Source: an uncultured Sphingomonadaceae bacterium
GTDB taxonomy: Bacteria; Pseudomonadota; Alphaproteobacteria; Sphingomonadales; Sphingomonadaceae
NCBI GenBank assembly: GCA_947489315.1
Contig: CANLCX010000002.1
Span: forward strand, 372,001 to 436,000
DNA: 64,000 bases
Direction: 5' to 3'
Under the pieces are notes generated by a model. It was not told where the DNA came from, searched no databases, and saw nothing but the letters and a program-made list of their open reading frames with translations. Shown one piece after another: positions 1 through 64,000 of this stretch. How positions within the stretch are numbered: the stretch's first letter is position 1; each line of letters begins with the position of its first letter. Position numbers and translations under genes: made by a program.

Positions 1-106
1 GGGATTTGGGTATGCTGGCTCTCAGCTTCCCTGCGTCAGAAAATACAGCTTTTAATCCGGTGAGCGGAAGGGCTTTCGCGAGCAGCCGGGCTCTTATACT
101 GGCCAT
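1..106 (-). CDS. N-terminus of an unidentified protein, cut by the left window edge
   Basis: An ATG at 104-106 (minus strand) opens a frame that stays open to position 1, about 35 codons. The peptide begins MASIRARLLAKALPLTG and is basic and hydrophobic. It starts 10 bases after the stop of the GFA gene upstream on the same strand, so it looks like the next gene of that operon. The N-terminus vaguely resembles the start of some alpha/beta-hydrolase esterases, but nothing diagnostic is visible and no strong Shine-Dalgarno is present. The function is unknown from what can be seen. Confidence 0.45.
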   Translation of the reverse strand, partial: MASIRARLLAKALPLTGLKAVFSDAGKLRASIPKS

Positions 107-116
107 AGTACCCGGT

Positions 117-521
117 CTAACCCGGGTTACCTTCTATTTGCGGCACGTTAGGGTCAATTGTAACCCAGTTTTGCGCGCTCTTAGTCCAGAAATGCACCTG
201 GGGATTGAGCGCATCGGTATCATCTAGCGTGCCTGCTTTCACAAAGGTCATACCCGGTTGCGTAGGTAGTGTAGAAAGTAGAGGCGAACCGCATTTAGGA
301 CAAAAATGGCGCTCAACAATATTGCCCGTTTCACTTGTATCTTCATAGGTCGTCAAATCTCCCGTGATGCTCAGTTGATCATTGGCGATACCGAACAAAA
401 CCGAATAAGCGCTACCTGATTGGCGCTGGCAATTTTTGCAATGACAGACACCAGACATTTGTGGCTCTCCGCTGACGCTATAGCTCACTGATCCACAAAG
501 GCATTTTCCTGTCATTGTCAT
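117..521 (-). CDS. GFA family protein (CENP-V/GFA zinc-binding domain)
   Basis: This 134-residue protein spans a whole GFA (glutathione-dependent formaldehyde-activating enzyme-like) domain. It carries the family's cysteine set: C7 and C9 (KCLCGSV), C26, C28 and C31 (CHCKNC), and C74 and C77 (FCPKCGSPL), which bind structural and catalytic zinc in the family. Family members are cytosolic. Some act as S-(hydroxymethyl)glutathione synthases, but most have no proven substrate, so no specific reaction is claimed. The gene follows the ketosynthase-like gene by 14 bases on the same strand and is probably co-transcribed with it. A second, diverged GFA paralogue lies at 8377-8823. Confidence 0.85.
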   Translation of the reverse strand: MTMTGKCLCGSVSYSVSGEPQMSGVCHCKNCQRQSGSAYSVLFGIANDQLSITGDLTTYEDTSETGNIVERHFCPKCGSPLLSTLPTQPGMTFVKAGTLDDTDALNPQVHFWTKSAQNWVTIDPNVPQIEGNPG

Positions 522-535
522 TTCACTCTCCCCTT

Positions 536-1684
536 TTAAGCAACTTTTCTTACGAAAACCGTTCCTGCCGAATATCCTGCGCCAAATGAGCAGATAAGTC
601 CAATATCACCGCTCAACAAATCAGTGCTATGCTTATGAAAAGCAATGATTGATCCCGCTGATGATGTATTGGCGTATGTGTCCAGCACCGTTGGGCTTTC
701 ATCATCATTCGCCTCATGGCCGAGAACCCGTTGAGCAATCAAACGGTTCATGCCAGCATTGGCCTGATGGAGCCATAGTCGCCGCAGGTCAGTATTTTCA
801 ATTCCGAGCCGCTCTGCCTGTTCAACAATCATCTGCGCAACCATTGGTACAACTTCCTTGAATACCTTCCGTCCCTCCTGAACAAACAGCTTGTCCTCAT
901 TGTCTCGTGTTTCCGGACTGGTGCGATTGAGAAAGCCAAAATTGTTACGGATATTATTGGAGAATTGGGTCTTGAGCTTCGTCCCGATAATCTCCCAATG
1001 CTCGGCTGGCGCAATATCTTTGGCTTCAACCAGAATCGCCGTAGCGACATCGCCAAAAATGAAATGACTGTCACGGTCGCGCCAATTCAAATGGCCCGAG
1101 CAAATTTCCGGATTGATCACCAAGACTGACTTGGCACTTCCCGAGCGAATATAGTCCGCCGCTGTCTGGATACCGAAGGTCGCAGAAGAACAGGCGACAT
1201 TCATATCAAAGCCAAAACCGTCACCCATGCCAAGCGCATCTTGTATTTCGACTGCAATCGCAGGATAGGCGCGCTGCAGATTGGAGCAGGCACACAGCAC
1301 TGCATCGACATCCTCTGCTTTCCGACCTGCCCGCTCTAGCGCTTGCTCAGCCGCCTTTACACCGATCTCAGCAAGGATTGAAATTTCCTCATTGGGGCGT
1401 TCCGGTAGTTGCGGACACATTGTTTCAGGGTCAAGGATCGGATCCTTCGACAGCACATAACGCGATTTTATACCCGATGCCTTTTCGATAAATTCAACCG
1501 AACTATGCTGCAACTCAGCAACTTCTCCAGCAGCGATAGCATTGGCATTTTGGCTATTGTGCAAATCGACATAAGCATTGAAGCTAGAGACCAGCTCTTC
1601 ATTGCTGATGCTGTCGCTTGGTGTGAACAGGCCGGTGGCAGAGATTACGGGGATGTTAGCGTCAGTCATAATCTTCATTCTCAT
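536..1684 (-). CDS. FabH-like beta-ketoacyl-ACP synthase III family protein
   Basis: This 382-residue thiolase-fold condensing enzyme has the KAS III catalytic triad: Cys165 in MNVACSSATFG, His306 in LWLHQANAGMN and Asn339 in TYANTSSAGS. It is longer than the housekeeping FabH (about 320 residues) and has an insert after the first strand (roughly residues 25-100), as in the stand-alone FabH-like enzymes of secondary or unusual lipid synthesis. The acyl donor and product cannot be read from sequence. No acyl carrier protein or other fatty-acid gene is adjacent; the only neighbour on the strand is the GFA gene 14 bases downstream. The start is uncertain: in-frame ATGs at 1684, 1678 and 1669 all lack a clear ribosome site. 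Confidence 0.85.
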   Translation of the reverse strand: MRMKIMTDANIPVISATGLFTPSDSISNEELVSSFNAYVDLHNSQNANAIAAGEVAELQHSSVEFIEKASGIKSRYVLSKDPILDPETMCPQLPERPNEEISILAEIGVKAAEQALERAGRKAEDVDAVLCACSNLQRAYPAIAVEIQDALGMGDGFGFDMNVACSSATFGIQTAADYIRSGSAKSVLVINPEICSGHLNWRDRDSHFIFGDVATAILVEAKDIAPAEHWEIIGTKLKTQFSNNIRNNFGFLNRTSPETRDNEDKLFVQEGRKVFKEVVPMVAQMIVEQAERLGIENTDLRRLWLHQANAGMNRLIAQRVLGHEANDDESPTVLDTYANTSSAGSIIAFHKHSTDLLSGDIGLICSFGAGYSAGTVFVRKVA

Positions 1685-1798
1685 AAGCTATGGGTAAATG
1701 GGTAGTTTGTTGACCAATATCGTAAAGTCCCATTTAGTAACTAGCAAGCCGTGTCGCTGCTTCATTGCCAATCGCTGGCATCTTGCTATTTATCGGAA

Positions 1799-2503
1799 AT
1801 GACTGAAACCGATCACATAAAACTGCACGAAAGCTGGAAAGCACCGCTTGCGAGCGAATTTTCTAGTGATTACATGACCAAACTTCGCGCTTTTTTGATT
1901 CAGCAAAAAGAAGCGGGCAAAGTGATTTTCCCGAAAGGCAGCGAATATTTTCGAGCGTTGGACCTGACACCCCTCGATAAAGTTCGCGTCGTGATATTGG
2001 GGCAAGACCCCTATCATGGTCCCGGACAAGCGCATGGATTGTGTTTCAGTGTTCAAGCGGGCGTTCGAACGCCCCCATCGTTGGTGAACATCTACAAAGA
2101 ACTGGAAAGCGATATCGGGATGCAACGTCCTGCGCACGGATTTCTCGAATCCTGGGCCAAGCAAGGCGTATTGCTGCTCAACAGCGTGTTGACTGTTCAG
2201 CAAGCCGAAGCGGCATCCCATCGCGGCAAGGGATGGGAGCAGTTTACCGACGCAATCATCCGCTTGATTGCTGAGAAGGAAGAGCCTGTCGTGTTTCTGC
2301 TTTGGGGCAGCTATGCGCAAAAGAAAGCAGGTTTTGTGCAAAGCGTAGAACAAGGCGGCCAGCATCTGGTGTTGAAAGCGCCGCATCCTTCTCCATTGTC
2401 GGCCTATAATGGTTTTTTCGGGTGCAAGCATTTCAGCAAGACCAATATGTTTCTGGAAGCCAATGGACGGCCGCCGATCGACTGGTCTTTGCCGCCCGCT
2501 TAA
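1799..2503 (+). CDS. ung: Uracil-DNA glycosylase (family 1, Ung)
   Basis: This enzyme excises uracil from DNA in base-excision repair. The 234-residue product has the UDG signature [17 protein letters not shown] around residues 65-80 (catalytic Asp70) and the DNA-minor-groove loop [13 protein letters not shown] from His196. Both are hallmarks of family 1, and the length matches bacterial Ung. The ATG at 1799 was chosen; an in-frame GTG at 1751 would add 16 residues with no family counterpart. Neither start has a good Shine-Dalgarno. It is transcribed divergently from the ketosynthase gene and 37 bases ahead of the DUF962 gene, with which it may be co-transcribed. Confidence 0.97.
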
Positions 2504-2540
2504 CCTATAATTCGCGAAGAAGCAGAAGAAGGACAAGGCT

Positions 2541-2888
2541 ATGACAGCCAACAGACAAAAAGAGCATAAGAGTTTTGCAACATTCTGGCCTTTCTATTTG
2601 CAGGAACATGCCAAGCCGGCGACCCGGAATTTGCATTATGTCGGGACCAGTCTGGTTGTCCTGATCGGGCTGTATTCCGTATTTACTGCCAATTGGATGC
2701 TATTGCTGGCGATGCCACTAGCGGGCTATTTTTTTGCTTGGATAGCGCATTGGCGGGTCGAGAAAAATCGGCCAGCGACCTTTACTTATCCGCTCTGGTC
2801 ACTTGCCGCAGATTTCAAAATGTGGGGCCTTTGGCTGACCGGACGGTTGAGGCCGGAACTGCAAAAAGCTGGTGTTGACGACGCCTAG
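2541..2888 (+). CDS. DUF962 / Mpo1-like membrane protein
   Basis: This 115-residue small membrane protein is of the DUF962 (Mpo1-like) family. It has the conserved N-terminal EHAKPATRNLHYVG region with two histidines, two hydrophobic segments (about 34-52 and 54-70), and the AHWRVEKNRPATFTYP motif with a further conserved histidine. The yeast relative Mpo1 is an Fe(II)-dependent dioxygenase of 2-hydroxy fatty acid alpha-oxidation that uses conserved histidines. Whether this bacterial protein does the same chemistry is inference. A good AAGGA ribosome site precedes the ATG. Its last four bases overlap the convergent alpha/beta hydrolase gene. Confidence 0.85.
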   Translation: MTANRQKEHKSFATFWPFYLQEHAKPATRNLHYVGTSLVVLIGLYSVFTANWMLLLAMPLAGYFFAWIAHWRVEKNRPATFTYPLWSLAADFKMWGLWLTGRLRPELQKAGVDDA

Positions 2889-3868
2889 CCCGCTTCTTGC
2901 AATTCTATTTCCTGACCGCTCATCGCTTCGGTTCCTTCGATCCAGCTGCCGATATCCCGGGCCACTTGATCGGGCGTTTCCTCCATCGGGAGATGGCCAG
3001 CGTCTTTGTACATGATCAGCTTCGAGCCAGCTATCGCCGTTTCAAAAGCCTTGGCATGGGATAACGGGATGACCTTGTCCTGTTCTCCCCAGAGAAGCAG
3101 TACTGGCATTTTGAGATTGCCGATCTCATCCCATTTTTCCGGTTCGCGCGGCGTGCGACCGCGCGCAACCGCAGCCTGTCGGTTACCGGGAAAACGCAAT
3201 AGCTCCCAATAGCGTGTCACCAGTTCGTCGGTCAGCCGCTCTGGTTGCGCAAAATTCTCTTCAAGCGAAGAGCGCACCAAAAATTTGGGCGTGATTTCGG
3301 GTAGCAGCAATTGTCCAACGGACGACCGCGCCAACCGTGCACCGAGATAGGGTTTTATTTTTTCGTCTGTTTGCGCGCCCGATGCATCGATCAAAACCAG
3401 TCCTGACACCCGCTCCGGCACAGCAAGACCAGCACGCCATGACAACCAGCCGCCCATACTGTTCCCAACCCAATAGGCCTTTTCTACACCAACCGTATCC
3501 AGCACTTTGGTCGCTGCAGAGATATTCTCATCCGCACTATAATCGCCGTTCGCCTGAGGGCCAGTAAGACCATGGCCATATAGATCGAGTGAGATCAGAC
3601 GATATTTATCGCCTAACAAGGCAACGACCGGTTCCCATGTCTGCAAAAGGCTATTTGATCCATGGATGAGCAAGATGGCCGGACCATCTTTATTGCCCTC
3701 GTCGCGGTAATGAATTTTGCCGCCAACGCCATCATCAACAAATTGTGACGCATCATTGCTATATTTGGCAATCATTTCGGCCCGATCTGTATCGGGCGTC
3801 CGAAATATGAAAAACGCTGCGGCCAATATGGCGGCCAAGGCCAGTATGATACGAAACACGGTTTTCAT
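2885..3868 (-). CDS. Membrane-anchored alpha/beta hydrolase
   Basis: This 327-residue serine hydrolase has one N-terminal transmembrane helix or uncleaved signal (about residues 4-22), so the catalytic domain is probably periplasmic and membrane-anchored. The triad is Ser137 in GNSMGG, Asp264 in LLWGEQDKVIP and His292 in DAGHLP; the oxyanion motif HGSNS lies near residue 69. The substrate is unknown; the fold covers esterases, lipases and C-C hydrolases. The ATG at 3868 was chosen over one at 3901 because it places the membrane helix at the N-terminus and has a GGGG element about 8 bases upstream. Confidence 0.85.
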   Translation of the reverse strand: MKTVFRIILALAAILAAAFFIFRTPDTDRAEMIAKYSNDASQFVDDGVGGKIHYRDEGNKDGPAILLIHGSNSLLQTWEPVVALLGDKYRLISLDLYGHGLTGPQANGDYSADENISAATKVLDTVGVEKAYWVGNSMGGWLSWRAGLAVPERVSGLVLIDASGAQTDEKIKPYLGARLARSSVGQLLLPEITPKFLVRSSLEENFAQPERLTDELVTRYWELLRFPGNRQAAVARGRTPREPEKWDEIGNLKMPVLLLWGEQDKVIPLSHAKAFETAIAGSKLIMYKDAGHLPMEETPDQVARDIGSWIEGTEAMSGQEIELQEAG

Positions 3869-3929
3869 GATGTTGCCCCAGCTATGATCAGATCGGGACA
3901 ATACATATCAGTGGGCCTGTATGACAGAC

Positions 3930-3966
3930 AAAAAAGGGCGGGAGCACTTTCGTACTCCCGCCCTTC
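3930..3966 (-). terminator. Intrinsic terminator of the cold-shock gene
   Basis: Read on the minus strand, a 9-bp GC-rich stem (GGGCGGGAG pairing with CTCCCGCCC, extended by A-T pairs) closes a loop of about ten bases and is followed directly by a run of six Ts. It begins about 20 bases after the cold-shock stop codon and separates that gene from the hydrolase downstream. Confidence 0.9.
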
Positions 3967-3986
3967 TAAAATTCTAACCGATTGGC

Positions 3987-4193
3987 TTAAGCTTGCTGAA
4001 GATTTACAGCTGCTTTCTTGCCATTGTTACCGGTTTCAACGTCATATGACAAACGCTGCTCTTTTTCGAGCGACTGCATGCCAGCTGCCTGAACGGCTGT
4101 GATGTGCACGAAGCTGTCATCGCCGCCATCTTCAGGAGCGATAAAGCCATAGCCTTTGTCCGCGTTGAAAAATTTTACTGTGCCTGTAGGCAT
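3987..4193 (-). CDS. CspA-family cold-shock protein
   Basis: This 68-residue single cold-shock domain (OB fold) binds single-stranded RNA and DNA and acts as an RNA chaperone. The start MPTGTVKFFNADKGYGFI contains RNP1 (KGYGFI); RNP2 (DSFVHI) follows. The ATG at 4193 has an AGGA ribosome site 8 bases upstream; an in-frame ATG at 4211 would add six residues (MNRNKN) and is less likely. The gene has about 200 bases of non-coding DNA upstream, enough for the long structured leader common in csp genes, and its own terminator, so it is monocistronic. Confidence 0.95.
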   Translation of the reverse strand: MPTGTVKFFNADKGYGFIAPEDGGDDSFVHITAVQAAGMQSLEKEQRLSYDVETGNNGKKAAVNLQQA

Positions 4194-4413
4194 ATTCTTA
4201 TTCCTATTCATAACTTAATTATGCTTGGCCCAAGCGGATTTGCCTGAGTCAAACGGGTTGGCCAACGTCGAGATAAAGGAAAAAAGAGTATGCAACCCGA
4301 ATGGGCGCGAAACCAGAATTTCGTCGTACGCGATTATTAGCTACCGCAGCCCTTAGCAGGCTATCTGCCAATTAGCAAACCGCTTGGCAGACGAGATGCG
4401 CCGATGCGAGCCA

Positions 4414-4878
4414 TTAGGGCGTCGAAACCAGCGCAATGGCCGCCATTGTCAAAGTTAGCAGTCCCAATCCAAGCGACAATATCCAGCGGAGTGTCAACAA
4501 CCATGCCGATTCCATTCCCGCCGCCACCAGCCGCTGGTCAACCAGCGGCGATAGCATGATGCATAGTCCCAAAAGCAGCATCGAGGGCCCCGGCCATGAA
4601 AGACCCAATATCCAAGGGACATAAGTCACCAAAGCGATCAAGCTGGGCAGAACGGCGGCTATATAGATCCAACCCGGTGCATCCTTATGCGAAGCGGCAA
4701 GGCCCCACCAGATCCCACCCAGAAAGCTGAAGATCAATGCCGCATATGCGTAGGCAATGGCCAGTGCACTCCATTGCCACTCCGGCGGCCCAAACAGAGC
4801 GGCCAAGGCCAGAAAAACTGGTGGCAACAGACCGGCAATGCCCAGCAAGCGCGGAGCTTTGGGGATATCTTCTAACAT
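4414..4878 (-). CDS. DUF3429 integral membrane protein
   Basis: This 154-residue, very hydrophobic protein has about five transmembrane helices, typical of DUF3429 (related to eukaryotic TMEM69). The characteristic helix with FSFLGGIWWGLA is near residues 50-62. No catalytic motif is known for the family and the function is undetermined. The gene stands alone on the minus strand: 84 bases separate its start from the divergent lipoprotein gene at 4962, and about 220 bases lie between its end and the cold-shock start. Confidence 0.8.
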   Translation of the reverse strand: MLEDIPKAPRLLGIAGLLPPVFLALAALFGPPEWQWSALAIAYAYAALIFSFLGGIWWGLAASHKDAPGWIYIAAVLPSLIALVTYVPWILGLSWPGPSMLLLGLCIMLSPLVDQRLVAAGMESAWLLTLRWILSLGLGLLTLTMAAIALVSTP

Positions 4879-4961
4879 GCGGAGCGATTAGCCGAATTGG
4901 AATAGCAATGCCACCATCGAGGCTCTTCCGTTTGCTGCAGATAATGTGTAACGCTCATCCT

Positions 4962-5612
4962 ATGAAACAGACATTTAAAACTTCCGGCACCATCAGCGCA
5001 GCACTTCTGGCGATGACCTTATCTGCTTGCGAACCGAGCGAACCGCCAAGCGCTCCCGACCCATCGTCACAGGACGTCTATTTTGAACGTCTGTCTATCT
5101 TGTGTGGCAAGGCTTATCCTGGACAGCTGGTTTCCGATCAGGAAGCCGATGCGGACATGATGGGCCAACCGATGATCATGCATGTCGCGACCTGCGATCA
5201 GAAGGAGATCCAAATTCCCTTTCATATCAGCAACGCTGATGGAACGTGGAACCGGTCGCGGACGTGGATCATCACCCGCACCGAAGACGGCCTGCGGCTC
5301 AAACACCGCCATCGTCATGAAGACGGATCGCTCGATGCCGTCAGCAACTATGGTGGCGATACAGCGGCGGCAGGAACCACCGAGCGGCAGGAATTTCCCG
5401 TTGATGATGAATCAATTGCCTTGTTCAAGACCGCGGATCTCGATCAATCCGTGACGAACACATGGGCAGTCGAAATAACCCCACCGGGGCAACCAGATGC
5501 GCGCTTTGCCTATGAGCTCCGTCGTCCCGAAGCGTCCGGTGGCCGTTTCTTCCGGGTCGAGTTCGATCTCTCAAAACCGGTAGAAGCACCGCCACCACCT
5601 TGGGGCGACTAA
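4962..5612 (+). CDS. Putative lipoprotein of unknown function
   Basis: This 216-residue protein has a lipoprotein signal: basic start, hydrophobic stretch and lipobox LSAC with Cys23. The mature part is polar, with two Cys that could pair (SILCGKAYPG and VATCDQKEIQIP) and a basic His-rich strand (LKHRHRHEDGS). It matches a type of hypothetical lipoprotein I associate with sphingomonads, but I know no assigned function. The ATG at 4962 was chosen because it puts the signal at the N-terminus; longer in-frame starts back to 4737 would cross the divergent DUF3429 gene. Confidence 0.75.
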   Translation: MKQTFKTSGTISAALLAMTLSACEPSEPPSAPDPSSQDVYFERLSILCGKAYPGQLVSDQEADADMMGQPMIMHVATCDQKEIQIPFHISNADGTWNRSRTWIITRTEDGLRLKHRHRHEDGSLDAVSNYGGDTAAAGTTERQEFPVDDESIALFKTADLDQSVTNTWAVEITPPGQPDARFAYELRRPEASGGRFFRVEFDLSKPVEAPPPPWGD

Positions 5613-5658
5613 ACCCGATCACCACTTGACGCGAAAGCTGGTTCTTGCGCACAGTCCG

Positions 5659-6090
5659 ATGATGTTTGCAGAACTTCTCGTTAGCACTGCCATGGTCCTT
5701 CTCACGGTATTAATCCACGGCACTGGCATATTCGCTCTCGCCCGGCTTTTACGGATCGAAGCGCGGGAAGAGGCCGAAGAGCATATCCACCCCATGTCGT
5801 TGCGGGGCGTAGCTGTTACATTGGGTCTCGTGCTCGGCCTGTTCGTCCTTCACGGTATTGAAATCTGGGCCTATGCCTTGGTTTTTCTTCTCTTGGATGC
5901 CCTGCCAACGCTTTCGGACGCCGTCTATTTCTCGACCATCACCTATGCCACCACCGGATATGATGACGATGGCTTTGCCGAGGCCTGGCGGATGGTCGCG
6001 GCGATTGAAGGGGTGAACGGTATTATCTTGCTTGGCTGGTCTACCGCTTTTTTTGTTACGGTTGTTGCTCGGATGGCGAGAAGCCGATGA
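5659..6090 (+). CDS. Two-helix ion-channel-like membrane protein
   Basis: This 143-residue protein has three or four hydrophobic segments: one at the N-terminus, one near 53-75, a pore-like loop and a C-terminal helix. The loop YFSTITYATTGYDDDG resembles the potassium-channel pore loop and filter (T-x-T-T-x-GYGD), with the second filter Gly replaced by Asp. It therefore belongs to the Ion_trans_2-like proteins, but potassium selectivity cannot be assumed. Start choices are ATG 5659 or 5662, or TTG 5626. It overlaps the DoxX-like gene by four bases (ATGA), so the two are translationally coupled. Confidence 0.7.
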   Translation: MMFAELLVSTAMVLLTVLIHGTGIFALARLLRIEAREEAEEHIHPMSLRGVAVTLGLVLGLFVLHGIEIWAYALVFLLLDALPTLSDAVYFSTITYATTGYDDDGFAEAWRMVAAIEGVNGIILLGWSTAFFVTVVARMARSR

Positions 6091-6521
6091 ACGGACATAT
6101 CAAAGACTCGATCTTGCGCAGGGGCTTTCGGCTGCTGCTCGCCATATTCTATCTCCTCGCCGGCATTGCCCATATCCAAAGCCCCGGCGGGTTTCTGGCG
6201 ATCACGCCGGACTGGGTACCTTTTCCCGAGCAAGTCATTTTCCTGACCGGTGTGGCGGAGATTGCAGGTGCCATTGGCCTGCTCATCCCGCCAAGGCTTG
6301 TGCCGCATATTCGCTATGCCGCTGGTATCGGACTGGCGCTTTATGCGCTGTGTGTCTTTCCCGCCAACATCAATCATGCGATCAACAATATCGCAATTGG
6401 CGGCGAGACCGCTAGCTGGGCTTATCATGGACCAAGGTTGCTATTTCAACCGATTTTCATCTGGTGGGCGCTCATCGCTGGCGGCGTTATCAATTGGCCG
6501 TTCAAAGCGAAAGCAACTTAG
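6087..6521 (+). CDS. DoxX-like membrane protein
   Basis: This 144-residue, four-helix membrane protein has the DoxX family layout: an N-terminal helix with the LAGIAHIQSPGGF segment, a second helix with GVAEIAGAIGLLIP, and conserved HAINN near the third. DoxX-like proteins are poorly characterised; some form membrane oxidoreductase complexes. The start overlaps the channel-like gene (ATGA), and the last four bases overlap the convergent MFS gene. Confidence 0.8.
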   Translation: MNGHIKDSILRRGFRLLLAIFYLLAGIAHIQSPGGFLAITPDWVPFPEQVIFLTGVAEIAGAIGLLIPPRLVPHIRYAAGIGLALYALCVFPANINHAINNIAIGGETASWAYHGPRLLFQPIFIWWALIAGGVINWPFKAKAT

Positions 6522-7969
6522 TCCGCTGTGGCCCTTTCGCTAAGCTGGCGCAGATTTTCTTCGTGACCCGCTCGGTCCAGCTTATACATGCTGATCACCG
6601 CAATCATGGTCAACCACAACCCAAGAATTAGCGGAACATAGACGGCACCCAGACCCCAAATGGCATCAGCAGAAACTTCCCCCTGCCCGGCGCCAGATTG
6701 CAATCCAACAATCCCCAACACAGTACTGGCCAATATGATGCCGACCCCGACGCCGCATTTGCGGATGAAGGTTGTTGCGGCAAAGAATATGCCTTCTGAA
6801 CGCCGTCCGGTTTTCAATTCCGCTTGTTCTACAAGATCGGCGATCATCGAAGACGCCAAAATCTGATAACAGATGATCAGGCCGACATCGATTGTCGTCG
6901 CGATCAAAATAAACCAGAAGATAAAGGGCGATTCATTACCCGGTAATATGTCGAATACCCGCAGCATGATCGGTGTTGGCGAACCAATGAAAGCAATCAA
7001 GCCGATGATAATCGCGCCACGCTTTTTACCGATTGTGCGCGTAATATAGGGTGCCAAAAACAGCCCAATAAATGTCGAAAAGGTAACGCAAACAGCAATC
7101 AGACCGATTTGTTCCGGACCAAATCCCCAGAAGTAGGTCGCAAAATAAAAGTTCAATCCACCAGCAAGGCCAGAGGCTATGAACCCCAATAAGCTGGCGA
7201 AAAACAACGCGGCAAAAGATCGACTCGATAAGGTCTCAAAAATCTCCCGGAACATAAGGCCGGGCGTGATTTTTCGCTTTGCCGGTGGTGCGCGAAGCTT
7301 GGGGATCAGGTGATGCGTCCCCATCGCCGATATCATGATCGCTGCGAACATGACCAAAGAGGCAATAAACCCGTATGCAGCATAAGCATCGCGGTTAAAC
7401 TGGCCGTTGCTAATCGCTACCGTCACGAATGCGGGAAAGACCAATATGAACATCGCAATGGCCATTGTATTGCCGCCCAGCCAGCCAAAGAACCAACGGA
7501 AGCTAATCACCGAACTGCGCTCATCATAATCCTGCGTCATCTCTGGCGCCAGCGCAGTGCTGGGTGTTTCGTATATGGTGATGAACGTCCGGATGAGGAT
7601 GGATAGCAAAAGCACATACCAGAAAAGCTGCGTATTGCTCCAACCTTCCGGCGGGTTCCACAAGAAATAATAGCTGATCGCAACCGGCACTGCGGCAGCG
7701 TACATGAAAGGATGACGGCGTCCCCATTTGGACCGGAAATTGTCCGACCAATAGCCGACAATTGGATCACTAATCGCATCAGCAACCAAGGCGATTAAAA
7801 TGGCGAGCCCGACCAATTGCGCGTTCAGGCCAATGACTTGCGCATAGAAGATCAGAAGAAAGAATTGAAACCCGCCATCCTTGATCCCATAAGCCACGGA
7901 TCCAAAGCCATAAGCCAGTTTAGTCCAGATCGATGGCTTTGTGTCCATCACAACCTTCGGTGCGTCCAT
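6518..7969 (-). CDS. MFS transporter, GPH (glycoside-pentoside-hexuronide):cation symporter type
   Basis: This 483-residue, 12-helix transporter belongs to the MelB/GPH branch. The N-terminal helix has KLAYGFGSVAYGIKDGGF, and the conserved DAISDPIVGYWSDN is followed by the cytoplasmic loop RSKWGRRHPFMY, both GPH hallmarks. GPH carriers move sugars or glycosides with H+ or Na+. In sphingomonads such carriers often serve oligosaccharide use, but no carbohydrate enzyme is adjacent here, so the substrate is open. A purine-rich GGGGGGAA sits just ahead of the ATG. Confidence 0.9.
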   Translation of the reverse strand: MDAPKVVMDTKPSIWTKLAYGFGSVAYGIKDGGFQFFLLIFYAQVIGLNAQLVGLAILIALVADAISDPIVGYWSDNFRSKWGRRHPFMYAAAVPVAISYYFLWNPPEGWSNTQLFWYVLLLSILIRTFITIYETPSTALAPEMTQDYDERSSVISFRWFFGWLGGNTMAIAMFILVFPAFVTVAISNGQFNRDAYAAYGFIASLVMFAAIMISAMGTHHLIPKLRAPPAKRKITPGLMFREIFETLSSRSFAALFFASLLGFIASGLAGGLNFYFATYFWGFGPEQIGLIAVCVTFSTFIGLFLAPYITRTIGKKRGAIIIGLIAFIGSPTPIMLRVFDILPGNESPFIFWFILIATTIDVGLIICYQILASSMIADLVEQAELKTGRRSEGIFFAATTFIRKCGVGVGIILASTVLGIVGLQSGAGQGEVSADAIWGLGAVYVPLILGLWLTMIAVISMYKLDRAGHEENLRQLSERATAD

Positions 7970-8131
7970 ATTCCCCCCTCATTGGCGGCGCTTCAATATT
8001 CGCGCTCTTATGATCGGTCCTAAACAGGTTGCAGCCGTTTACAAGCACCTCCGAGCCCGGACAAATATCTGCAGCGCGAACCGATTCATGCTATGTATCA
8101 ATATGGAGGGCAATACTGGAAGGAGTGCCCA

Positions 8132-8281
8132 ATGGAACGCCATGGAGATGAAGTCTCAGTCACAGAGAAGGAAGCCAGCAATAAAACGCGCCCACAAGGA
8201 GTCCGTTGGGTATTGGCGGTTTCCCTGCTTGCCGCGCTGATCGCGATGTCCTTTGTCTGGATCATACCGGCCCTGTCATAA
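8132..8281 (+). CDS. Small single-helix membrane protein (49 residues)
   Basis: This short ORF has a convincing ribosome site (GGAAGGA, 7 bases ahead of ATG 8132) and encodes a charged N-terminus followed by one transmembrane helix (VRWVLAVSLLAALIAMSFVWI) near the C-terminus. It is divergent from the MFS gene and ends 95 bases before the GFA gene. The N-in/C-out tail-like layout suggests a small membrane protein; the function is unknown. Confidence 0.6.
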   Translation: MERHGDEVSVTEKEASNKTRPQGVRWVLAVSLLAALIAMSFVWIIPALS

Positions 8282-8376
8282 GCGCTTTGGCGGGCTCGCG
8301 TGTTTGTTGATATTGGTCAATTGATCCTCTCTGGTTCCGGCATATAATCTCTGGATGGATCAACAGGAGAGCGACG

Positions 8377-8823
8377 ATGACCGATACCCCCAAGACGCCT
8401 GAAACCAGCGAACGCAAAGGCCATTGCCTGTGTGGTGCCGTCCAGATTACCGCGCATCAGGCCAGCAGCGAGGTTGGTGCCTGCCATTGCGGTATGTGCC
8501 GGCGCTGGGGTGGCGGTCCGGCCTTTGAACTGGACTGCGGCACCAATGTCACCCTGACGGGCGAAGACCATATCGCCGTCTACAACTCCTCCGAATGGGC
8601 CGAGCGTGGCTTCTGTAAAAGCTGTGGCACCAACCTATTCTATCGGCTGAAAGAACCCGGCCAATATATGATCGCCAGCGCAATATTCGACAATGAAGAG
8701 GGTCTGAACTTCACCACACAGGTCTATATCGACAGCAAGCCCGATTATTACAGCTTTGCCGAGCAGACCAACAATCTGACAGGTGCAGAGGTGGAAGCCC
8801 TATACGCCCCCCAGCCGGAATAG
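8377..8823 (+). CDS. GFA family protein (second paralogue)
   Basis: This 148-residue GFA-domain protein has the zinc cysteines in GHCLCGAV, GACHCGMCRRWGG and GFCKSCGTNLFY. It is more like the short 'aldehyde-activating protein' group with the RRWGGGPAF signature than the paralogue at 117-521, and the two share little beyond the cysteine pattern. The substrate is unknown. A purine-rich GGAGAG lies about 8 bases before the ATG. It is convergent with the cyclase gene, 12 bases away. Confidence 0.87.
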   Translation: MTDTPKTPETSERKGHCLCGAVQITAHQASSEVGACHCGMCRRWGGGPAFELDCGTNVTLTGEDHIAVYNSSEWAERGFCKSCGTNLFYRLKEPGQYMIASAIFDNEEGLNFTTQVYIDSKPDYYSFAEQTNNLTGAEVEALYAPQPE

Positions 8824-8835
8824 TCGGCCAACGCG

Positions 8836-9792
8836 CTAGCGGATCGCCACCGGATTAATCACCATCTGCACCGCGCCCTTGAAGCGCGGCTGCCCCAGCA
8901 CGAACATAAACTCGGTCGCACCGTCTTTGGCGAGCTCCGCCGTGTTGATGCTCTCCAAAATATGCACGCCATGTTTGGCCAGCAATGTCTGATGCACAAT
9001 GAATGGTTTGGTCGGATCCTCAAACGGGATCGCCTCTAACGCTGCAGTATCCGCGCCCACCATCACCACATCGAGCGAAGCAAGATATTCCGCGCCCGCA
9101 ACGCCCAATCCCGGCTGCTGCGCGATAAAACCCTGCGGATCACTCGCGGCCTTGGTCATCCAGCCGGTGTGGAACAGCACCACATCGCCCTTGCCGATGG
9201 TCACACCAGCCGCCTTGGCCGCAGCCTCAATCTCGGCACGGTTAAACGCTGTGCCAGGATCGACAACATCTTTCCCGTAATGCTTGGTCATATCCAGCAG
9301 CACGCCGCGCGTTGCGGTCGGCAATATCGTCTCGGTCCCGAATTTCGTCACGCCAGCAGGGGAGTAAAACTCGCTGCCCTTCACGCCATTATAATAATGA
9401 TGGTCGATGCCAAGATGCGCAAAGCCGTCAATCTGCGTCCCGATCCCGACCCAGCTGTGAATGATATCATCATGCGCTGTTACCTTGTTCGCGCCCATGG
9501 AACCGCCCTGCCCGTCATTGGTCTGCAGGATCGTCGCGCTATAGGATCGCGGTGGATAGGCCGGCGTCGTCGGCCCCGTCACCACGCCCAAAGCATAGGT
9601 CTTGCCGGTCTTGACCAGCTTCGCCGCGTTGATCGTCCCCGCTTCCGACAAGTTGTTCATTGCGCCCTTGGTATCTTCCGCACCATATTTGCTCGGATAC
9701 CAATCCTTCTCTGAATCTTGCGCCAGCGCTGGAACCCCGAGGCTCCCCGCGGTCAATGTCACGCCAGCCAATAAAGTCACCATCATCCGCAT
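8836..9792 (-). CDS. Exported cyclase-family hydrolase (kynurenine-formamidase-like fold)
   Basis: This 318-residue protein has a cleavable signal peptide (MRMMVTLLAG... to ALA-QD near residue 24), so it should be periplasmic. The metal-binding motif of the cyclase family appears as WVGIGTQIDGFAHLGIDHHYYNG, in the place of HxGTHxDxPxH of bacterial kynurenine formamidase; a later ADTAALEAIPF region is also typical. Homologues hydrolyse cyclic amides and arylformamides, but the exact substrate is not readable. GGGAGAG about 8 bases before the ATG supports the start. Downstream lies only the convergent GFA gene. Confidence 0.85.
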   Translation of the reverse strand: MRMMVTLLAGVTLTAGSLGVPALAQDSEKDWYPSKYGAEDTKGAMNNLSEAGTINAAKLVKTGKTYALGVVTGPTTPAYPPRSYSATILQTNDGQGGSMGANKVTAHDDIIHSWVGIGTQIDGFAHLGIDHHYYNGVKGSEFYSPAGVTKFGTETILPTATRGVLLDMTKHYGKDVVDPGTAFNRAEIEAAAKAAGVTIGKGDVVLFHTGWMTKAASDPQGFIAQQPGLGVAGAEYLASLDVVMVGADTAALEAIPFEDPTKPFIVHQTLLAKHGVHILESINTAELAKDGATEFMFVLGQPRFKGAVQMVINPVAIR

Positions 9793-9833
9793 CTTATCTC
9801 TCCCTTTTCTTCAACGCATAGCACTGCCATAGC

Positions 9834-10160
9834 CTAATCGCCAATCACGACATTTTCCTCGACCATGAAAAACCGGCTGCGGGAAAAATCGATAAACGTC
9901 GCTTCATCTTCGGCTAGAATTTTACCGTGGCGTTGCCCCTCTTCGTTGGTCATCGCGGCTTCAAATGCCGCTTGGTTTTCCCACCATAGTTCCGCAACGC
10001 CATCAAAATCATGGAGGTCATCGCCAATTTCCATGCCACGTGCCTTGGCCGCCGCTTTGGCCGCCGCGACTTTGGGCGCATGATGCGTGCGCCAGTAATC
10101 CTGAAAGGCCTCGCGCGTAAATTCAGACCGGCGGGTGAGGCAGAAGGTCAGTTTGATCAT
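9834..10160 (-). CDS. EthD-domain protein
   Basis: This 108-residue dimeric alpha/beta-barrel protein is of the EthD group. The start IKLTFCLTRRSEFTREAFQDYW and the HHAPKV motif are typical, as is the ELWWENQAAFEAAM segment. EthD proteins occur with oxygenases and in degradation pathways, where their chemistry is mostly undefined. An AAGGA ribosome site precedes the ATG by 6 bases. It lies 41 bases ahead of the exported cyclase gene on the same strand, and together they may form a small catabolic unit; that link is inference. Confidence 0.85.
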   Translation of the reverse strand: MIKLTFCLTRRSEFTREAFQDYWRTHHAPKVAAAKAAAKARGMEIGDDLHDFDGVAELWWENQAAFEAAMTNEEGQRHGKILAEDEATFIDFSRSRFFMVEENVVIGD

Positions 10161-10204
10161 GATGGTCCTTATCAGGATGAAATTCGGTTAAAAATGGAGT
10201 GTCG

Positions 10205-10708
10205 TCAGCTATGAAAAAGCGGATGAAATCCAACAACAACGTCTGGTGTCTTTTCCCCAAACGGCAATATCTGGAAATATTCTGCGGGCTCCTTTTCCGG
10301 AGCCAGATCGGGAAAGCGCTTAAAGCCAAAACGGCCATAATAGTTCGGATTTCCGAGCAGCACACAACCCGCCGCGTCACGATCGCGGAGCATGTCTATG
10401 CCCGTCTCAATCAGCAACGTGCCGATGCGTGCTTTTTGTAACTGCGGCTCAACTGCCACCGGTCCAAGAGCATACCAGCCTGCCGAACCGTCGGCTGCAA
10501 AGGCTGGTGAGAAGGCAATATGACCGACGACTTTACCGTCCAGCTCGGCCACCAGCGAAAGCACCAGCGCCCCGCCACTGCGCAGCTTTTCGATCAAGTC
10601 AGGCTCGTCGCCATTTGAAAAGGGCATCGGCGCAAAGGCACGCTGGGTAATATCGTGAATGGCGGCGTGGTCATCAGGCGTTTCGGCGCGGATCATTGGG
10701 TGCATCAT
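10205..10708 (-). CDS. GNAT family N-acetyltransferase
   Basis: This 167-residue protein is of the YhbS-like GNAT branch. Conserved motif A (acetyl-CoA pyrophosphate loop) appears as GPVAVEPQLQKARIGTLLI, with Gln/Lys/Ile in place of the usual (Q/R)xxGxG/A pattern. The GNPNYYGRFGFKRF segment near the C-terminus is diagnostic of this branch. The substrate is unknown. It lies between the EthD and thioesterase genes on the same strand (44 and 50 bases away). Confidence 0.88.
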   Translation of the reverse strand: MMHPMIRAETPDDHAAIHDITQRAFAPMPFSNGDEPDLIEKLRSGGALVLSLVAELDGKVVGHIAFSPAFAADGSAGWYALGPVAVEPQLQKARIGTLLIETGIDMLRDRDAAGCVLLGNPNYYGRFGFKRFPDLAPEKEPAEYFQILPFGEKTPDVVVGFHPLFHS

Positions 10709-10758
10709 GGAAATCCAGTCGTTTTGCGCTGCTTTGTCATCCCCGCCACCTCGGCATC

Positions 10759-11211
10759 CTATTTCTTAAACCCGTGGCTCAGCAACTTCACCGTCACCTT
10801 TGCCTCGGCGACCACTAGGCCATCCGTATCCTTCATCGGTATCTCGGCGACATATCCTGCTGATCCCTTGCGCTCCAGATCCGCTTGCAGCGCCGCGATG
10901 TCTTCGTCGCTCAAACTATATTCCGCAGTGACATTGCTGCCCGCCGGTTTGCGGAAATCGACGAACAGGTCTTTGATGATCGGAAAAAAGCGCTGCTTGT
11001 CGAGGAAATCGATCGCAGGCGTGGCTGCAGTCGCCTCGGCCAGCACCGTAAAGGCCCCCATATACATGACGCCAACATGATTTTCATTCCCGGCGAGCGG
11101 CATCAACATCTTGATATAGCCCACCCGCTTTTCCAATGGTCGCATGCCGGTGCGCTCAACAAACGGCACGCTATATTTTTCGGTCTGAACAGTCTTGGTA
11201 TCGGTTTGCAT
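10759..11211 (-). CDS. Hotdog-fold thioesterase-like protein (DUF4442/YiiD type)
   Basis: This 150-residue hotdog protein has MPLAGNENHVGVMYMGAFTVLAEATAA near residues 36-62, which fits the helix-containing central part of DUF4442/PaaI-like thioesterases. The central-helix catalytic acid could be Glu in VLAEA. Such proteins hydrolyse acyl-CoA or acyl-ACP thioesters in the cytosol; the acyl group is unknown. An AAGGAG site lies about 10 bases upstream of the ATG. It is the first gene of a minus-strand run that includes the GNAT and EthD genes. Confidence 0.75.
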   Translation of the reverse strand: MQTDTKTVQTEKYSVPFVERTGMRPLEKRVGYIKMLMPLAGNENHVGVMYMGAFTVLAEATAATPAIDFLDKQRFFPIIKDLFVDFRKPAGSNVTAEYSLSDEDIAALQADLERKGSAGYVAEIPMKDTDGLVVAEAKVTVKLLSHGFKK

Positions 11212-11595
11212 GGGCGCATACTCCTTTAACCCCTAACGTGCCATCGCGCGCGGCCAAGGGGAATGCGAGTTTGTGATAGGCGGTGAAGGGGAACGACTGA
11301 CCGCCCCGTAAAACTAAGCTTGTGCAATATTCACATCCGTTTGTCGCCTCGAAACGCTGCCTAGGATTCAGCGTAAGATCAAGACTGCCGGATTGAAGAA
11401 ATCCAAAGCGAAATACACTTCCCTCAAATGTCCGCTATATCCCGAAAACGGACACTAGAGAGAATGTTTCTCTCCAACAGTTCTACCTCGCCACACCTCA
11501 ATGTTGTAAAACATCTGCGGGATTCTGCGCCATACTCACATTTCATCCACAATTACGCTACAAGGTTTCTATCTTTCGGGAACAACGAGCACAAA
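11212..11595 (+). other. Non-coding gap between thioesterase and sensor kinase genes
   Basis: This 384-base stretch holds the divergent control regions of the minus-strand thioesterase run and the plus-strand two-component operon. An open frame continues upstream of the kinase ATG at 11596 back to 11428, but the extra 56 residues would precede the first membrane helix, lack any family resemblance and have a less coding-like composition, so I treat it as leader DNA. I see no clear terminator, repeat or operator. Confidence 0.5.
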
Positions 11596-13119
11596 ATGCA
11601 ACTACGGCTGTTTCATAAGCTATTTTTCTTGGTGGCATTGACCGCCTTGATTGCATCATTGGCGATGGCGGGTGTGATGTCGCTTAATCTCAGCCGGGGT
11701 TTTGCCGACTATCTGGATGCGCGCGATGAAGAAATGCTGGATGGTTTGGTATCGAGCATCAACACTAGTCTTGCAACGGACGGGAACCGGGAAGCGCTTG
11801 AAGACGGCGATTTGACTCTAGCGGAAGCAATTCGAAGCATGGCGCGTACGGGCCAAATTCGTGGATTGCGTAATCCGCGGCCTCGCCGCCAAGCGGACAG
11901 GCCGCGACCGGCGAACAGCATCGATATCGATCGAGTTGAAACCGCGCCGGATGGTCCGCCACCGAGAGAGCGCCAATTGAGGCGAGGCCGACCTCCACCT
12001 CCACCGCCGCCCGATAGTTTTGGTCCCAGGCTGCTGATATTTGATGCTGACAACGTGCAAATAATCGGACCACCCCCGCCAAAGGGGGATCGGGGTAGCA
12101 ATATGATCGAACGCGATATTGAGGTTGATGGCACAATGTGGGGCACGGCCCGGCTGCTCCCGCGGGGACCATCCCCCGACAATGTTGATGCAAGGTTTCT
12201 GCGCAGTCAATATATTGGCTCGGCCATACTAACCATTGTGCTGTTGATATTGGCCGGTGTTGCCGCGCTCTGGTTTGCTCGCGCTGGCGCTAAACGGCTT
12301 GGTGATATGCAAAAAGCGACCGATGCGATTGCACATGGCGACCTTGAGGCGCGTGTAACCACGAAAGGCAGCGATGAAATTGCCGCTATGGGTGAAAATA
12401 TCAACGTCATGGCAGCCAGCCTTGCCAAGCTGGATGGCGCCCGCAGGCGGTGGCTGGCCGAGATCGGGCATGAGCTGAGGACGCCATTGACGGTGCTCGT
12501 CGGAGAGCTGGACGCGCTTCAGGACGGCGTTCGGCCCATTAACATGGCAGCTGTCCAGTCCCTCTCGGACGAAGCCAAATTGCTTAGCCGGTTGGTCGAG
12601 GATTTGCACTTTCTAGCCATTTCCGATTTATCTGGGCCACCTTGCCAGTTCGATCACACCGATGCGGCCGTGTTGATCAAAAATGTTGCGGTACGATTTG
12701 CACCTCAGATGAAAAAGGCCGGGCTGCAGCTGGATATTGATCTTGGGGCTTACAAATCCATGCCTGTTTATTGGGACAATACCCGGATTGAGCAATTGCT
12801 CGGTACGCTGCTGACCAATTCTGAACGTTATACCGATGCACCCGGCACAGTGCGGATTGGTTTGAAACGGGAAGATGAGATGGTCAGCATTGCAATAGAG
12901 GATAGCCCGCCTGGCGTGCCAGCAGAGCATCTGCCACATTTATTTGAACCGCTGTACCGGCTTGATGAAGCCAGAAACCGCGCGACCGGCGGCAGCGGCC
13001 TGGGTCTCGCCGTCAGCAAAACCATCGTTCGCGCCCATGGCGGGACGATCACCGCCGCGCCTTCCCCCATGGGAGGACTTTTGGTTGAGGTGTGTTTGCC
13101 AACAGAGAGTAGCGTATGA
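11596..13119 (+). CDS. Two-component sensor histidine kinase (BaeS-like architecture)
   Basis: This 507-residue membrane kinase has TM1 at about 8-31, a periplasmic sensor of about 175 residues, TM2 at about 207-228, HAMP at about 229-281, HisKA with phospho-acceptor His292 (EIGHELRTPL), and HATPase_c with N-box LLTNSERYTD, G1 and G2 boxes (GGSGLGLAV). The sensor region holds an unusual proline/arginine-rich stretch (residues about 93-165, including GRPPPPPPPDS and IGPPPPKGDRG). The domain layout and envelope location resemble BaeS, which senses envelope stress; the actual signal here is unknown. The stop overlaps the response-regulator start by four bases. Confidence 0.93.
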   Translation: MQLRLFHKLFFLVALTALIASLAMAGVMSLNLSRGFADYLDARDEEMLDGLVSSINTSLATDGNREALEDGDLTLAEAIRSMARTGQIRGLRNPRPRRQADRPRPANSIDIDRVETAPDGPPPRERQLRRGRPPPPPPPDSFGPRLLIFDADNVQIIGPPPPKGDRGSNMIERDIEVDGTMWGTARLLPRGPSPDNVDARFLRSQYIGSAILTIVLLILAGVAALWFARAGAKRLGDMQKATDAIAHGDLEARVTTKGSDEIAAMGENINVMAASLAKLDGARRRWLAEIGHELRTPLTVLVGELDALQDGVRPINMAAVQSLSDEAKLLSRLVEDLHFLAISDLSGPPCQFDHTDAAVLIKNVAVRFAPQMKKAGLQLDIDLGAYKSMPVYWDNTRIEQLLGTLLTNSERYTDAPGTVRIGLKREDEMVSIAIEDSPPGVPAEHLPHLFEPLYRLDEARNRATGGSGLGLAVSKTIVRAHGGTITAAPSPMGGLLVEVCLPTESSV

Positions 13120-13814
13120 TGAAGACCCGAAAAATTAAGGGCCGGACCGTTTTTATCGTTGAAGATGACCGCAAGATATCTGGCATATTGGAAGATTATT
13201 TGCGCAGTGCCGGTCATGAACCGCAATGCTTCTACGATGGCAGATCGGTGGTCGATATGGTGCGCAAAGAAGAACCGTCCGCGGTGATATTGGACATTAT
13301 GCTGCCCGCTAGTGATGGCCTGACCATCTGTCAAAAGCTACGCGAATTTAGTGCAGTTCCGGTACTGATGCTCACTGCAAAAGTGGAAGAAATTGACAAG
13401 ATTAGTGGCCTCGGCTTTGGCGCCGATGACTATGTCACGAAACCGTTTAGCGCTCAGGAAGTCATTGCCCGGGTCAACGCGATGATCCGGCGGGCTGAGG
13501 GACGGATCACCAATAATCCGGTTGGGCATGTCTATATGGTCGATGACGCTGGCCAGCGAGCGGCATGGCGAGGCGAGTGGCTGGACCTATCTCCATCGGA
13601 ATTTCGGATATTGGCGGCGATGATGAAACAGCCGGGCCGGGTTTTTTCGCGGGATCAATTGCTCGATGCACTGGGTGATCATGCGCTCGACAGTGGTGAC
13701 CGTGCGATTGATAGTCATATCAAGAATATCCGTCGCAAGCTCGCGGCTGTGGATAGGAGCGCGCAGTGTATCGCATCGGTCTATGGTTCGGGGTACCGCT
13801 TCGAGCCAGAGTAA
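13116..13814 (+). CDS. OmpR-family response regulator (BaeR-like)
   Basis: This 232-residue regulator has a receiver domain with acidic pair Asp17/Asp18, phospho-acceptor Asp60 (AVILDIMLP), the TAK segment and the conserved Lys in DDYVTKPFS. A winged-helix output domain follows, with the OmpR-type LSPSEFRILAAMMKQPGRVFSRDQL and the C-terminal hairpin SVYGSGYRFE. It binds DNA when phosphorylated by its partner kinase, with which it shares an ATGA overlap. Downstream on the opposite strand lies the HupE/YHYH operon, about 110 bases away, a plausible but unproven target. Confidence 0.95.
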   Translation: MMKTRKIKGRTVFIVEDDRKISGILEDYLRSAGHEPQCFYDGRSVVDMVRKEEPSAVILDIMLPASDGLTICQKLREFSAVPVLMLTAKVEEIDKISGLGFGADDYVTKPFSAQEVIARVNAMIRRAEGRITNNPVGHVYMVDDAGQRAAWRGEWLDLSPSEFRILAAMMKQPGRVFSRDQLLDALGDHALDSGDRAIDSHIKNIRRKLAAVDRSAQCIASVYGSGYRFEPE

Positions 13815-13925
13815 GACGCAGAGCCTTAAGCAACGACAATTGTATCAAATCCTTTGCAATGTAACCGGGCCGAAAGGCACGAAGAAAAAGAGTCAGACTA
13901 AAAACGAAAAACGCAGTCAAACTTG

Positions 13926-15008
13926 TCAAATCAGCACAATGCGTTGAATTAACAGGGTGAAGCCGAGAATAATCGCGGTGGCTGAAGCAAATTTTGGTAC
14001 GCGATCAGCGATCTTCATATTGCCGAACCGGTGTAAGACCCAAACCAGAAGCAGCAAGACGCCCAGAAAGAGAAACTGGCCAAGTTCGATCCCGATGTTG
14101 AAACCCGCAAGGGTTGCGATCAGACTACCGGCATCGGTCGTCATCGCGCCGATGGCAGAACCAAAGCCGAAGCCATGGATCAGCCCGCAGGCGAATATCA
14201 CACCGATCCGTGTCCAGCCAAATGTAGCGTCTTTTTTTTGCCGGTAGGAAAGGTTGAGCAACGCCATCAGGATAATGCTAGCCGCTATGGCTGGCTCCAC
14301 AATATCTGGCGATATCCGGAAAATATCCAGCGCTGAAACTGTCAAGGTGATGCTATGGGCAATGGTAAAGCTGGTTACGACACTGACCCAATAGCGCCAT
14401 CCTGCTCCGGCAATGATGATCGTCAACAGAAACAGCAAATGGTCTGCGCCCATCAGGATATGCTCACCGCCGATACGGATAAAGTCCAGAAAAGTCGCCC
14501 AACCACCGCGAAAAAACTGATGGGCTGTGACATCCGGCCGCAAAATTGCCACCTCCGATACGCCGTCCAGAGTGGCTTTAACCGTTATCTGTTGCTCGTC
14601 GGGGTTGGTTCCAAATAAATCGGTCGTCAGAACCGGATTTTCGGGTACGACCGGGAAATTGGTGCGATGCATGATAACGATATAATCCGCCTGCATTTGT
14701 GCGCCGCTGCCATCCGGTGCCATCACCCAGGAAAGAGCGGATGTGCCGGCTTGTCCGTCGTTGGTCACTTTGAACCGGTCGGCAAATTGCTGCTTTATGC
14801 TCTGGTGATGCTGCTCGATTTCCTGCGTCGTCAGCATGCCATTGCCATCATCATCTACGCCCTTGAGCGCGGACACTGGCACGGACACGACAAAGAAAGC
14901 CGCTTCATCGACAATATTCATCGTCGCATTTTGCTTGGGCAACAAATGGGCTTGCGCACCGCTGGCCAGCATCAGCAGACATATTGCAGCAAGAAAACGT
15001 TTGATCAT
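13926..15008 (-). CDS. HupE/UreJ-like membrane protein with N-terminal periplasmic EF-hand domain
   Basis: This 360-residue protein has a signal peptide (to GAQA-H near residue 21), a periplasmic domain of about 140 residues and six or seven transmembrane helices. The periplasmic part contains a canonical EF-hand loop, D52-x-D54-G-N56-G-M-L-T-x-x-E63, so it likely binds Ca2+. The membrane part has the HupE/UreJ signatures GGEHILMGADHLLFLL, IAHSITL and GLIHGFGFGSAIG. HupE/UreJ proteins are linked to nickel transport for hydrogenase and urease, neither of which is visible here, so the substrate is open. The ATG follows the stop of the upstream YHYH gene directly. Confidence 0.88.
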   Translation of the reverse strand: MIKRFLAAICLLMLASGAQAHLLPKQNATMNIVDEAAFFVVSVPVSALKGVDDDGNGMLTTQEIEQHHQSIKQQFADRFKVTNDGQAGTSALSWVMAPDGSGAQMQADYIVIMHRTNFPVVPENPVLTTDLFGTNPDEQQITVKATLDGVSEVAILRPDVTAHQFFRGGWATFLDFIRIGGEHILMGADHLLFLLTIIIAGAGWRYWVSVVTSFTIAHSITLTVSALDIFRISPDIVEPAIAASIILMALLNLSYRQKKDATFGWTRIGVIFACGLIHGFGFGSAIGAMTTDAGSLIATLAGFNIGIELGQFLFLGVLLLLVWVLHRFGNMKIADRVPKFASATAIILGFTLLIQRIVLI

Positions 15009-16274
15009 TTACGATCGGCCACCGCCGCGTGGTGGACGGTTGCCGCGTCCACGGCCTTGCCCACGCTCACCGCGACCTTCGCCTCTGCGCTCTGCAGCCG
15101 GCTGACTGTCCACAGAGCCTTTCACGCACCGCTGCAAGAACGGATAAGTGTCGGTGGCGTAATAATGGTAAATCCCCGTCGGAAAGTCCGGCGTCACACC
15201 AAAACGGCCATTGCATTCATCCAGGTCACCAGAATCTGCGACATATTCATAGTCCTGAGTGAATGCGCCCATTGGTATGACGCCGGCGCTCGGGCGACCA
15301 GCGTCGGGAGTAGACTTTAGCTGGTAGCTCGATTTCATAGCACGCAAGGGGCTCGTGCTATATTTTGGGTCCGCATAGCCATAACGGGCATAAACGGGAA
15401 AACCGTCGGCGGCCCAGCCGATAAGCTGCATCGCTTCTCCGGCTGCGGTTTGTTCGGTCAGCATGCCTTCGGGGATGCCGTGATAATGATATTCGCCGCT
15501 CGGCTGGACATGGGCATGGTTTGCGTCATCCCCGAAGTCAAAACTCGACTGGCCGAGCGCTTCGATGTGCCATTCGCCGGTCCCGCGACCCAGATCGCAG
15601 GATGCCGGGTCGGTCACATCCGATTCACACCGCCCAGCCGTGCCAGGGTCAAATTTTATGCCGTTAAGGGCATAAGCGGGAACTTTGACTGGCCGGCCGG
15701 ACCCTGTCCGAGCGACAGGCGTCAGCGTTGTGGCAAAGCTGACGGTTTGCGCCGATATCCGGTTAGGATTATTGGCGTTCGGGAATGTGCCAGTGGCGTG
15801 ATTGGGCACACCATTGGCGACCAGCAACCGCTGGCCTCGGGAACAGGACCATTTCGCCTCGCTCTTGAGGCCTAGCTGCTCGTTCAATATATTGACTTGA
15901 CTGCTGCAAAGGACGCCCAGCGTTTGGGCTTGGGTAGAAGCAATCGGGTCGCCCTGATCGCCGCCTCCTGGTCCTCGCCCATCTTGCCCGCCGCCGCGGC
16001 GGCCAGGGGGACCTCCGGACGGACGGCAGGCAAGGGGTCTTCCCTGGGGAGCAAAACAGGTGCCGGAAACTTCACCCTGATCCGGTATTTCAGCCGAACA
16101 GGCATCTCCAGCCGCCTTGCTTTCACAGGCTTTCAGCATCTCTTCGGTTGGACGGCCTTGTCCGCCGCCGCGAGAGCCTTGTTGTGCCGATAGATTGACC
16201 GCACCAAAGACACCGAATCCGACTGCTGCGATCGATAGAAAGGGCACCCAATAGCGTTTGATTGCCTGTGCCAT
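15009..16274 (-). CDS. Exported YHYH-domain protein
   Basis: This 421-residue protein has an N-terminal signal or anchor (about residues 8-29). A Gly/Arg/Pro-rich, cysteine-containing segment (about 33-110, with four or more Cys) is followed by a YHYH domain (about 120-395) and a Gly/Arg-rich tail. The name-giving motif is EYHYHGIPEGML at 261-272, with NHAHVQPSG just before it, and a later GIYHYYATDTYPF repeats the pattern. The His/Tyr clusters suggest metal binding, but the family function is not established. It sits exactly between the YHYH lipoprotein (1-base gap) and the HupE-like gene (0-base gap). Confidence 0.87.
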   Translation of the reverse strand: MAQAIKRYWVPFLSIAAVGFGVFGAVNLSAQQGSRGGGQGRPTEEMLKACESKAAGDACSAEIPDQGEVSGTCFAPQGRPLACRPSGGPPGRRGGGQDGRGPGGGDQGDPIASTQAQTLGVLCSSQVNILNEQLGLKSEAKWSCSRGQRLLVANGVPNHATGTFPNANNPNRISAQTVSFATTLTPVARTGSGRPVKVPAYALNGIKFDPGTAGRCESDVTDPASCDLGRGTGEWHIEALGQSSFDFGDDANHAHVQPSGEYHYHGIPEGMLTEQTAAGEAMQLIGWAADGFPVYARYGYADPKYSTSPLRAMKSSYQLKSTPDAGRPSAGVIPMGAFTQDYEYVADSGDLDECNGRFGVTPDFPTGIYHYYATDTYPFLQRCVKGSVDSQPAAERRGEGRGERGQGRGRGNRPPRGGGRS

Positions 16275-16275
16275 A

Positions 16276-17295
16276 TCAGTTCACCGTCCCTTTGAGACAG
16301 CGACTGAAATAGGGGTAACTGTCGGTCGCCATATAATAATAGATACCATCGGGAAATTCCGGGGTGACGCCGGTGCGGCCATTGCAATCATCGAGATCGC
16401 CGGATCCTTCGACATAGTTCCAGTCCGATCCAAATGCTCCCAAGGCTACAAAATCCGTGGAAGGACGATCGGCATCTGCGACCGTGTCCAGCTCATAGCT
16501 GCCTTCGCAGACTTTGAGTTCGCTAGTCGCATCCATGGCGTCGGTATAGCAGTAGCGCGCGTAGACCGGATAGCCATCGGATGCCCAGCCGACATGGACC
16601 ATCTGTTGATTGGTGTCCGACACGCCAGCATTGGTCAAAATACCTTCGGGCATGCCGTGATAGTGATATTCACCGGTTGGCTGAACATGGGCATTGTTCA
16701 TGTCCTCGCCAAAATCGAACGTGTCCTGTCCCAATGCTTCCACCCGCCACTGATCGGTACCGTTGGCGAGGTTGCAATCACTCGCTTCATCTGCATCACT
16801 CGGACAGGTTCCAGCGGTCCCGGGGTCGAATTTGACGCCATTACGCGCAAAAACACTGGCGCCGCCAGGCCCACCTATTTGCGTATTGCCGGTACCCGTC
16901 GTCGGTGTCAGGGTCGCGATCATACTGACGGTCTGCGCTGAAATCGTGTTGGGGTTACCGGCGTTGGGAAAGGTTCCCACTGCATGATCCGGCAGTCCAT
17001 TGGCTGTCAAAGTGCGATTGGTATCGTCACAAGACCAGTCCCATGTCGATGTCAGCATGCCTGAGGTGCTGTATTCCCCCATATAGCTGCCACTATAGGG
17101 ACAATCGACCGCTGCCGTAGATGTACCGGTAGGGGTCGGTGTAGGCGTTGGTGTGGGGGTCGGCGTTGGTGTCGGTGTGCCGGGAAGCACAACTTCCGTC
17201 TCGTCATCAGAATCGCCACCACAGCCGACTAAGACAAGCGCGAGCGCGCCGGCAGCAGCACCCCCAAGCATATCTCCACGAAAGCGATTAAACAT
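16276..17295 (-). CDS. YHYH-domain lipoprotein
   Basis: This 339-residue lipoprotein has lipobox LVGC with Cys25, then a Thr-Pro repeat linker (about residues 39-57), then a YHYH domain (about 65-335). Motif GEYHYHGMPEGIL lies at 208-220, with NNAHVQPTG before it and GIYYYMATDSYPYF near the end. It is a paralogue of the next gene, without that protein's Cys-rich insert and basic tail. The ATG at 17295 was chosen for the lipoprotein signal and the GGAGATGAGG ribosome region; an in-frame start at 17355 would hide the signal. It is the first gene of a three-gene operon ending in the HupE-like gene. Confidence 0.88.
   Translation of the reverse strand: MFNRFRGDMLGGAAAGALALVLVGCGGDSDDETEVVLPGTPTPTPTPTPTPTPTPTGTSTAAVDCPYSGSYMGEYSTSGMLTSTWDWSCDDTNRTLTANGLPDHAVGTFPNAGNPNTISAQTVSMIATLTPTTGTGNTQIGGPGGASVFARNGVKFDPGTAGTCPSDADEASDCNLANGTDQWRVEALGQDTFDFGEDMNNAHVQPTGEYHYHGMPEGILTNAGVSDTNQQMVHVGWASDGYPVYARYCYTDAMDATSELKVCEGSYELDTVADADRPSTDFVALGAFGSDWNYVEGSGDLDDCNGRTGVTPEFPDGIYYYMATDSYPYFSRCLKGTVN
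17132..17178. repeat. In-frame Thr-Pro microsatellite in the YHYH lipoprotein
   Basis: A run of near-identical hexanucleotide units (plus-strand pattern GGTGTN) encodes nine or so Thr-Pro pairs just after the lipidated cysteine. This acts as an extended spacer lifting the domain off the membrane, and the repeat tract could vary in length by slippage without breaking the frame. Confidence 0.85.
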
Positions 17296-17486
17296 AACCT
17301 CATCTCCACTCTTTGCCGTCCCAACAAAACAAATATGGGAGGAATGTGGAGGCAATATGGATGGTGGATTTCGATGCTCCGCAGTGAAGAAGACAAATCA
17401 TCGGAGTGATAGGCTAGCATCCGCTTTTGCGCCCATAGCAGACATTGGCTGCTACTCGGATTACAGCCACAGCACACCTAATTCCC

Positions 17487-18218
17487 TCAAACCACCCCGC
17501 CCCGCCATGTCGGCATCTCCGTCTCGCCCAGTGCCACGGCAACGGCGGCGCTGGCTTGCAGGCGGGTGCTGTCGTAAATGGGTAACGGGGAGACATCTGG
17601 CGTGATCAGCAGCGGAATTTCCGTGCAGACCAAAGCAGCGGCGTCACAACCCTGGACCTTCAGATCATCGATGATCCGGACGAAGACCTGCCGCGTATCC
17701 TCCCGAAACTCGCCAAGGCATAGTTCGTCGAAAATCGCCTTTTGAATAGTCTCCCGATCGGCGGGCGCGGGGATGGAGCGCTCCAGCGCGCGGCGGGCCA
17801 GCGCGTCTTTGTACACCGGGCCTTCCATCGTCCAGCTTGTGCCAAGCACGCCCAGATGTCGCCGCCCATCCGCCTGCGCCTGTGCCGCGACGACTTCGGC
17901 AATATGCAGGCACGGGATCGGAAAGGGCTCACCGGGCTGCTCCAGCGCAATATGGGCGGTATTGTCCGGCAGGATGAAAAAATCCGCGCCTGCATCGGCC
18001 AACCGCTCTGCATCTTCCCAAAAAATCTGCCGCAGCGCCGCCAGATTACCGCGCTCCCACAGGTCCAGTGTCGGCGCCATCGCCCCGCCGCTCATCGTGA
18101 TGCGCGGATGATCATGCGCGCCCATTATCCGAATACCCTCTTGCCACACCGTCCGGTAAGACAGCGTCGCGCCCTCTGCGCTGTGGGCGAGTATGCCGAT
18201 ATGGAGCGGCTCGCTCAT
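17487..18218 (-). CDS. Aspartate/glutamate racemase family protein lacking the first catalytic Cys
   Basis: This 243-residue protein has the duplicated alpha/beta fold of cofactor-independent racemases (RacX/YgeA branch). The second catalytic cysteine is present (Cys198 in AALVCTEIPLLI), but the first position, normally C/T-N-T-x-H, reads LPDNTAH with Asp85. This argues against a classical two-cysteine racemase; it may be an isomerase or hydrolase variant or a one-base epimerase. It overlaps the upstream lipoprotein gene by four bases (ATGA) and lies downstream of the keto-acid cleavage enzyme, which suggests a role in amino-acid or keto-acid breakdown (inference). Confidence 0.8.
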   Translation of the reverse strand: MSEPLHIGILAHSAEGATLSYRTVWQEGIRIMGAHDHPRITMSGGAMAPTLDLWERGNLAALRQIFWEDAERLADAGADFFILPDNTAHIALEQPGEPFPIPCLHIAEVVAAQAQADGRRHLGVLGTSWTMEGPVYKDALARRALERSIPAPADRETIQKAIFDELCLGEFREDTRQVFVRIIDDLKVQGCDAAALVCTEIPLLITPDVSPLPIYDSTRLQASAAVAVALGETEMPTWRGGVV

Positions 18219-18610
18219 GGCGTTTCCGGGTCCAGCGTTAGCGAGGTGATCGCGGGAAAATCATCGCTCATCACCGCGCCGCCGCCATCATATTGCTTGC
18301 CGATACCAAGGGTGATGGTCGCCGGGCGCCATTCAAATTTCGAGGCAAAGGACGCCTCCGCCATCCAGCTGATGCAAGCACCAACCGTGCACAGCGCAGT
18401 TTTCAACGCGCCATCCGGCTGATCCGCAGGGCGATAATGGACATAGCAGTTATCACCGCATTCAAAGCCGGTGAGCATGACCTGCTGGCGCTGCTCCGGC
18501 TCTGCGGTTGCGCTCCATGGTGGCTCGCTGGCCGGCGATCCGCCGGTGGCGCAGGCGCTTAACGCCAATAGGGCGGCCCCAAAGGTGAGAGTTATGATCC
18601 TTTTTTTCAT
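18215..18610 (-). CDS. Putative lipoprotein of unknown function
   Basis: This 131-residue protein has signal MKKRIITLTFGAALLALSAC (lipobox LSAC, Cys20) and a mature part with four cysteines (FECGDNCYVHY and ALCTVGACIS), which likely form disulfides in the periplasm. I do not recognise a family. The ATG at 18610 places the signal correctly; an upstream in-frame ATG at 18652 would add 14 polar residues. The end overlaps the racemase start (ATGA), so the two are translationally coupled. Confidence 0.72.
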   Translation of the reverse strand: MKKRIITLTFGAALLALSACATGGSPASEPPWSATAEPEQRQQVMLTGFECGDNCYVHYRPADQPDGALKTALCTVGACISWMAEASFASKFEWRPATITLGIGKQYDGGGAVMSDDFPAITSLTLDPETP

Positions 18611-18669
18611 GACCGCCGTTGTTCCATCGCTCCACTGGTTCGTCAACCGCATCGCTTGATCAAAACGGC

Positions 18670-19584
18670 CTATGCCGCAAATGGCACCGGATAAGTCGGC
18701 AGGTGCAACATCGCCGCGGCCTGTTCCGGCGTCGCGATCGGTCGGCCCAACCGCCCGGCCAGGTCCACAACCTCCTCGACCAGCTCCACATTGGTCGGCG
18801 TGCGCGGGCCGCCATAAGGTTCTATCCCGACCTGGACATGGCCGCCGCGTTTAATCGCTTCTTCCGCCAGACCACAGCCGACACAATCATCGCCAAATGC
18901 GGACACCGACCAAGGCAAGTCGCTGCCCTCGATCATCTCCAGATAGGCGTCGAGCGCCTTGGCCGTTGGCGGTAGGCCGAATGACATATTATCCGCACCG
19001 AAGTAGAATTTCATAATCCCGCCCGGCGGCAATTTACCGGCGCGATGCAGCGACATGATGAACTTCACAAAACCGGGTTCAAAGATCGAAATGCTCATCC
19101 CGAGATTGAGCCGCCGGCACGCTTCGACATAATAGTGGCTGTCATGCGCATCATTGCGATAGACCAGCTGGGTCGGCAGATACGCGCCGTCCTCGCCCGG
19201 TATCGACACACTAAAGCTTCCCGGATCACACAGCCCCTGCGCGATCAAGCCTTCCTCAGCCATCGCCTCGATATGGGCAAAGCGTGTCTCGACCGGCACA
19301 CCGCCCGGTGGGTCAGCGGGCATAGTCGGCGTCAATATCGCATCGGGGCGGATCGCCAGCAGCTTGCGCCACGGCCGCGCATAATTCTCTGCGTCCATCG
19401 CCCCCGTCTTCCCGAACACCGGATCACGCGTATGATTATGCACCAACGCCGCCCCCGCCTCCATACATTCAACCGCCTGCGCAACGATATCGTCGTCGTC
19501 ATAGGGGACAGTCGGGTTTTGCTCCGGCTTTACCGAGCCGTTGAGCGAAACTTCGATGATGAGCGGTGTGTCGGATTGGGTCAT
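18670..19584 (-). CDS. 3-keto-5-aminohexanoate cleavage enzyme family (BKACE) protein
   Basis: This 304-residue Zn-dependent TIM-barrel protein is of the BKACE family, which condenses a beta-keto acid with acetyl-CoA to give acetoacetate and a new acyl-CoA. The conserved metal motif is seen as LVHNHTRDP near residue 48, and the family C-terminal part as GGHVQVGIEPYGG. Family members accept varied beta-keto acids (from lysine fermentation, carnitine and others), so the substrate is unassigned. It is first in a run with the lipoprotein and racemase-like genes. An AGGG lies about 9 bases before the ATG. Confidence 0.9.
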   Translation of the reverse strand: MTQSDTPLIIEVSLNGSVKPEQNPTVPYDDDDIVAQAVECMEAGAALVHNHTRDPVFGKTGAMDAENYARPWRKLLAIRPDAILTPTMPADPPGGVPVETRFAHIEAMAEEGLIAQGLCDPGSFSVSIPGEDGAYLPTQLVYRNDAHDSHYYVEACRRLNLGMSISIFEPGFVKFIMSLHRAGKLPPGGIMKFYFGADNMSFGLPPTAKALDAYLEMIEGSDLPWSVSAFGDDCVGCGLAEEAIKRGGHVQVGIEPYGGPRTPTNVELVEEVVDLAGRLGRPIATPEQAAAMLHLPTYPVPFAA

Positions 19585-19731
19585 GATGAAACCCTAGCAA
19601 AGATAAGCAGTATAAGGAAAGTGCCTTAAATCCCCTCTTTCGCGCGATAGTCGCAGGCATTTTTACGCCTATTAACAATCTGTTATCCAAAATCACATAT
19701 GCCCGTTCCCAACGCATTTGTGGGGAATGAA

Positions 19732-20943
19732 ATGGCGAACGCCGCTTATCAGGAAAGCTATGCCGATTCATCGGAACTTCCTGCTATCGATAAGCAGGAC
19801 GTCTCGCATAAGCTACTCATAGACGGGCTGGAGCGGCGGCTAGCCGGACAGCTCAGTGTCATCATTCCGGTCGGGGTCATCGGATGGATAGCGAGCCTGA
19901 CCGATAACCGCGCTTTATGGATATTTCTGGGCCTGCAGATATTGGCGCAGCTGGCCATTGCCGTCTTCTCGCAGTGGCTGCGCCGCGCCATTGAGACCGG
20001 CAAAAACACCGCGATACGCAAAAATCTGTGGATGATGGCCGAGGCATCGAGCGGGATAATATGGGCTGCGATGATGCTCGACGTCGGGACGCTCATCGGC
20101 GGATCGGATGCGGTGCTGACCACCTGGGTCACGATATTGGTGACCATGGTCGTATCGGTCCTGCTCGCCGCGCCGATTGCCGGTATTGCTTTTCCGCTGC
20201 TTGGCGGATTTACGGCGGCGGTCGCCGCGGGGATATGGCTGTTTGGCAAGGATTTCAGCAGTTTTGCCGAACTCGCACTGGCCTTCATGTGTATCGCCCT
20301 GTTCATCCTTGCCAAGGCGGTCAATCTTCAGGCGCATAAAAGCTGCCATGACGGGATCGAGGTCGAACGGCTGAGCCAGCGGCTGGCGGAAGAGCTGCGG
20401 CGGACATCGTGGCTGTCACAGCATGACAGAATGACCGGCCTGTTGAACCGCTCCGCCCTGCAGGAGCGCATTGCGGAACTCGGGGACATCCCGACCCCCC
20501 TGATCCTGCTCGATATCGACCATTTCAAGCAGATTAACGACAGCTATGGCCACGGCCAGGGCGACGAGGTGATCGCCGCTGTGAGCGCGTGCATCACCGA
20601 AACACTGGACAAAACGGCGCCCGATGCCTTGGCCGCGCGCTGGGGCGGTGAGGAATTTATTATCGCCCTGCCCGACTGCAATGCGCCCAACCATCAAACA
20701 GATGCCGCCGAAATCGCAGAAAGCCTGCGCAGCGCGGTGGCGAAACTGACCCATCCGGACTGGCCCGCACGGCTGCGGGTCACTGGCTCGCTTGGTGTAG
20801 CATATGGCCCTGCGAGCGCCTTTTCCGCTACGTTCAAGAGCGCGGACAGCGCGATGTATGACGCCAAGGAACAAGGCCGGAACCGGGTTGTGTGCGCGGA
20901 TGATCGGAACGGCAAAGTCATAAAACCTGCCCGCGCTGCTTGA
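19732..20943 (+). CDS. Membrane diguanylate cyclase (GGDEF domain)
   Basis: This 403-residue protein has an N-terminal part with five or six transmembrane helices (about residues 40-205), a short coiled linker, and a GGDEF domain (about 225-390) with active-site GGEEF at 305-309. The domain also has the substrate-binding LILLDIDHFKQINDSYGHGQGDE, and near its end SADSAMYDAKEQGRNRV. It makes cyclic di-GMP from two GTP at the inner face of the membrane. No clear RxxD inhibitory site precedes GGEEF. ATG 19732 with GGGGA 7 bases upstream is favoured over 19699. The EAL protein at 29832-30962 could oppose it. Confidence 0.92.
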   Translation: MANAAYQESYADSSELPAIDKQDVSHKLLIDGLERRLAGQLSVIIPVGVIGWIASLTDNRALWIFLGLQILAQLAIAVFSQWLRRAIETGKNTAIRKNLWMMAEASSGIIWAAMMLDVGTLIGGSDAVLTTWVTILVTMVVSVLLAAPIAGIAFPLLGGFTAAVAAGIWLFGKDFSSFAELALAFMCIALFILAKAVNLQAHKSCHDGIEVERLSQRLAEELRRTSWLSQHDRMTGLLNRSALQERIAELGDIPTPLILLDIDHFKQINDSYGHGQGDEVIAAVSACITETLDKTAPDALAARWGGEEFIIALPDCNAPNHQTDAAEIAESLRSAVAKLTHPDWPARLRVTGSLGVAYGPASAFSATFKSADSAMYDAKEQGRNRVVCADDRNGKVIKPARAA

Positions 20944-21044
20944 GCATTGGCCAGAGCATCGGCGCGATCCTTATATGCACCAATACCCCTATTCATAATC
21001 GGCTCACACGCGCCTAGCTATGTTGCATCGCTATGGAGGCCAGC

Positions 21045-21599
21045 ATGAACCTATCGGCCAAACTAAAGCTCTCGCTTAGCCTGATATCCTTTGCCCTGAT
21101 CAGCGCCTGCGCTGGCAAGCCCGGACCCGTCGGCAATAAAGCGGTGCCAGAGCCCGCCAAGGCGGTGGAACTGGATCGCTATCTCGGCAAATGGTTTGAA
21201 ATGGCGCGCTATGAAGCGCCGTTTCAAAAGGGCTGCGACGGCGTGACCGCCGAATATTCCCTGCGTGACACCGATGCGTCCGAGCCAAAGATAAAGGTCG
21301 TCAACAGCTGTACCAAAGACGGCAAAACCACCACCGCCAATGGCAAGGCGAAAATCGTCGAGGGCAGCCAGAACGCGAAGCTGAAAGTCTCCTTCTTCGG
21401 CCCCTTTTACGGCGATTACTGGGTGCTGGACCGGGCGGAAGATTATAGCTGGGCCATTGTCGGCGAACCCAGCGGGCGCTACCTGTGGATGCTCACGCGA
21501 CAGGCACAACCCGAGCCGCAAGTGCGCGCGCGGATTGAGGCGCGGGTGAAAGAGCTTGGCTATGACTGGAATTTGGTGAGGGTTACGGATCAGGGTTGA
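21045..21599 (+). CDS. blc: Bacterial lipocalin (Blc-like lipoprotein)
   Basis: This 184-residue outer-membrane-type lipocalin has lipobox ISAC with Cys22. The mature barrel starts with the lipocalin signature DRYLGKWFEMARYE (GKW at 48-50) and has the later motifs FFGPFYGDYWVLDRAEDYSWAIVG and the C-terminal helix region. Blc-type lipocalins bind lysophospholipids and other lipids in the envelope. ATG 21045 has GGAGG 6 bases upstream; an earlier in-frame ATG at 21033 is less likely. It stands alone, with about 100 bases upstream. Confidence 0.93.
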   Translation: MNLSAKLKLSLSLISFALISACAGKPGPVGNKAVPEPAKAVELDRYLGKWFEMARYEAPFQKGCDGVTAEYSLRDTDASEPKIKVVNSCTKDGKTTTANGKAKIVEGSQNAKLKVSFFGPFYGDYWVLDRAEDYSWAIVGEPSGRYLWMLTRQAQPEPQVRARIEARVKELGYDWNLVRVTDQG

Positions 21600-21708
21600 G
21601 GGTGGGCAGTAGGTCGGTTTAGAGTGTTTGTCATGGGGCTGAGAACGGGCTGCCTTTTAAGTGTGTAATAAAGAGGCGTCACTTTTTCACATACCTTTGT
21701 TCTTCGTC

Positions 21709-21743
21709 AAAATATTTAGACATTGTAATTTACTAAAATATTT
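21709..21743. repeat. Imperfect inverted repeat ahead of the ParB-like gene
   Basis: Two arms, AAAATATTTAG (21709-21719) and CTAAAATATTT (21733-21743), face each other across 13 bases, with one extra A in the second arm. They lie 40-75 bases before the ParB-like start, in the AT-rich upstream DNA. This could be an operator or simply AT-rich chance; each core AAATATTT is itself palindromic. Confidence 0.35.
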
Positions 21744-21782
21744 GTTCATCTTGATGCTTCTGACAAAAGGCTGGCAATCAAA

Positions 21783-23207
21783 ATGAGATTTCATGATATT
21801 CGAGAATTCGGTGTCGAAGACCTTCTTCTTGATGAAGGTAACTACCGATTCAAAAAAGCTGCTAACCAACAGGAATGTGTGGCAAAAATATATAGTGGAA
21901 ACACTAATTATTTCAAAGGCTTACTGAAAAGCATTGCCGAAGATGATATTGGTGAACCTCTGCTTGTGTATGTAAAAGGGAAAAGCAATATTGTCCTTGA
22001 TGGCAATCGGAGGCTAGCCGTTCTGAAAGTTCTTTTAGACGATAGTTACTTGCCCGCAGAAAGTCTTCGCGACTATGTCGAAAAACTTCGTAAACTAAAT
22101 GTTGTCGATTTTTCAAATATTCAAGCACAAGTTTCCTCGAATAAAACACTAATTATGCGCACAGTTTATGAGCGCCATGCCGGAGGTAAGACCGGCAAGG
22201 CCAGAATTGCGTGGAACGCGTACGCGTCGGCACGATTTGGATATTTTGAAGAAATTGGCGGTAGCAACGAATGGCACTTCATAGCACTTCTCACCAAAAC
22301 AGAAGAGAAGCATCCCAATGTTACAAAGTATCTCGATGGCAATAAATTTTCCTATGAAACGTTCAGACGCCTGATGAGGGAGGCTTTCAAAAGAGAACTA
22401 ATTTCACCAGAAATATTCTCATCAAGAAACAAACGAGTGAAAACTACCGCCCCAAAAAATCTCGTTGCCGATGCAATCGCAAAAACTCTCAAAATTTTAA
22501 AGGCAATGAAAGACAGGAAAATCTCGCTGTCTAGAGGCGAAAATTTTGCTGATAAAGATACCGTTGAAAGGTTTTTTGACAATTTTTCGCTCTCGCCAGA
22601 CGCGCAAAGAGCTGCAGATGCCAAAGCCGCTGGCGAAACTCATAATGAATCAGATGACACATCGAACTCCACTTCAGACAATGATGGAAACAAAGATGCT
22701 GACGACAACGAAGCAAATCCACAGAATGACACGGACGACTCATCCAAAAGTAACGGCAGGTCAAACAATCAAAATGGCATAGCAAAGTCAGAAGACGTGG
22801 AGACGAGGCTCAAAACCCTAGGTTCAAAAAAATTGATCGGTCTATACAAGTCGCTTGAGATTGTATCTCTCGAGAGACATCCTCAGCTTATGTATGTAGG
22901 TGCTTGGAGCTTCTTCGAAGTTTTGTCAAAAATTGCTGGGAATACAAAAGCGCACACCACTAGTACGCCCGACTTTCCTTCATTTTTTCGACAGAAAATG
23001 AAGGCATGGAACTTCGATGCAGCGGATCAGTCAGACTGGGGAAATACTTTAGATATCATTTCCAAATACGGCAATTCTACTAAGCATTCAAAACGCTCAA
23101 ACCCTGTTACTGCGATACAGTTAAGAAGCGATTTTTTTGAATTGGAACCATTGATCTTGAAAGTAATTGACGAGGCCATCTCTCAAACCGAAAAAAAGAA
23201 AATTTGA
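21783..23207 (+). CDS. ParB-like (ParB/Srx fold) protein with acidic linker and unknown C-terminal domain
   Basis: This 474-residue protein has three parts. The N-terminal domain carries the ParB-like signature IVLDGNRRLAVLKVLL (residues 70-85) followed by a conserved-looking YERHAGGKTGKARIAW. A low-complexity linker rich in Asp, Asn and Ser spans about 284-335. A helical C-terminal domain (about 336-470) has GAWSFFEVLSKIAG and ISKYGNSTKHSKRS. The ParB/Srx fold includes DNA-binding CTPases and nucleases; which applies here is unknown. Codon use and base composition are far more AT-rich than the flanking genes, implying recent transfer. It overlaps the adenine methyltransferase start by one base (TGATG). 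Confidence 0.75.
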   Translation: MRFHDIREFGVEDLLLDEGNYRFKKAANQQECVAKIYSGNTNYFKGLLKSIAEDDIGEPLLVYVKGKSNIVLDGNRRLAVLKVLLDDSYLPAESLRDYVEKLRKLNVVDFSNIQAQVSSNKTLIMRTVYERHAGGKTGKARIAWNAYASARFGYFEEIGGSNEWHFIALLTKTEEKHPNVTKYLDGNKFSYETFRRLMREAFKRELISPEIFSSRNKRVKTTAPKNLVADAIAKTLKILKAMKDRKISLSRGENFADKDTVERFFDNFSLSPDAQRAADAKAAGETHNESDDTSNSTSDNDGNKDADDNEANPQNDTDDSSKSNGRSNNQNGIAKSEDVETRLKTLGSKKLIGLYKSLEIVSLERHPQLMYVGAWSFFEVLSKIAGNTKAHTTSTPDFPSFFRQKMKAWNFDAADQSDWGNTLDIISKYGNSTKHSKRSNPVTAIQLRSDFFELEPLILKVIDEAISQTEKKKI

Positions 23208-24067
23208 TGAAACAACAATATTATTCACCATTGCGTTACCCCGGAGGCAAAGGAAAGTTGCTTCAGTTCGTGAAAGACCTTGTGGTTCATAATGGCTTGG
23301 AGGATGGCAGCTACAGCGAACCATTCGCGGGAGGGGCAAGCGTAGCTCTTGGTTTATTGCTAGACGATTTTGTTTCGGAAATTCACATCAATGATATTGA
23401 TGAAGGAATATATAGCTTTTGGTTTTCCGTTCTGCAGCAAACAGATGATTTTTTAAAAAAAATTTGGGAAACACCGTTGACCGTGGAAGAATGGCGACGT
23501 CAACTTTACATTCACAAAAATAAATCTGACTTTCCAATGATTGATGTAGGTTTTTCAACGTTCTTCTTAAATAGAACTAATAGGTCAGGTATCGTTAGCG
23601 CTGGAGTAATCGGCGGAATTGATCAGAATGGAAACTACAAAATTGACGCAAGATTTAATAAGGATGGCTTAGCAAAGCGCATCATTCGAATCGCAAATTG
23701 CAAAGACCAGATCAATGTTTACAAGCAAGATGCGTTAGATTTTATAACCAAAACATTGCCAGCTAATAAAACGAAGGGACTGATTTTTTTGGATCCTCCA
23801 TACTACGTCAAAGGAAAAAGGTTATATACCAATTTTTATGAACACGAAGATCATGAAAAGGTAGCGAGCGCAATAAAATCCAGCCCGCACAAACATTGGA
23901 TTGTGACGTATGATAGTGCCGATCAAATTGATGAAATCTATGATCTGAAAAATCAAATCACTTACAACCTTAGATACAGCCTTTCACACCGCAGCAGCGC
24001 AGGGTCTGAGTTCCTTTTCTACAGCGATTCTGTTGAACTTCCCTACCATCCAAACGATGGGCCTTAA
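23207..24067 (+). CDS. DNA adenine N6-methyltransferase (D12/Dam class)
   Basis: This 286-residue Dam-class enzyme transfers a methyl group from S-adenosylmethionine to adenine N6 in DNA. Motif X is RYPGGKGKL (10-18), motif I SEPFAGGAS (37-45), the region FFLNRTNRSGI (119-129) is typical of the class, and motif IV is DPPYY (196-200). The target sequence is not predictable. The gene is AT-rich like its partner upstream and coupled to it (TGATG; a TTG at 23204 is an alternative start). No restriction endonuclease of a known family is adjacent, so it is an orphan, or its partner is the ParB-like protein. Confidence 0.93.
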   Translation: MKQQYYSPLRYPGGKGKLLQFVKDLVVHNGLEDGSYSEPFAGGASVALGLLLDDFVSEIHINDIDEGIYSFWFSVLQQTDDFLKKIWETPLTVEEWRRQLYIHKNKSDFPMIDVGFSTFFLNRTNRSGIVSAGVIGGIDQNGNYKIDARFNKDGLAKRIIRIANCKDQINVYKQDALDFITKTLPANKTKGLIFLDPPYYVKGKRLYTNFYEHEDHEKVASAIKSSPHKHWIVTYDSADQIDEIYDLKNQITYNLRYSLSHRSSAGSEFLFYSDSVELPYHPNDGP

Positions 24068-24158
24068 ACTATTAATGCGATTATAGCGACCGTGCACTCC
24101 ACTCATTACACAACGCGTTCCACCCGCTCGAGCGCAGCGGCAATCTGCCCACCATCTA

Positions 24159-25040
24159 TCACAACCCACCGCGAAACTCCGCATAGGCCGCCATCACATC
24201 CGCTGCCCCTTCGGTCTGCGGATAATGGCCCAGATGGTCCAGCCGCCACGCCGGAACCCGCGGGTTCAGCGCCGCGACCGCGTCGACCAGATGGCCGCCG
24301 GAGACCGGGTCCTGGGTGCCGTTAATCAGCGCGATCGGGCATGGCGGGTGGGTCAGCTGGGCTTCCCAGCGGGGACCGTGGGTGCGGCGGTCGGCGATAT
24401 AGTGGAGCAGCTTGTGCTGCAGCCGGTGGCCGCCGTTGGTGCAGATGACGGCCCAATAGGCGTCGAGTTCCGCTGCGGCGGGCTGCGTATCCTTGCCGAA
24501 AACCTCGCTAAAGCTTTTGCCGAAACGCTCCCGGTTCATCAGGTGCACGAACAGCCAGCCAAAGGGTCCGGTGAGCAATTTTTGAATCGGCCGTGCGCGA
24601 TGCTGCGCGGGGAGCAGGCCGCCGTTGAGAAAGGCGCAGCTCAGCAATTTGTGCGCCAGCCTGCCCTCGCCCTGCCGCGCGAGCAATTCCTGCCCCGGGC
24701 TGACGCCATAATCATGGACGAGGAGATGAAAATCCTGACCCAATAAGGTCTCGGCCAGATGGGCCGCGAGATCGCTCTGTTCCTGTAAATCATAAACATG
24801 CCGCTTCGGCTTGTCGGAAAAGCCAAAGCCAAGAAAATCAAACGCCACCACCCGGTATCGCGCCGTCAGATCCGCCCACATCGGCAGCCAGTCGAGGCTG
24901 GAGGTCGGAAAGCCGTGGAACAAGAGGAGCGGCGGCGCGGACTCGTCACCGCCGGTGCGGACGAAGATTTGATGACCGTGCCATGTGATGTGCTGGCCGT
25001 CTGCTCGCCATTGGGCGGCGGATTGCGTGTTGATAGTCAT
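24159..25040 (-). CDS. MEST-like alpha/beta hydrolase with Asp nucleophile
   Basis: This 293-residue alpha/beta hydrolase of the epoxide-hydrolase/haloalkane-dehalogenase branch has nucleophile Asp110 in LLVHDYGVSPGQELLAR, oxyanion HGFPTSS near 42-48, the DFLGFGFSDKP loop, a cap domain, and the LDHLGHYPQTE His motif near the end. The cap segment LSCAFLNGGLLPAQHRARPIQ closely recalls vertebrate MEST/PEG1 proteins, whose chemistry is unsettled. Composition is normal for this chromosome, unlike the AT-rich genes on both sides. It is convergent with the methyltransferase gene. Confidence 0.85.
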   Translation of the reverse strand: MTINTQSAAQWRADGQHITWHGHQIFVRTGGDESAPPLLLFHGFPTSSLDWLPMWADLTARYRVVAFDFLGFGFSDKPKRHVYDLQEQSDLAAHLAETLLGQDFHLLVHDYGVSPGQELLARQGEGRLAHKLLSCAFLNGGLLPAQHRARPIQKLLTGPFGWLFVHLMNRERFGKSFSEVFGKDTQPAAAELDAYWAVICTNGGHRLQHKLLHYIADRRTHGPRWEAQLTHPPCPIALINGTQDPVSGGHLVDAVAALNPRVPAWRLDHLGHYPQTEGAADVMAAYAEFRGGL

Positions 25041-25135
25041 GGGGAGAATGGAGCAGAATTCGGGGGGCTAGTAAACCACCACCGTAACCAGACAAACGGG
25101 TAATTTGGCAAGGATAAATGTGATCAATAATTATG

Positions 25136-26299
25136 TTAAACTGCTACACTACGCTTTTTCCAGTCAATAAGTTTGATGCTTTCGAGCCTGGGTGCGAGTA
25201 AAGCAGCGAACGCTATCGCAATAACAAGAGCGACTATGCTTGCCAAAACGCTTGGAACAAAACGGCCAAACAGACTAGGTTGAGAAATGCCATATATCAC
25301 CAACAATATGGGAAAATGTGTGACATATAAGGTGTATGATAATTTCGCAGAAGACGGCAATAAAGGCTTTAACTGTAATATGCCAAATACAATGAGGTAT
25401 AGACCCGAAGCAAATGTCAGACCGGAAATGACGTTGAATAATACTATAAGGTTTGAAGGGTATTCAGATGGACTTTGTGCATTTTTGGCCATCCCAACAT
25501 ACACGGCAGCCGTAAGAAGAGTTACGACAAGAAGGGTTGCGCCAGCGAAAGTGACGTACGGTTTTACCCTGATGTTGTGATTATGGAGCAGAGCGATGGC
25601 TGCACCACCAAACCAGACTAGTGAGTAAAAGGCGAAAGGCGCGTTGGTGTAACCCAATGTCAAAATGAGCGCTATGCTGAACAGGGCGCCAGATTTGGGT
25701 TTCCACGCTACCAAACCCGCAATTACATAGTACCAAACCTCGAAGGAAAGGCTCCACAGAGGGCCATTAGCTGAAATATTCTTAACAAAAAAACCGTTTA
25801 GGAAGAGCATTGTCCCTGCCCAATCAACAAGATTGACTGAGAAACCATTCCGAACAACAAAATTGCCAGTAAACTGATAAGCATTTGATCCACTTGGGAA
25901 AAAATATGGTGCAAGGATATACAAAGCCGCCACCAGTATCATCGCAAAAAGCAATGGTGGATAAATTCTGTTCAATCTATCGATGCTGTAAGAACTAATC
26001 GAAAATCCGCCTTGCTGATCGAAATTGCGTGTTATCGATTTTGTAATTAAAAATCCGCTTAGGACAAAGAACATCATGACGGCGCCCTGTGCAACCAATC
26101 CGAAAATTGGGAATAAAGTTGGCGAAATTGGAGCGATGAAAACCTGAAAGCAGTGGCCGAAGACCACCGCCAATGCTGAGAGGCCACGCAGAGAATCCAG
26201 TTGGATAGACACATCCTTATTGATGGACTGGTGATTTGCAAAAAGACGTGACATATTGCGGCTATTGCAGCGCGCATGATCTGATTTCGACGAATTCAA
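25136..26299 (-). CDS. Acyltransferase 3 (OafA/YrhL) family membrane protein
   Basis: This 387-residue integral membrane O-acyltransferase has about ten transmembrane helices and the family start QLDSLRGLSALAVVFGHCFQ, with the catalytic-type His in the first helix region. Such proteins acetylate or succinylate sugars of lipopolysaccharide, capsules or secreted glycans. Composition is more AT-rich than the surrounding core genes, suggesting transfer. The start is ambiguous: TTG 26299 has AGAGGA just upstream, while ATG 26254 has no visible ribosome site but gives a more usual N-terminus. It stands alone, followed by the MEST-like gene on the same strand after about 95 bases. Confidence 0.88.
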   Translation of the reverse strand: MNSSKSDHARCNSRNMSRLFANHQSINKDVSIQLDSLRGLSALAVVFGHCFQVFIAPISPTLFPIFGLVAQGAVMMFFVLSGFLITKSITRNFDQQGGFSISSYSIDRLNRIYPPLLFAMILVAALYILAPYFFPSGSNAYQFTGNFVVRNGFSVNLVDWAGTMLFLNGFFVKNISANGPLWSLSFEVWYYVIAGLVAWKPKSGALFSIALILTLGYTNAPFAFYSLVWFGGAAIALLHNHNIRVKPYVTFAGATLLVVTLLTAAVYVGMAKNAQSPSEYPSNLIVLFNVISGLTFASGLYLIVFGILQLKPLLPSSAKLSYTLYVTHFPILLVIYGISQPSLFGRFVPSVLASIVALVIAIAFAALLAPRLESIKLIDWKKRSVAV

Positions 26300-26691
26300 T
26301 AATCCTCTTGGATGCTTGGAACCACAAGCTCCGACAGTTTATTTTTGCCATTGGACAAGCCTTTCACTTGTCGCCCTGCATCATATGCAGATAATATAAT
26401 GGCAAGTAATTTAAATAATTCTACATCATAAGAATTTATATCTCTGAATGAGTTAAATACACAATTATGTAAAAATAAATTAGTGATAAACTGTATATTT
26501 TATAATTACATAGTTTAAAACTTTTCTCTTACCGGGCATTGCCGAAGAAGGAATGCTCTATTCTGAATAGGATATTGGATGACCTTAACTGTCAAGCCAT
26601 AGTGAAAAACTACAGTGACGGATTACTAACCCATACAACTCATCCCAAAAGCCCAACCAGCTTCACTATTCTCGCCCGCACCCAGTCCACT
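26300..26691. other. AT-rich non-coding stretch
   Basis: These 392 bases are strongly AT-rich, notably 26390-26530, and carry no ORF with a ribosome site or recognisable product. They lie upstream of the acyltransferase and beyond the end of the repeat-protein gene, so they likely hold the acyltransferase promoter. The composition matches the transferred genes nearby and may mark an old insertion edge. I see no transposase remnant or attachment-site tRNA. Confidence 0.5.
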
Positions 26692-27222
26692 TCAGATATC
26701 TGCCAACATATCGCCCAGCTGGCGGACGCGGGCGCGGACCGAGGCGGCGCTGTCCTTGGCTGCAGCGCGCGCGGCATCGCGGGCGGCATGGCCATATTCG
26801 GGATGCTGGGCAGCGATCCGGCACAGCGCGTCCACCGACCAGGCGCGCAGAAACGGGCGGTCGTGGTGGAGAAGCGGCGTGAGCCAGCGATCCATGGTTG
26901 CAGCGCCGTCTGCGGAGAAGCTGAGATAGGCCGCGCTCTGACAGATATGCAGCTGCGCCTGCCAGTATCGGATCGCGGGGATTTCGTCCCATAAGGCTTC
27001 GCCTTGCGCAGCGGAAAGCGCCTCCCCGCGTTCGAGCGCCGCCTTGATCAGCCAGGTCGCACCGCTCGACACCTCTGCCTGATCATGCGCGGCGAGCGCG
27101 ATCAATGCGTCGAGATAGGCCGCCTCACCCCGATAGTCCGCCTCGACCTCACCCAAGATGCTGACCGCCCGGCCATCAAAGGCCTGAAGACGGGTGAGCA
27201 AGGCGGCGGCAGACAGGGCCAT
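26692..27222 (-). CDS. HEAT-like helical repeat protein of unknown function
   Basis: This 176-residue, all-helical, Ala-rich protein has repeating amphipathic helix pairs reminiscent of HEAT/ARM repeats, for example YLDALIALAAHDQAEVSSG and RPFLRAWSVDALCRIAAQHP. It has no signal peptide, and I assign no function. The ATG at 27222 lies 8 bases after the stop of the ridA-like gene and is third in the thiC operon; an upstream in-frame start at 27276 would overlap that gene. A role in thiamine metabolism is only suggested by position. Confidence 0.65.
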   Translation of the reverse strand: MALSAAALLTRLQAFDGRAVSILGEVEADYRGEAAYLDALIALAAHDQAEVSSGATWLIKAALERGEALSAAQGEALWDEIPAIRYWQAQLHICQSAAYLSFSADGAATMDRWLTPLLHHDRPFLRAWSVDALCRIAAQHPEYGHAARDAARAAAKDSAASVRARVRQLGDMLADI

Positions 27223-27230
27223 GGGGGTGT

Positions 27231-29745
<2,515 letters not shown>

Positions 29746-29831
29746 GTCGCAAGCTACTGCGCCCATGCCCGAAGGTCCAGCGAAGATTATCTATGGTAGC
29801 GATAGAAGCTGCGTGACGAAGCGCGAATTTC

Positions 29832-30962
29832 CTACCAGCCGGGGACGAAATATTTCGGCGGCACCGCGCATCCCCAGTAAAAGCCCTGTCCAAAATCGGC
29901 ACCCAAGAGCCGCGCCTGCGCCAAATGATGTTTGGTTTCAATGCCTTCAATCACCGACCGCGCCTTACGACCGCGGCAGAATTCCAGCATCGATGCCAAG
30001 AGCGAGATTGGAATATCTCCATCATAACAGGCGTTGAAAATCGTCTTGTCGATCTTCAATTCATCAAAGGGGATTTTCGCGATCCGCTCCAGATTGGCGA
30101 GGCCCGTGCCGTAATCGTCAATCGAAATGCCAAGCCCATGACCGCGGAGCACATGGCACACAGCGGCCAGCCGGTCGACATCGACCACCCGCGCTTCCTC
30201 GGTAATCTCCAAGATCAAGGCGCCGGGCGGCACATCGGCATGTTTCAGGCGGCTGATCAGCGCATCCACAAAGCGCCGATAGGTCATCATGATCGCGCTG
30301 CAATTAAACGAAACCGGAACCGGCTTGCCGCGTTTCGCCAAAGCAGTGGCCAGCTTGATCGATTCATCCACCACCACCAATGTTGCTTCTACCTCGACCG
30401 CGACATCGACCAGATCGGAAAAGATGATCGCCGGGTTCAAAGCGCGCCGGGTCTTGACCCGGGTCAGCGCCTCGTAACCGACAATTTTGTCGTTATCCAA
30501 AGACTGTTTAGACTGAAACTCGACCGAGAGGTTCGGCAGCAGCCGATCCGTTTCCACTAGCGCACAAACATAATCGAGATCATTGGCGATATGGCCGCTG
30601 ACATCGGCCATGCGCCCGATTAAATTGCATAATGTTGGCACGGCATAGGGTTTCTGCAGCCGCTGTACGACGCTGGCGCTATCAAAGGCGAGCGAGTCAT
30701 CGCCGCTATCTTTCGGGTTCGGCGTCAATATGACCGGCAGCGAAGGCCGCAATCCCGCGAAACGCTCGAGCAAGCCATGGCCATTTTCACGCATGCTTTT
30801 GGGATCAATGATGAGCGCGTCCGGACCGAAGACCAAACTCGCTTCCTCATCCAGTTTGGAAAACACGCAGGCGACCGCAATATCATGCGCCTCCAGATCG
30901 TCCTGCAGGGATCGGGAGAGCGCATTTTCTTCTTCGACAATAATGACTTTTGCTGTGGACAT
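29832..30962 (-). CDS. EAL-domain protein with N-terminal receiver-like domain
   Basis: This 376-residue cytosolic protein has a receiver-like domain at about 1-120 (acidic E10-E12, Asp53 in ALIIDPKSM, Lys104-Pro105) and an EAL domain at about 140-370. The EAL domain keeps the catalytic-type motifs GYEALTR (EAL 164-166), SFNCSA, LEITEEA, SIDDYGTG, FDELKIDK, VIEGIET and GQGFYWG. It is therefore probably an active c-di-GMP phosphodiesterase. The domain order is that of RocR- and VieA-like regulators. GAGG lies about 8 bases before the ATG. No kinase is adjacent; SciP is encoded just upstream. Confidence 0.9.
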   Translation of the reverse strand: MSTAKVIIVEEENALSRSLQDDLEAHDIAVACVFSKLDEEASLVFGPDALIIDPKSMRENGHGLLERFAGLRPSLPVILTPNPKDSGDDSLAFDSASVVQRLQKPYAVPTLCNLIGRMADVSGHIANDLDYVCALVETDRLLPNLSVEFQSKQSLDNDKIVGYEALTRVKTRRALNPAIIFSDLVDVAVEVEATLVVVDESIKLATALAKRGKPVPVSFNCSAIMMTYRRFVDALISRLKHADVPPGALILEITEEARVVDVDRLAAVCHVLRGHGLGISIDDYGTGLANLERIAKIPFDELKIDKTIFNACYDGDIPISLLASMLEFCRGRKARSVIEGIETKHHLAQARLLGADFGQGFYWGCAVPPKYFVPGW

Positions 30963-31053
30963 GACAGGACCTCGATAGGATGGGTTTCAGCTCCAGCGCG
31001 GTGCCGGAGCGAAAGGTTATTTTAGGATTGGGTAGTGCGGGGGCGATCAGGCG

Positions 31054-31072
31054 CTGTCACTTCGTGTGACAG
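31054..31072. terminator. Hairpin between the EAL gene and sciP
   Basis: A perfect 7-bp stem, CTGTCAC / GTGACAG, closes a five-base loop (TTCGT) in the space between the end of sciP and the start of the EAL gene. It has no following T-run, so it may be a weak terminator, a processing site for sciP mRNA or an operator for the EAL gene. Confidence 0.4.
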
Positions 31073-31084
31073 GCCCGATAGTCG

Positions 31085-31375
31085 TTATGCATGTATCTTC
31101 TGATCACGATATTCTTGCATATGCGTGATGCTAAGACCCGTCATGCCGGAACGATGAATCGCTTGTTGCCAAGAGATCAGCTCTTCCAGCGACAGACTAT
31201 AGCGCTCACACGCTTCATCTGTCGTCAGCAGCCCGCCATTCACAGCGGCGACGACCTCTGCTTTGCGCCTGACAACCCAGCGGGTTGTGTCTGGCGACGG
31301 CAAATCATGTTCGGCTAACGCTTCCCCAAGCGGACCAATGACTCTTGTTGCTTTTGGTAATAATACGTCTTTCAT
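31085..31375 (-). CDS. sciP: CtrA inhibitor SciP (DUF1153)
   Basis: This 96-residue protein has a helix-turn-helix fold and the conserved SciP core LPSPDTTRWVVRRKAEVV (25-42), GGLLTTDEACERYSLSLEEL, SWQQAIHRSGMTGL and QEYR. In Caulobacter, SciP binds CtrA and blocks its transcription activation during the G1 phase of the cell cycle. ATG 31375 has GAGG 6 bases upstream; an in-frame start at 31426 is less likely. About 230 non-coding bases upstream contain two TTAA-spaced elements of the CtrA half-site type, consistent with feedback by CtrA. Confidence 0.95.
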   Translation of the reverse strand: MKDVLLPKATRVIGPLGEALAEHDLPSPDTTRWVVRRKAEVVAAVNGGLLTTDEACERYSLSLEELISWQQAIHRSGMTGLSITHMQEYRDQKIHA

Positions 31376-31445
31376 ACGGAACCTCAATTCTGCCTTGCGG
31401 CTTTGCCCTGTTCCTATGCCCGACACTGAAAATGCGCTGAGAATG

Positions 31446-31483
31446 TTAAGTCATTTTAAATTTATGTGGTTAACAACCCTTAA
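31446..31483. promoter_or_regulatory. Two spaced TTAA pairs upstream of sciP, possible CtrA sites
   Basis: TTAA-N6-TTAA occurs at 31446-31459 and again at 31470-31483 (the second followed by C). The known CtrA box is TTAA-N7-TTAAC, so the spacing is one base short in both. Each becomes a near-match if one half-site base is allowed to differ. The position, about 70-110 bases upstream of the sciP ATG, suits regulation of a known CtrA-circuit gene. Confidence 0.3.
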
Positions 31484-31658
31484 CGGGCGCGCTTGGTCGC
31501 AAACGGGTTTTTCTGCGGCGCAATATATTGGCCAGACGCGAGGACATAGCTTGAGAGGACGCCGAAACGCTGAACAGCTATTGCCCGGCGATACACTTGA
31601 TTATCATATGATTTTTATAGCGCTGATTGTGTCAGAATAGGTCGATGCGGCGCGACAA

Positions 31659-32510
31659 TCAAAAAGTATAGCCGATTCCAACCACACCGAAAAATTGGTC
31701 AGCATCGCCGCGAATTGAGGTGACTGGCGAGCGTTTTGGATCTCCGAGCAAGCGCGAATAGCTGCCGATTAATATCACCGAAAAACCGCCATTCATGGCA
31801 TTTCCATCAAGATCAATCGCACCGAAAGCCGCGATGCCGACATTTTTCCAGCCACCCGTTGCGTTGAAACTAGGTAGCCCACTGGCTGCCGATCCGGCTT
31901 GCGAAATGCTGAAATAATAATCAGCATAATCATCGTCGACATGTTCCGCACTAATCGTCAGGCTGGCCGCCATACCGCGATTGATGGGCCGAAAATAGGT
32001 CAGGCTGGGCGCAATAACCCTTCCTCTATGGGCACCCGCAACGTCCCAGCGCAGGTCGACTTCTGCAGTCAGCGAGTCGAACCTATTGAACACCCGGTTG
32101 ACCTTCACACCGCCCACAGCGCCCAATTCGACAGCGACATCAAGTTTACCCAGATCGCGGACCACATCATCCCTGATCCCGCTATTACGATCGAAGCGCG
32201 CTCGTCCGACCGGGCCCAAAATGAAATCGACCTTGGCACCGTCTCTATCGGGAATGACATCCAATGCTAAACCGGGGCCACGGGGTTCAAAATCTATCCC
32301 GGCCACACTGCCCAGAATTACAGGCAGCGGGTTAATGTCATAATTGTCCGAACCATCATAACTGGGGCTGATTGCTAAGCCCGCGCCCAAGGTCACATAG
32401 TCGCCGTCAAAAACATTTCCCCCTCGGGGCGGCCCTTGGCCCTCTGGCTGCGCGAGAGCAGGGAATGAAGCAACAAAAAGGCAGGTTGCAGCCAAGGCAT
32501 ATTTGTACAT
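31659..32510 (-). CDS. MipA/OmpV family outer-membrane protein
   Basis: This 283-residue beta-barrel protein has a signal peptide (cleavage near ALA-QP, residue 20). The mature barrel shows the MipA/OmpV pattern: VTLGAGLAISPSYDGSDNYD and PLPVILGS near the start, alternating polar/hydrophobic strands, and a C-terminal strand ending in aromatic Phe (GVVGIGYTF). MipA scaffolds murein synthases in E. coli; related proteins act in the outer membrane. The specific role here is unknown. AGGAA precedes the ATG by about 5 bases. It is last in the minus-strand run with the DUF2141 and hydroxylase genes, opposite the carotenoid operon. Confidence 0.87.
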   Translation of the reverse strand: MYKYALAATCLFVASFPALAQPEGQGPPRGGNVFDGDYVTLGAGLAISPSYDGSDNYDINPLPVILGSVAGIDFEPRGPGLALDVIPDRDGAKVDFILGPVGRARFDRNSGIRDDVVRDLGKLDVAVELGAVGGVKVNRVFNRFDSLTAEVDLRWDVAGAHRGRVIAPSLTYFRPINRGMAASLTISAEHVDDDYADYYFSISQAGSAASGLPSFNATGGWKNVGIAAFGAIDLDGNAMNGGFSVILIGSYSRLLGDPKRSPVTSIRGDADQFFGVVGIGYTF

Positions 32511-32548
32511 TTTATTTCCTGAAAACTGGGGGATGAATTCGGATCATA

Positions 32549-33040
32549 TCATAAGATATATTTCATTTTCACGGCATGTGTAGCGTCATCTACGCCAACA
32601 GTAAATTGGGCCGATTTAAACTTGGGTGGGCCCATGCCGATCCTGGGATTACGCGAAAAGCCAAAACCCTCGCGCGGCAGAAATAGACGCAAATCCATTT
32701 TGCCATTGGCATTTTCATCATGGACTAGAGCCACCGCATAGGTACCCGGCTTCACATTGGTGATTTGCACATTGCCTGCATCGGATGCCGCTACCTTTAT
32801 TTTGCGGGCGGATTTATCCTTTGTGCAATCTGGAAAAAATTTGGGATTACTGCTCAGACAGACCAAGACGTCGCCTTTTTCCGACCGCAGGTTGGAAATG
32901 GCAATATCAACCGTCGCCGCTGCCGCTGGCGCTATTGCCGCCTGATTAGCCCCTGCTCCGCTGATCGGCAGCGTCGCCAAAAGTGCCAAGCCCAAGATCT
33001 GTGCCACAAACCTTGTCCCAGAACCGAAAATATAATCCAT
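32549..33040 (-). CDS. DUF2141 exported protein
   Basis: This 163-residue protein has a signal-type hydrophobic segment (about 15-33) and a DUF2141 domain: VDIAISNLRSEKGDVLVCL near 43, then VQITNVKPGTYAVALVHDEN and NGKMD near the middle. The family is exported and of unknown function. The chosen ATG 33040 has AAGGG 6-7 bases upstream but overlaps the end of the hydroxylase gene by 95 bases in a different frame, an unusually long same-strand overlap. A later GTG would avoid some of it but would weaken the signal. DUF2141 genes are frequent near sphingomonad carotenoid genes. Confidence 0.8.
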   Translation of the reverse strand: MDYIFGSGTRFVAQILGLALLATLPISGAGANQAAIAPAAAATVDIAISNLRSEKGDVLVCLSSNPKFFPDCTKDKSARKIKVAASDAGNVQITNVKPGTYAVALVHDENANGKMDLRLFLPREGFGFSRNPRIGMGPPKFKSAQFTVGVDDATHAVKMKYIL

Positions 33041-33695
33041 AATTGCCCTTATACGCACTGTGATGTTTTTCATGATGAGTAGCAGTTATCAGCCCTTTTC
33101 CTAACGGGCCGTTAACCAGCCAGCGCGGAAACATCTCCCACCCCATATGATTGGTCACTCCCATGATTGTCATGATCAGCAGGACAAGCCCCAATAGGCT
33201 GATATGAATCGGAACCACAAACACAAGCAGCGGAATAACAACAGCGCCGCTAATCGCTTCGATCGGATGAAAACTCATGGCTGCCCAAGCAGTTGGCGGC
33301 CGACTTTCATGATGGACCGCATGGGCGAGCTCAAACCAGCCACGCCGGTGGAACAGACGATGAGTCCAGTAAAACCATGTGTCGTGAAGGAACAGATAAG
33401 CGAATAATGAAAGCGGCAAATACCACAGAGGATATATGCTGATATCCGTGTAAATATTTGTCCAACCCGCATTTTGCCAGCCCCATGCCACGATTCCAGC
33501 CGGTATTCCGTAAATAGCCGCCGAATAAAGCGACCAGCGTATTTCCCGCGACATCTGGAGCTTCAGCTTGTCATATTGACCAGGTCGGGTGCGCTGTGTC
33601 AGCCAGGCAAAAAAGCCGCTGGTGATCAGATAGCGCACGCCGACAATGACGGTCATGGCTAGCGCCGAAATGATTATGGCAGGGAGAAATTCCAT
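32946..33695 (-). CDS. Sterol desaturase / fatty acid hydroxylase family membrane di-iron enzyme
   Basis: This 249-residue integral membrane protein has the histidine clusters of the family: HDTWFYWTH (104-112), HAVHH (125-129), FHP near 143 and HHEKHH (207-212), which bind a di-iron centre. Four or five transmembrane helices carry the clusters on the cytosolic side. Family enzymes hydroxylate or desaturate hydrophobic substrates (sterols, fatty acids, carotenoids). Because it diverges from crtY, oxidation of a carotenoid or membrane lipid is likely, but it is longer than CrtZ beta-carotene hydroxylases and should not be named crtZ on this evidence. Confidence 0.87.
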   Translation of the reverse strand: MEFLPAIIISALAMTVIVGVRYLITSGFFAWLTQRTRPGQYDKLKLQMSREIRWSLYSAAIYGIPAGIVAWGWQNAGWTNIYTDISIYPLWYLPLSLFAYLFLHDTWFYWTHRLFHRRGWFELAHAVHHESRPPTAWAAMSFHPIEAISGAVVIPLLVFVVPIHISLLGLVLLIMTIMGVTNHMGWEMFPRWLVNGPLGKGLITATHHEKHHSAYKGNYGLYFRFWDKVCGTDLGLGTFGDAADQRSRG

Positions 33696-33808
33696 AGCTT
33701 CACGCTATGCCGCAAAGCCGCGACGGGCAAGGGCAAAGCGGATTATTTTGCTACATGCTTTGGGACAGGCTTCCCCCCGCCTGCACCATAGGCTACGGCA
33801 ATTGTGAT

Positions 33809-34966
33809 ATGGCTAAACAGCAATTTGATCTGGCAATAGCAGGAGGCGGACTGGCTGGCGGTCTAATCGCACTGGCGCTGCGCAAGCTACGTCCGGAATT
33901 GTCGGTAGCGCTGATTGAGGCCGAGGATCATTTTGGCGGCAACCATGTCTGGTCCTTTTTCGAAAGCGATATTGCGCCAGAGCATCAATGGTTGGTTGAA
34001 CCGCTAATCTCGTTTCAATGGGACAGCTATGATGTGTGCTTCCCGAAATATGATCGCACATTGAATACCGGCTATCGGTCGATCCTGTCGGAGAATTTTG
34101 ATCATATCCTTCGCGAGAAACTTCTTCAGAAATGCCTTATAACTGGTTCTGAAATTGAAACTATTCGTAGCGGCATAGTAGAATTGGCCAACGGCAAGAG
34201 CATCAGCGCCACAACGATATTGGACGCGCGCGGGGGCGGCGACCTTTCAGCGCTCGAATATGGCTGGCAGAAGTTTGCTGGACAAGTGCTGCACTTAAAA
34301 GCGCCCCATGGGCTGGATCGCCCGATCATTAAGGATGCCACGGTCGAACAGATTGACGGCTATCGCTTTGTCTATTCCCTGCCCTTCAGCGCAACCGAGA
34401 TTTTTGTCGAAGATACTTATTATTCCAATGGCCGCGATCTCGACGTCGAAGCCAGTCATCAGCGGATTACCGACTATGCAAAAGCGCAAGGTTGGGAGAT
34501 TGCCGAGATTAGCCGCAATGAGGCGGGCTGCCTGCCGGTTCTCTATGGCGGTGACTTTGAAGCATATTGGGCATCTTATGACGGCGTCGAGGCCCGCGCT
34601 GGATCACGCGCAGCACTGATCCATCCGGTTACCAGCTATTCTTTACCGATGGCGGTTCAAACGGCGATGATGATCGCAGCCATGCCAGACATTACGCAGG
34701 ATAGCCTCGATAAGACCCTCCGCGAATTTGCCGCAAGCCACTGGCGGAATTGTAAATTCTACCATATGCTATGTGCAATGATGTTCAAGGCGGGTAAGCC
34801 CGAAAAGCGCTACAAGACGCTCGAACATACTTATGGCAAGAACGAGAATTTGATTGCACGTTTCTATGCTGGCACGACAACCAAGCGGGATCAAGCCGCT
34901 CTGCTTTCTGGACGTCCACCGGTTCCTATTACCAAAGCCCTTCCGATCATGATGAAATATAGATGA
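33809..34966 (+). CDS. crtY: Lycopene beta-cyclase CrtY
   Basis: This 385-residue FAD/NAD-dependent enzyme turns lycopene into beta-carotene. The N-terminal dinucleotide fold starts LAIAGGGLAGGLIALAL (about 8-24), followed by GGNHVWSFF, in the place of the cyclase HTWSF motif; LDARGGG and AALIHPVTSYSLP near residue 270 are also CrtY-type. Length fits bacterial CrtY. The ATG at 33809 was chosen for the fold start; there is no strong ribosome site, and an earlier ATG at 33755 is possible. It is first of a crtY-crtI-crtB operon, 12 bases ahead of crtI. Confidence 0.95.
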   Translation: MAKQQFDLAIAGGGLAGGLIALALRKLRPELSVALIEAEDHFGGNHVWSFFESDIAPEHQWLVEPLISFQWDSYDVCFPKYDRTLNTGYRSILSENFDHILREKLLQKCLITGSEIETIRSGIVELANGKSISATTILDARGGGDLSALEYGWQKFAGQVLHLKAPHGLDRPIIKDATVEQIDGYRFVYSLPFSATEIFVEDTYYSNGRDLDVEASHQRITDYAKAQGWEIAEISRNEAGCLPVLYGGDFEAYWASYDGVEARAGSRAALIHPVTSYSLPMAVQTAMMIAAMPDITQDSLDKTLREFAASHWRNCKFYHMLCAMMFKAGKPEKRYKTLEHTYGKNENLIARFYAGTTTKRDQAALLSGRPPVPITKALPIMMKYR

Positions 34967-34978
34967 GTCCCAATTGCG

Positions 34979-36499
34979 ATGAATGACGTAACCAAAAGCC
35001 AGCCCGAACTATTCCGAAAAGCCGCCGTTATTGGCTCTGGCTTTGGTGGCCTGGCGCTCGCCATTCGCCTGCAATCGGCGGGTATTCAAACAACGATCCT
35101 CGAAAGCCGCGACAAGCCTGGCGGACGGGCCTATTACTGGGACAAAGAAGGATTTATTTTTGACGGTGGACCGACTGTCATCACCGATCCCGATTGCCTT
35201 AGCCAGCTATGGGAGCTCACCGGTCATGATATGGCCAAAGATATCGAGCTGATGCCGGTATCACCCTTTTACAGGCTCAACTGGCCCGATGGCACCAATT
35301 TCGATTACGTCAATGATCCCGAAGAGCTTTATGCCAATATCGCTGCGATCGAGCCGGATGACGTTGAAGGCTATAAACGCTTCCTCGAATATAGCGGCGG
35401 GCTCTATGAAGAGGGCTATGTAAAGCTTGGCACCAAGGCGTTTCTCGATTTCAAGTCTATGATCAAGGCCGCACCGGCGCTGATGAAATTTGAAGCCTAT
35501 CGCTCTGTCTACGCTAAAGTGTCCGGCTTTGTGAAAAATGAGAAATTGCGTGAATTTCTATCGTTCCAGTCACTACTGGTCGGCGGCAATCCGATGAAAA
35601 CCAGCGCGATATATGGCCTGATCCACAAGCTCGAACGGCTCGGCGGCGTCTGGTTTGCCAAAGGCGGCACCAATATGTTGATCGCCGCGATGGTAAAGCA
35701 TTTTGAGCGGATTGGCGGCACCATCCGCTTGTCTGATCCGGTGACCAGCATCGATACCATGGGCGATCGTGCTTCTGGCGTTACCTGCAAATCCGGTTGG
35801 AGCGAGACATTTGATGCGGTCGCATCCAATGCCGATGTCATGCACAGTTATCGCGACCTGCTGAGCCACAAACATCGCAGCGAAAAGGTAACGACTTCGC
35901 TCAAGAAAAAGAAATATTCGCCGTCGCTGTTCGTGGTACATTTCGGCCTCAAGGGCACATGGCCTGGTATTCCGCATCACATGATCCTGTTTGGGCCACG
36001 CTATAAAGGCTTGCTCGAGGACATTTACGATAATGGCGTATTACCGAGCGACTTTTCGCTTTATCTCCACCATCCGACGGTCACAGACCCGAAAATGGCA
36101 CCCGAAGGTCACAGCACCTTCTATGTTCTGGCTCCCGTCCCGCATCAAGGCAAACTGCCGATTGATTGGGAAGAAATGGGCCCGATTTACGAGAAGCGTA
36201 TTCTCGATGAAATCGGTCAGCGCCTGATCCCCGACATTCACGACCGGATTGTCACCAGCTTTCACTACACGCCGCAGGATTTTGGCACCGACCTCAACGC
36301 CCATCTTGGCAGTGCATTTAGCTTAGAGCCGTTGCTCACCCAGAGCGCCTGGTTCCGGGTGCATAACCGCGATGATGTGATCGACAATCTCTATTTTGTT
36401 GGCGCAGGCACCCATCCGGGCGCCGGTATTCCGGGAGTTGTCGGCAGTGCCAAGGCCACGGCAGAGCTGATGCTTGAGGATATCCTGCAAGACGCATAA
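34979..36499 (+). CDS. crtI: Phytoene desaturase CrtI
   Basis: This 506-residue flavoprotein converts phytoene to lycopene by four desaturations at the membrane. It has an N-terminal FAD fold, AAVIGSGFGGLALAIRL (15-31) and DKPGGRAYYW, the middle motif WFAKGGTNML, and the C-terminal bacterial phytoene desaturase signature NLYFVGAGTHPGAGIPGV with GSAKATAELML. The stop and the crtB start share a base (TAATG), giving translational coupling. Confidence 0.97.
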   Translation: MNDVTKSQPELFRKAAVIGSGFGGLALAIRLQSAGIQTTILESRDKPGGRAYYWDKEGFIFDGGPTVITDPDCLSQLWELTGHDMAKDIELMPVSPFYRLNWPDGTNFDYVNDPEELYANIAAIEPDDVEGYKRFLEYSGGLYEEGYVKLGTKAFLDFKSMIKAAPALMKFEAYRSVYAKVSGFVKNEKLREFLSFQSLLVGGNPMKTSAIYGLIHKLERLGGVWFAKGGTNMLIAAMVKHFERIGGTIRLSDPVTSIDTMGDRASGVTCKSGWSETFDAVASNADVMHSYRDLLSHKHRSEKVTTSLKKKKYSPSLFVVHFGLKGTWPGIPHHMILFGPRYKGLLEDIYDNGVLPSDFSLYLHHPTVTDPKMAPEGHSTFYVLAPVPHQGKLPIDWEEMGPIYEKRILDEIGQRLIPDIHDRIVTSFHYTPQDFGTDLNAHLGSAFSLEPLLTQSAWFRVHNRDDVIDNLYFVGAGTHPGAGIPGVVGSAKATAELMLEDILQDA

Positions 36500-37428
36500 T
36501 GAACCGCGCTAATCTCGTCCTTCACGCCAAAGCCAGTATTGATCGCGGATCAAAATCCTTTGCGCTCGCCTCCAAGCTGTTCGCCAATCAGACGCGCGAG
36601 CGGGTGTGGATGCTCTACGCTTGGTGCCGAGAGTGCGATGATCTAGCGGACGGGCAGGATCATGGGCATGGCATGTCGGCTACCCCGGCGTCGGAGAAAA
36701 CCATAGCTGTGATGCGTATGCTGACCCGCCGTGCAATGGGCGGAGAGCAGACTGGCAAGCCCGCTTTTGATGCGATGGGTGTGGTCGCGCAGGAATGCCG
36801 ATTGCCGATTGATTTGACCAATGATGTGATTGACGGCTTTGCGCTCGATGCCAAATTATGGCGACCGCAAAGCGAGGATGATCTCTACCAATATTGCTAT
36901 CATGTTGCCGGTGCGGTTGGATGCATGATGGCGATTGTCATGGGCATTTCGGCGCGCGACGATGAAACCCTCGACCGGGCTTGTGATCTGGGGCTGGCCT
37001 TTCAATTATCCAATATTGCCCGCGACGTGGCCGAGGATGCAGACGCCGGACGATGCTATCTGCCCAACGACTGGCTTGCGGAGATGCGGATTGATCCGGA
37101 TGATATCTTAAACCCCGCACGGCGAGAGGCTCTGGTCCAGCTTGTTGCGCGGCTGTGCGATTTGGCAGAGCAATATGAAGCCTCGGCCCGCGTGGGTGCA
37201 GCACAGCTGTCCTTTCGATCCCGCTGGGCAGTGTTAGCAGCGGCCGGTATCTATGGCGATATTGCCCGTAAGGTGCGGCAAGGCGACGGCGCATCGTTGG
37301 ACGATCGGGTGGTTACTAGCAAGGCCGCGAAGGCCGCATGGGTCGCAAAGGCTTTCGGGCAGGCGATATTTAAATCGAAATGGATTGATCGCGAAAGACT
37401 CTGGACGCGCCCGCGAAAACCAATTTAA
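36499..37428 (+). CDS. crtB: Phytoene synthase CrtB
   Basis: This 309-residue squalene/phytoene synthase family enzyme joins two geranylgeranyl diphosphates. The first Asp-rich motif is DDLAD (47-51) after YAWCRECD; the second is QLSNIARDVAEDADAGR near 172-188. It ends the crtYIB operon. crtE (geranylgeranyl diphosphate synthase) and crtZ are not in this window and should lie elsewhere. Its stop overlaps the convergent phosphatase gene by four bases. Confidence 0.97.
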   Translation: MNRANLVLHAKASIDRGSKSFALASKLFANQTRERVWMLYAWCRECDDLADGQDHGHGMSATPASEKTIAVMRMLTRRAMGGEQTGKPAFDAMGVVAQECRLPIDLTNDVIDGFALDAKLWRPQSEDDLYQYCYHVAGAVGCMMAIVMGISARDDETLDRACDLGLAFQLSNIARDVAEDADAGRCYLPNDWLAEMRIDPDDILNPARREALVQLVARLCDLAEQYEASARVGAAQLSFRSRWAVLAAAGIYGDIARKVRQGDGASLDDRVVTSKAAKAAWVAKAFGQAIFKSKWIDRERLWTRPRKPI

Positions 37429-38207
37429 CTCTGCCCTTCATTTTCCGAGAGAAACTTCGCAACACGCGCGACTGCCGCATCATGAATACCCTGCGACGTA
37501 CACAGCACGCCAAAAGCCTGTCCATGCGTGCCGTTATAACGCAGCTTTTTGCCATGAGCGTCCGTAACCATTGCCCCCGCCTCTTCGGCGATTACATGGG
37601 CCGCGGCGATATCCCATTCGCTGCCCCAGCGGGTCGACACGACCAGATCGGCGCGATTATCGGCTACCATAGCCAGGCGCAGAGCGATACTATTGGGTTT
37701 GAATACAGGGGTAAGATCAATGCTTTCCGGTAACTCTTCGACCGGCAATCGCGCCCCATTATAGTCCATGCGTTGACTGGCTTTGAGCGCTTTGCCGTTA
37801 ACCTCTGTGTGACTGCCAGCTTTTGCCGCCCAAATCTCATCCATTGCCGGCGCGTTGAGCACGCCAAATATCGGCGCGCCATTTTGCACCAAAGCGACGG
37901 ATATGCACCAGCCGGGCTTGCCCTTCACAAAATCCTTGGTGCCGTCAATCGGATCAACAACCCAAGCCATATCACGGCCAGATAAGGATTTATCTTCTGC
38001 GGTTTCCTCTGACAGCCATCCGGCTTCTGGCAGCTGTGCCTCCAAACGTTCGCGGAGAAAGTTATCGACCGCGATATCGGCCTCGCTCACAATCTGTCCG
38101 GGCGATTTTTCCCACGTTTTTTCGGCGTTTTTACCCGCTTGCCATTGCTGCATGGCAAGATCGCCAGCTTCTCTGGTTATCGCGATAATCTGATCAAAAT
38201 CAACCAA
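37425..38207 (-). CDS. Inositol monophosphatase family protein, CysQ-like
   Basis: This 260-residue Mg-dependent phosphatase has the metal-site motifs SEET near 67-70, WVVDPIDGTKDF (82-93) and the C-terminal WGSEWDIAAAHVIAEEAG. The GTKDFVKG loop favours a 3'(2'),5'-bisphosphate nucleotidase (CysQ, removing PAP in sulfate assimilation) over inositol or fructose phosphatase, which usually have GTxNF. No sulfate-assimilation gene is adjacent. It is convergent with crtB, so the neighbourhood does not help assign it. Confidence 0.88.
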   Translation of the reverse strand: MVDFDQIIAITREAGDLAMQQWQAGKNAEKTWEKSPGQIVSEADIAVDNFLRERLEAQLPEAGWLSEETAEDKSLSGRDMAWVVDPIDGTKDFVKGKPGWCISVALVQNGAPIFGVLNAPAMDEIWAAKAGSHTEVNGKALKASQRMDYNGARLPVEELPESIDLTPVFKPNSIALRLAMVADNRADLVVSTRWGSEWDIAAAHVIAEEAGAMVTDAHGKKLRYNGTHGQAFGVLCTSQGIHDAAVARVAKFLSENEGQS

Positions 38208-38325
38208 CCCAAAATAACTCCGTTAGCCCTGAGCCTTCCCATTTAGATTGGCTAGCGGGCGTTTCTTGTCTGATAGGCGTGGTTCGGCACGCTCACCACT
38301 AACGATTTAGCTCTGGCCGGAATTC

Positions 38326-39672
38326 TTAGCCACCGGCAACCGTCATACTATCGGTGCGCAGGGTCGGGGCGTTCACCGCATAGCGATATTCCAGATCATC
38401 GGCCGGGATCAAACTGGCGAACATGTCTTTGAGGTTTCCAGCAATCGTAATTTCCGAAACTGGCGCGCCAATTTCGCCATCCGTGATCAGGAACCCGCCA
38501 GCACCTCGGCTATAGTCGCCGGTCACTGGATTGACGCCTTGGCCAATTAATTCAGTGATATAGACACCATGTTTAATGTCTTTGATCAGCTCCGCTTGGC
38601 TGACAGATCCGGCATTCATATGAAGATTAGTCACGCTGACACCCGGCGCGCCGCCAACCCCGCGAGACGCATGGCCGGTAGGTTGAAGCCCCAATTGCCG
38701 CGCCGAGGCGCTTTCCATGATCCATTGGGTCAGACGGCCATTGTCGATCAATTTGGTTTTGGCAGTGGGCAAACCCTCGCCATCAAAAGCCTTCGATCGC
38801 AAGCCACGCTTACGGTGAGGGCAGTCGATAATATTGATCGCGCTGTCGAAAACCTGAGTATCCAGAGCTTCCAAGAGAAAACTGGTTTTGCGGGCAATCG
38901 CACTGCCAGCAATAGCGCCGACAAAATGGCCGAGCATCGAGTTGCTGATGCGCGGATCGAACACAACTGGCATCGCGCCTGATTTAAAATCAACAGGGTT
39001 TAACCGCGAAATCGCACGTTCACCGGCTTCTTTACCGATAGTCTCTGGCGTATCGAGGTCTTCAAAATGTCGCCTGCTATCATAAGCATAGTCGCGCTCC
39101 ATACCATCGCCTTCACCGGCAATCACACTCGCATGGCAGCTATAGCCGCTGGTGGAATAAGCGCCGGAGAAGCCATGGCTGGTGGCCAAGGCAACGATCG
39201 ACCGGCCAGCGCTTGCGCCGCCGCCCTCGCTATTCGTCACGCCTTTTACGGCGCGCGCAGCATCCTCGGCCTTCAGCGCCATCTCACGAAGTATGGCGGG
39301 ATCGGGATCAACGCCATCATCACCATCAATCGGATGGGGAGCGGATTTCAGGATCAGCTCTTCGGGCGCCAGTCCGGCATATTGATCTTCCGGTGCCTCA
39401 CGCGCCATGTCCATTGCCCTGCCGACAAGAGCCGAGAGAATTTCGGGATCCATGTCAGACGAAGATACGGTGGCAGACCGCTTGCCAGCAAAAACTCGCA
39501 GGCCAATTTCTTCGCCTTCAGAGCGTTCGACATCTTCGAGATTGCCGAGGCGCATCTGCACCTGTGTCGAGGCATCACAGACGTAAATCGCGTCTGCGGC
39601 ATCAGCACCGGCTTTTTTGGCTTGGGAGATAAGGGCGTCGGCGCGATCCTGCGCTTCTTGTGGTTTTAGCAT
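38326..39672 (-). CDS. pmbA: TldD/PmbA family protein (PmbA)
   Basis: This 448-residue PmbA-type subunit has the opening ADALISQAKKAGADAADAIYV and GLRVFAGKRSATVSSSDMD, and later VVFDPRISNSMLGHFVGAIAGS and the conserved NLHMNAGS. PmbA lacks the HExxxH metal site, which lies in its partner TldD; together they form a metallopeptidase that processes ribosomally made peptides such as microcin B17. tldD is not in the window. Length is standard. It lies alone between the phosphatase and the small membrane protein genes. Confidence 0.92.
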   Translation of the reverse strand: MLKPQEAQDRADALISQAKKAGADAADAIYVCDASTQVQMRLGNLEDVERSEGEEIGLRVFAGKRSATVSSSDMDPEILSALVGRAMDMAREAPEDQYAGLAPEELILKSAPHPIDGDDGVDPDPAILREMALKAEDAARAVKGVTNSEGGGASAGRSIVALATSHGFSGAYSTSGYSCHASVIAGEGDGMERDYAYDSRRHFEDLDTPETIGKEAGERAISRLNPVDFKSGAMPVVFDPRISNSMLGHFVGAIAGSAIARKTSFLLEALDTQVFDSAINIIDCPHRKRGLRSKAFDGEGLPTAKTKLIDNGRLTQWIMESASARQLGLQPTGHASRGVGGAPGVSVTNLHMNAGSVSQAELIKDIKHGVYITELIGQGVNPVTGDYSRGAGGFLITDGEIGAPVSEITIAGNLKDMFASLIPADDLEYRYAVNAPTLRTDSMTVAGG

Positions 39673-39742
39673 GGGCAGGACATAGGTATCGGCAGCGGCA
39701 AGGTCAACGCTGCGCTCAGCCTTTGTTCAAAAACTGATATGT

Positions 39743-40138
39743 TTAGAAGATTGCGCCGATAATTTTAATAATAGCGACAAAAACGAACGGTAATCCCAAC
39801 GCTAAAATCCAGAGCGTGACTTGGTCCCTGCGGAAGCGCGCCGCCAGACTTTGTTCGGATAGACCACTATTGGCTATATCTTGCCAGCGTTTCTCATATT
39901 TGCGGCAAAATGGCACGATGACCGCTACAAGCAGCACCAGCCCGAAATAGGGTGCGATCGACATGCCCTTGGTTTCAATGAAACTCAGAACAAAGAAAAT
40001 CTGCATCATTGTGTAGACGAGCAAAGCCGTCGCACAATTGTTGCTCATTTTCTTTTCCCACTGCACCACAGACGATGAGCGAAGCGCACGATCATCGCGA
40101 TGTTTTTTAACCGTTTTACGAGATGCTGCTGCAACCAT
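39743..40138 (-). CDS. Hypothetical membrane protein with three helices
   Basis: This 131-residue protein has a basic, polar N-terminus (to about residue 30), two closely spaced transmembrane helices (about 32-50 and 58-76) and a third near the C-terminus (about 108-130). I do not recognise a family. ATG 40138 with a GGGGA element about 8 bases upstream is favoured over ATG 40144. It is divergent from the old-yellow-enzyme gene; the intervening 200 bases contain the CtrA-type box. Confidence 0.65.
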   Translation of the reverse strand: MVAAASRKTVKKHRDDRALRSSSVVQWEKKMSNNCATALLVYTMMQIFFVLSFIETKGMSIAPYFGLVLLVAVIVPFCRKYEKRWQDIANSGLSEQSLAARFRRDQVTLWILALGLPFVFVAIIKIIGAIF

Positions 40139-40249
40139 ATCCATTCCCCTTCAACACTCTCTCTCCGCGCTGCCGAATGTTTCCCCAAACTAGCGCTTAC
40201 TGACACTATAGCCCCTTTTTTCGAAAAGCCAAATCGGCTGATTTCTGTG

Positions 40250-40264
40250 TTAAAATGTCGTTAA
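40250..40264. promoter_or_regulatory. Perfect CtrA-type box (TTAA-N7-TTAA followed by C)
   Basis: The spacing and both half-sites match the known CtrA consensus TTAA-N7-TTAAC exactly. It lies 80-94 bases before the old-yellow-enzyme ATG and about 110 bases before the divergent membrane-protein start. A separate 6-bp inverted repeat, ATGTCG-N6-CGACAT, overlaps it. A chance match of this length is possible in AT-rich intergenic DNA. Confidence 0.5.
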
Positions 40265-40343
40265 CGCGACATAGCGCTTGCTATAAATTGCGCAGTCAGA
40301 CAGAATCAGTTTCTAATCGCAATGCAATTTTCGGGGCACTTTC

Positions 40344-41633
40344 ATGACCATTTCACTCGCCGATCCGCTCACCCTGCCCTGTGGCGCCATATTGCCCAAT
40401 CGTATTGGCAAAGGCGCGATGACCGAGGGCATGGCAACGCCTGACGGCGTTCCAACCCCTGAGCTCGAACGGCTTTACGGTATCTGGTCTGACGGCGGCG
40501 CAGGCATGTTGCTCAGTGGGAATATCCAAATTGACCGTGATCATCTGGAACGCCCCGGCAATGTCGTGATCGACAGGCCAGCTGACGAGGCTATGATGGC
40601 AGCGCTCAAAAGCTGGGCCGCTGTCGCTACGCGTGGCGGCAATCATTTCTGGGCACAGATCAGCCACGCCGGACGGCAAACGCAGACCAATGTGAATAAA
40701 CAGCCCAAAGCGCCTTCCGCCGTGAAGCTTGGATTACCCGGTGGTCAATTCGGCGAACCTGTTGCGCTGACAGTCCAGGAAATTGAGGAACTGGTCGATC
40801 GTTTTGCACTGGCGGCCAAGACCTGTCAGGAAGCAGGTTTTACCGGCGCGCAAATCCATAGCGCCCATGGTTATTTGCTGAGCAGTTTCCTTAGCCCCCG
40901 TGCCAACCAGCGCACCGATGATTATGGCGGCAGCCTGGAGAACCGGGCGCGCTTCCTCTTGTCGGCGGTCGCGAAGGTTCGTGCCGCAGTCGGTCCAGAT
41001 TTCCCGATCTCGGTCAAACTCAACAGTGCAGACTTCCAGAAGGGCGGCTTTGCGTTCGAGGATAGCTTGCAGGTCGTGCAATGGCTGGAAGCAGCAAGCG
41101 TAGACCTGATCGAGATTTCCGGCGGAACCTATGAGCAGCCCGCATTGATGGGCGCAGACGGGCTTGAGGCAAAAGAGGAACAAAATGTTGCGCCTTCCAC
41201 ACAGGCTCGCGAAGCCTATTTTGTCGACTTTGCGAAAGCGATGCAGGCTTCGGTCAAAGTCCCGCTCATGGTTACCGGCGGTTTCCGAACGCGCGCAGCC
41301 ATGGAACAGGCGTTGGAAGGCGGAGCGGCTGACCTAATTGGTCTGGGTCGCCCGATGTGCGTGATGACCGATGCGCCCAAACAATTGCTCGCTGGCCGCA
41401 ACGAATTGCCGCGCTATGAGAACACGCTGCAACTCATTCCCGATTGGCTTGGCTTTCTGAAGCGTTTTCAAATGGTCAAAGCAGTCGATGGCTTCGCCAC
41501 TATCTATTGGTTTTATGAGCAATTATTCAACATCGGTAAAAGCGGAAAAACCGACCCAAATCTCAGCGTATTCAAAGGCTTTCGCGCTGTCGACGCGCGG
41601 AACAAGACGATATTGGCCGGGCGGCGTCAGTGA
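40344..41633 (+). CDS. NADH:flavin oxidoreductase (old yellow enzyme family)
   Basis: This 429-residue FMN-dependent TIM-barrel protein has NRIGKGAMTEGMA near residue 20, AQISHAGRQ, the catalytic His pair region QIHSAHGYLLSSFLSPRANQ, RTDDYGGSLENRARF, and the phosphate-binding LMVTGGFRTRAAMEQAL and LIGLGRPM. It reduces activated C=C bonds with NAD(P)H; the physiological substrate is unknown. The C-terminal extension past the barrel (about residues 355-429) lacks the second FAD/NAD domain of 2,4-dienoyl-CoA reductases. GGGG lies about 9 bases upstream of the ATG. It may be controlled by the CtrA-type box. Confidence 0.92.
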   Translation: MTISLADPLTLPCGAILPNRIGKGAMTEGMATPDGVPTPELERLYGIWSDGGAGMLLSGNIQIDRDHLERPGNVVIDRPADEAMMAALKSWAAVATRGGNHFWAQISHAGRQTQTNVNKQPKAPSAVKLGLPGGQFGEPVALTVQEIEELVDRFALAAKTCQEAGFTGAQIHSAHGYLLSSFLSPRANQRTDDYGGSLENRARFLLSAVAKVRAAVGPDFPISVKLNSADFQKGGFAFEDSLQVVQWLEAASVDLIEISGGTYEQPALMGADGLEAKEEQNVAPSTQAREAYFVDFAKAMQASVKVPLMVTGGFRTRAAMEQALEGGAADLIGLGRPMCVMTDAPKQLLAGRNELPRYENTLQLIPDWLGFLKRFQMVKAVDGFATIYWFYEQLFNIGKSGKTDPNLSVFKGFRAVDARNKTILAGRRQ

Positions 41634-41685
41634 AATTGACAAGATAATATTTGCATAGCAACCTGCAAGCAGACAGAAAAATTCC

Positions 41686-42348
41686 ATGAGACCACTCCTG
41701 AAGGTTATGGCCCCGCTGATGCTTGTGTTTTTAGCGATATTCCTGGCGGGCCAGCTATTCGGCATCTTGACTATAGAAAAGGTACGCGGCCTGTTGGACG
41801 TCGCACAGCAGGTTGATCCAGCCTATGTTTTCGGAGCGATTGTTGTGCTGCTATTATTGGACATCATCCTGTCGGTACCGACATTGGCAACCACCTTACT
41901 CGCTGGGTTTTTTCTTGGTTTTCCATTAGGAGCGGCAGCAGCGTTTACAGGGCTGACGCTGGCCATGCTCGCAGGATATGGACTTAGCCGACAATATGGA
42001 TATCGCGCGATCAACGTCTTGGTCAAAGACGAAACCGAGCGCACCCAAATGGCCGAAGCCTTCACCCGCAACGGTCCTGCCATGATCATGCTGGCCCGTG
42101 CCGCGCCCATGGTGCCTGAGGTCACCGCCTGTATGGCCGGCGTTACGCGCATGCCGCTGCTGCGCTATCTGACTTTCTTTGCGCTTGGCACAATGCCCTA
42201 TGTCGGGATCGCGGCTTATGCAGGATCCGTCAGTACATGGAATGACCCACAGCCAGCGATATTCACGGCTTTGGGACTATATGCCATCCTGTGGGCCGGT
42301 TGGTTTCTTTACCAGCGGAGAGAAAAGCGCAACAAGCGCCTCAATTAA
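41686..42348 (+). CDS. TVP38/TMEM64 (VTT/DedA-like) membrane protein
   Basis: This 220-residue protein has five or six transmembrane helices and a VTT domain: TLLAGFFLGFPLGAAAAFTG near residue 67, then the re-entrant/charged FTRNGPAMIMLARAAPMVPE near 126 and LRYLTFFALGTMPY. This is the pattern of the TVP38/DedA group, linked to membrane lipid flipping and envelope integrity. The gene is unlinked to its neighbours by operon; its end overlaps the convergent cobC gene by eight bases. Confidence 0.87.
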   Translation: MRPLLKVMAPLMLVFLAIFLAGQLFGILTIEKVRGLLDVAQQVDPAYVFGAIVVLLLLDIILSVPTLATTLLAGFFLGFPLGAAAAFTGLTLAMLAGYGLSRQYGYRAINVLVKDETERTQMAEAFTRNGPAMIMLARAAPMVPEVTACMAGVTRMPLLRYLTFFALGTMPYVGIAAYAGSVSTWNDPQPAIFTALGLYAILWAGWFLYQRREKRNKRLN

Positions 42349-42877
42349 TTTCCGTAATGGAACCTGTATGCGGGATATAGTCAGGCAGTGATCGGATAGC
42401 GGCGTCTGCACGATCTGCCAAAATGGCGGCAATTGGCCCGCCATGAGCAATAACGACTATGTTCTGACCGGTTGGCAGCCCGCGCCAACCAGCCAGTGCA
42501 CGGTTGACCAATTCGTTGGTTGTTTCACCTCCGCCCGGTCTGAAACCATCAGGGTCATCCAGCATGCCTTCCATTGCATTGCCCGTTTCGCGATAAATGT
42601 TGGTCCAGCTGCGCCCTTCCCAATCCCCGAAATCCCTTTCCCGCCAATGATGGTCGGATCGTATCTCGACTGACAATTGATCCGCGACGCGCTGAGCGAT
42701 GATCCGCGTTCGTTTGCGGTCGGAGTGGATGATCAAGTCGGGCGACAGCTGGACCAGTTCATCCACCAACGCCGCGGCCATGCGCGTTCCTTCTCGGCTC
42801 AAGCCCATATCGCTCGCGCCATAGCAGCGCTTTTGCCAGTGCAGCGCCACTGGCGGATGCCGAACCAGCCAGATCAT
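42341..42877 (-). CDS. cobC: Histidine phosphatase family protein, alpha-ribazole phosphatase-like (CobC)
   Basis: This 178-residue phosphoglycerate-mutase-fold phosphatase has catalytic RH in WLVRHPPV (residues 6-7), second motif ERDFGDWEGRSW and the C-terminal AHGGPI with the second catalytic His. As last gene of the cobalamin operon and coupled to cobS (ATGA), it most likely removes phosphate from alpha-ribazole 5'-phosphate or adenosylcobalamin 5'-phosphate. An earlier in-frame start exists at 42946, but ATG 42877 gives the usual N-terminus. Confidence 0.85.
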   Translation of the reverse strand: MIWLVRHPPVALHWQKRCYGASDMGLSREGTRMAAALVDELVQLSPDLIIHSDRKRTRIIAQRVADQLSVEIRSDHHWRERDFGDWEGRSWTNIYRETGNAMEGMLDDPDGFRPGGGETTNELVNRALAGWRGLPTGQNIVVIAHGGPIAAILADRADAAIRSLPDYIPHTGSITEIN

Positions 42878-43680
42878 GGACCGACAATGGCAAGCGCCGC
42901 CAACAGAAGTATGAGTTGCCCCGCATAAGCAGCGAAACCGAGGCAATCGCCGGTACTACCGCCAAGCCGACGCAACAGGAGCGCGCGGAACCACAATATA
43001 AACAGAGCTGCTCCGGCCAATGCCAGCAAGGCCGCAATTACATGCCAATAAGCGAACAGGCCGATAACAGGCTCAGCTATCAGGCTGGCCCAGATCAAAT
43101 CCTTTACGTTGGTTCGGTTGCCAGCATCTTTTGCCAATCCGCCCTCCTGCGTCACGGCAGGCGCAACAAGCGCCATAACCGCAACCGCAAGCAACCGGCC
43201 GAAACAGGCGGATGCAATTATTGCGATGATGATGACGTCTTGTGGCAAAGCAATCAGCAGAGCAGCGCGCAGGCCGACGGCCAAAACTAATCCAAGCGCA
43301 CCATAGCTACCAATCCGGCTGTCCTTCATGATCCTGTGCGTGGATTCAGGGTCATAACCGCCGCCAAAGGCGTCACAGAAATCGGCCACGGCATCCTCAT
43401 GAAAGGCGCCCGTCAAACGCGCTTCAAACGCCAGAGCAATCATAACCGCAATGGCGCGCGGCCAGATATGGGCGCTGCCCACCAGAACCGCAGCAGTGAT
43501 CAGCCCCACCAATGCGCCAACAAGCGGGAACCAGATGACCGACCGCGACAGTCCGTAACGCGCTTGCTCTGCGGTCAAGCCGTTCAGGCCCGGCACTGGT
43601 ATGCGTGTCAGAAATTGCACAGCCAGTAGAAGCGGCATCCACCACTTTAGACTTTTGGCGGTCTCACTGGGCCTGATCAT
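42874..43680 (-). CDS. cobS: Adenosylcobinamide-GDP ribazoletransferase CobS
   Basis: This 268-residue integral membrane enzyme joins adenosylcobinamide-GDP with alpha-ribazole (or its phosphate) to form adenosylcobalamin. It has the CobS signatures QFLTRIPVPG near 22, FHEDAVADFCDAFGGG near 93 (acidic cluster for metal and substrate) and DSRIGSYGALGL near 119, plus six or seven transmembrane helices. It overlaps cobT and cobC by four bases each. Confidence 0.96.
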   Translation of the reverse strand: MIRPSETAKSLKWWMPLLLAVQFLTRIPVPGLNGLTAEQARYGLSRSVIWFPLVGALVGLITAAVLVGSAHIWPRAIAVMIALAFEARLTGAFHEDAVADFCDAFGGGYDPESTHRIMKDSRIGSYGALGLVLAVGLRAALLIALPQDVIIIAIIASACFGRLLAVAVMALVAPAVTQEGGLAKDAGNRTNVKDLIWASLIAEPVIGLFAYWHVIAALLALAGAALFILWFRALLLRRLGGSTGDCLGFAAYAGQLILLLAALAIVGP

Positions 43681-44690
43681 GGCAAAATATCCGCAAGCTT
43701 GGCAACGTCGTTAAGCAATGCTGCTGCGCTATCCAGCATGGGCAAAGCCGTCAGCGCGCCCGTACCCTCCCCCAGCCGCATGTCCCATTCGAGCAGTGGT
43801 TCGAGCCCGAGATGATCGAGCGCCACCCGATGTCCCGGTTCTGCCGAGAGATGCGCCGCTATCATGCGTTGCGCGGTTCCGGGCGCAAGCCGTTCGGCAA
43901 TCAAGGCTGCGGCTGTGGTTACATAGCCATCCAGCAACAAGGTCGCGCCCTGCTTCGCGCCCTGCGCATAATATCCTGCCATCGCCGCAATCTCAAAACC
44001 CGCGACAGCGGCAACGGCTGCAACGGGGTCTTTGTCCAGTAACAAGGCGGCGCGCTGGCTAGCCTGCGTTACAATATTGCGCTTGCTCTGCAATATCACA
44101 TCATCCGCTCCGGCCCCGCGTCCCGTCGAGCTATTGGCATCAGCACCCGCGAGCAGCATCGTGAGGCACGCGGCGGGTGTCGTATTCCCAATCCCCATCT
44201 CCCCGGCCAATAGCAGGACAAATCCTTCCTCATGCGCGCGTATCGCCTCCGCCTCACCGACGGCCCAAGCGTCCTGGAATTGTTCCACCGTCATAGCCGG
44301 CCCCAAAGCAAGGTCCGCTGTTCCAGCAGCCACGCGGGCATCACGAAAAACCTCTGTTGACTGCCCCAGTTTTGGCAGTGTGATGCTGCCGACATCAATC
44401 AGCCGCAGGTCAGCCGATTGCGCAGCAGCCAAAGCGGTGCTTGTCGCCTTTTGCGCGATAATCGTTTCCATCATGACGGTCGTAATGGCCGACGGCCATG
44501 CCGACACTCCGCTTTCGACCACGCCGTGATCGCCAGCGAATAATGTAATCCGGCGCGGCTTGGTCTGCGGGTGGAGATTTTGCTGCGCGATCGCGAGGAT
44601 GATCGCTAGCTCTTCCAAACGCCCCATGCTGCCTTGCGGTTTAGCCAAGGCATTGAGATGCTCGATCACCGTTTCATGGGTCACATTCAT
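43677..44690 (-). CDS. cobT: Nicotinate-nucleotide-dimethylbenzimidazole phosphoribosyltransferase CobT
   Basis: This 337-residue enzyme transfers ribose phosphate from nicotinate mononucleotide to dimethylbenzimidazole to give alpha-ribazole phosphate. Conserved features are LAKPQGSMGRLEELA near residue 15, LFAGDHGVVESGVSAWP near 50, LLAGEMGIGNTTPAA near 160 with TGRGAGADD, and the C-terminal GLEPLLEWDMRLGEGTGA containing the catalytic glutamate. It is coupled to bluB upstream and cobS downstream by ATGA overlaps. Confidence 0.97.
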   Translation of the reverse strand: MNVTHETVIEHLNALAKPQGSMGRLEELAIILAIAQQNLHPQTKPRRITLFAGDHGVVESGVSAWPSAITTVMMETIIAQKATSTALAAAQSADLRLIDVGSITLPKLGQSTEVFRDARVAAGTADLALGPAMTVEQFQDAWAVGEAEAIRAHEEGFVLLLAGEMGIGNTTPAACLTMLLAGADANSSTGRGAGADDVILQSKRNIVTQASQRAALLLDKDPVAAVAAVAGFEIAAMAGYYAQGAKQGATLLLDGYVTTAAALIAERLAPGTAQRMIAAHLSAEPGHRVALDHLGLEPLLEWDMRLGEGTGALTALPMLDSAAALLNDVAKLADILP

Positions 44691-45349
44691 CTCACAAACC
44701 GCGTTTGATTTTTATCGATCCGGTCTTGCCAGCCATATCTGACCAGTTCAGGCTCGTCGCTCTCTTTGGCCGGATAGCCCAGGCAAAGATAGCCAACGAA
44801 GCGCCAGTCAGACGGTACATCAAGCAACGCAGTGATCTGTTCCGGTTCGCATATCGAGACCCAGCCTAAGCCGATATTGCGCGCACGGGCGGCCAGCCAT
44901 AAATTATGTATCGCCATGACCACCGAATAGATTACCGTTTCCGGCATCGTCTGGCGGCCCAATCCGCGCCCTTCTTCCGAGCCCATATCGCAAAAGACTG
45001 CCAGATGAACCGGCGCCTCGCGCAGGCCGTGTAATTTCAGCTTTTGATATTCTGATCGTTCGTCCTGATCATCATAGGCCTGAGCCGCTTTGTCATTTTC
45101 TACTTCAACATGTTCCGTAACAGATTTTCGGAGATCGGGATTTTCTACCGATACGAAACGCCAAGGCTGCGCATTGCCAACCGATGGCGCGAGACAGGCA
45201 CTATGCAACAACGCATTCATTGTTTCTGCATCAATAAGACGTTCACTGAACCGGCGCACATCGCGGCGCCAAGCCAGCAACATGTCCAGGTCTTCGCGAA
45301 AGCCATCATCGAAAACCGGAACAACAGACCGCTTGCTTTTGTTCAGCAT
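44687..45349 (-). CDS. bluB: 5,6-Dimethylbenzimidazole synthase BluB
   Basis: This 220-residue nitroreductase-fold, flavin-destroying enzyme makes the lower ligand dimethylbenzimidazole from FMNH2 and oxygen. Conserved BluB features are WRRDVRRFSERLID near residue 27, APSVGNAQPWRFV near 54, and LGWVSICEPEQI. The C-terminal GYPAKESDEPELVRYGWQDR is also typical. It overlaps cobQ by seven bases and cobT by four. Its presence shows the organism can make its own lower ligand aerobically. Confidence 0.96.
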   Translation of the reverse strand: MLNKSKRSVVPVFDDGFREDLDMLLAWRRDVRRFSERLIDAETMNALLHSACLAPSVGNAQPWRFVSVENPDLRKSVTEHVEVENDKAAQAYDDQDERSEYQKLKLHGLREAPVHLAVFCDMGSEEGRGLGRQTMPETVIYSVVMAIHNLWLAARARNIGLGWVSICEPEQITALLDVPSDWRFVGYLCLGYPAKESDEPELVRYGWQDRIDKNQTRFVR

Positions 45350-46818
45350 CCCGCTTCTCCGGCAATCATAAGCAGGCGATCAATATCTACAAATTCCTCC
45401 AACGCTGCAGCCAGGTCGTCCAGCGCTTGATCAACGATTGCGCCCTGCTCGTCACCATTGGATAGCGCGCCCAATCGCGCCAACCAAAGCTGTCTTTGCG
45501 CCGCCGCGTCGAACAGTCCGTGAATATAACATCCCGATATGCGGCCGTCGCTGCTCACCCTGCCATCCTCACGTCCATCATTTAATTGCAGCATCGGTAT
45601 GCTTCCCAGACCCCCTTTTTGAACATGGGTATCACCGGCATGTATTTCATAACCGCTAAATTCCTGATTATCGGCGATGCTCTTGCCAGCAATATTGGTC
45701 AATGTCTTAGATGGTGTCAGTACGGTATCAACGGGCAGCAGGGCCAGCCCGTCGATTGTTTCTGCCGCGCCCTCGATACCATTGGGATCGGCGATCGTAC
45801 GGCCTAGCATTTGATAACCGCCGCAAATACCCAAAACATGGCCGCCACGCCGGACATGGGCGGCAATATCAATATCCCATCCCTGTGCCCGCAGAAATCT
45901 CATGTCGGCAATCGTCGCCTTCGTGCCCGGAATGATGACAAGCGACGCGCTGGCTGGTATTGGCTCTCCGGGCGGGACCATGTGCAAGCGTACTTGCGGT
46001 TCGAGGCCCAGTGGATCAAAATCATCGAAATTGGCGATACGCGAGAGCATCGGCACCGCAATTTCGATGGTAGCATCGGTTGCTGTTTCGGGTTGCTGCA
46101 ACACGACAGCATCCTCCGCTGGCAATTTATGGATCATCGGTAGCCACGGAATCACGCCGAGCCCAATCCAGCCCGTAAGGTCAGCGATCGCGTCATATCC
46201 ATCCTCGAACAGGCTCACGTCGCCGCGAAACTTGTTGATCAGGAAACCACGGATCATCGCCGCATCTTCGCTGTCGATCACCGCCTTGGTCCCGACAATC
46301 GATGCAATGACGCCGCCGCGATCAATATCACCGATCAGCACAACCGGTACATTGGCCGCTCGCGCAAAGCCCATATTGGCGATATCTCCTGCTCGCAGAT
46401 TAATTTCAGCGGGACTGCCCGCGCCTTCGACAATCACGATATCCGCCTCTTCGGAGAGGCGATGATAAGACGCTAGCACAGCCTTAAGCAGCTGCTTTTT
46501 TTGATCCCGGAAGTAGCTCGCATCGCCTGTATCATGGATCTTGCCATGCACAATCACTTGGGCGCTTTTGTCTGATTGGGGCTTGAGCAGAACTGGATTC
46601 ATATCGACATGTGGAGGCATCCGGCAGGCCAGCGCCTGCAATGCTTGCGCCCGACCAATTTCTCCACCCTCTGGCGTCACGGCGGCATTATTCGACATAT
46701 TCTGCGGCTTGAAAGGGCGGACAGTCATGCCTCGATTGGTCAGCAACCGGCATATTCCGGCAACCAGAACGGACTTGCCGACGTCCGACCCTGTCCCCTG
46801 CAGCATCACAGCACCCAT
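45343..46818 (-). CDS. cobQ: Cobyric acid synthase CobQ
   Basis: This 491-residue glutamine amidotransferase amidates the b, d, e and g carboxylates of adenosyl-cobyrinic acid a,c-diamide. The N-terminal P-loop-type domain starts VMLQGTGSDVGKSVL; the C-terminal GATase domain has GHVLGICGGYQMLGR with the nucleophile Cys and the later SGYEIHAGDT and GCYIHGLFD. ATG 46818 was chosen, giving a 13-base overlap with cbiB; longer in-frame starts run deep into that gene. Confidence 0.96.
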   Translation of the reverse strand: MGAVMLQGTGSDVGKSVLVAGICRLLTNRGMTVRPFKPQNMSNNAAVTPEGGEIGRAQALQALACRMPPHVDMNPVLLKPQSDKSAQVIVHGKIHDTGDASYFRDQKKQLLKAVLASYHRLSEEADIVIVEGAGSPAEINLRAGDIANMGFARAANVPVVLIGDIDRGGVIASIVGTKAVIDSEDAAMIRGFLINKFRGDVSLFEDGYDAIADLTGWIGLGVIPWLPMIHKLPAEDAVVLQQPETATDATIEIAVPMLSRIANFDDFDPLGLEPQVRLHMVPPGEPIPASASLVIIPGTKATIADMRFLRAQGWDIDIAAHVRRGGHVLGICGGYQMLGRTIADPNGIEGAAETIDGLALLPVDTVLTPSKTLTNIAGKSIADNQEFSGYEIHAGDTHVQKGGLGSIPMLQLNDGREDGRVSSDGRISGCYIHGLFDAAAQRQLWLARLGALSNGDEQGAIVDQALDDLAAALEEFVDIDRLLMIAGEAGC

Positions 46819-47762
46819 ATCAGCGCTCCCACCATAGCCCATAGCAGCAGACAAGCGCGGATATAAATACCCAGCGCAACCGTCAGGTCCGCAGTTTCCG
46901 GGCGCCGCCCATCTCCCAATGTTTGCCGCGCGATCCACCCGCCCTCGTAGGTTGCACCGCCGCCCATTTGCACAGCCAAGGCACCGGCCATGGCGGCTTC
47001 TGACCAGCCAGCGTTGGGAGAAAGATGTTTACGAGCATCCCGCAGCATGATCCGCCAGCCACCGGGCGCAGCGACACATATCAGGCAACCAGCAATCCGC
47101 GCCGGTACAAAGTTCATAACATCATCTGCGCGCGCCGCCGCCCACCCAAAATGACGATAACGCTCGTCCAGATGTCCGATCTGGCTATCAGCGGTGCTAA
47201 TCGCTTTGAACACGAACAACCCCGGCAAGCCAGCGACCAGAAACCAGAAGGCAGGCGCGACAATCCCGTCGCAAAAACTCTCCGCAAGGCTTTCGGTTGC
47301 CGCAGCGGCTATGGCCTGTTCGTCCAGATCATCGGTATCGCGTCCAACGATCATCGACAGCGCTTTGCGCGCCTGAATGACATTGCCTTTCTTCAAAGGT
47401 ATTAATACCTCGCGGACGTGCAGATACAGGCTGCGCTGTGCCAGCCCCGTTGTGGCAATCACGATCAACAGCGCCATTCCGAGCCAACAGGTCAGAGCAA
47501 ATTCGAGCGCCAAGCCGATAGCAGCAGGCAATGCGATAAGGATCAATAGCGTGCCGATCCCACTCCAACGCTGCATCAGGGCACTGCCCCTGTTCCACGC
47601 CTTGTCCAAGCGGTCAATCAAACGCCCCACCCAGACAACCGGATGCGGAATCCGGCGGTGAAGCCTATCAGGATATCCCAGAAACGCCTCGACCACCAAA
47701 GCCGCGAGCAAAGATAAAGCATTGCTCCCGATAAATGCCCCGATAGTTCCCAGAGCCGTCAC
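46806..47762 (-). CDS. cbiB: Adenosylcobinamide-phosphate synthase CbiB (CobD)
   Basis: This 318-residue integral membrane enzyme attaches aminopropanol phosphate (from the CobD decarboxylase) to adenosylcobyric acid. It has the CbiB signatures FLGYPDRLHRRIPHPVVWVG near residue 28, MIVGRDTDDLDEQAIAAAATESLAE near 137 (quoted in part: GRDTDDLD and ESLAESFCDG), and FKAISTADSQIGH. Four to five transmembrane helices are visible. The start is GTG at 47762, overlapping the ATPase stop by four bases (GTGA). Confidence 0.94.
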   Translation of the reverse strand: MTALGTIGAFIGSNALSLLAALVVEAFLGYPDRLHRRIPHPVVWVGRLIDRLDKAWNRGSALMQRWSGIGTLLILIALPAAIGLALEFALTCWLGMALLIVIATTGLAQRSLYLHVREVLIPLKKGNVIQARKALSMIVGRDTDDLDEQAIAAAATESLAESFCDGIVAPAFWFLVAGLPGLFVFKAISTADSQIGHLDERYRHFGWAAARADDVMNFVPARIAGCLICVAAPGGWRIMLRDARKHLSPNAGWSEAAMAGALAVQMGGGATYEGGWIARQTLGDGRRPETADLTVALGIYIRACLLLWAMVGALIWVL

Positions 47763-48529
47763 AAACGCCGAACCGGAACCACCAGAGGTTCACCGGTGCT
47801 GCTAGTGGTGATCTGAACCTCAACGCCATAGGCCTGCCCCATCACCTCCGCGGTCATCACCTCTTCGCGCGGTCCCGCGGCCAATATGCTACCCTCTTTA
47901 AGAACCATGATGTTGTCGGCAATACGCGCGGCTTGAGTAAGATCGTGCAGCACGACGATGACGCCATTTCCTGATTTGGCATAGTTTTTCAAACGATCCA
48001 GCACATCAAATTGATGCGCGGGATCAAGGCTAGCGAGTGGTTCGTCCGCCAATAACCATTGCGGCTCTCCGGCTAACACGCGCGCTAGCAACACCCTGCC
48101 CTGTTCGCCGCCAGACAAGCGCATAGCCTGACGATCCGCAAGACCCGTGCAGTCCGTCGCGATCATAGCTTTTGCGACCGCCTCATGATCCGTTGCACTC
48201 ATCCCCCAACGACCGGCATGGGGCAGTCGGCCCAGCCCAACGATGGTTTTAACATCGACATTCCAGTGGATATCTGGGCGCTGTGGCAATAATCCGATTA
48301 ACCGACCACGCTCCCTATTCTCCAGCGACAGCAGCGGGCGGTCATCCAATGTTACCGATCCGCCTTGCGGTTCCCGAAGCCCGACGAGACAAGATAGTAA
48401 GCTGCTTTTACCGGCCCCATTAGCGCCCAATATAACGGTTACCTTGCCCGGTTGAAACCGGCCGCTAATCTCGCTCAGTATCTTGCGCCCGCGCAGCGTC
48501 AGGGACATGGCTTCAAAGGAGAGCGACAT
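47759..48529 (-). CDS. btuD: ABC transporter ATPase, cobalamin type (BtuD-like)
   Basis: This 256-residue ATPase has Walker A GANGAGKSS (35-43), Q-loop LLPQRPDIHW, signature LSGGEQGRVLLARVLAG, Walker B WLLADEPLASLDP and switch His in VVLHDLTQAAR. This is the FecE/BtuD/HemV branch energising import of iron chelates, heme or cobalamin; position between btuC and cbiB behind a B12 riboswitch supports cobalamin. The ATG 48529 overlaps the btuC stop (TGATG); a TTG one codon earlier is possible. Confidence 0.93.
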   Translation of the reverse strand: MSLSFEAMSLTLRGRKILSEISGRFQPGKVTVILGANGAGKSSLLSCLVGLREPQGGSVTLDDRPLLSLENRERGRLIGLLPQRPDIHWNVDVKTIVGLGRLPHAGRWGMSATDHEAVAKAMIATDCTGLADRQAMRLSGGEQGRVLLARVLAGEPQWLLADEPLASLDPAHQFDVLDRLKNYAKSGNGVIVVLHDLTQAARIADNIMVLKEGSILAAGPREEVMTAEVMGQAYGVEVQITTSSTGEPLVVPVRRL

Positions 48530-49497
48530 CAAGCCAACTCCCTATGCATCTTGAAAAGCAAAACCATGAAAAACGGCGCACCCAATAGCGCCATGGCGAT
48601 GCCCAACCGCAATTCACTGACACTAGGCAATATCCGGACCATGCTGTCCGCCACGACAATCAGCAATGCCCCAGCCAGCGCCGAGGGCAGCATGACGGCC
48701 GATGGCCGATGGTCGGCAAAAGGGCGAACCAGATGCGGAACGATCAAGCCAACAAAGCCAATAATACCGGCGGCGGCCACTGATGCACCAACGGTTAGTC
48801 CAACCCCAATCACCGCAAGCCATTGCAACCGCAACACATTGACACCCATTGACCGTGCGGCATCCTCCCCCAAAGTGAGGGCGTCGAGCGAACGACCGGT
48901 AGCCATCAGAAATACCATTCCGATCACGATGAGCGGCACGGCCAGTTTGACATCATCCCAACTACGATCAGTGAGTGCCCCCATTAGCCAAGTAACAATT
49001 TCTGTCGTCGCAAAGGGGGTCGGGGCCAGACTGATCATCAAGGATGTCAGCGACCCTGCGAGGCTAGCGATAATGACGCCAGCCAGCGTAAAGAGGATGA
49101 GGCTACCAGAGCGACCAGCCAGCAACGCGAGCAGACCCATGCCGATACCGGCGCCAATTAGCGCGAAGACCGGCAAGAGCCATGGCGTCATCGCAAAACC
49201 AAAATAGAGGGAGGTGACGGCCCCCAATGCGGCGCTGCTCGATACCCCGAACACCCCTGGATCGGCGAGCGGATTGCGGAGATAGCCTTGCATGGCTGCG
49301 CCCGCCGTCCCCAGTCCAGCGCCAATGGCAGCACCCAGAATCGTGCGCGGAATGCGCAATTCCATGATGATAAGCCCGCTCAGATCATCACTCCACCAAG
49401 TGGATGGCGCGACCCAGACTTTGCCAGCCGCCAGCGATAATAACATCCCCGCCACCAGCGCGATGGCCAACAGTCCGTTTAAGCGAATAGCTTTCAT
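48529..49497 (-). CDS. btuC: FecCD-family ABC permease, cobalamin type (BtuC-like)
   Basis: This 322-residue permease has ten predicted helices, with the FecCD signatures LRIPRTILGAAIGAGLGTAGAAMQ region (seen as RIPRTILGAAIG and AMQGYLRNPLADPG), LGVSS-type FGVSSSAALG, and near the C-terminus AAAGIIGFVGLIVPHLVRP, the coupling segment for the ATPase. It forms the inner-membrane channel of the corrinoid importer with the ATPase and the binding protein. ATG 49497 overlaps the btuF stop (ATGA); a long in-frame extension to 49728 lies inside btuF and is not used. Confidence 0.94.
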   Translation of the reverse strand: MKAIRLNGLLAIALVAGMLLSLAAGKVWVAPSTWWSDDLSGLIIMELRIPRTILGAAIGAGLGTAGAAMQGYLRNPLADPGVFGVSSSAALGAVTSLYFGFAMTPWLLPVFALIGAGIGMGLLALLAGRSGSLILFTLAGVIIASLAGSLTSLMISLAPTPFATTEIVTWLMGALTDRSWDDVKLAVPLIVIGMVFLMATGRSLDALTLGEDAARSMGVNVLRLQWLAVIGVGLTVGASVAAAGIIGFVGLIVPHLVRPFADHRPSAVMLPSALAGALLIVVADSMVRILPSVSELRLGIAMALLGAPFFMVLLFKMHRELA

Positions 49498-50363
49498 AGC
49501 CCCGCCCTCAACTTGCGCCGCGCAGCCGACAAGGTTGCCACCGCATCGATGAGCGTCGGACCAGCACAATGCAGCAACCGTGCGGGATAGTCGGCAATCA
49601 TGATACGGTGCGATAGCTTTTTCATTACCGGATGCGACAACATCCGATCCCGTTTTGCTTCTATGGCATTTGAAAACAGCAGACGCGGCGGCCGCGCCAC
49701 CAAATATTCGAGCGGCAAGACATCCCATCGGCTCAAACCATAAGTGCTGCTGACATTTTCAAAACCGGTGCGCCGCAACAACTCATCGGGCAAAGTTCCG
49801 TCACCGGGCACGAGCCCGCCGCTGCGCCAGATCAACGCCGGAATTTTTTCAGCATCAGCCGGTTTTGCCTTGGCAAAAGCATCAGCAATGCGCTGATTGA
49901 TTTTGACGCCGCGCTGCTTGGCACCGACAATTTCCGCCAGCTGGCTAATCTGCTGCTGGCTTTCGGCGACACTTTGCGGGATCGACAGTTGGACCAGCGG
50001 AATACCCAATCGCTTCAAAGCCCGTGCGGTTGGCTGCGCGACAATCGAGCCCGCCACCACGAGATCCGGGCGCATCGCCAAAATCTCTTCCGCTGTTCCC
50101 GATGTGGCAGGAAATTGCAGCGCCAATGCCAGGGGAATAGAGGAAGCGCGCTTGTCATGGGAATAATGGCTGACGGAGGCGATCTGCCCCTTATTCGCCA
50201 ATTGCATGAGCAAAGCATCTGCGCAGGGGTTAATCGATACAATCCGCTTTGGATAAGCGGGTATTTTTGCCGCCGCGCTGCGCGTGACAACCTCTGCATC
50301 GACCATCATCGTGGGCCAGACCAGCATTGCCGTTGCGGCTAGACAGGCAGCAATCCGCCTCAA
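49494..50363 (-). CDS. btuF: ABC transporter substrate-binding protein, cobalamin type (BtuF-like)
   Basis: This 289-residue periplasmic binding protein of the TroA/BtuF class has a signal peptide (to about VDA-EVV, residue 24), then PKRIVSINPCADALLMQLA, EEILAMRPDLVVAG, and the long backbone helix joining two lobes. It should deliver corrinoids to BtuCD. The start is TTG 50363, overlapping the cobO stop (TTGA), with AAGGG upstream; the next ATG is 12 codons in and would truncate the signal. Confidence 0.9.
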   Translation of the reverse strand: MRRIAACLAATAMLVWPTMMVDAEVVTRSAAAKIPAYPKRIVSINPCADALLMQLANKGQIASVSHYSHDKRASSIPLALALQFPATSGTAEEILAMRPDLVVAGSIVAQPTARALKRLGIPLVQLSIPQSVAESQQQISQLAEIVGAKQRGVKINQRIADAFAKAKPADAEKIPALIWRSGGLVPGDGTLPDELLRRTGFENVSSTYGLSRWDVLPLEYLVARPPRLLFSNAIEAKRDRMLSHPVMKKLSHRIMIADYPARLLHCAGPTLIDAVATLSAARRKLRAGL

Positions 50364-50971
50364 TATTCAACACCCTTTTGCGCGTTAAATCCGGCCTTGA
50401 ACGGATGTTTCACTTCTTCAAATTCGGTCACAAGATCGGCCATCTCAATCAATTCAAGCTTGGCGTTCCGACCCGTAATACAAATATGCTTTTCCATCGG
50501 GCGCTGTTTCAGAAACGCAGTCACTTCGCCAATATCCAGCGTGTCGTCCCGCAACACGATGTTCAGTTCATCCAGAATAACAAAGTCATAGTCCGGGTCC
50601 ATGATCAATTCCTTGGAGCGTTCCCAGGCTGCCTTGGCCGCGGCGATATCTTGTGCGCGATCTTGTGTGTCCCAGGTAAAGCCATCGCCCATGACATCCC
50701 ACGTCAACAAATCCGGATTGGCTTCGAAAAAATTCTTCTCACCGGTTTCCCAGCTGCCTTTCACATATTGGACAATCGCGACCTTCATCCCCCAACCGAG
50801 CGAGCGAATAGCCATCCCGAAAGCGGAAGAGGATTTGCCTTTGCCATTGCCCGTATGGACAATTAGCAAACCGCGTTCAATCGTCCGGCGCGCTTGAATT
50901 TTTGCCCGCGCGGCCTGCACGCGTTTCATCCGAGCATTATGCTTTGCATGCTTGTCATCCGCTTCGGTCAT
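50360..50971 (-). CDS. cobO: Cob(I)yrinic acid a,c-diamide adenosyltransferase CobO
   Basis: This 203-residue CobO/CobA-type enzyme attaches the upper 5'-deoxyadenosyl ligand to reduced corrinoids. It has P-loop HTGNGKGKSSSAFG (39-52), IVQYVKGSWETGE, and the Walker-B-like FVILDELNIVL followed by ICITGRNAKLELIE. The N-terminal basic segment HNARMKRVQAARAKIQ is typical. ATG 50971 has GGAGAGA about 7 bases upstream and overlaps the decarboxylase stop by four bases. Confidence 0.96.
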   Translation of the reverse strand: MTEADDKHAKHNARMKRVQAARAKIQARRTIERGLLIVHTGNGKGKSSSAFGMAIRSLGWGMKVAIVQYVKGSWETGEKNFFEANPDLLTWDVMGDGFTWDTQDRAQDIAAAKAAWERSKELIMDPDYDFVILDELNIVLRDDTLDIGEVTAFLKQRPMEKHICITGRNAKLELIEMADLVTEFEEVKHPFKAGFNAQKGVEY

Positions 50972-51948
50972 TGCATTTCTCTCCATTGGCTCAAGGCATC
51001 TTCCAGTCGCGTCCATTCGCCCTCGCTGGCCGGCAAGCCAAAGCGCAGCTGCGTGGCAATATCAGAAAACGGCCGAACCAATATGCCTGACTGACCCAAA
51101 ATTACAAATAATTCCCGTGCCTTATCATGCGAAGTTAATCGAAACAGCGACGTTCCTCCGATGATATCAAGATCGGATTTCTCTAGCAATTTATCGAGCC
51201 GGTCAGCGGCCTCTTGCAGGTGGCGGCGTTGATTATCTTGCCATTGCTGGTCCTGATAAGCGGCCAATCCCACCGTCACCGCAATACCCGAAACCGGCCA
51301 GTCACCGAGCATTGTGCGTAGCCGCTCCGCCACCACACTATCAGCAATCACAAATCCCAACCTTACGCCCGCAAGCCCATAGAATTTGCCAAAGGACCGC
51401 AAGACAATCGCGTCACCGCGCTCTGGCAACAGGCTCGCCAAAGGCGCCGTATCGGCAAAGGCTTCGTCGACAATCACTTGTCCCGGTAGCGTCCGCAAGT
51501 GTTCTGGCGACACAATCCGGCCATCGGGATTATTGGGATTGGCGAGGACAATCAGGTCATATTCTGCCGCCGCCTCCAAGCCTATTTCCGTAGCATCTGG
51601 CCAAGCGGCTTTGTGACCCGAATAAATCGGTGTCAGCATCGCGCTGCGTTGTTCCGCAAATAAAGTGCCGAGCAGCCGTATCGCCATATCGCTGCCAGGC
51701 ACGGCCACGATCTCGGCGGGATTATCTACGCCAAATGTCTGGGCCGCTGCGGCCTCCAGACGTTCAAGCTCTTCCGGTTCTGGCAAACGGCTCCATGCGG
51801 CCTGCCCCATCTCTGGAACCGGATAAGCCCAAGGACTGATCCCCGTCGACAGGTCAATCCAAGGCTGGGGCGCACTATCAAAACGCGCAGCCGCAGCCGC
51901 CAATCGTCCGCCATGAAAGCGGAACGGATCGGTGGCTGCAGTCGTCAT
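50968..51948 (-). CDS. cobD: Threonine-phosphate decarboxylase CobD (CobC in Pseudomonas naming)
   Basis: This 326-residue PLP-dependent enzyme of the histidinol-phosphate aminotransferase fold has FHGGRLAAAAARF near 11, WIDLSTGISPWAYP near 30, LIVLANPNNPDGRI, VIVDEAFAD and the PLP-lysine segment RSFGKFYGLAGVRLGF. It makes aminopropanol phosphate for the nucleotide loop. The ATG at 51948 is two bases after the btuB stop; long in-frame extensions lie inside btuB. The short distance and shared riboswitch make it the second gene of the operon. Confidence 0.93.
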   Translation of the reverse strand: MTTAATDPFRFHGGRLAAAAARFDSAPQPWIDLSTGISPWAYPVPEMGQAAWSRLPEPEELERLEAAAAQTFGVDNPAEIVAVPGSDMAIRLLGTLFAEQRSAMLTPIYSGHKAAWPDATEIGLEAAAEYDLIVLANPNNPDGRIVSPEHLRTLPGQVIVDEAFADTAPLASLLPERGDAIVLRSFGKFYGLAGVRLGFVIADSVVAERLRTMLGDWPVSGIAVTVGLAAYQDQQWQDNQRRHLQEAADRLDKLLEKSDLDIIGGTSLFRLTSHDKARELFVILGQSGILVRPFSDIATQLRFGLPASEGEWTRLEDALSQWREMQ

Positions 51949-51949
51949 A

Positions 51950-53806
51950 TCAGTAACGCAGCCGGATGCCAGCAAAGGCAGATTGGCCCGGCGTCCCATA
52001 GCGGAATATCGTTTCATATTCCTCGTCGAAAAGATTCTCGATCCGGCCATAGATTTCGATATTGTCGGTAACCGGCATAGCGGCGCGCAGATCAACTACG
52101 ACATAGCCTTCGACCCGCCGTGTGTTTGACGTGTTATCAAAATGGGAACCGACATGGGTAACCGTTGCCCCGGTTTTCAATCCAAAAGACCAGTCATAAT
52201 CGAGCGAAGCATTGATGCTATGCTTTGGACGCCGATTGAGTTTCAACCCGGTTTCGCGGTTTTCCGCATCGACCAAACCGTAATTGAGCGACCAAGTCAG
52301 CGCCTCTACGGGACGAATCAACAATCCAAATTCCAATCCTTGCGCGCGCGCACGACCGACATTTTCATAAGTGCTGCCAATAAAATTGATCAGATTGCGA
52401 CCGTTTCGCCGAAAGACGGTCGCACTCAGTTCCACTTTACCATCGATCAGCTTTTGGGTGACACCCGCATCATAGCTTCGCGATGTTTCCGCTTCGAGCG
52501 TTGGATTGCCAAAACTGCTGAACAACTGAAATAGCGACGGCACATTGAAGCCCTCACCATAGCTGGCGCGGAAGGTCGTGTTACCCTGATTAGGGCTGAA
52601 AACCAAATCACCGGCAAAGGTTGTTTCACTACCAAATGTGCTGTGATCATCATAACGCAGGCCGGCCGTTGCGGTAAATCCTTCCAGTGGCGTCACGCTC
52701 AACTGTCCGTAGACACTGTCAATTTCAGAGGTAAAATTCTGCGCCGCATCGCCAGAACCCGATCGGTATTTTGACGCTTCGGTTTCCGCACCAATGGTCG
52801 CCTGAAATATGTCGGATATGTCAAATATACCCTGATATTCAAACCGCTCGTTGCGGCCAAGCGCGTCGAACGTCTGAGTGTCGAGATTGAAATTGTCGCG
52901 CTTGATGCTGGTATAAGCAAAGGCAAACCGATTGCGGAATCGACCGTCCAGCAGGTTGATGTTCAGACCAGAATAGCCGACAAATTCCTCGACATTGGAT
53001 ACTTCCGGCGTGTCTCCGAATATGAAATCTGGTGGTATAAAACCGTCAATATCTGTCCGGCCATCGGAATAATAGGCGCGCAAATCTAGGGAAACTGCTT
53101 CGTTTATCGTGACCTCAAATTTGCCGTTTGCGCCGAAATTACGATAGCCGTCGCTTTCCGTCGCACCACGCTCTTCGTTAAAAGTTGAAAAGCCATCGCT
53201 GCGATAATAGCCCGCGCCGACACTGGCTGCGACCGGACCAAAGCGCCCGGAAACATTTCCAACCACTTGCCCGGTATCGCGATAGCCATATTCCGCGCGC
53301 GCGTTGATGCTGAGGTCATCCGATGGCGCCCCCGTGATGGTATTGATCACGCCACCAATGGCTTGACTGCCCCAGATTACCGACTGCGATCCGCGCAATA
53401 TTTCGATCCGGGAAATATTGCCAGTTAGTAGGTTGCCAAAGTTGAAGCCTCCACCGGGAGAGGAGGGATCGTTGAGCTTGACTCCGTCTATAAGGGCGAC
53501 GGTCTGGTCGGAATCGGCACCACGAATAAACACCGAGGTCGCTGTCCCGATGCCGCCATTGCGGGTAAAAGTGACGCCCGGTACATTGCGCAACAGATCG
53601 ACGACTGCAACGCTCTGCGTCCGCTCAATCCGGTCTTGATCAATAACGGTGATGGAACGCCCGGTTTTCGACAAAGGTTGCTCCGACCGAGACGCGGTCA
53701 CCACAATGACCTCATCACCATCTTCCGTTACCAGTGCCGTTTCAGCCAGAACAGGTTGAGCAATCACCAACGCCGTGGTGGATAATATAATAGTTTGAAA
53801 ACGCAT
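51950..53806 (-). CDS. btuB: TonB-dependent outer-membrane cobalamin receptor BtuB
   Basis: This 618-residue receptor has a signal peptide (to VLA-ETA, residue 21), a TonB box near DEVIVVTAS, a plug domain (about 45-150) with ATSVFIRGADSDQTVALIDGV and RIEILRGSQSVIWGSQAIGG, and a 22-strand barrel ending with an aromatic C-terminal residue (IRLRY). Length is that of BtuB (about 600), shorter than siderophore receptors. ATG 53806 has AAGGAA about 6 bases upstream. It heads a twelve-gene operon behind a cobalamin riboswitch. Confidence 0.96.
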   Translation of the reverse strand: MRFQTIILSTTALVIAQPVLAETALVTEDGDEVIVVTASRSEQPLSKTGRSITVIDQDRIERTQSVAVVDLLRNVPGVTFTRNGGIGTATSVFIRGADSDQTVALIDGVKLNDPSSPGGGFNFGNLLTGNISRIEILRGSQSVIWGSQAIGGVINTITGAPSDDLSINARAEYGYRDTGQVVGNVSGRFGPVAASVGAGYYRSDGFSTFNEERGATESDGYRNFGANGKFEVTINEAVSLDLRAYYSDGRTDIDGFIPPDFIFGDTPEVSNVEEFVGYSGLNINLLDGRFRNRFAFAYTSIKRDNFNLDTQTFDALGRNERFEYQGIFDISDIFQATIGAETEASKYRSGSGDAAQNFTSEIDSVYGQLSVTPLEGFTATAGLRYDDHSTFGSETTFAGDLVFSPNQGNTTFRASYGEGFNVPSLFQLFSSFGNPTLEAETSRSYDAGVTQKLIDGKVELSATVFRRNGRNLINFIGSTYENVGRARAQGLEFGLLIRPVEALTWSLNYGLVDAENRETGLKLNRRPKHSINASLDYDWSFGLKTGATVTHVGSHFDNTSNTRRVEGYVVVDLRAAMPVTDNIEIYGRIENLFDEEYETIFRYGTPGQSAFAGIRLRY

Positions 53807-53949
53807 GAATATTCCTTTTTGACAATCATTCAAAAAGGCCACACATATTTGACGCCTATGGAGTTTCCACATGCGCAGCCCGAAGTTAATCGTCGCCACG
53901 CGAGGAAATCCTCGATCATATGGCACACCCCGTCCGCATGATAGGTCGA

Positions 53950-54130
53950 CAGCTACGGGCAGGTCTCCTGGCTCTCGGGTCATCGCTTGGTCCGCCCCCT
54001 TCCCAGACATAAAGTCCAGTGGGATTTGACGAGTTAGCTCACCGATCACAGTTGCGGGGGCAGCCTCGGATTAAGAAATCACTTTCTCTTCCGAATTCCC
54101 TTTTGATCCCGTCTCCGGGAACCTGTAGCA
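53950..54130 (-). promoter_or_regulatory. Cobalamin riboswitch upstream of btuB
   Basis: On the minus strand the aptamer elements appear in order: a GGGAAT segment of the 5' stem, CCGAGGCTGCCCCCGCAACT, GTGA, AAATCCCACTGG and CTGGGAAGG arms, GATGACCCGAGAGCC, and the B12 box GCCAGGAGACCTGCC (53958-53973). About 145 bases then separate it from the btuB ATG, room for an expression platform. It should reduce the whole operon when adenosylcobalamin is high. It lies in the gap before the divergent cobU but faces only the minus strand. Confidence 0.96.
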
Positions 54131-54172
54131 GAGCCTGCTCTACTCATCCCAATTCTGCGGAGCAAGACAATT

Positions 54173-54715
54173 ATGCCTATCAAATCCGACAGAAGCGGCC
54201 ACATCACGCTGGTTTTGGGCGGAACCCGATCCGGGAAAAGCAGTTTTGCACAGCACCTCGCAGAAGAGAGCAACCGCCAGCTGATATATATTGCTACCGC
54301 CGAAGCCTTTGACGATGAGATGACCGACCGAATTTCACGCCATCAGCAAGATCGCGGCGCGGAGTGGCAGACGGTCGAGGAAACGCTGGACCTTGCCGCC
54401 GCTATCACCGCCCATAGTAGCCCCAAGACTACGATATTGGTCGATTGCTTGACGATATGGCTGAGCAATGTGATGCTCGCCAATCAGGATATAGCAACAG
54501 CTTTGGACGCACTTGCCCAAGCATTGGCCAACGCCCCTGGATTAGTAATCCTGGTATCTAATGAAGTTGGTTCTGGTATAGTCCCGGAAAGCGCTCTCGG
54601 CCGTCAATTCCGTGACGAAGCCGGCTGGATGAACCAGCGTGTTGCAGCTGCTGCTGATAATGTTGCGCTAATTACTGCTGGCTTGCCGCTCTGGCTCAAA
54701 CAAGCCTCCGCATGA
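54173..54715 (+). CDS. cobU: Adenosylcobinamide kinase / GTP:adenosylcobinamide-phosphate guanylyltransferase CobU
   Basis: This 180-residue bifunctional enzyme has P-loop LVLGGTRSGKSSFAQ (residues 13-27, GGTRSGKS 16-23), the histidine near IATAEAFDDEM, the RISRHQQDRG segment, and the C-terminal SNEVGSGIVPESALGRQFRD with GWMNQRVA. It phosphorylates adenosylcobinamide and forms the GDP derivative for CobS. It is divergent from the riboswitch-controlled operon. Only a distant GGAG precedes the ATG, so its own control is unclear. Confidence 0.96.
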   Translation: MPIKSDRSGHITLVLGGTRSGKSSFAQHLAEESNRQLIYIATAEAFDDEMTDRISRHQQDRGAEWQTVEETLDLAAAITAHSSPKTTILVDCLTIWLSNVMLANQDIATALDALAQALANAPGLVILVSNEVGSGIVPESALGRQFRDEAGWMNQRVAAAADNVALITAGLPLWLKQASA

Positions 54716-54728
54716 ACATTACGTAAGC

Positions 54729-56441
54729 TTATGCAAAATCGCCCAACGCTCTCACAGCTTGCCCTTCGCGTTGCCGCGTTTGCCAATTTTCGTCTATCCA
54801 ACTAGGCGCTTTAGAAGCGGGCAATAGGGCACGATCCAGAATCATATCAGAGGCGCGTTCGGCGACCATGATGGTTGGCGCATTAATATTCCCATTGGTA
54901 ACCGTGGGAAAGACCGAAGCATCGACAACGCGCAGGCCGTCTAGACCGATGACCCGGCACTGGGTATCAACCACGGCCGTAGCGTCGCTTTCCGCCCCCA
55001 TTTTGCAAGTGCCGCAAGGGTGATAAGCGCTTTCGACATTGTCCTTTACCCACGCGTCGATCTGCTCATCTGTTTCAATGTCGACGCCAGGCTGTAACTC
55101 TTCTCCGCGATAATTATCCATGGCGGGCTGCCCAATAATCTCGCGGGTTAGCCTAATGCATTGCCGCCATTTGGTGACATCATCGGGATGCTGCATATAA
55201 TTGAATGTAATGGTTGGCGCAGCAAAAGGATCTGCGGACGGGATGTGCACATGGCCCCGACTTTTTGGCTTGTTCGGGCCAACATGGACTTGGAAGCCAT
55301 GACCTTTGACCGACGGCGTGCCATCGTAACGCATCGCAGCGGGTAGAAAATGATACTGGATATCAGGCGACTTGATGCCCGCGCTTGATCGGATGAAGGC
55401 ACAGGATTCAAAATGGTTGGTCGCACCAAGACCGGATTTGAAAAAGAACCAGCGCGCCCCGATCAACAGCTTGCTAAACCACCCTAGCTTGTTGTTCAGA
55501 CTAACCGGCTCTTTGCAGCGAAACTGAAAATAAATCTCAAGATGATCTTGCAGGTTTTCCCCGACACCAAGCAATTCATGCAAGGTTTCAACGCCGGCTT
55601 TGTTCAAAACCGATTTTGCACCGACACCGGAACGTTGCAAAATTACTGGTGAAGCAATGGAACCCGCTGACAGGATTATTTCCTTACCGGCCGATATCGT
55701 CTTCTGAATGCCCGTATGGGTAAGAACGACGCCGACAGCCCGTTTGTTTTCCAGCACAACTCGATCGACTAGCGCATCTGTCCATACCGTCAGGTTCGTG
55801 CGTGATTTTACCGGATCCAAATAAGCCCGTGCGGTCGACTCTCTAATGCCCCCACGCACCGTCATGTGCATCGGGCCAAATCCTTCTTGGCGGAAACCAT
55901 TATAATCTTCGGTCGATGGATATCCTGCCTCGACACCCGCGTCGATAAAGGCTTGATAGAGCGGATTACCGATCATGTTATTCCCGCCGCTAACACCCAG
56001 CGGACCGCTGCCGCCGCGATATTCGTCTTCGCCAAATTGCCAGCTCTCGGATCGTTTGAAATAGGGCACGCAATTGGCATATCCCCAGCCCTTGGCGCCT
56101 GCCGCCTCCCATTCTTCGAAATCGCAGCTATTCCCGCGCACATAGACCATGCCGTTTATGGAAGATGTACCACCAAGGCCCTTGCCGCGCGGACAGGTTA
56201 TCTGACGGCCATCAAGCGCCGCTTCGCCCTCAGACAGATAGCCCCAGTTATAGGTTTCGGAAGCCATCGGATAGGAAAGCGCCGTCGGCATCTGGACCAG
56301 GATATTCTTGTCGCTACCCCCCGCTTCGAGCAATAACACCCGGTTATTGCCATCTTCTGTAAGGCGGTTGGCGAGCACGCATCCGGCAGATCCGGCACCA
56401 ATGATGATATAATCCCAGTCTGCGTCAGAAGCGATTGGCAT
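54729..56441 (-). CDS. betA: GMC oxidoreductase, choline-dehydrogenase-like
   Basis: This 570-residue flavoprotein has FAD fold [18 protein letters not shown] (10-27), the GMC signature [19 protein letters not shown] near 92, and the C-terminal HPCGTCKMG with catalytic His and [10 protein letters not shown]. The segment [17 protein letters not shown] is as in BetA, which oxidises choline to betaine aldehyde at the membrane. The adjacent BCCT-like transporter 14 bases upstream supports choline/betaine use. Other alcohol dehydrogenases of the GMC family remain possible. ATG 56441 is favoured over 56624, which lies inside the transporter. Confidence 0.85.
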
Positions 56442-56455
56442 GGCTGTAGAACCCT

Positions 56456-57595
56456 TTAAAACTGCGCGGCTAATAACTGGCGGCGGCGCTGAAAAATCAG
56501 CGCGTATATACAAGCGTAGAGCAAAATGACCACCATGCCGATCCATTCGATTTTCAACGGTGTAAATTGATATAGCAGGATCAACCCAAAGAGCAGGCCC
56601 CAATGAATAGCGATATAGGACCATCGCCCGAGCCGTTCGACCGTGAGATTGAGATTTTCCGAATAGAGGCGCGTTAAAGAGTCCAGCGAGTTTATCACAA
56701 AAATAATCCCGACCACGACCATGGCGGTTCGCAAAGCCCCGGTCAGTGCAATCTCACCGCTATGCACGTAAAATAATATCGAAAACCACAAGGCGATCGG
56801 AATGGATGGCAATACCAGCAGGGCCGCCAACAATTGCCACGGCCTTAAGCCACCGACGAAACGCGCAACAAATTGGCCGATCATAATGCTCCACGCGAAC
56901 CACCAGAAAAGGTAGAAAGCATGATAGTCGGTTAGGGGGCTAACGAACCGGTGCAAATTGCTGAAATAGCCGCCCAGATATTGTCCGCTCTGCGCAAATT
57001 GGGCAATGCTCATGCCGCTATAAACCAGCATGACCCCGATCAGGGCGAGAAACAGAATGAATGACCCTAAACTCAGCCATATGACCCAGCGAATGTCGGT
57101 GCTGGATAGCACCGCCGCGAACACGACAACCGCTACCAAAGCATAGCGCGCAACGTCAGGAATATTTGCGATATAATCGGGCAAATAACTGAGGAAGAGG
57201 AACCCGGTAAAAGCGCATGTCGCAATAATCACCAGATTGTTGATGAACTTTACCCATCCGATCTCGAACAATTTGAGGCGCGGTTCCAGCACACAGAAAT
57301 AGAATGTCGTCAGAAAATAGAAGCCCCAAACCAGAAACCCCCAAAAGCCAAATTCAATCGCGAGTGGGTTGGTGAAAGAATATACAGCCTCCGTTTCGTA
57401 AACCGGGAATTCAGTCAACGGGAACAAAATCAAACCGACATCCAGGCCCGAGGTAAACAGTATGGCAATAAATGCCGTCAAGCTGCTCGGCTGCTCTCCG
57501 ACAAGCAGGGTTTTCCGAAACCATATGACCAAGAACACAGACGTCATCAATGTTGCCACTATGGCGGTCGTTAAAATGATGTGCGCGCTTGGCAT
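56456..57595 (-). CDS. Divergent, short BCCT-like transporter
   Basis: This 379-residue protein has about ten to eleven hydrophobic segments. The segment [20 protein letters not shown] followed by [13 protein letters not shown] matches the BCCT core helix (W-x-x-x-W-x-x-W region), which binds choline, betaine or carnitine. Typical BCCT carriers have 500 or more residues; the N-terminal helices seem reduced and there is no long C-terminal sensor tail. ATG 57595 is favoured over TTG 57655. It sits ahead of the choline-dehydrogenase-like gene, and divergent from the Popeye-like gene (61 bases apart). Confidence 0.75.
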
Positions 57596-57656
57596 TAATC
57601 CCAATATTTCGAGTGAAGATATTGCAATACCTATGCAAAAACCCGAAGGAAGCAAA

Positions 57657-58328
57657 ATGGAAACTTATATTAATACCGCTTTGCTGATCCATATAGGCGC
57701 CTTATTCTATATCATCGCATTCCTCATTCGCGATGAAATGAAGCTGCGTCTGCTGGTATTGAGCGGTTCCGTTTTCTATATGTTATATTATTATTTGTTT
57801 CCGGACGTTCCTCTATGGGACGCAATCCTGACTACGGTCATTTTGACATTTGCAAACTTAATTGTTCTGTTCCGGATACTATTGGAACGCTCTGTGCTCG
57901 CATTGAGTGTTGAAGAAAAGCAGCTGTTTAAAGCTTTTGAGGGATTTAGCCCCGGGCAGTTCCGGCAACTGCTGAAAATTGCCGAATGGCGCACAGCGGA
58001 AAGCTCCAATGTGCTTACCGTAGAGAATGAGCCGCTTTCGAAGTTATATTTTATATTTGAAGGGTCGGTTCATGCGAAAAAAGGGGTGCATGAATTCACA
58101 TTGGGCGACGATAATTTTATCGGCGAGATTGCGTTTGTTTTAAAAGGCCCACCAACGGCCGACGTCAGCGCGCTGCCGGGCACACGATATGTCGAGTGGG
58201 AAAGTGCTGGAATCGAGCGATTGATGGCGAAATCATCAAGTTTTGAAAATGCCATGATGGCATTGCTCAGTCGTGATCTTGCCGACAAACTGGCTACTAG
58301 CGTTCAGCCAGAATCGGTGATTGCCTAA
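57657..58328 (+). CDS. Popeye-like membrane protein with cyclic-nucleotide-binding fold
   Basis: This 223-residue protein has three N-terminal transmembrane helices (about 5-22, 30-46 and 52-75), then a cNMP-binding-type beta barrel (about 95-205): LTVENEPLSKLYFIFEGSVH and LGDDNFIGEIAFVLKGPPTADV resemble the roll and phosphate-binding cassette region. The helix set plus barrel matches the Popeye (POPDC) architecture known best from animals. The exact cAMP-binding residues are not evident. ATG 57657 has AAGGA about 7 bases upstream. It is divergent from the BCCT-like gene, which suggests sensing coupled to osmolyte uptake (inference). Confidence 0.75.
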   Translation: METYINTALLIHIGALFYIIAFLIRDEMKLRLLVLSGSVFYMLYYYLFPDVPLWDAILTTVILTFANLIVLFRILLERSVLALSVEEKQLFKAFEGFSPGQFRQLLKIAEWRTAESSNVLTVENEPLSKLYFIFEGSVHAKKGVHEFTLGDDNFIGEIAFVLKGPPTADVSALPGTRYVEWESAGIERLMAKSSSFENAMMALLSRDLADKLATSVQPESVIA

Positions 58329-58367
58329 AAACTGTCGTGCAAGAACAAACTGTTCCGTCTGATTGCT

Positions 58368-60068
58368 CTATCCCAATTCCTCGGCGCGCAACGCCTTACG
58401 GTCGAGCTTCCCGATCATTGTTTTGGGCAAGCTATCACGCACAACCACATCATTGACTCGCTCATGCTTGCCAAGCTGAGGGTTGAGCCAGTCTTTCAGA
58501 GCGGCGCCGTCGATATCCATTCCCTCTTCCAGAGCAACATAGGCTCTGGGACTCTCGCCGCGATAATCATCAGGCACACCGATGACGAGCGCTTCCTTGA
58601 CCGCTTCATGCTTGTAGAGCACTTCCTCGACCTGGCTCGGGAACACTTTGAAACCGCCAACGGCGATCATGTCCTTTATCCGGTCGACAATCTTTATGTA
58701 TCCATCCTCGTCAATCACCGCGACATCGCCGGTGCGCAGGAAGCCGTCGACAAATACCTCATCATCAGCCGCTGGCAGGTTCCAATATCCTTGCATAACC
58801 TGAGGTCCAGAAAAAATCAGCTCCCCCGGCTCTCCTTCAGGAGCTTGTTTTGTTGGATCTTCCTTGTCGACCAACTTGACCAAAGTCCCGGGAACCGGCT
58901 GTCCGATGGTCCCTGATTTATTCAAACCGGAATAAGGGTTGGCGCTAACCACGCCTGAGCTTTCTGTAAGACCATAGCCTTCGACCAGTTTCGCGCCGGT
59001 TTTCGCTTCGAATTTCTTCTTCAGCTCCAGCGGTAATGGCGCGCCACCGGACACGCATACTTTGAGCGAAGAGAAATTCGTCTTATCGATATCGGGATGA
59101 TCGAGCAGCGCCTGATACATGGTTGGCACGCCCGGCATGGCCGTAATTTGATTGCGGGTGATCGCTTTCAACGTCTGCTTGGCGTCAAAGCGCGGGAGCA
59201 TGACAATCTCCCCGCCCCTTTGCACCGTGCGGTTGAGCACCGCACTATTAGCAAAGACATGGAAGAAAGGCAGCACGCCCATTAACCGATCATCCTCATC
59301 CACATAGGGATCAATCGCGTTTATCTGACGCGCATTGCCGGTGAGATTCTGGTGACTGAGCATCGCTCCCTTAGGGGTGCCGGTGGTTCCGCCGGTATAT
59401 TGCAAAAGTGCAATATCCTTCTCTGGGTGAATATTGGGTGCAATATATTTTCCGTCATTATCGGTCAGATCGGCAAACGGCGTAATCCGGTCATCATCCG
59501 GCTGCGGTGAATTTTCCTTGCGCCGGAACAAACGGTAAAATAGTGCCTTCGCGCCGGGTAATGCACCAGCGACACTTCCTACGATCAGCCGTTCAAGGCT
59601 TGATTGTTGCAGCACTTTATAGGCGGTCGGAAAGACCGCGCTGGCAGAAAGCGTGAAAAGGACTTTGGTACCGCTATCTTCCACCTGATGGCTCAACTCA
59701 TCAACGGTATAAAGCGGCGAGAAATTGACAACCGTCGCGCCAATGGCCATCGCGCCGTAATAAGCAGTTACATAGTGCGGAACATTGGGCAGAAACAGAC
59801 CAACCCGGTCGCCCTTTTTGATACCCATTTCCTGCAGCCCCTTGGCCACCCGAACAACACCGGCGGCAACCTCAGCATAGCTATATTTTCGCCCCATAAA
59901 ATCGAGCAAATTGGCGTCCCCCCGCCGACCGGCCGAGCGAAAGAACATGCCGGGCATCGACAAGGGTTCGAAAAACTGATCCCAGTCCGTGGGATGATTA
60001 TAACGCGACTTCCAGATGGGGATGGAATCGACAGGCGGTGGTGTATCGGGTGTATCGGTCATTGACAT
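58368..60068 (-). CDS. Long-chain acyl-CoA ligase (FadD-like)
   Basis: This 566-residue AMP-forming enzyme has P-loop-like YTGGTTGTPKGAML (224-237), the GYGLTESSGVVS motif, FLRTGDVAVIDEDGYI, IKIVDRIKDMIAVGGFKVFPSQVEE, and the C-terminal lysine in GKLDRK. It activates fatty acids through an acyl-adenylate; length and motifs fit long-chain substrates, but related enzymes accept others. It is convergent with the Popeye-like gene and stands 88 bases from hemN on the same strand, likely with its own promoter. Confidence 0.9.
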   Translation of the reverse strand: MSMTDTPDTPPPVDSIPIWKSRYNHPTDWDQFFEPLSMPGMFFRSAGRRGDANLLDFMGRKYSYAEVAAGVVRVAKGLQEMGIKKGDRVGLFLPNVPHYVTAYYGAMAIGATVVNFSPLYTVDELSHQVEDSGTKVLFTLSASAVFPTAYKVLQQSSLERLIVGSVAGALPGAKALFYRLFRRKENSPQPDDDRITPFADLTDNDGKYIAPNIHPEKDIALLQYTGGTTGTPKGAMLSHQNLTGNARQINAIDPYVDEDDRLMGVLPFFHVFANSAVLNRTVQRGGEIVMLPRFDAKQTLKAITRNQITAMPGVPTMYQALLDHPDIDKTNFSSLKVCVSGGAPLPLELKKKFEAKTGAKLVEGYGLTESSGVVSANPYSGLNKSGTIGQPVPGTLVKLVDKEDPTKQAPEGEPGELIFSGPQVMQGYWNLPAADDEVFVDGFLRTGDVAVIDEDGYIKIVDRIKDMIAVGGFKVFPSQVEEVLYKHEAVKEALVIGVPDDYRGESPRAYVALEEGMDIDGAALKDWLNPQLGKHERVNDVVVRDSLPKTMIGKLDRKALRAEELG

Positions 60069-60155
60069 TAGTGTAAGTCATCACATCGGCGGTGACAATG
60101 GGCTGGACAGTTTTGTTAATCACTTACCGGAGTGCTGTTACTCACGTGCCACTAG

Positions 60156-61478
60156 TCAGACCGCCTGGCTGAATGTTCCAGCGGTTTGCCCGCGAAATTC
60201 GTCAAATGTGGCAGCAATGGTTCGTGCATAAGGTCTGGCGGATGGACGTAACTTTATCCGCTGGTCAGTAATCTCAATCAGGCCGTGGTTGATATATGGT
60301 GCCAATGGCTCAGCATAGATTGCAGCACCGCCAATAGTCGAGAGATCGGCCTGACCATTGGACAAAATCTGCTCGATTATCTGGCCGTGGGATTGATGGC
60401 TGACGCTACGCTCTATTCCAAGGGCCGCCGGCAACCTGCCCTCTGCCAAGGAAGCGCGATATTGGCCCGTATTTTTTGCGTTCTGAACGATCAGGTCCGG
60501 AAATTCGCTAATCGCTGACGCTCCCATTCCGATTAATATGCCGCTCTGATCATCGGTAAAGCCCTGAAAATTCCGTTTAACCACCCCGCTTGCGCCTGCT
60601 TTGCCCAATGGATCGCTAGGCAGGGCAAAATGATCAAAGCCAATGGGCGGATAGCCCGCTCGGGTGAGAAACTCATATCCGAAAGCAGCCATATCAAACC
60701 GCTGGTTGGCATCTGGGAGATGACTATCGTCAATTTGGCGCTGGCGGGGAATTAAGGTCGGAATATGGGCATACCCAAACAGCGCTATACGCTCGGGCAA
60801 AAGAGCAACCGTCTGTTCCAGCGTTTCCTGCAAGATATCAATCGTCTGGCCCGGAAGGCCGTACATCAGGTCAAAATTGAGCGAGCTAACCCCGGCATCC
60901 CTCAGATGAGCCACCATGTCTGTCACCATATCCAGCGGTTGCACTCGCCCGATCGCAGCCTGCACCGTTGGATCAAAGCTCTGTATGCCGAGACTCACAT
61001 TATCCATCGCCATCCCGTCCACTAAGTCTCGCCATTCCAGCAAGTAGCTTCGGGGATCCAGTTCGATTGAAAATACCGCCTGATCGAGCTGGAAAGCCGT
61101 CTGCAGATGCACGACTAAAGCCTTAAAATCAGCAGCAGGAAGCGCATTGGGGCTACCGCCACCAAAGGCAATCCGCTTCACACGTCCTCGATGATTAAGC
61201 TTAGCCGCAACTAGATTAATCTCGACAAACAAAGCCTGTATATAGGCCGTCAGACGGTGTGTCCGATTTGCTCTTCCGGTGTTGCAGCCACAATACCAGC
61301 ATATCTGATCACAATAGGGGATGTGCACATATAGCGAAATGTCGTCACACAGCCGGACATCTGCCAGCGCCCGCTCTAGATCGGACGATCCTACATTATC
61401 ATCGAAGTCAGCGGCGGTTGGATAGCTCGTATAGCGCGGAACCGGGCGCTCAAGCAGTTCAGGATAATATTTCCACAT
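60156..61478 (-). CDS. hemN: Oxygen-independent coproporphyrinogen III oxidase HemN
   Basis: This 440-residue radical-SAM enzyme decarboxylates coproporphyrinogen III without oxygen. The cluster motif is Cys56-x3-Cys60-x2-Cys63 (YCDQICWYCGC), with the family start RYTSYPTA, FGGGSPNAL, SLGIQSFDP and LMYGLPGQT, and the C-terminal HemN domain. Its presence implies heme synthesis under low oxygen. A probable FNR-type site lies 35-48 bases upstream, and GAGG lies just before the ATG. Confidence 0.96.
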   Translation of the reverse strand: MWKYYPELLERPVPRYTSYPTAADFDDNVGSSDLERALADVRLCDDISLYVHIPYCDQICWYCGCNTGRANRTHRLTAYIQALFVEINLVAAKLNHRGRVKRIAFGGGSPNALPAADFKALVVHLQTAFQLDQAVFSIELDPRSYLLEWRDLVDGMAMDNVSLGIQSFDPTVQAAIGRVQPLDMVTDMVAHLRDAGVSSLNFDLMYGLPGQTIDILQETLEQTVALLPERIALFGYAHIPTLIPRQRQIDDSHLPDANQRFDMAAFGYEFLTRAGYPPIGFDHFALPSDPLGKAGASGVVKRNFQGFTDDQSGILIGMGASAISEFPDLIVQNAKNTGQYRASLAEGRLPAALGIERSVSHQSHGQIIEQILSNGQADLSTIGGAAIYAEPLAPYINHGLIEITDQRIKLRPSARPYARTIAATFDEFRGQTAGTFSQAV

Positions 61479-61512
61479 GCACCTCTAATATGCAGCGGCT
61501 ATTGCCTCGTCT

Positions 61513-61526
61513 TTGCGCTAGATCAA
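61513..61526. promoter_or_regulatory. Possible FNR/FnrL box upstream of hemN
   Basis: TTGCGCTAGATCAA matches the FNR consensus TTGAT-N4-ATCAA at eight of ten specified bases: one half-site is perfect, the other TTGCG. It is 35-48 bases before the hemN ATG and overlaps the end of the MBL gene. A class II FNR site at -41.5 would place the transcript start near the ATG. Confidence 0.4.
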
Positions 61527-62638
61527 AGCGCGCTGTACCAAGCCGTCCCATCCTTCACTTCATGCACAGCACGACCAGTATATTCAAGATGACGAAGCGT
61601 GGCCATCGCCTCTCCTGTTGCCATTCCAATAACATCATGGCCAATGGGACGAGAGAAGAGCAGCGGAAAACTATCCACTACCCGCATCGGTTTTTCAGCA
61701 AGTGCATCGGCAAGATCGTCCAACGCCTCATTATGACGCAGCGCCAATGTATCGAGTCGCTGATGCGCGCCCTTAAACGGCCGGCCATGGGCGGGCAGAA
61801 CCAACAAATTTGGGTCAATTTCGGCGCGGAACCGGTCTATGCTGGTGAGCCATTCACCGAGAGGGTCAGCAGTCGGCTCGCTCAGCATAACGGAGATATT
61901 AGAGGTGATACGCGGTAAAATTTGGTCGCCGGAAATCATGACGTGATTTGCATCATCAATCAGACAAGCATGTTCCGGGGTGTGGCCCCGGCCAATCATC
62001 ACCCGCCAATCATTGTCACCGATGGTCAGGCTATCGCCCTCATCCATGCGGATATGTCCGATTGGCAGCTGCGAAACGGCGCGAGCAAAACGGCCCCAAC
62101 CTCCTTCGCATTTTTCTTTGATCAACGCTTCATCCCATCCCGCGAAACGCCATTCATCAATCGCTTCTTGTGGAACATCTGCGCTGACGTCCGCCGTTAG
62201 CATCCGTGCCAGTAGCCATTCGGTGCGATTCATATGCAGCGGCGCTTTGAAGCGGTTGGCGAGCCAACCAGCGCAACCGACATGGTCAGGATGGAAATGG
62301 GTAACGACTATCTTGGTGGCCGTTTTTCCATTCAACCCAGTTTTAAATAGCGTTTTCCAAGATTCAATAACGGCGGGCATGAACAGACCAGTATCGACAA
62401 TTGCGAAGCCGGGCGTTCCATCGGAGTGCACGTCATCCAATATCCAATTGTTGATATGCCCCAGCGGCCCCGGAACCGGCGTGCGGGTCCAGCCAATACC
62501 GGGCATCAGTTCAAAATATTCGCCATATTTAGGCTCATAATCGCCGAGCGGATAGGTGAGTCCTTCGACTTCGATGGGATCGAAGCCATGATCGGCTAGC
62601 GTTGCATCATAAGCAGGGGGTTTGGTTGGTGCATCCAT
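61523..62638 (-). CDS. MBL-fold metallo-hydrolase
   Basis: This 371-residue metallo-beta-lactamase-fold protein has metal motif VVTHFHPDHVGCAG (HFHPDH 114-119), a later Gly-His-Thr-Pro-Glu-His (GHTPEHACLI) and the C-terminal LVLPAHGRPF. It belongs to the glyoxalase-II-like/lactonase-like branch with a C-terminal winged-helix-type extension (about 290-371). The substrate is unknown. ATG 62638 was chosen for the usual N-terminus; an in-frame ATG at 62674 would add 12 residues. A perfect palindrome lies 43-58 bases upstream and may control it. Confidence 0.87.
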   Translation of the reverse strand: MDAPTKPPAYDATLADHGFDPIEVEGLTYPLGDYEPKYGEYFELMPGIGWTRTPVPGPLGHINNWILDDVHSDGTPGFAIVDTGLFMPAVIESWKTLFKTGLNGKTATKIVVTHFHPDHVGCAGWLANRFKAPLHMNRTEWLLARMLTADVSADVPQEAIDEWRFAGWDEALIKEKCEGGWGRFARAVSQLPIGHIRMDEGDSLTIGDNDWRVMIGRGHTPEHACLIDDANHVMISGDQILPRITSNISVMLSEPTADPLGEWLTSIDRFRAEIDPNLLVLPAHGRPFKGAHQRLDTLALRHNEALDDLADALAEKPMRVVDSFPLLFSRPIGHDVIGMATGEAMATLRHLEYTGRAVHEVKDGTAWYSAL

Positions 62639-62680
62639 AGGCCGACCATAGACATAGGCAGCGAACCGGCGCAACCAGAT

Positions 62681-62696
62681 TTAACTGAACAGTTAA
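62681..62696. promoter_or_regulatory. 16-bp palindrome, putative operator of the MBL gene
   Basis: TTAACTG-AA-CAGTTAA has two perfect 7-bp arms around a two-base centre. It lies 43-58 bases upstream of the MBL-fold gene start, next to an AT-rich promoter-like stretch on the minus strand (TATTAT at about 62709-62714). The form suits a dimeric repressor such as a TetR protein; none is encoded in the window. Confidence 0.45.
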
Positions 62697-62819
62697 TTCT
62701 GTTATCATAATATATGAGCGCGCTACTGTGCTCGCTCTTGATGCGGAGCCCATAGCCAATCGCGAGCGCAGCTATCCCAATCAAGTGAGGAGCGCTAAAC
62801 CGTAGATTATGCTTAAAAC

Positions 62820-63533
62820 CTAGCTATCTTTAAATAGAGTCTCTGCAGTCAGATCTTCGGTAGCAATTTCACCTTCGCCGGACGCCTCGGCCAATGCGGC
62901 CTCCGCATCTCGTTCGGCCTGCGCACGCTCTTCATGCAGCTCAGCAATAAGCGCTTCTTTGTCGCCACCCAATTTCTTGTCTTCAGGCACTTCAGGCTCA
63001 ATGCCGGCTTTTTTCGCTGCCTTTGCAACCACGGCGTCAAGTTCCCGCTGTGAGCAAAGCCCCAGAGTAACGGGGTCTTTGGGAACGATATTTGCAATAT
63101 TCCAATGCTCGCGATCACGGATCGCATTGATTGTCGTGCGAGTTGTACCGATCAACTTGCCAACCTGCGCGTCTGAAATTTCGGCATGATTGCGCAGCAA
63201 CCAAGCGATGCCATCGGGCTTATCCTGACGTTTGGATACCGGTGTATAGCGCGGACCTTTGGTGCGGCGGATCTGATCGGGTCCTTTTTGCAGCTTCATG
63301 CGATAGTTGGGATCCGCTTCGGCTTTGGCGATTTCCTCATTAGTCAATTCATGCGCTTGCACCGGATCGCGGCCAGTATATTTGGAACCGGCAAGATCAT
63401 CGGCCATCGCATTAACTTCTAGAATGTGAATACCGCAAAACTCAGCAATTTGTTCAAAGCTTAATCCGGTGTTATCCACCAGCCAGCTGGCGGTTGCGTG
63501 CTGCATGAGCGGAGTTGGGTTATCTTGGGCCAC
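62820..63533 (-). CDS. trcR: Cell-cycle transcriptional regulator TrcR (DUF1013)
   Basis: This 237-residue DUF1013 protein is conserved in alphaproteobacteria. The opening MQHATASWLVDNTGLSFEQI, the tract GIHILEVNAMADDLAG, the GPRYTPVSKRQDKPDGIAWL segment, the HTH-like VGKLIGTTRTTINAIRDREHW, and a C-terminal acidic/Ala-rich tail fit TrcR, which associates with RNA polymerase and helps control cell-cycle genes. The start is GTG 63533 with GAAGGA about 8 bases upstream. A strong terminator ends only about 15 bases before the GTG. Confidence 0.93.
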   Translation of the reverse strand: MAQDNPTPLMQHATASWLVDNTGLSFEQIAEFCGIHILEVNAMADDLAGSKYTGRDPVQAHELTNEEIAKAEADPNYRMKLQKGPDQIRRTKGPRYTPVSKRQDKPDGIAWLLRNHAEISDAQVGKLIGTTRTTINAIRDREHWNIANIVPKDPVTLGLCSQRELDAVVAKAAKKAGIEPEVPEDKKLGGDKEALIAELHEERAQAERDAEAALAEASGEGEIATEDLTAETLFKDS

Positions 63534-63548
63534 GGTGGCGTCCTTCTC

Positions 63549-63581
63549 AAAAAATAAGGGCCGCCCCTTTCGGGAGCGGCC
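63549..63581 (-). terminator. Intrinsic terminator between the glycosyltransferase gene and trcR
   Basis: On the minus strand GGCCGC-T-CCC-GAAA-GGG-GCGGCC forms a GC-rich hairpin with a GAAA tetraloop and one bulge (63559-63581), followed by TTATTTTTT (63549-63557). It is a textbook terminator for the upstream gene, yet it directly precedes the trcR ribosome site. Confidence 0.85.
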
Positions 63582-63665
63582 TGTTGTTGAGGACTATGTA
63601 GGCGATATCGAAAGAGTCGGCAAGATATTTGGTCATCGCATGGCTTTTTGCCATGTTTTCTATGT

Positions 63666-64000
63666 TTAGACCCTCGCAAAAATGGCTTTGGCGATGAACC
63701 GGCGAGACAGATGCACCGTCGGATCCGGCTCCATCGGAACCAACCCATCTAGAAATTGGCGTGCACTTTCGCCCCAGTTGAAACGCGCGGCTCGTTTCAC
63801 ACAATCTTCCGGATGCAAATGTTGAGCCGCCGCAATGGCACGATTCAAATCATCGTCCATCGCTCCGCTTTTGGGCGTCAATATATCAATTGGACCAGTC
63901 ACAGGGAAAGCTGCGACCGGCGTGCCACAGGCCAGTGCTTCTATGAGAACAAGCCCAAATGTATCGGTCTTACTTGGAAATACGAAAACATCTGCGCCTG
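63666..64000 (-). CDS. C-terminal part of a GT4-type glycosyltransferase, cut by the right edge
   Basis: About 111 codons are open from the right edge to a TAA at 63666. The visible part starts with ADVFVFPSKTDTFGLVLIEA, the GT4 (family 1) C-terminal sugar-nucleotide-binding motif with its E-x7-E pattern, and continues with LACGTPVAAFPVTGPIDIL. The remainder is a helical tail (RAARFNWGESARQFLD). Such enzymes with the PVTGPIDIL segment are often mannosyl- or digalactosyl-type glycolipid transferases, but the donor cannot be named from the C-terminus alone. The gene begins beyond position 64000. Confidence 0.9.
   Translation of the reverse strand, partial: GADVFVFPSKTDTFGLVLIEALACGTPVAAFPVTGPIDILTPKSGAMDDDLNRAIAAAQHLHPEDCVKRAARFNWGESARQFLDGLVPMEPDPTVHLSRRFIAKAIFARV

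What the first reader, a model, noticed from the sequence alone, without database searches (positions are those of the whole stretch)
21660..24067. AT-rich two-gene block: ParB-like protein coupled to a Dam-class adenine methyltransferase
Two genes joined by TGATG overlap differ sharply in base composition from both flanks, a sign of recent transfer. One is a clear DNA adenine methyltransferase, but no known restriction enzyme accompanies it. The partner has a ParB/Srx-type DGNRR motif at 73-77, a 50-residue acidic low-complexity linker and an unassigned helical C-terminal domain. The ParB/Srx fold includes nucleases and NTP-dependent DNA enzymes (for example the DUF262/GmrS group), so the pair could be a compact modification-dependent defence module, with methylation marking self and the ParB-like protein acting on unmarked DNA. 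Defence function is inference.
Basis: partly seen in the sequence, partly recalled or inferred. Interest (0 to 1): 0.72.

Follow-up and report, generated by a model that had tools for sequence, protein, structure and literature searches.

The report
Known phage-defence pair in variable slot
The two AT-rich genes are a diverged copy of a known bacterial anti-phage system (PD-lambda-5), and they sit in a chromosomal slot that holds a different gene cassette in each of the nine related genomes compared, often one with defence-type genes.

Summary
Two co-directional genes (21783-23207; 23207-24067; TGATG overlap) form the most AT-rich 2.4 kb of the window. They are PD-lambda-5, an anti-phage system found by functional selection in E. 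coli (PMC9519451): A matches PADLOC PD-Lambda-5_A over residues 1-472 (448 bits), B matches PD-Lambda-5_B (387 bits). I add three things. (1) Predicted architecture of A: ParB-CTPase-type fold, helical domain, acidic linker, HEPN-like C-terminal domain with an invariant histidine (32 of 32 rows) but no R-x4-6-H (0 of 32). This suggests clamp-type sensing with an abortive effector; untested. (2) The pair fills a slot between convergent lipocalin-like and hydrolase genes; this genome and nine congeners carry ten different cassettes there, six with defence-type genes. (3) The methyltransferase is adjacent in 60 of 80 A-seeded viral loci, but 16 homologues from cellular genomes without it form one clade. 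New member of a known kind; the slot's unidentified cassettes are the best leads.

The parts
21033..21599 (+). lipocalin-like lipoprotein gene (named by eye, no family search), left flank of the slot
   Evidence: DNA match in 11 of 32 genus genomes, own included, one of them only 87 bases; alignment edges
21606..24158 (.). variable slot: replaced by a different cassette in each of nine congeners
   Evidence: GC 0.409 against 0.598 (left 500 bases) and 0.640 (right 800 bases)
21686..21713 (+). sigma-70-like promoter candidate upstream of gene A (9 of 12 matches; weak)
   Evidence: 8 sites found in the region against 4.4 (sd 2.0) in shuffles, so no evidence on its own
21783..23207 (+). gene A, PD-Lambda-5_A homologue, 474 aa
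   Evidence: PADLOC PDLC04006, residues 1-472, 448 bits
21783..22193 (+). A residues 1-137: ParB-CTPase-type fold; DGNRR at residues 73-77 (21999-22013)
22218..22637 (+). A residues 146-285: helical domain, possibly ParB/KorB-like DNA-binding
   Evidence: secondary structure; alignments running to residues 270-280 with KorB and pNOB8-like ParB N-domain at about 6 A rmsd: suggestive only
22638..22772 (+). A residues 286-330: acidic low-complexity linker, predicted disordered
   Evidence: pLDDT below 50 at 286-299 and 301-329
22770..23204 (+). A residues 330-474: HEPN-like domain; invariant His435 at 23085-23087; no R-x4-6-H
23207..24067 (+). gene B, PD-Lambda-5_B homologue, D12/Dam-class N6-adenine methyltransferase, 286 aa; DPPY at 23792-23803
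   Evidence: PADLOC PDLC04018, 387 bits; Pfam MethyltransfD12; best solved relative 7m6b
24159..25040 (-). alpha/beta-hydrolase gene, right flank of the slot (convergent with the left flank)
   Evidence: Pfam Abhydrolase_1; substantial DNA match in 13 of 32 genus genomes, own included

Best explanation
The block is a PD-lambda-5 anti-phage system acquired into a cassette slot of the chromosome. Shown: membership of both genes by sequence, the two-gene arrangement, foreign composition, and different content of the same site in congeners. From the literature: the E. coli PD-lambda-5 protects against phages and was tested in a strain lacking the mrr region. Inferred mechanism: B methylates adenines in a short DNA motif of the host (self mark). 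A is sensor and effector: its ParB-type domain binds a nucleotide (CTP or another NTP) and, with the helical domain, loads as a clamp on invading DNA that lacks the mark; clamp closure, through the flexible acidic linker, pairs or frees the HEPN-like domain, which stops the infection by attacking RNA or another essential target. This is restriction-modification logic with an abortive effector in place of a restriction endonuclease. Split confidence: membership 0.97; anti-phage role of this copy about 0.85; the clamp-to-HEPN mechanism about 0.4.
For: Membership. An E. coli P2-prophage pair (L275) matches the PADLOC PD-Lambda-5 models at 558 and 403 bits and its methyltransferase is 47% identical to B. 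Predicted folds. Pairing: of 80 viral loci found with A, 60 have a Dam-like gene within 200 bp; of the 64 with A of at least 400 aa, 60 do, and three of the other four end at the contig end. A and B distances go together in 48 non-redundant pairs (ParB part r 0.77, HEPN part r 0.74; p 0.0005, the floor of 2000 permutations). Slot. [quoted passage not shown] One A homologue lies in a type I restriction-modification operon (L072).
Confidence: 0.6

Rival explanations
1. A is itself the DNA-cleaving partner: its ParB/Srx-type domain nicks or cuts DNA that lacks B's mark, and the HEPN-like domain only dimerises or regulates. The pair is then a compact restriction-modification system.
For: ParB/Srx proteins with nicking activity are cited in PMC12839542 (passage); one of 27 A rows has a weak Pfam GmrSD_N match (E 2.8e-4); R-x4-6-H is missing in the HEPN-like domain.
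Against: The N-terminal domain is closest to ParB structures with CTP or CDP; no nuclease family was found in the window's A; PMC9519451 removed clones that looked like classical RM by plaque phenotype and called this system RM+Abi (passages).
Confidence: 0.2
2. Toxin-antitoxin-like pair: the HEPN-like domain is a toxin that B restrains by binding or modification, and phage infection disturbs B.
For: Overlap of the two genes by TGATG; HEPN toxins with partner enzymes (HEPN/MNT) are the top fold matches; A and B distances correlate.
Against: B keeps invariant methyltransferase motifs; PMC9519451 does not name PD-lambda-5 among its TA-like systems (passage); a clade of 16 has A without B.
Confidence: 0.15
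3. The pair is not active defence here: B is a passenger anti-restriction methyltransferase and A a remnant partition-type ParB.
For: ParB-fold proteins outside parAB operons are often linked to mobile elements (PMC12704722, abstract).
Against: Both ORFs are intact; no ParA gene was seen by eye among the neighbours; A matches PD-Lambda-5_A end to end; the same slot carries other defence-type cassettes in congeners.
Confidence: 0.05

Closest known systems
PD-lambda-5 (PMC9519451; PADLOC PD-Lambda-5_A and _B)
   Same: same two genes in the same order, end-to-end profile matches; an E. coli relative lies in a P2-like prophage between replication endonuclease and portal genes
   Different: here in a slot between genes shared with congeners, with no phage gene in the cassette; A is a distant branch (31% over 152 N-terminal residues to L275), with GNSTKH and Trp375 where most rows have a VH-type motif and Arg
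ParB CTPases (ParB, Noc, KorB)
   Different: GNRR instead of GERR; acidic linker and HEPN-like domain follow; no ParA partner seen
HEPN domains (HEPN/MNT toxins, YutE, AbiA C-terminus)
   Same: predicted fold: 13 of the top 24 structure entries have HEPN or HepT in the title and most of the rest are of that type by recall; invariant His at about the expected place
   Different: R-x4-6-H absent in 32 of 32 rows
Type II restriction-modification with a Dam-class methyltransferase
   Same: B also matches a PADLOC type II methyltransferase model (324 bits)
   Different: no restriction endonuclease gene or domain recognised

Membership tests
PD-lambda-5 | gene A matches PD-Lambda-5_A over its length | tested here: met
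   PDLC04006, residues 1-472 of 474, 448 bits
PD-lambda-5 | adjacent gene B matches PD-Lambda-5_B | tested here: met
   PDLC04018, 387 bits; TGATG overlap
PD-lambda-5 | protects against phage | not testable with these tools
   shown for the E. coli system in PMC9519451 (passages and one part of a section), not for this copy
PD-lambda-5 | abortive rather than direct immunity | not testable with these tools
   'RM+Abi' in PMC9519451; the figure that marks Abi systems was not available to me
ParB CTPase fold | ParB-type fold of the N-terminal domain | tested here: met
ParB CTPase fold | phosphate-binding arginines of the P motif | tested here: met
   GNRR in 27 of 27 rows; the role of the arginine is from PMC12704722 (passage)
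ParB CTPase fold | binding of CTP or another NTP | not testable with these tools
   PMC12704722: neither sequence nor AlphaFold3 reliably predicts nucleotide specificity (section title, passage)
HEPN RNase | HEPN fold | tested here: inconclusive
HEPN RNase | R-x4-6-H catalytic motif | tested here: not met
   0 of 32 rows; so it is not filed as a HEPN RNase
D12/Dam-class adenine methyltransferase | D12 class domain with DPPY | tested here: met
   PF02086; DPPY invariant in 10 of 10 rows
Dam (NCBIfam TIGR00571) | score above the curated cut-off | tested here: not met
   52 bits against a cut-off of 115
Type II restriction-modification | cognate restriction endonuclease | tested here: inconclusive
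   no nuclease family in A and no third gene in the cassette; a new nuclease activity in A is not excluded

The most novel reading that the evidence does not exclude
A is an NTP-clamp-gated abortive switch: a ParB-type clamp that reads the absence of a methyl mark on DNA and fires a non-canonical HEPN-like effector. The clade of 16 homologues without the methyltransferase would then read a mark made by another enzyme of the host, for example the cell-cycle methyltransferase of Alphaproteobacteria (CcrM, recalled) or a type I system, as the L072 operon suggests.
Probability: 0.2. Interest if true: 0.8.

Novelty: new member of a known kind. Interest (0 to 1): 0.42.

Why it matters
PD-lambda-5 is named in genome surveys, but my searches of the open library found no paper that works out its mechanism. 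The reading of A as a ParB-type clamp with a HEPN-like domain can be tested with a few point mutants and a nucleotide-binding assay. The slot gives a short list of compact, unidentified cassettes beside defence-type ones in a single genus. The methyltransferase-free clade could separate what the sensor needs from what the methyltransferase provides.

Tried and rejected
Considered and rejected: orphan Dam-type methyltransferase with an unrelated neighbour (speak against it); GmrSD/DUF262 type IV enzyme (no such match in the window's A; ParB structures fit better); prophage remnant (the cassette holds only these two genes, and both flanking genes are shared with congeners).

Led nowhere: Pfam and NCBIfam on A; phmmer of A and a profile of A against PDB sequences (no match); a profile of the C-terminal domain against PDB sequences (six rows, none HEPN by name); viral scan with A alone (none); promoter scan (weak); plasmids by tblastn (2 records, under half of A covered); NCBIfam on ten slot proteins (nothing above cut-off).

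The genus was not named by any tool, and I do not name it.

Full report
What is there. Gene A (21783-23207, 474 aa) and gene B (ATG at 23207, to 24067, 286 aa) read in the same direction and share one base in TGATG. The block has GC 0.401, the window 0.538; the lowest of 616 overlapping 2.4-kb windows (step 100) lie over it. GC3 is 0.39 in both genes and 0.72-0.76 in the two flanking genes.

What it is. PADLOC names both genes: A matches PD-Lambda-5_A (PDLC04006) over residues 1-472 with 448 bits, B matches PD-Lambda-5_B (PDLC04018) with 387 bits. PD-lambda-5 comes from a functional selection in E. coli (PMC9519451; I saw the outline with abstract and opening, part 2 of section 2, and search passages). 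[quoted passage not shown] PMC10799925 repeats the dual RM/Abi reading (one passage), and PMC10482375 says that PD-lambda-5 came from a P2-like prophage (one passage). With DNA of a viral relative (L080) as query, megablast found matches in 22 of 5,426 E. coli genomes, none covering 80% of the query. One of them, L275, lies in a P2-like prophage between a replication endonuclease and the portal gene and matches the same PADLOC families at 558 and 403 bits. Against L275, B is 47% identical over 283 aligned positions, while A aligns only in the N-terminal 152 residues at 31%.

Pairing in viral contigs. The A alignment gave 80 loci (the best 80 of 118 confirmed); 60 have a Dam-like gene within 200 bp. 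Of the 64 with A of at least 400 aa, 60 do, and three of the other four end at the contig end; of the 16 shorter ones none does, but 9 have one about 1 kb away on the other strand. Six of the 80 were flagged as near-copies. Distances of the ParB part and of the HEPN part of A correlate with those of B in 48 pairs (r 0.77 and 0.74; 8 of 56 pairs dropped as near-copies; p 0.0005 is the permutation floor); shared descent alone could give this. One annotated phage record, Paracoccus phage vB_PkoS_Pkon1, carries the pair.

Pairing in cellular genomes is mixed. A-like matches occur in 18 of 396 genomes of the order and 15 of 385 of the class, this genome included in both. I extended 31 loci from other genomes (one class hit, a broken reading frame in G536, was left out): 9 have a Dam-like gene adjacent, 3 have one about 1 kb away, 19 have none in the fetched stretch, and some stretches end at contig ends. 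In a tree of 73 A sequences of at least 400 aa, 16 of the 17 without an adjacent Dam-like gene form one clade (support 100/97). The viral rows of that tree were found by way of B, so their adjacency is by construction, and several long branches make other placements unsure. One member of the clade (L072) lies between HsdS and AAA plus HsdR genes of a type I restriction-modification operon, another (L069) beside a Gabija pair GajA/GajB. The window sequence groups with L002, a 3.2-kb contig of a Deltaproteobacteria MAG with the same pair (A 54%, B 73% identity in the alignments), inside an 11-row clade (98/100).

The slot. The left neighbour has a DNA match in 11 of 32 genus genomes and the right neighbour a substantial one in 13 of 32, own genome included in both (four tiny rows ignored, one of which makes the tool's tally 14). 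In nine congeners the two lie on either side of the same site (in G790 only 87 bases of the left gene match), and in this genome and the nine the stretch between differs: 1333-2621 bases, GC 0.39-0.49 against 0.58-0.64 outside. The breaks lie within about ten bases of the two stop codons; the genes are convergent. Between the ten stretches only edge pieces match: about 70-225 bases next to the hydrolase in L182, L183 and L185, and 47 bases at the edge in L188 and L190. Contents: PD-lambda-5 (window); HNH plus Mrr-type endonuclease (L182); N6-methylase plus specificity domain (L183); PDC-M41A/B pair (L186); reverse transcriptase (L187; PADLOC RT 143 bits, UG17 114 bits); Schlafen AlbA_2 protein (L190; Pfam only). 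That is 6 of 10 with defence-type genes. L184, L185 and L188 have no match above cut-off in Pfam, PADLOC or NCBIfam; L181 looks like a lipoprotein by eye and has no PADLOC or NCBIfam match above cut-off (Pfam not run). Three more congeners keep only the hydrolase side: L189 carries a GmrSD_N/NsnA-type gene with a HEPN gene, L191 and L192 AT-rich genes without a convincing match. One (G794) keeps only the left gene. As a local control, 26698-30960 is syntenic at about 84-93% in all eight congeners checked, apart from breaks around 27245-27689. A itself was found in this genome and, weakly, in one other of 32 (G783, 25% over residues 11-158).

Mechanism. The simplest model from the parts is restriction-modification logic with an abortive effector: B marks self, A uses a ParB-type nucleotide switch to detect unmarked DNA, and the HEPN-like domain acts. 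Shown here: parts, co-variation, slot. From the literature: defence by the E. coli system. Inferred: B's motif, NTP use, sensing of unmarked DNA, target of the HEPN-like domain. The methyltransferase-free clade argues that A can work without B, with another mark or another trigger.

Literature limits. In the open library 11 papers name PD-lambda-5. I saw passages of seven and only the listing of the other four. The terms ParB, HEPN, methyltransferase and 'phage defen' together gave one paper, on BREX, whose passages do not describe this pair. The main text of PMC9519451 has no 'ParB'; its figures and supplements were not available to me, so domains may be drawn there. Hotspots that hold PD-lambda-5 are described in Vibrio europaeus and in Pseudomonas islands (passages).

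Noticed in passing
L184 1812-3247 (+), L185 1166-3247 (-), L188 1498-3240 (-), L192 2363-3849 (-): AT-rich cassettes in the same slot (L192: beside the hydrolase only) in congeners, with no match above cut-off in Pfam, PADLOC or NCBIfam; candidates for unrecognised defence systems.
   Followed up: partly
L042-L045, L048, L050-L055, L065, L068-L070, L072: A clade of 16 ParB plus HEPN-like proteins in cellular genomes without a Dam-like methyltransferase in the fetched stretch; one inside a type I restriction-modification operon (L072), one beside Gabija (L069).
   Followed up: partly
window 25136-26299 (-): AT-rich acyltransferase gene (GC 0.437) between the hydrolase and 26698; in congeners G800 and G798 the same interval is under 200 bases, so it looks like a second insertion.
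   Followed up: partly
viral loci L242, L246, L250, L251, L260-L262, L264, L267; also L067 6132-9339: Short ParB-like proteins (about 370-390 aa, too short for the HEPN-like part) with a Dam-like gene about 1 kb away on the other strand, or in L067 a different methyltransferase downstream: a possible three-gene variant.
   Followed up: no
L182, L183, L185 slots, edge next to the hydrolase: A shared piece of about 70-225 bases at the slot edge, perhaps a remnant of the original intergenic stretch.
   Followed up: partly
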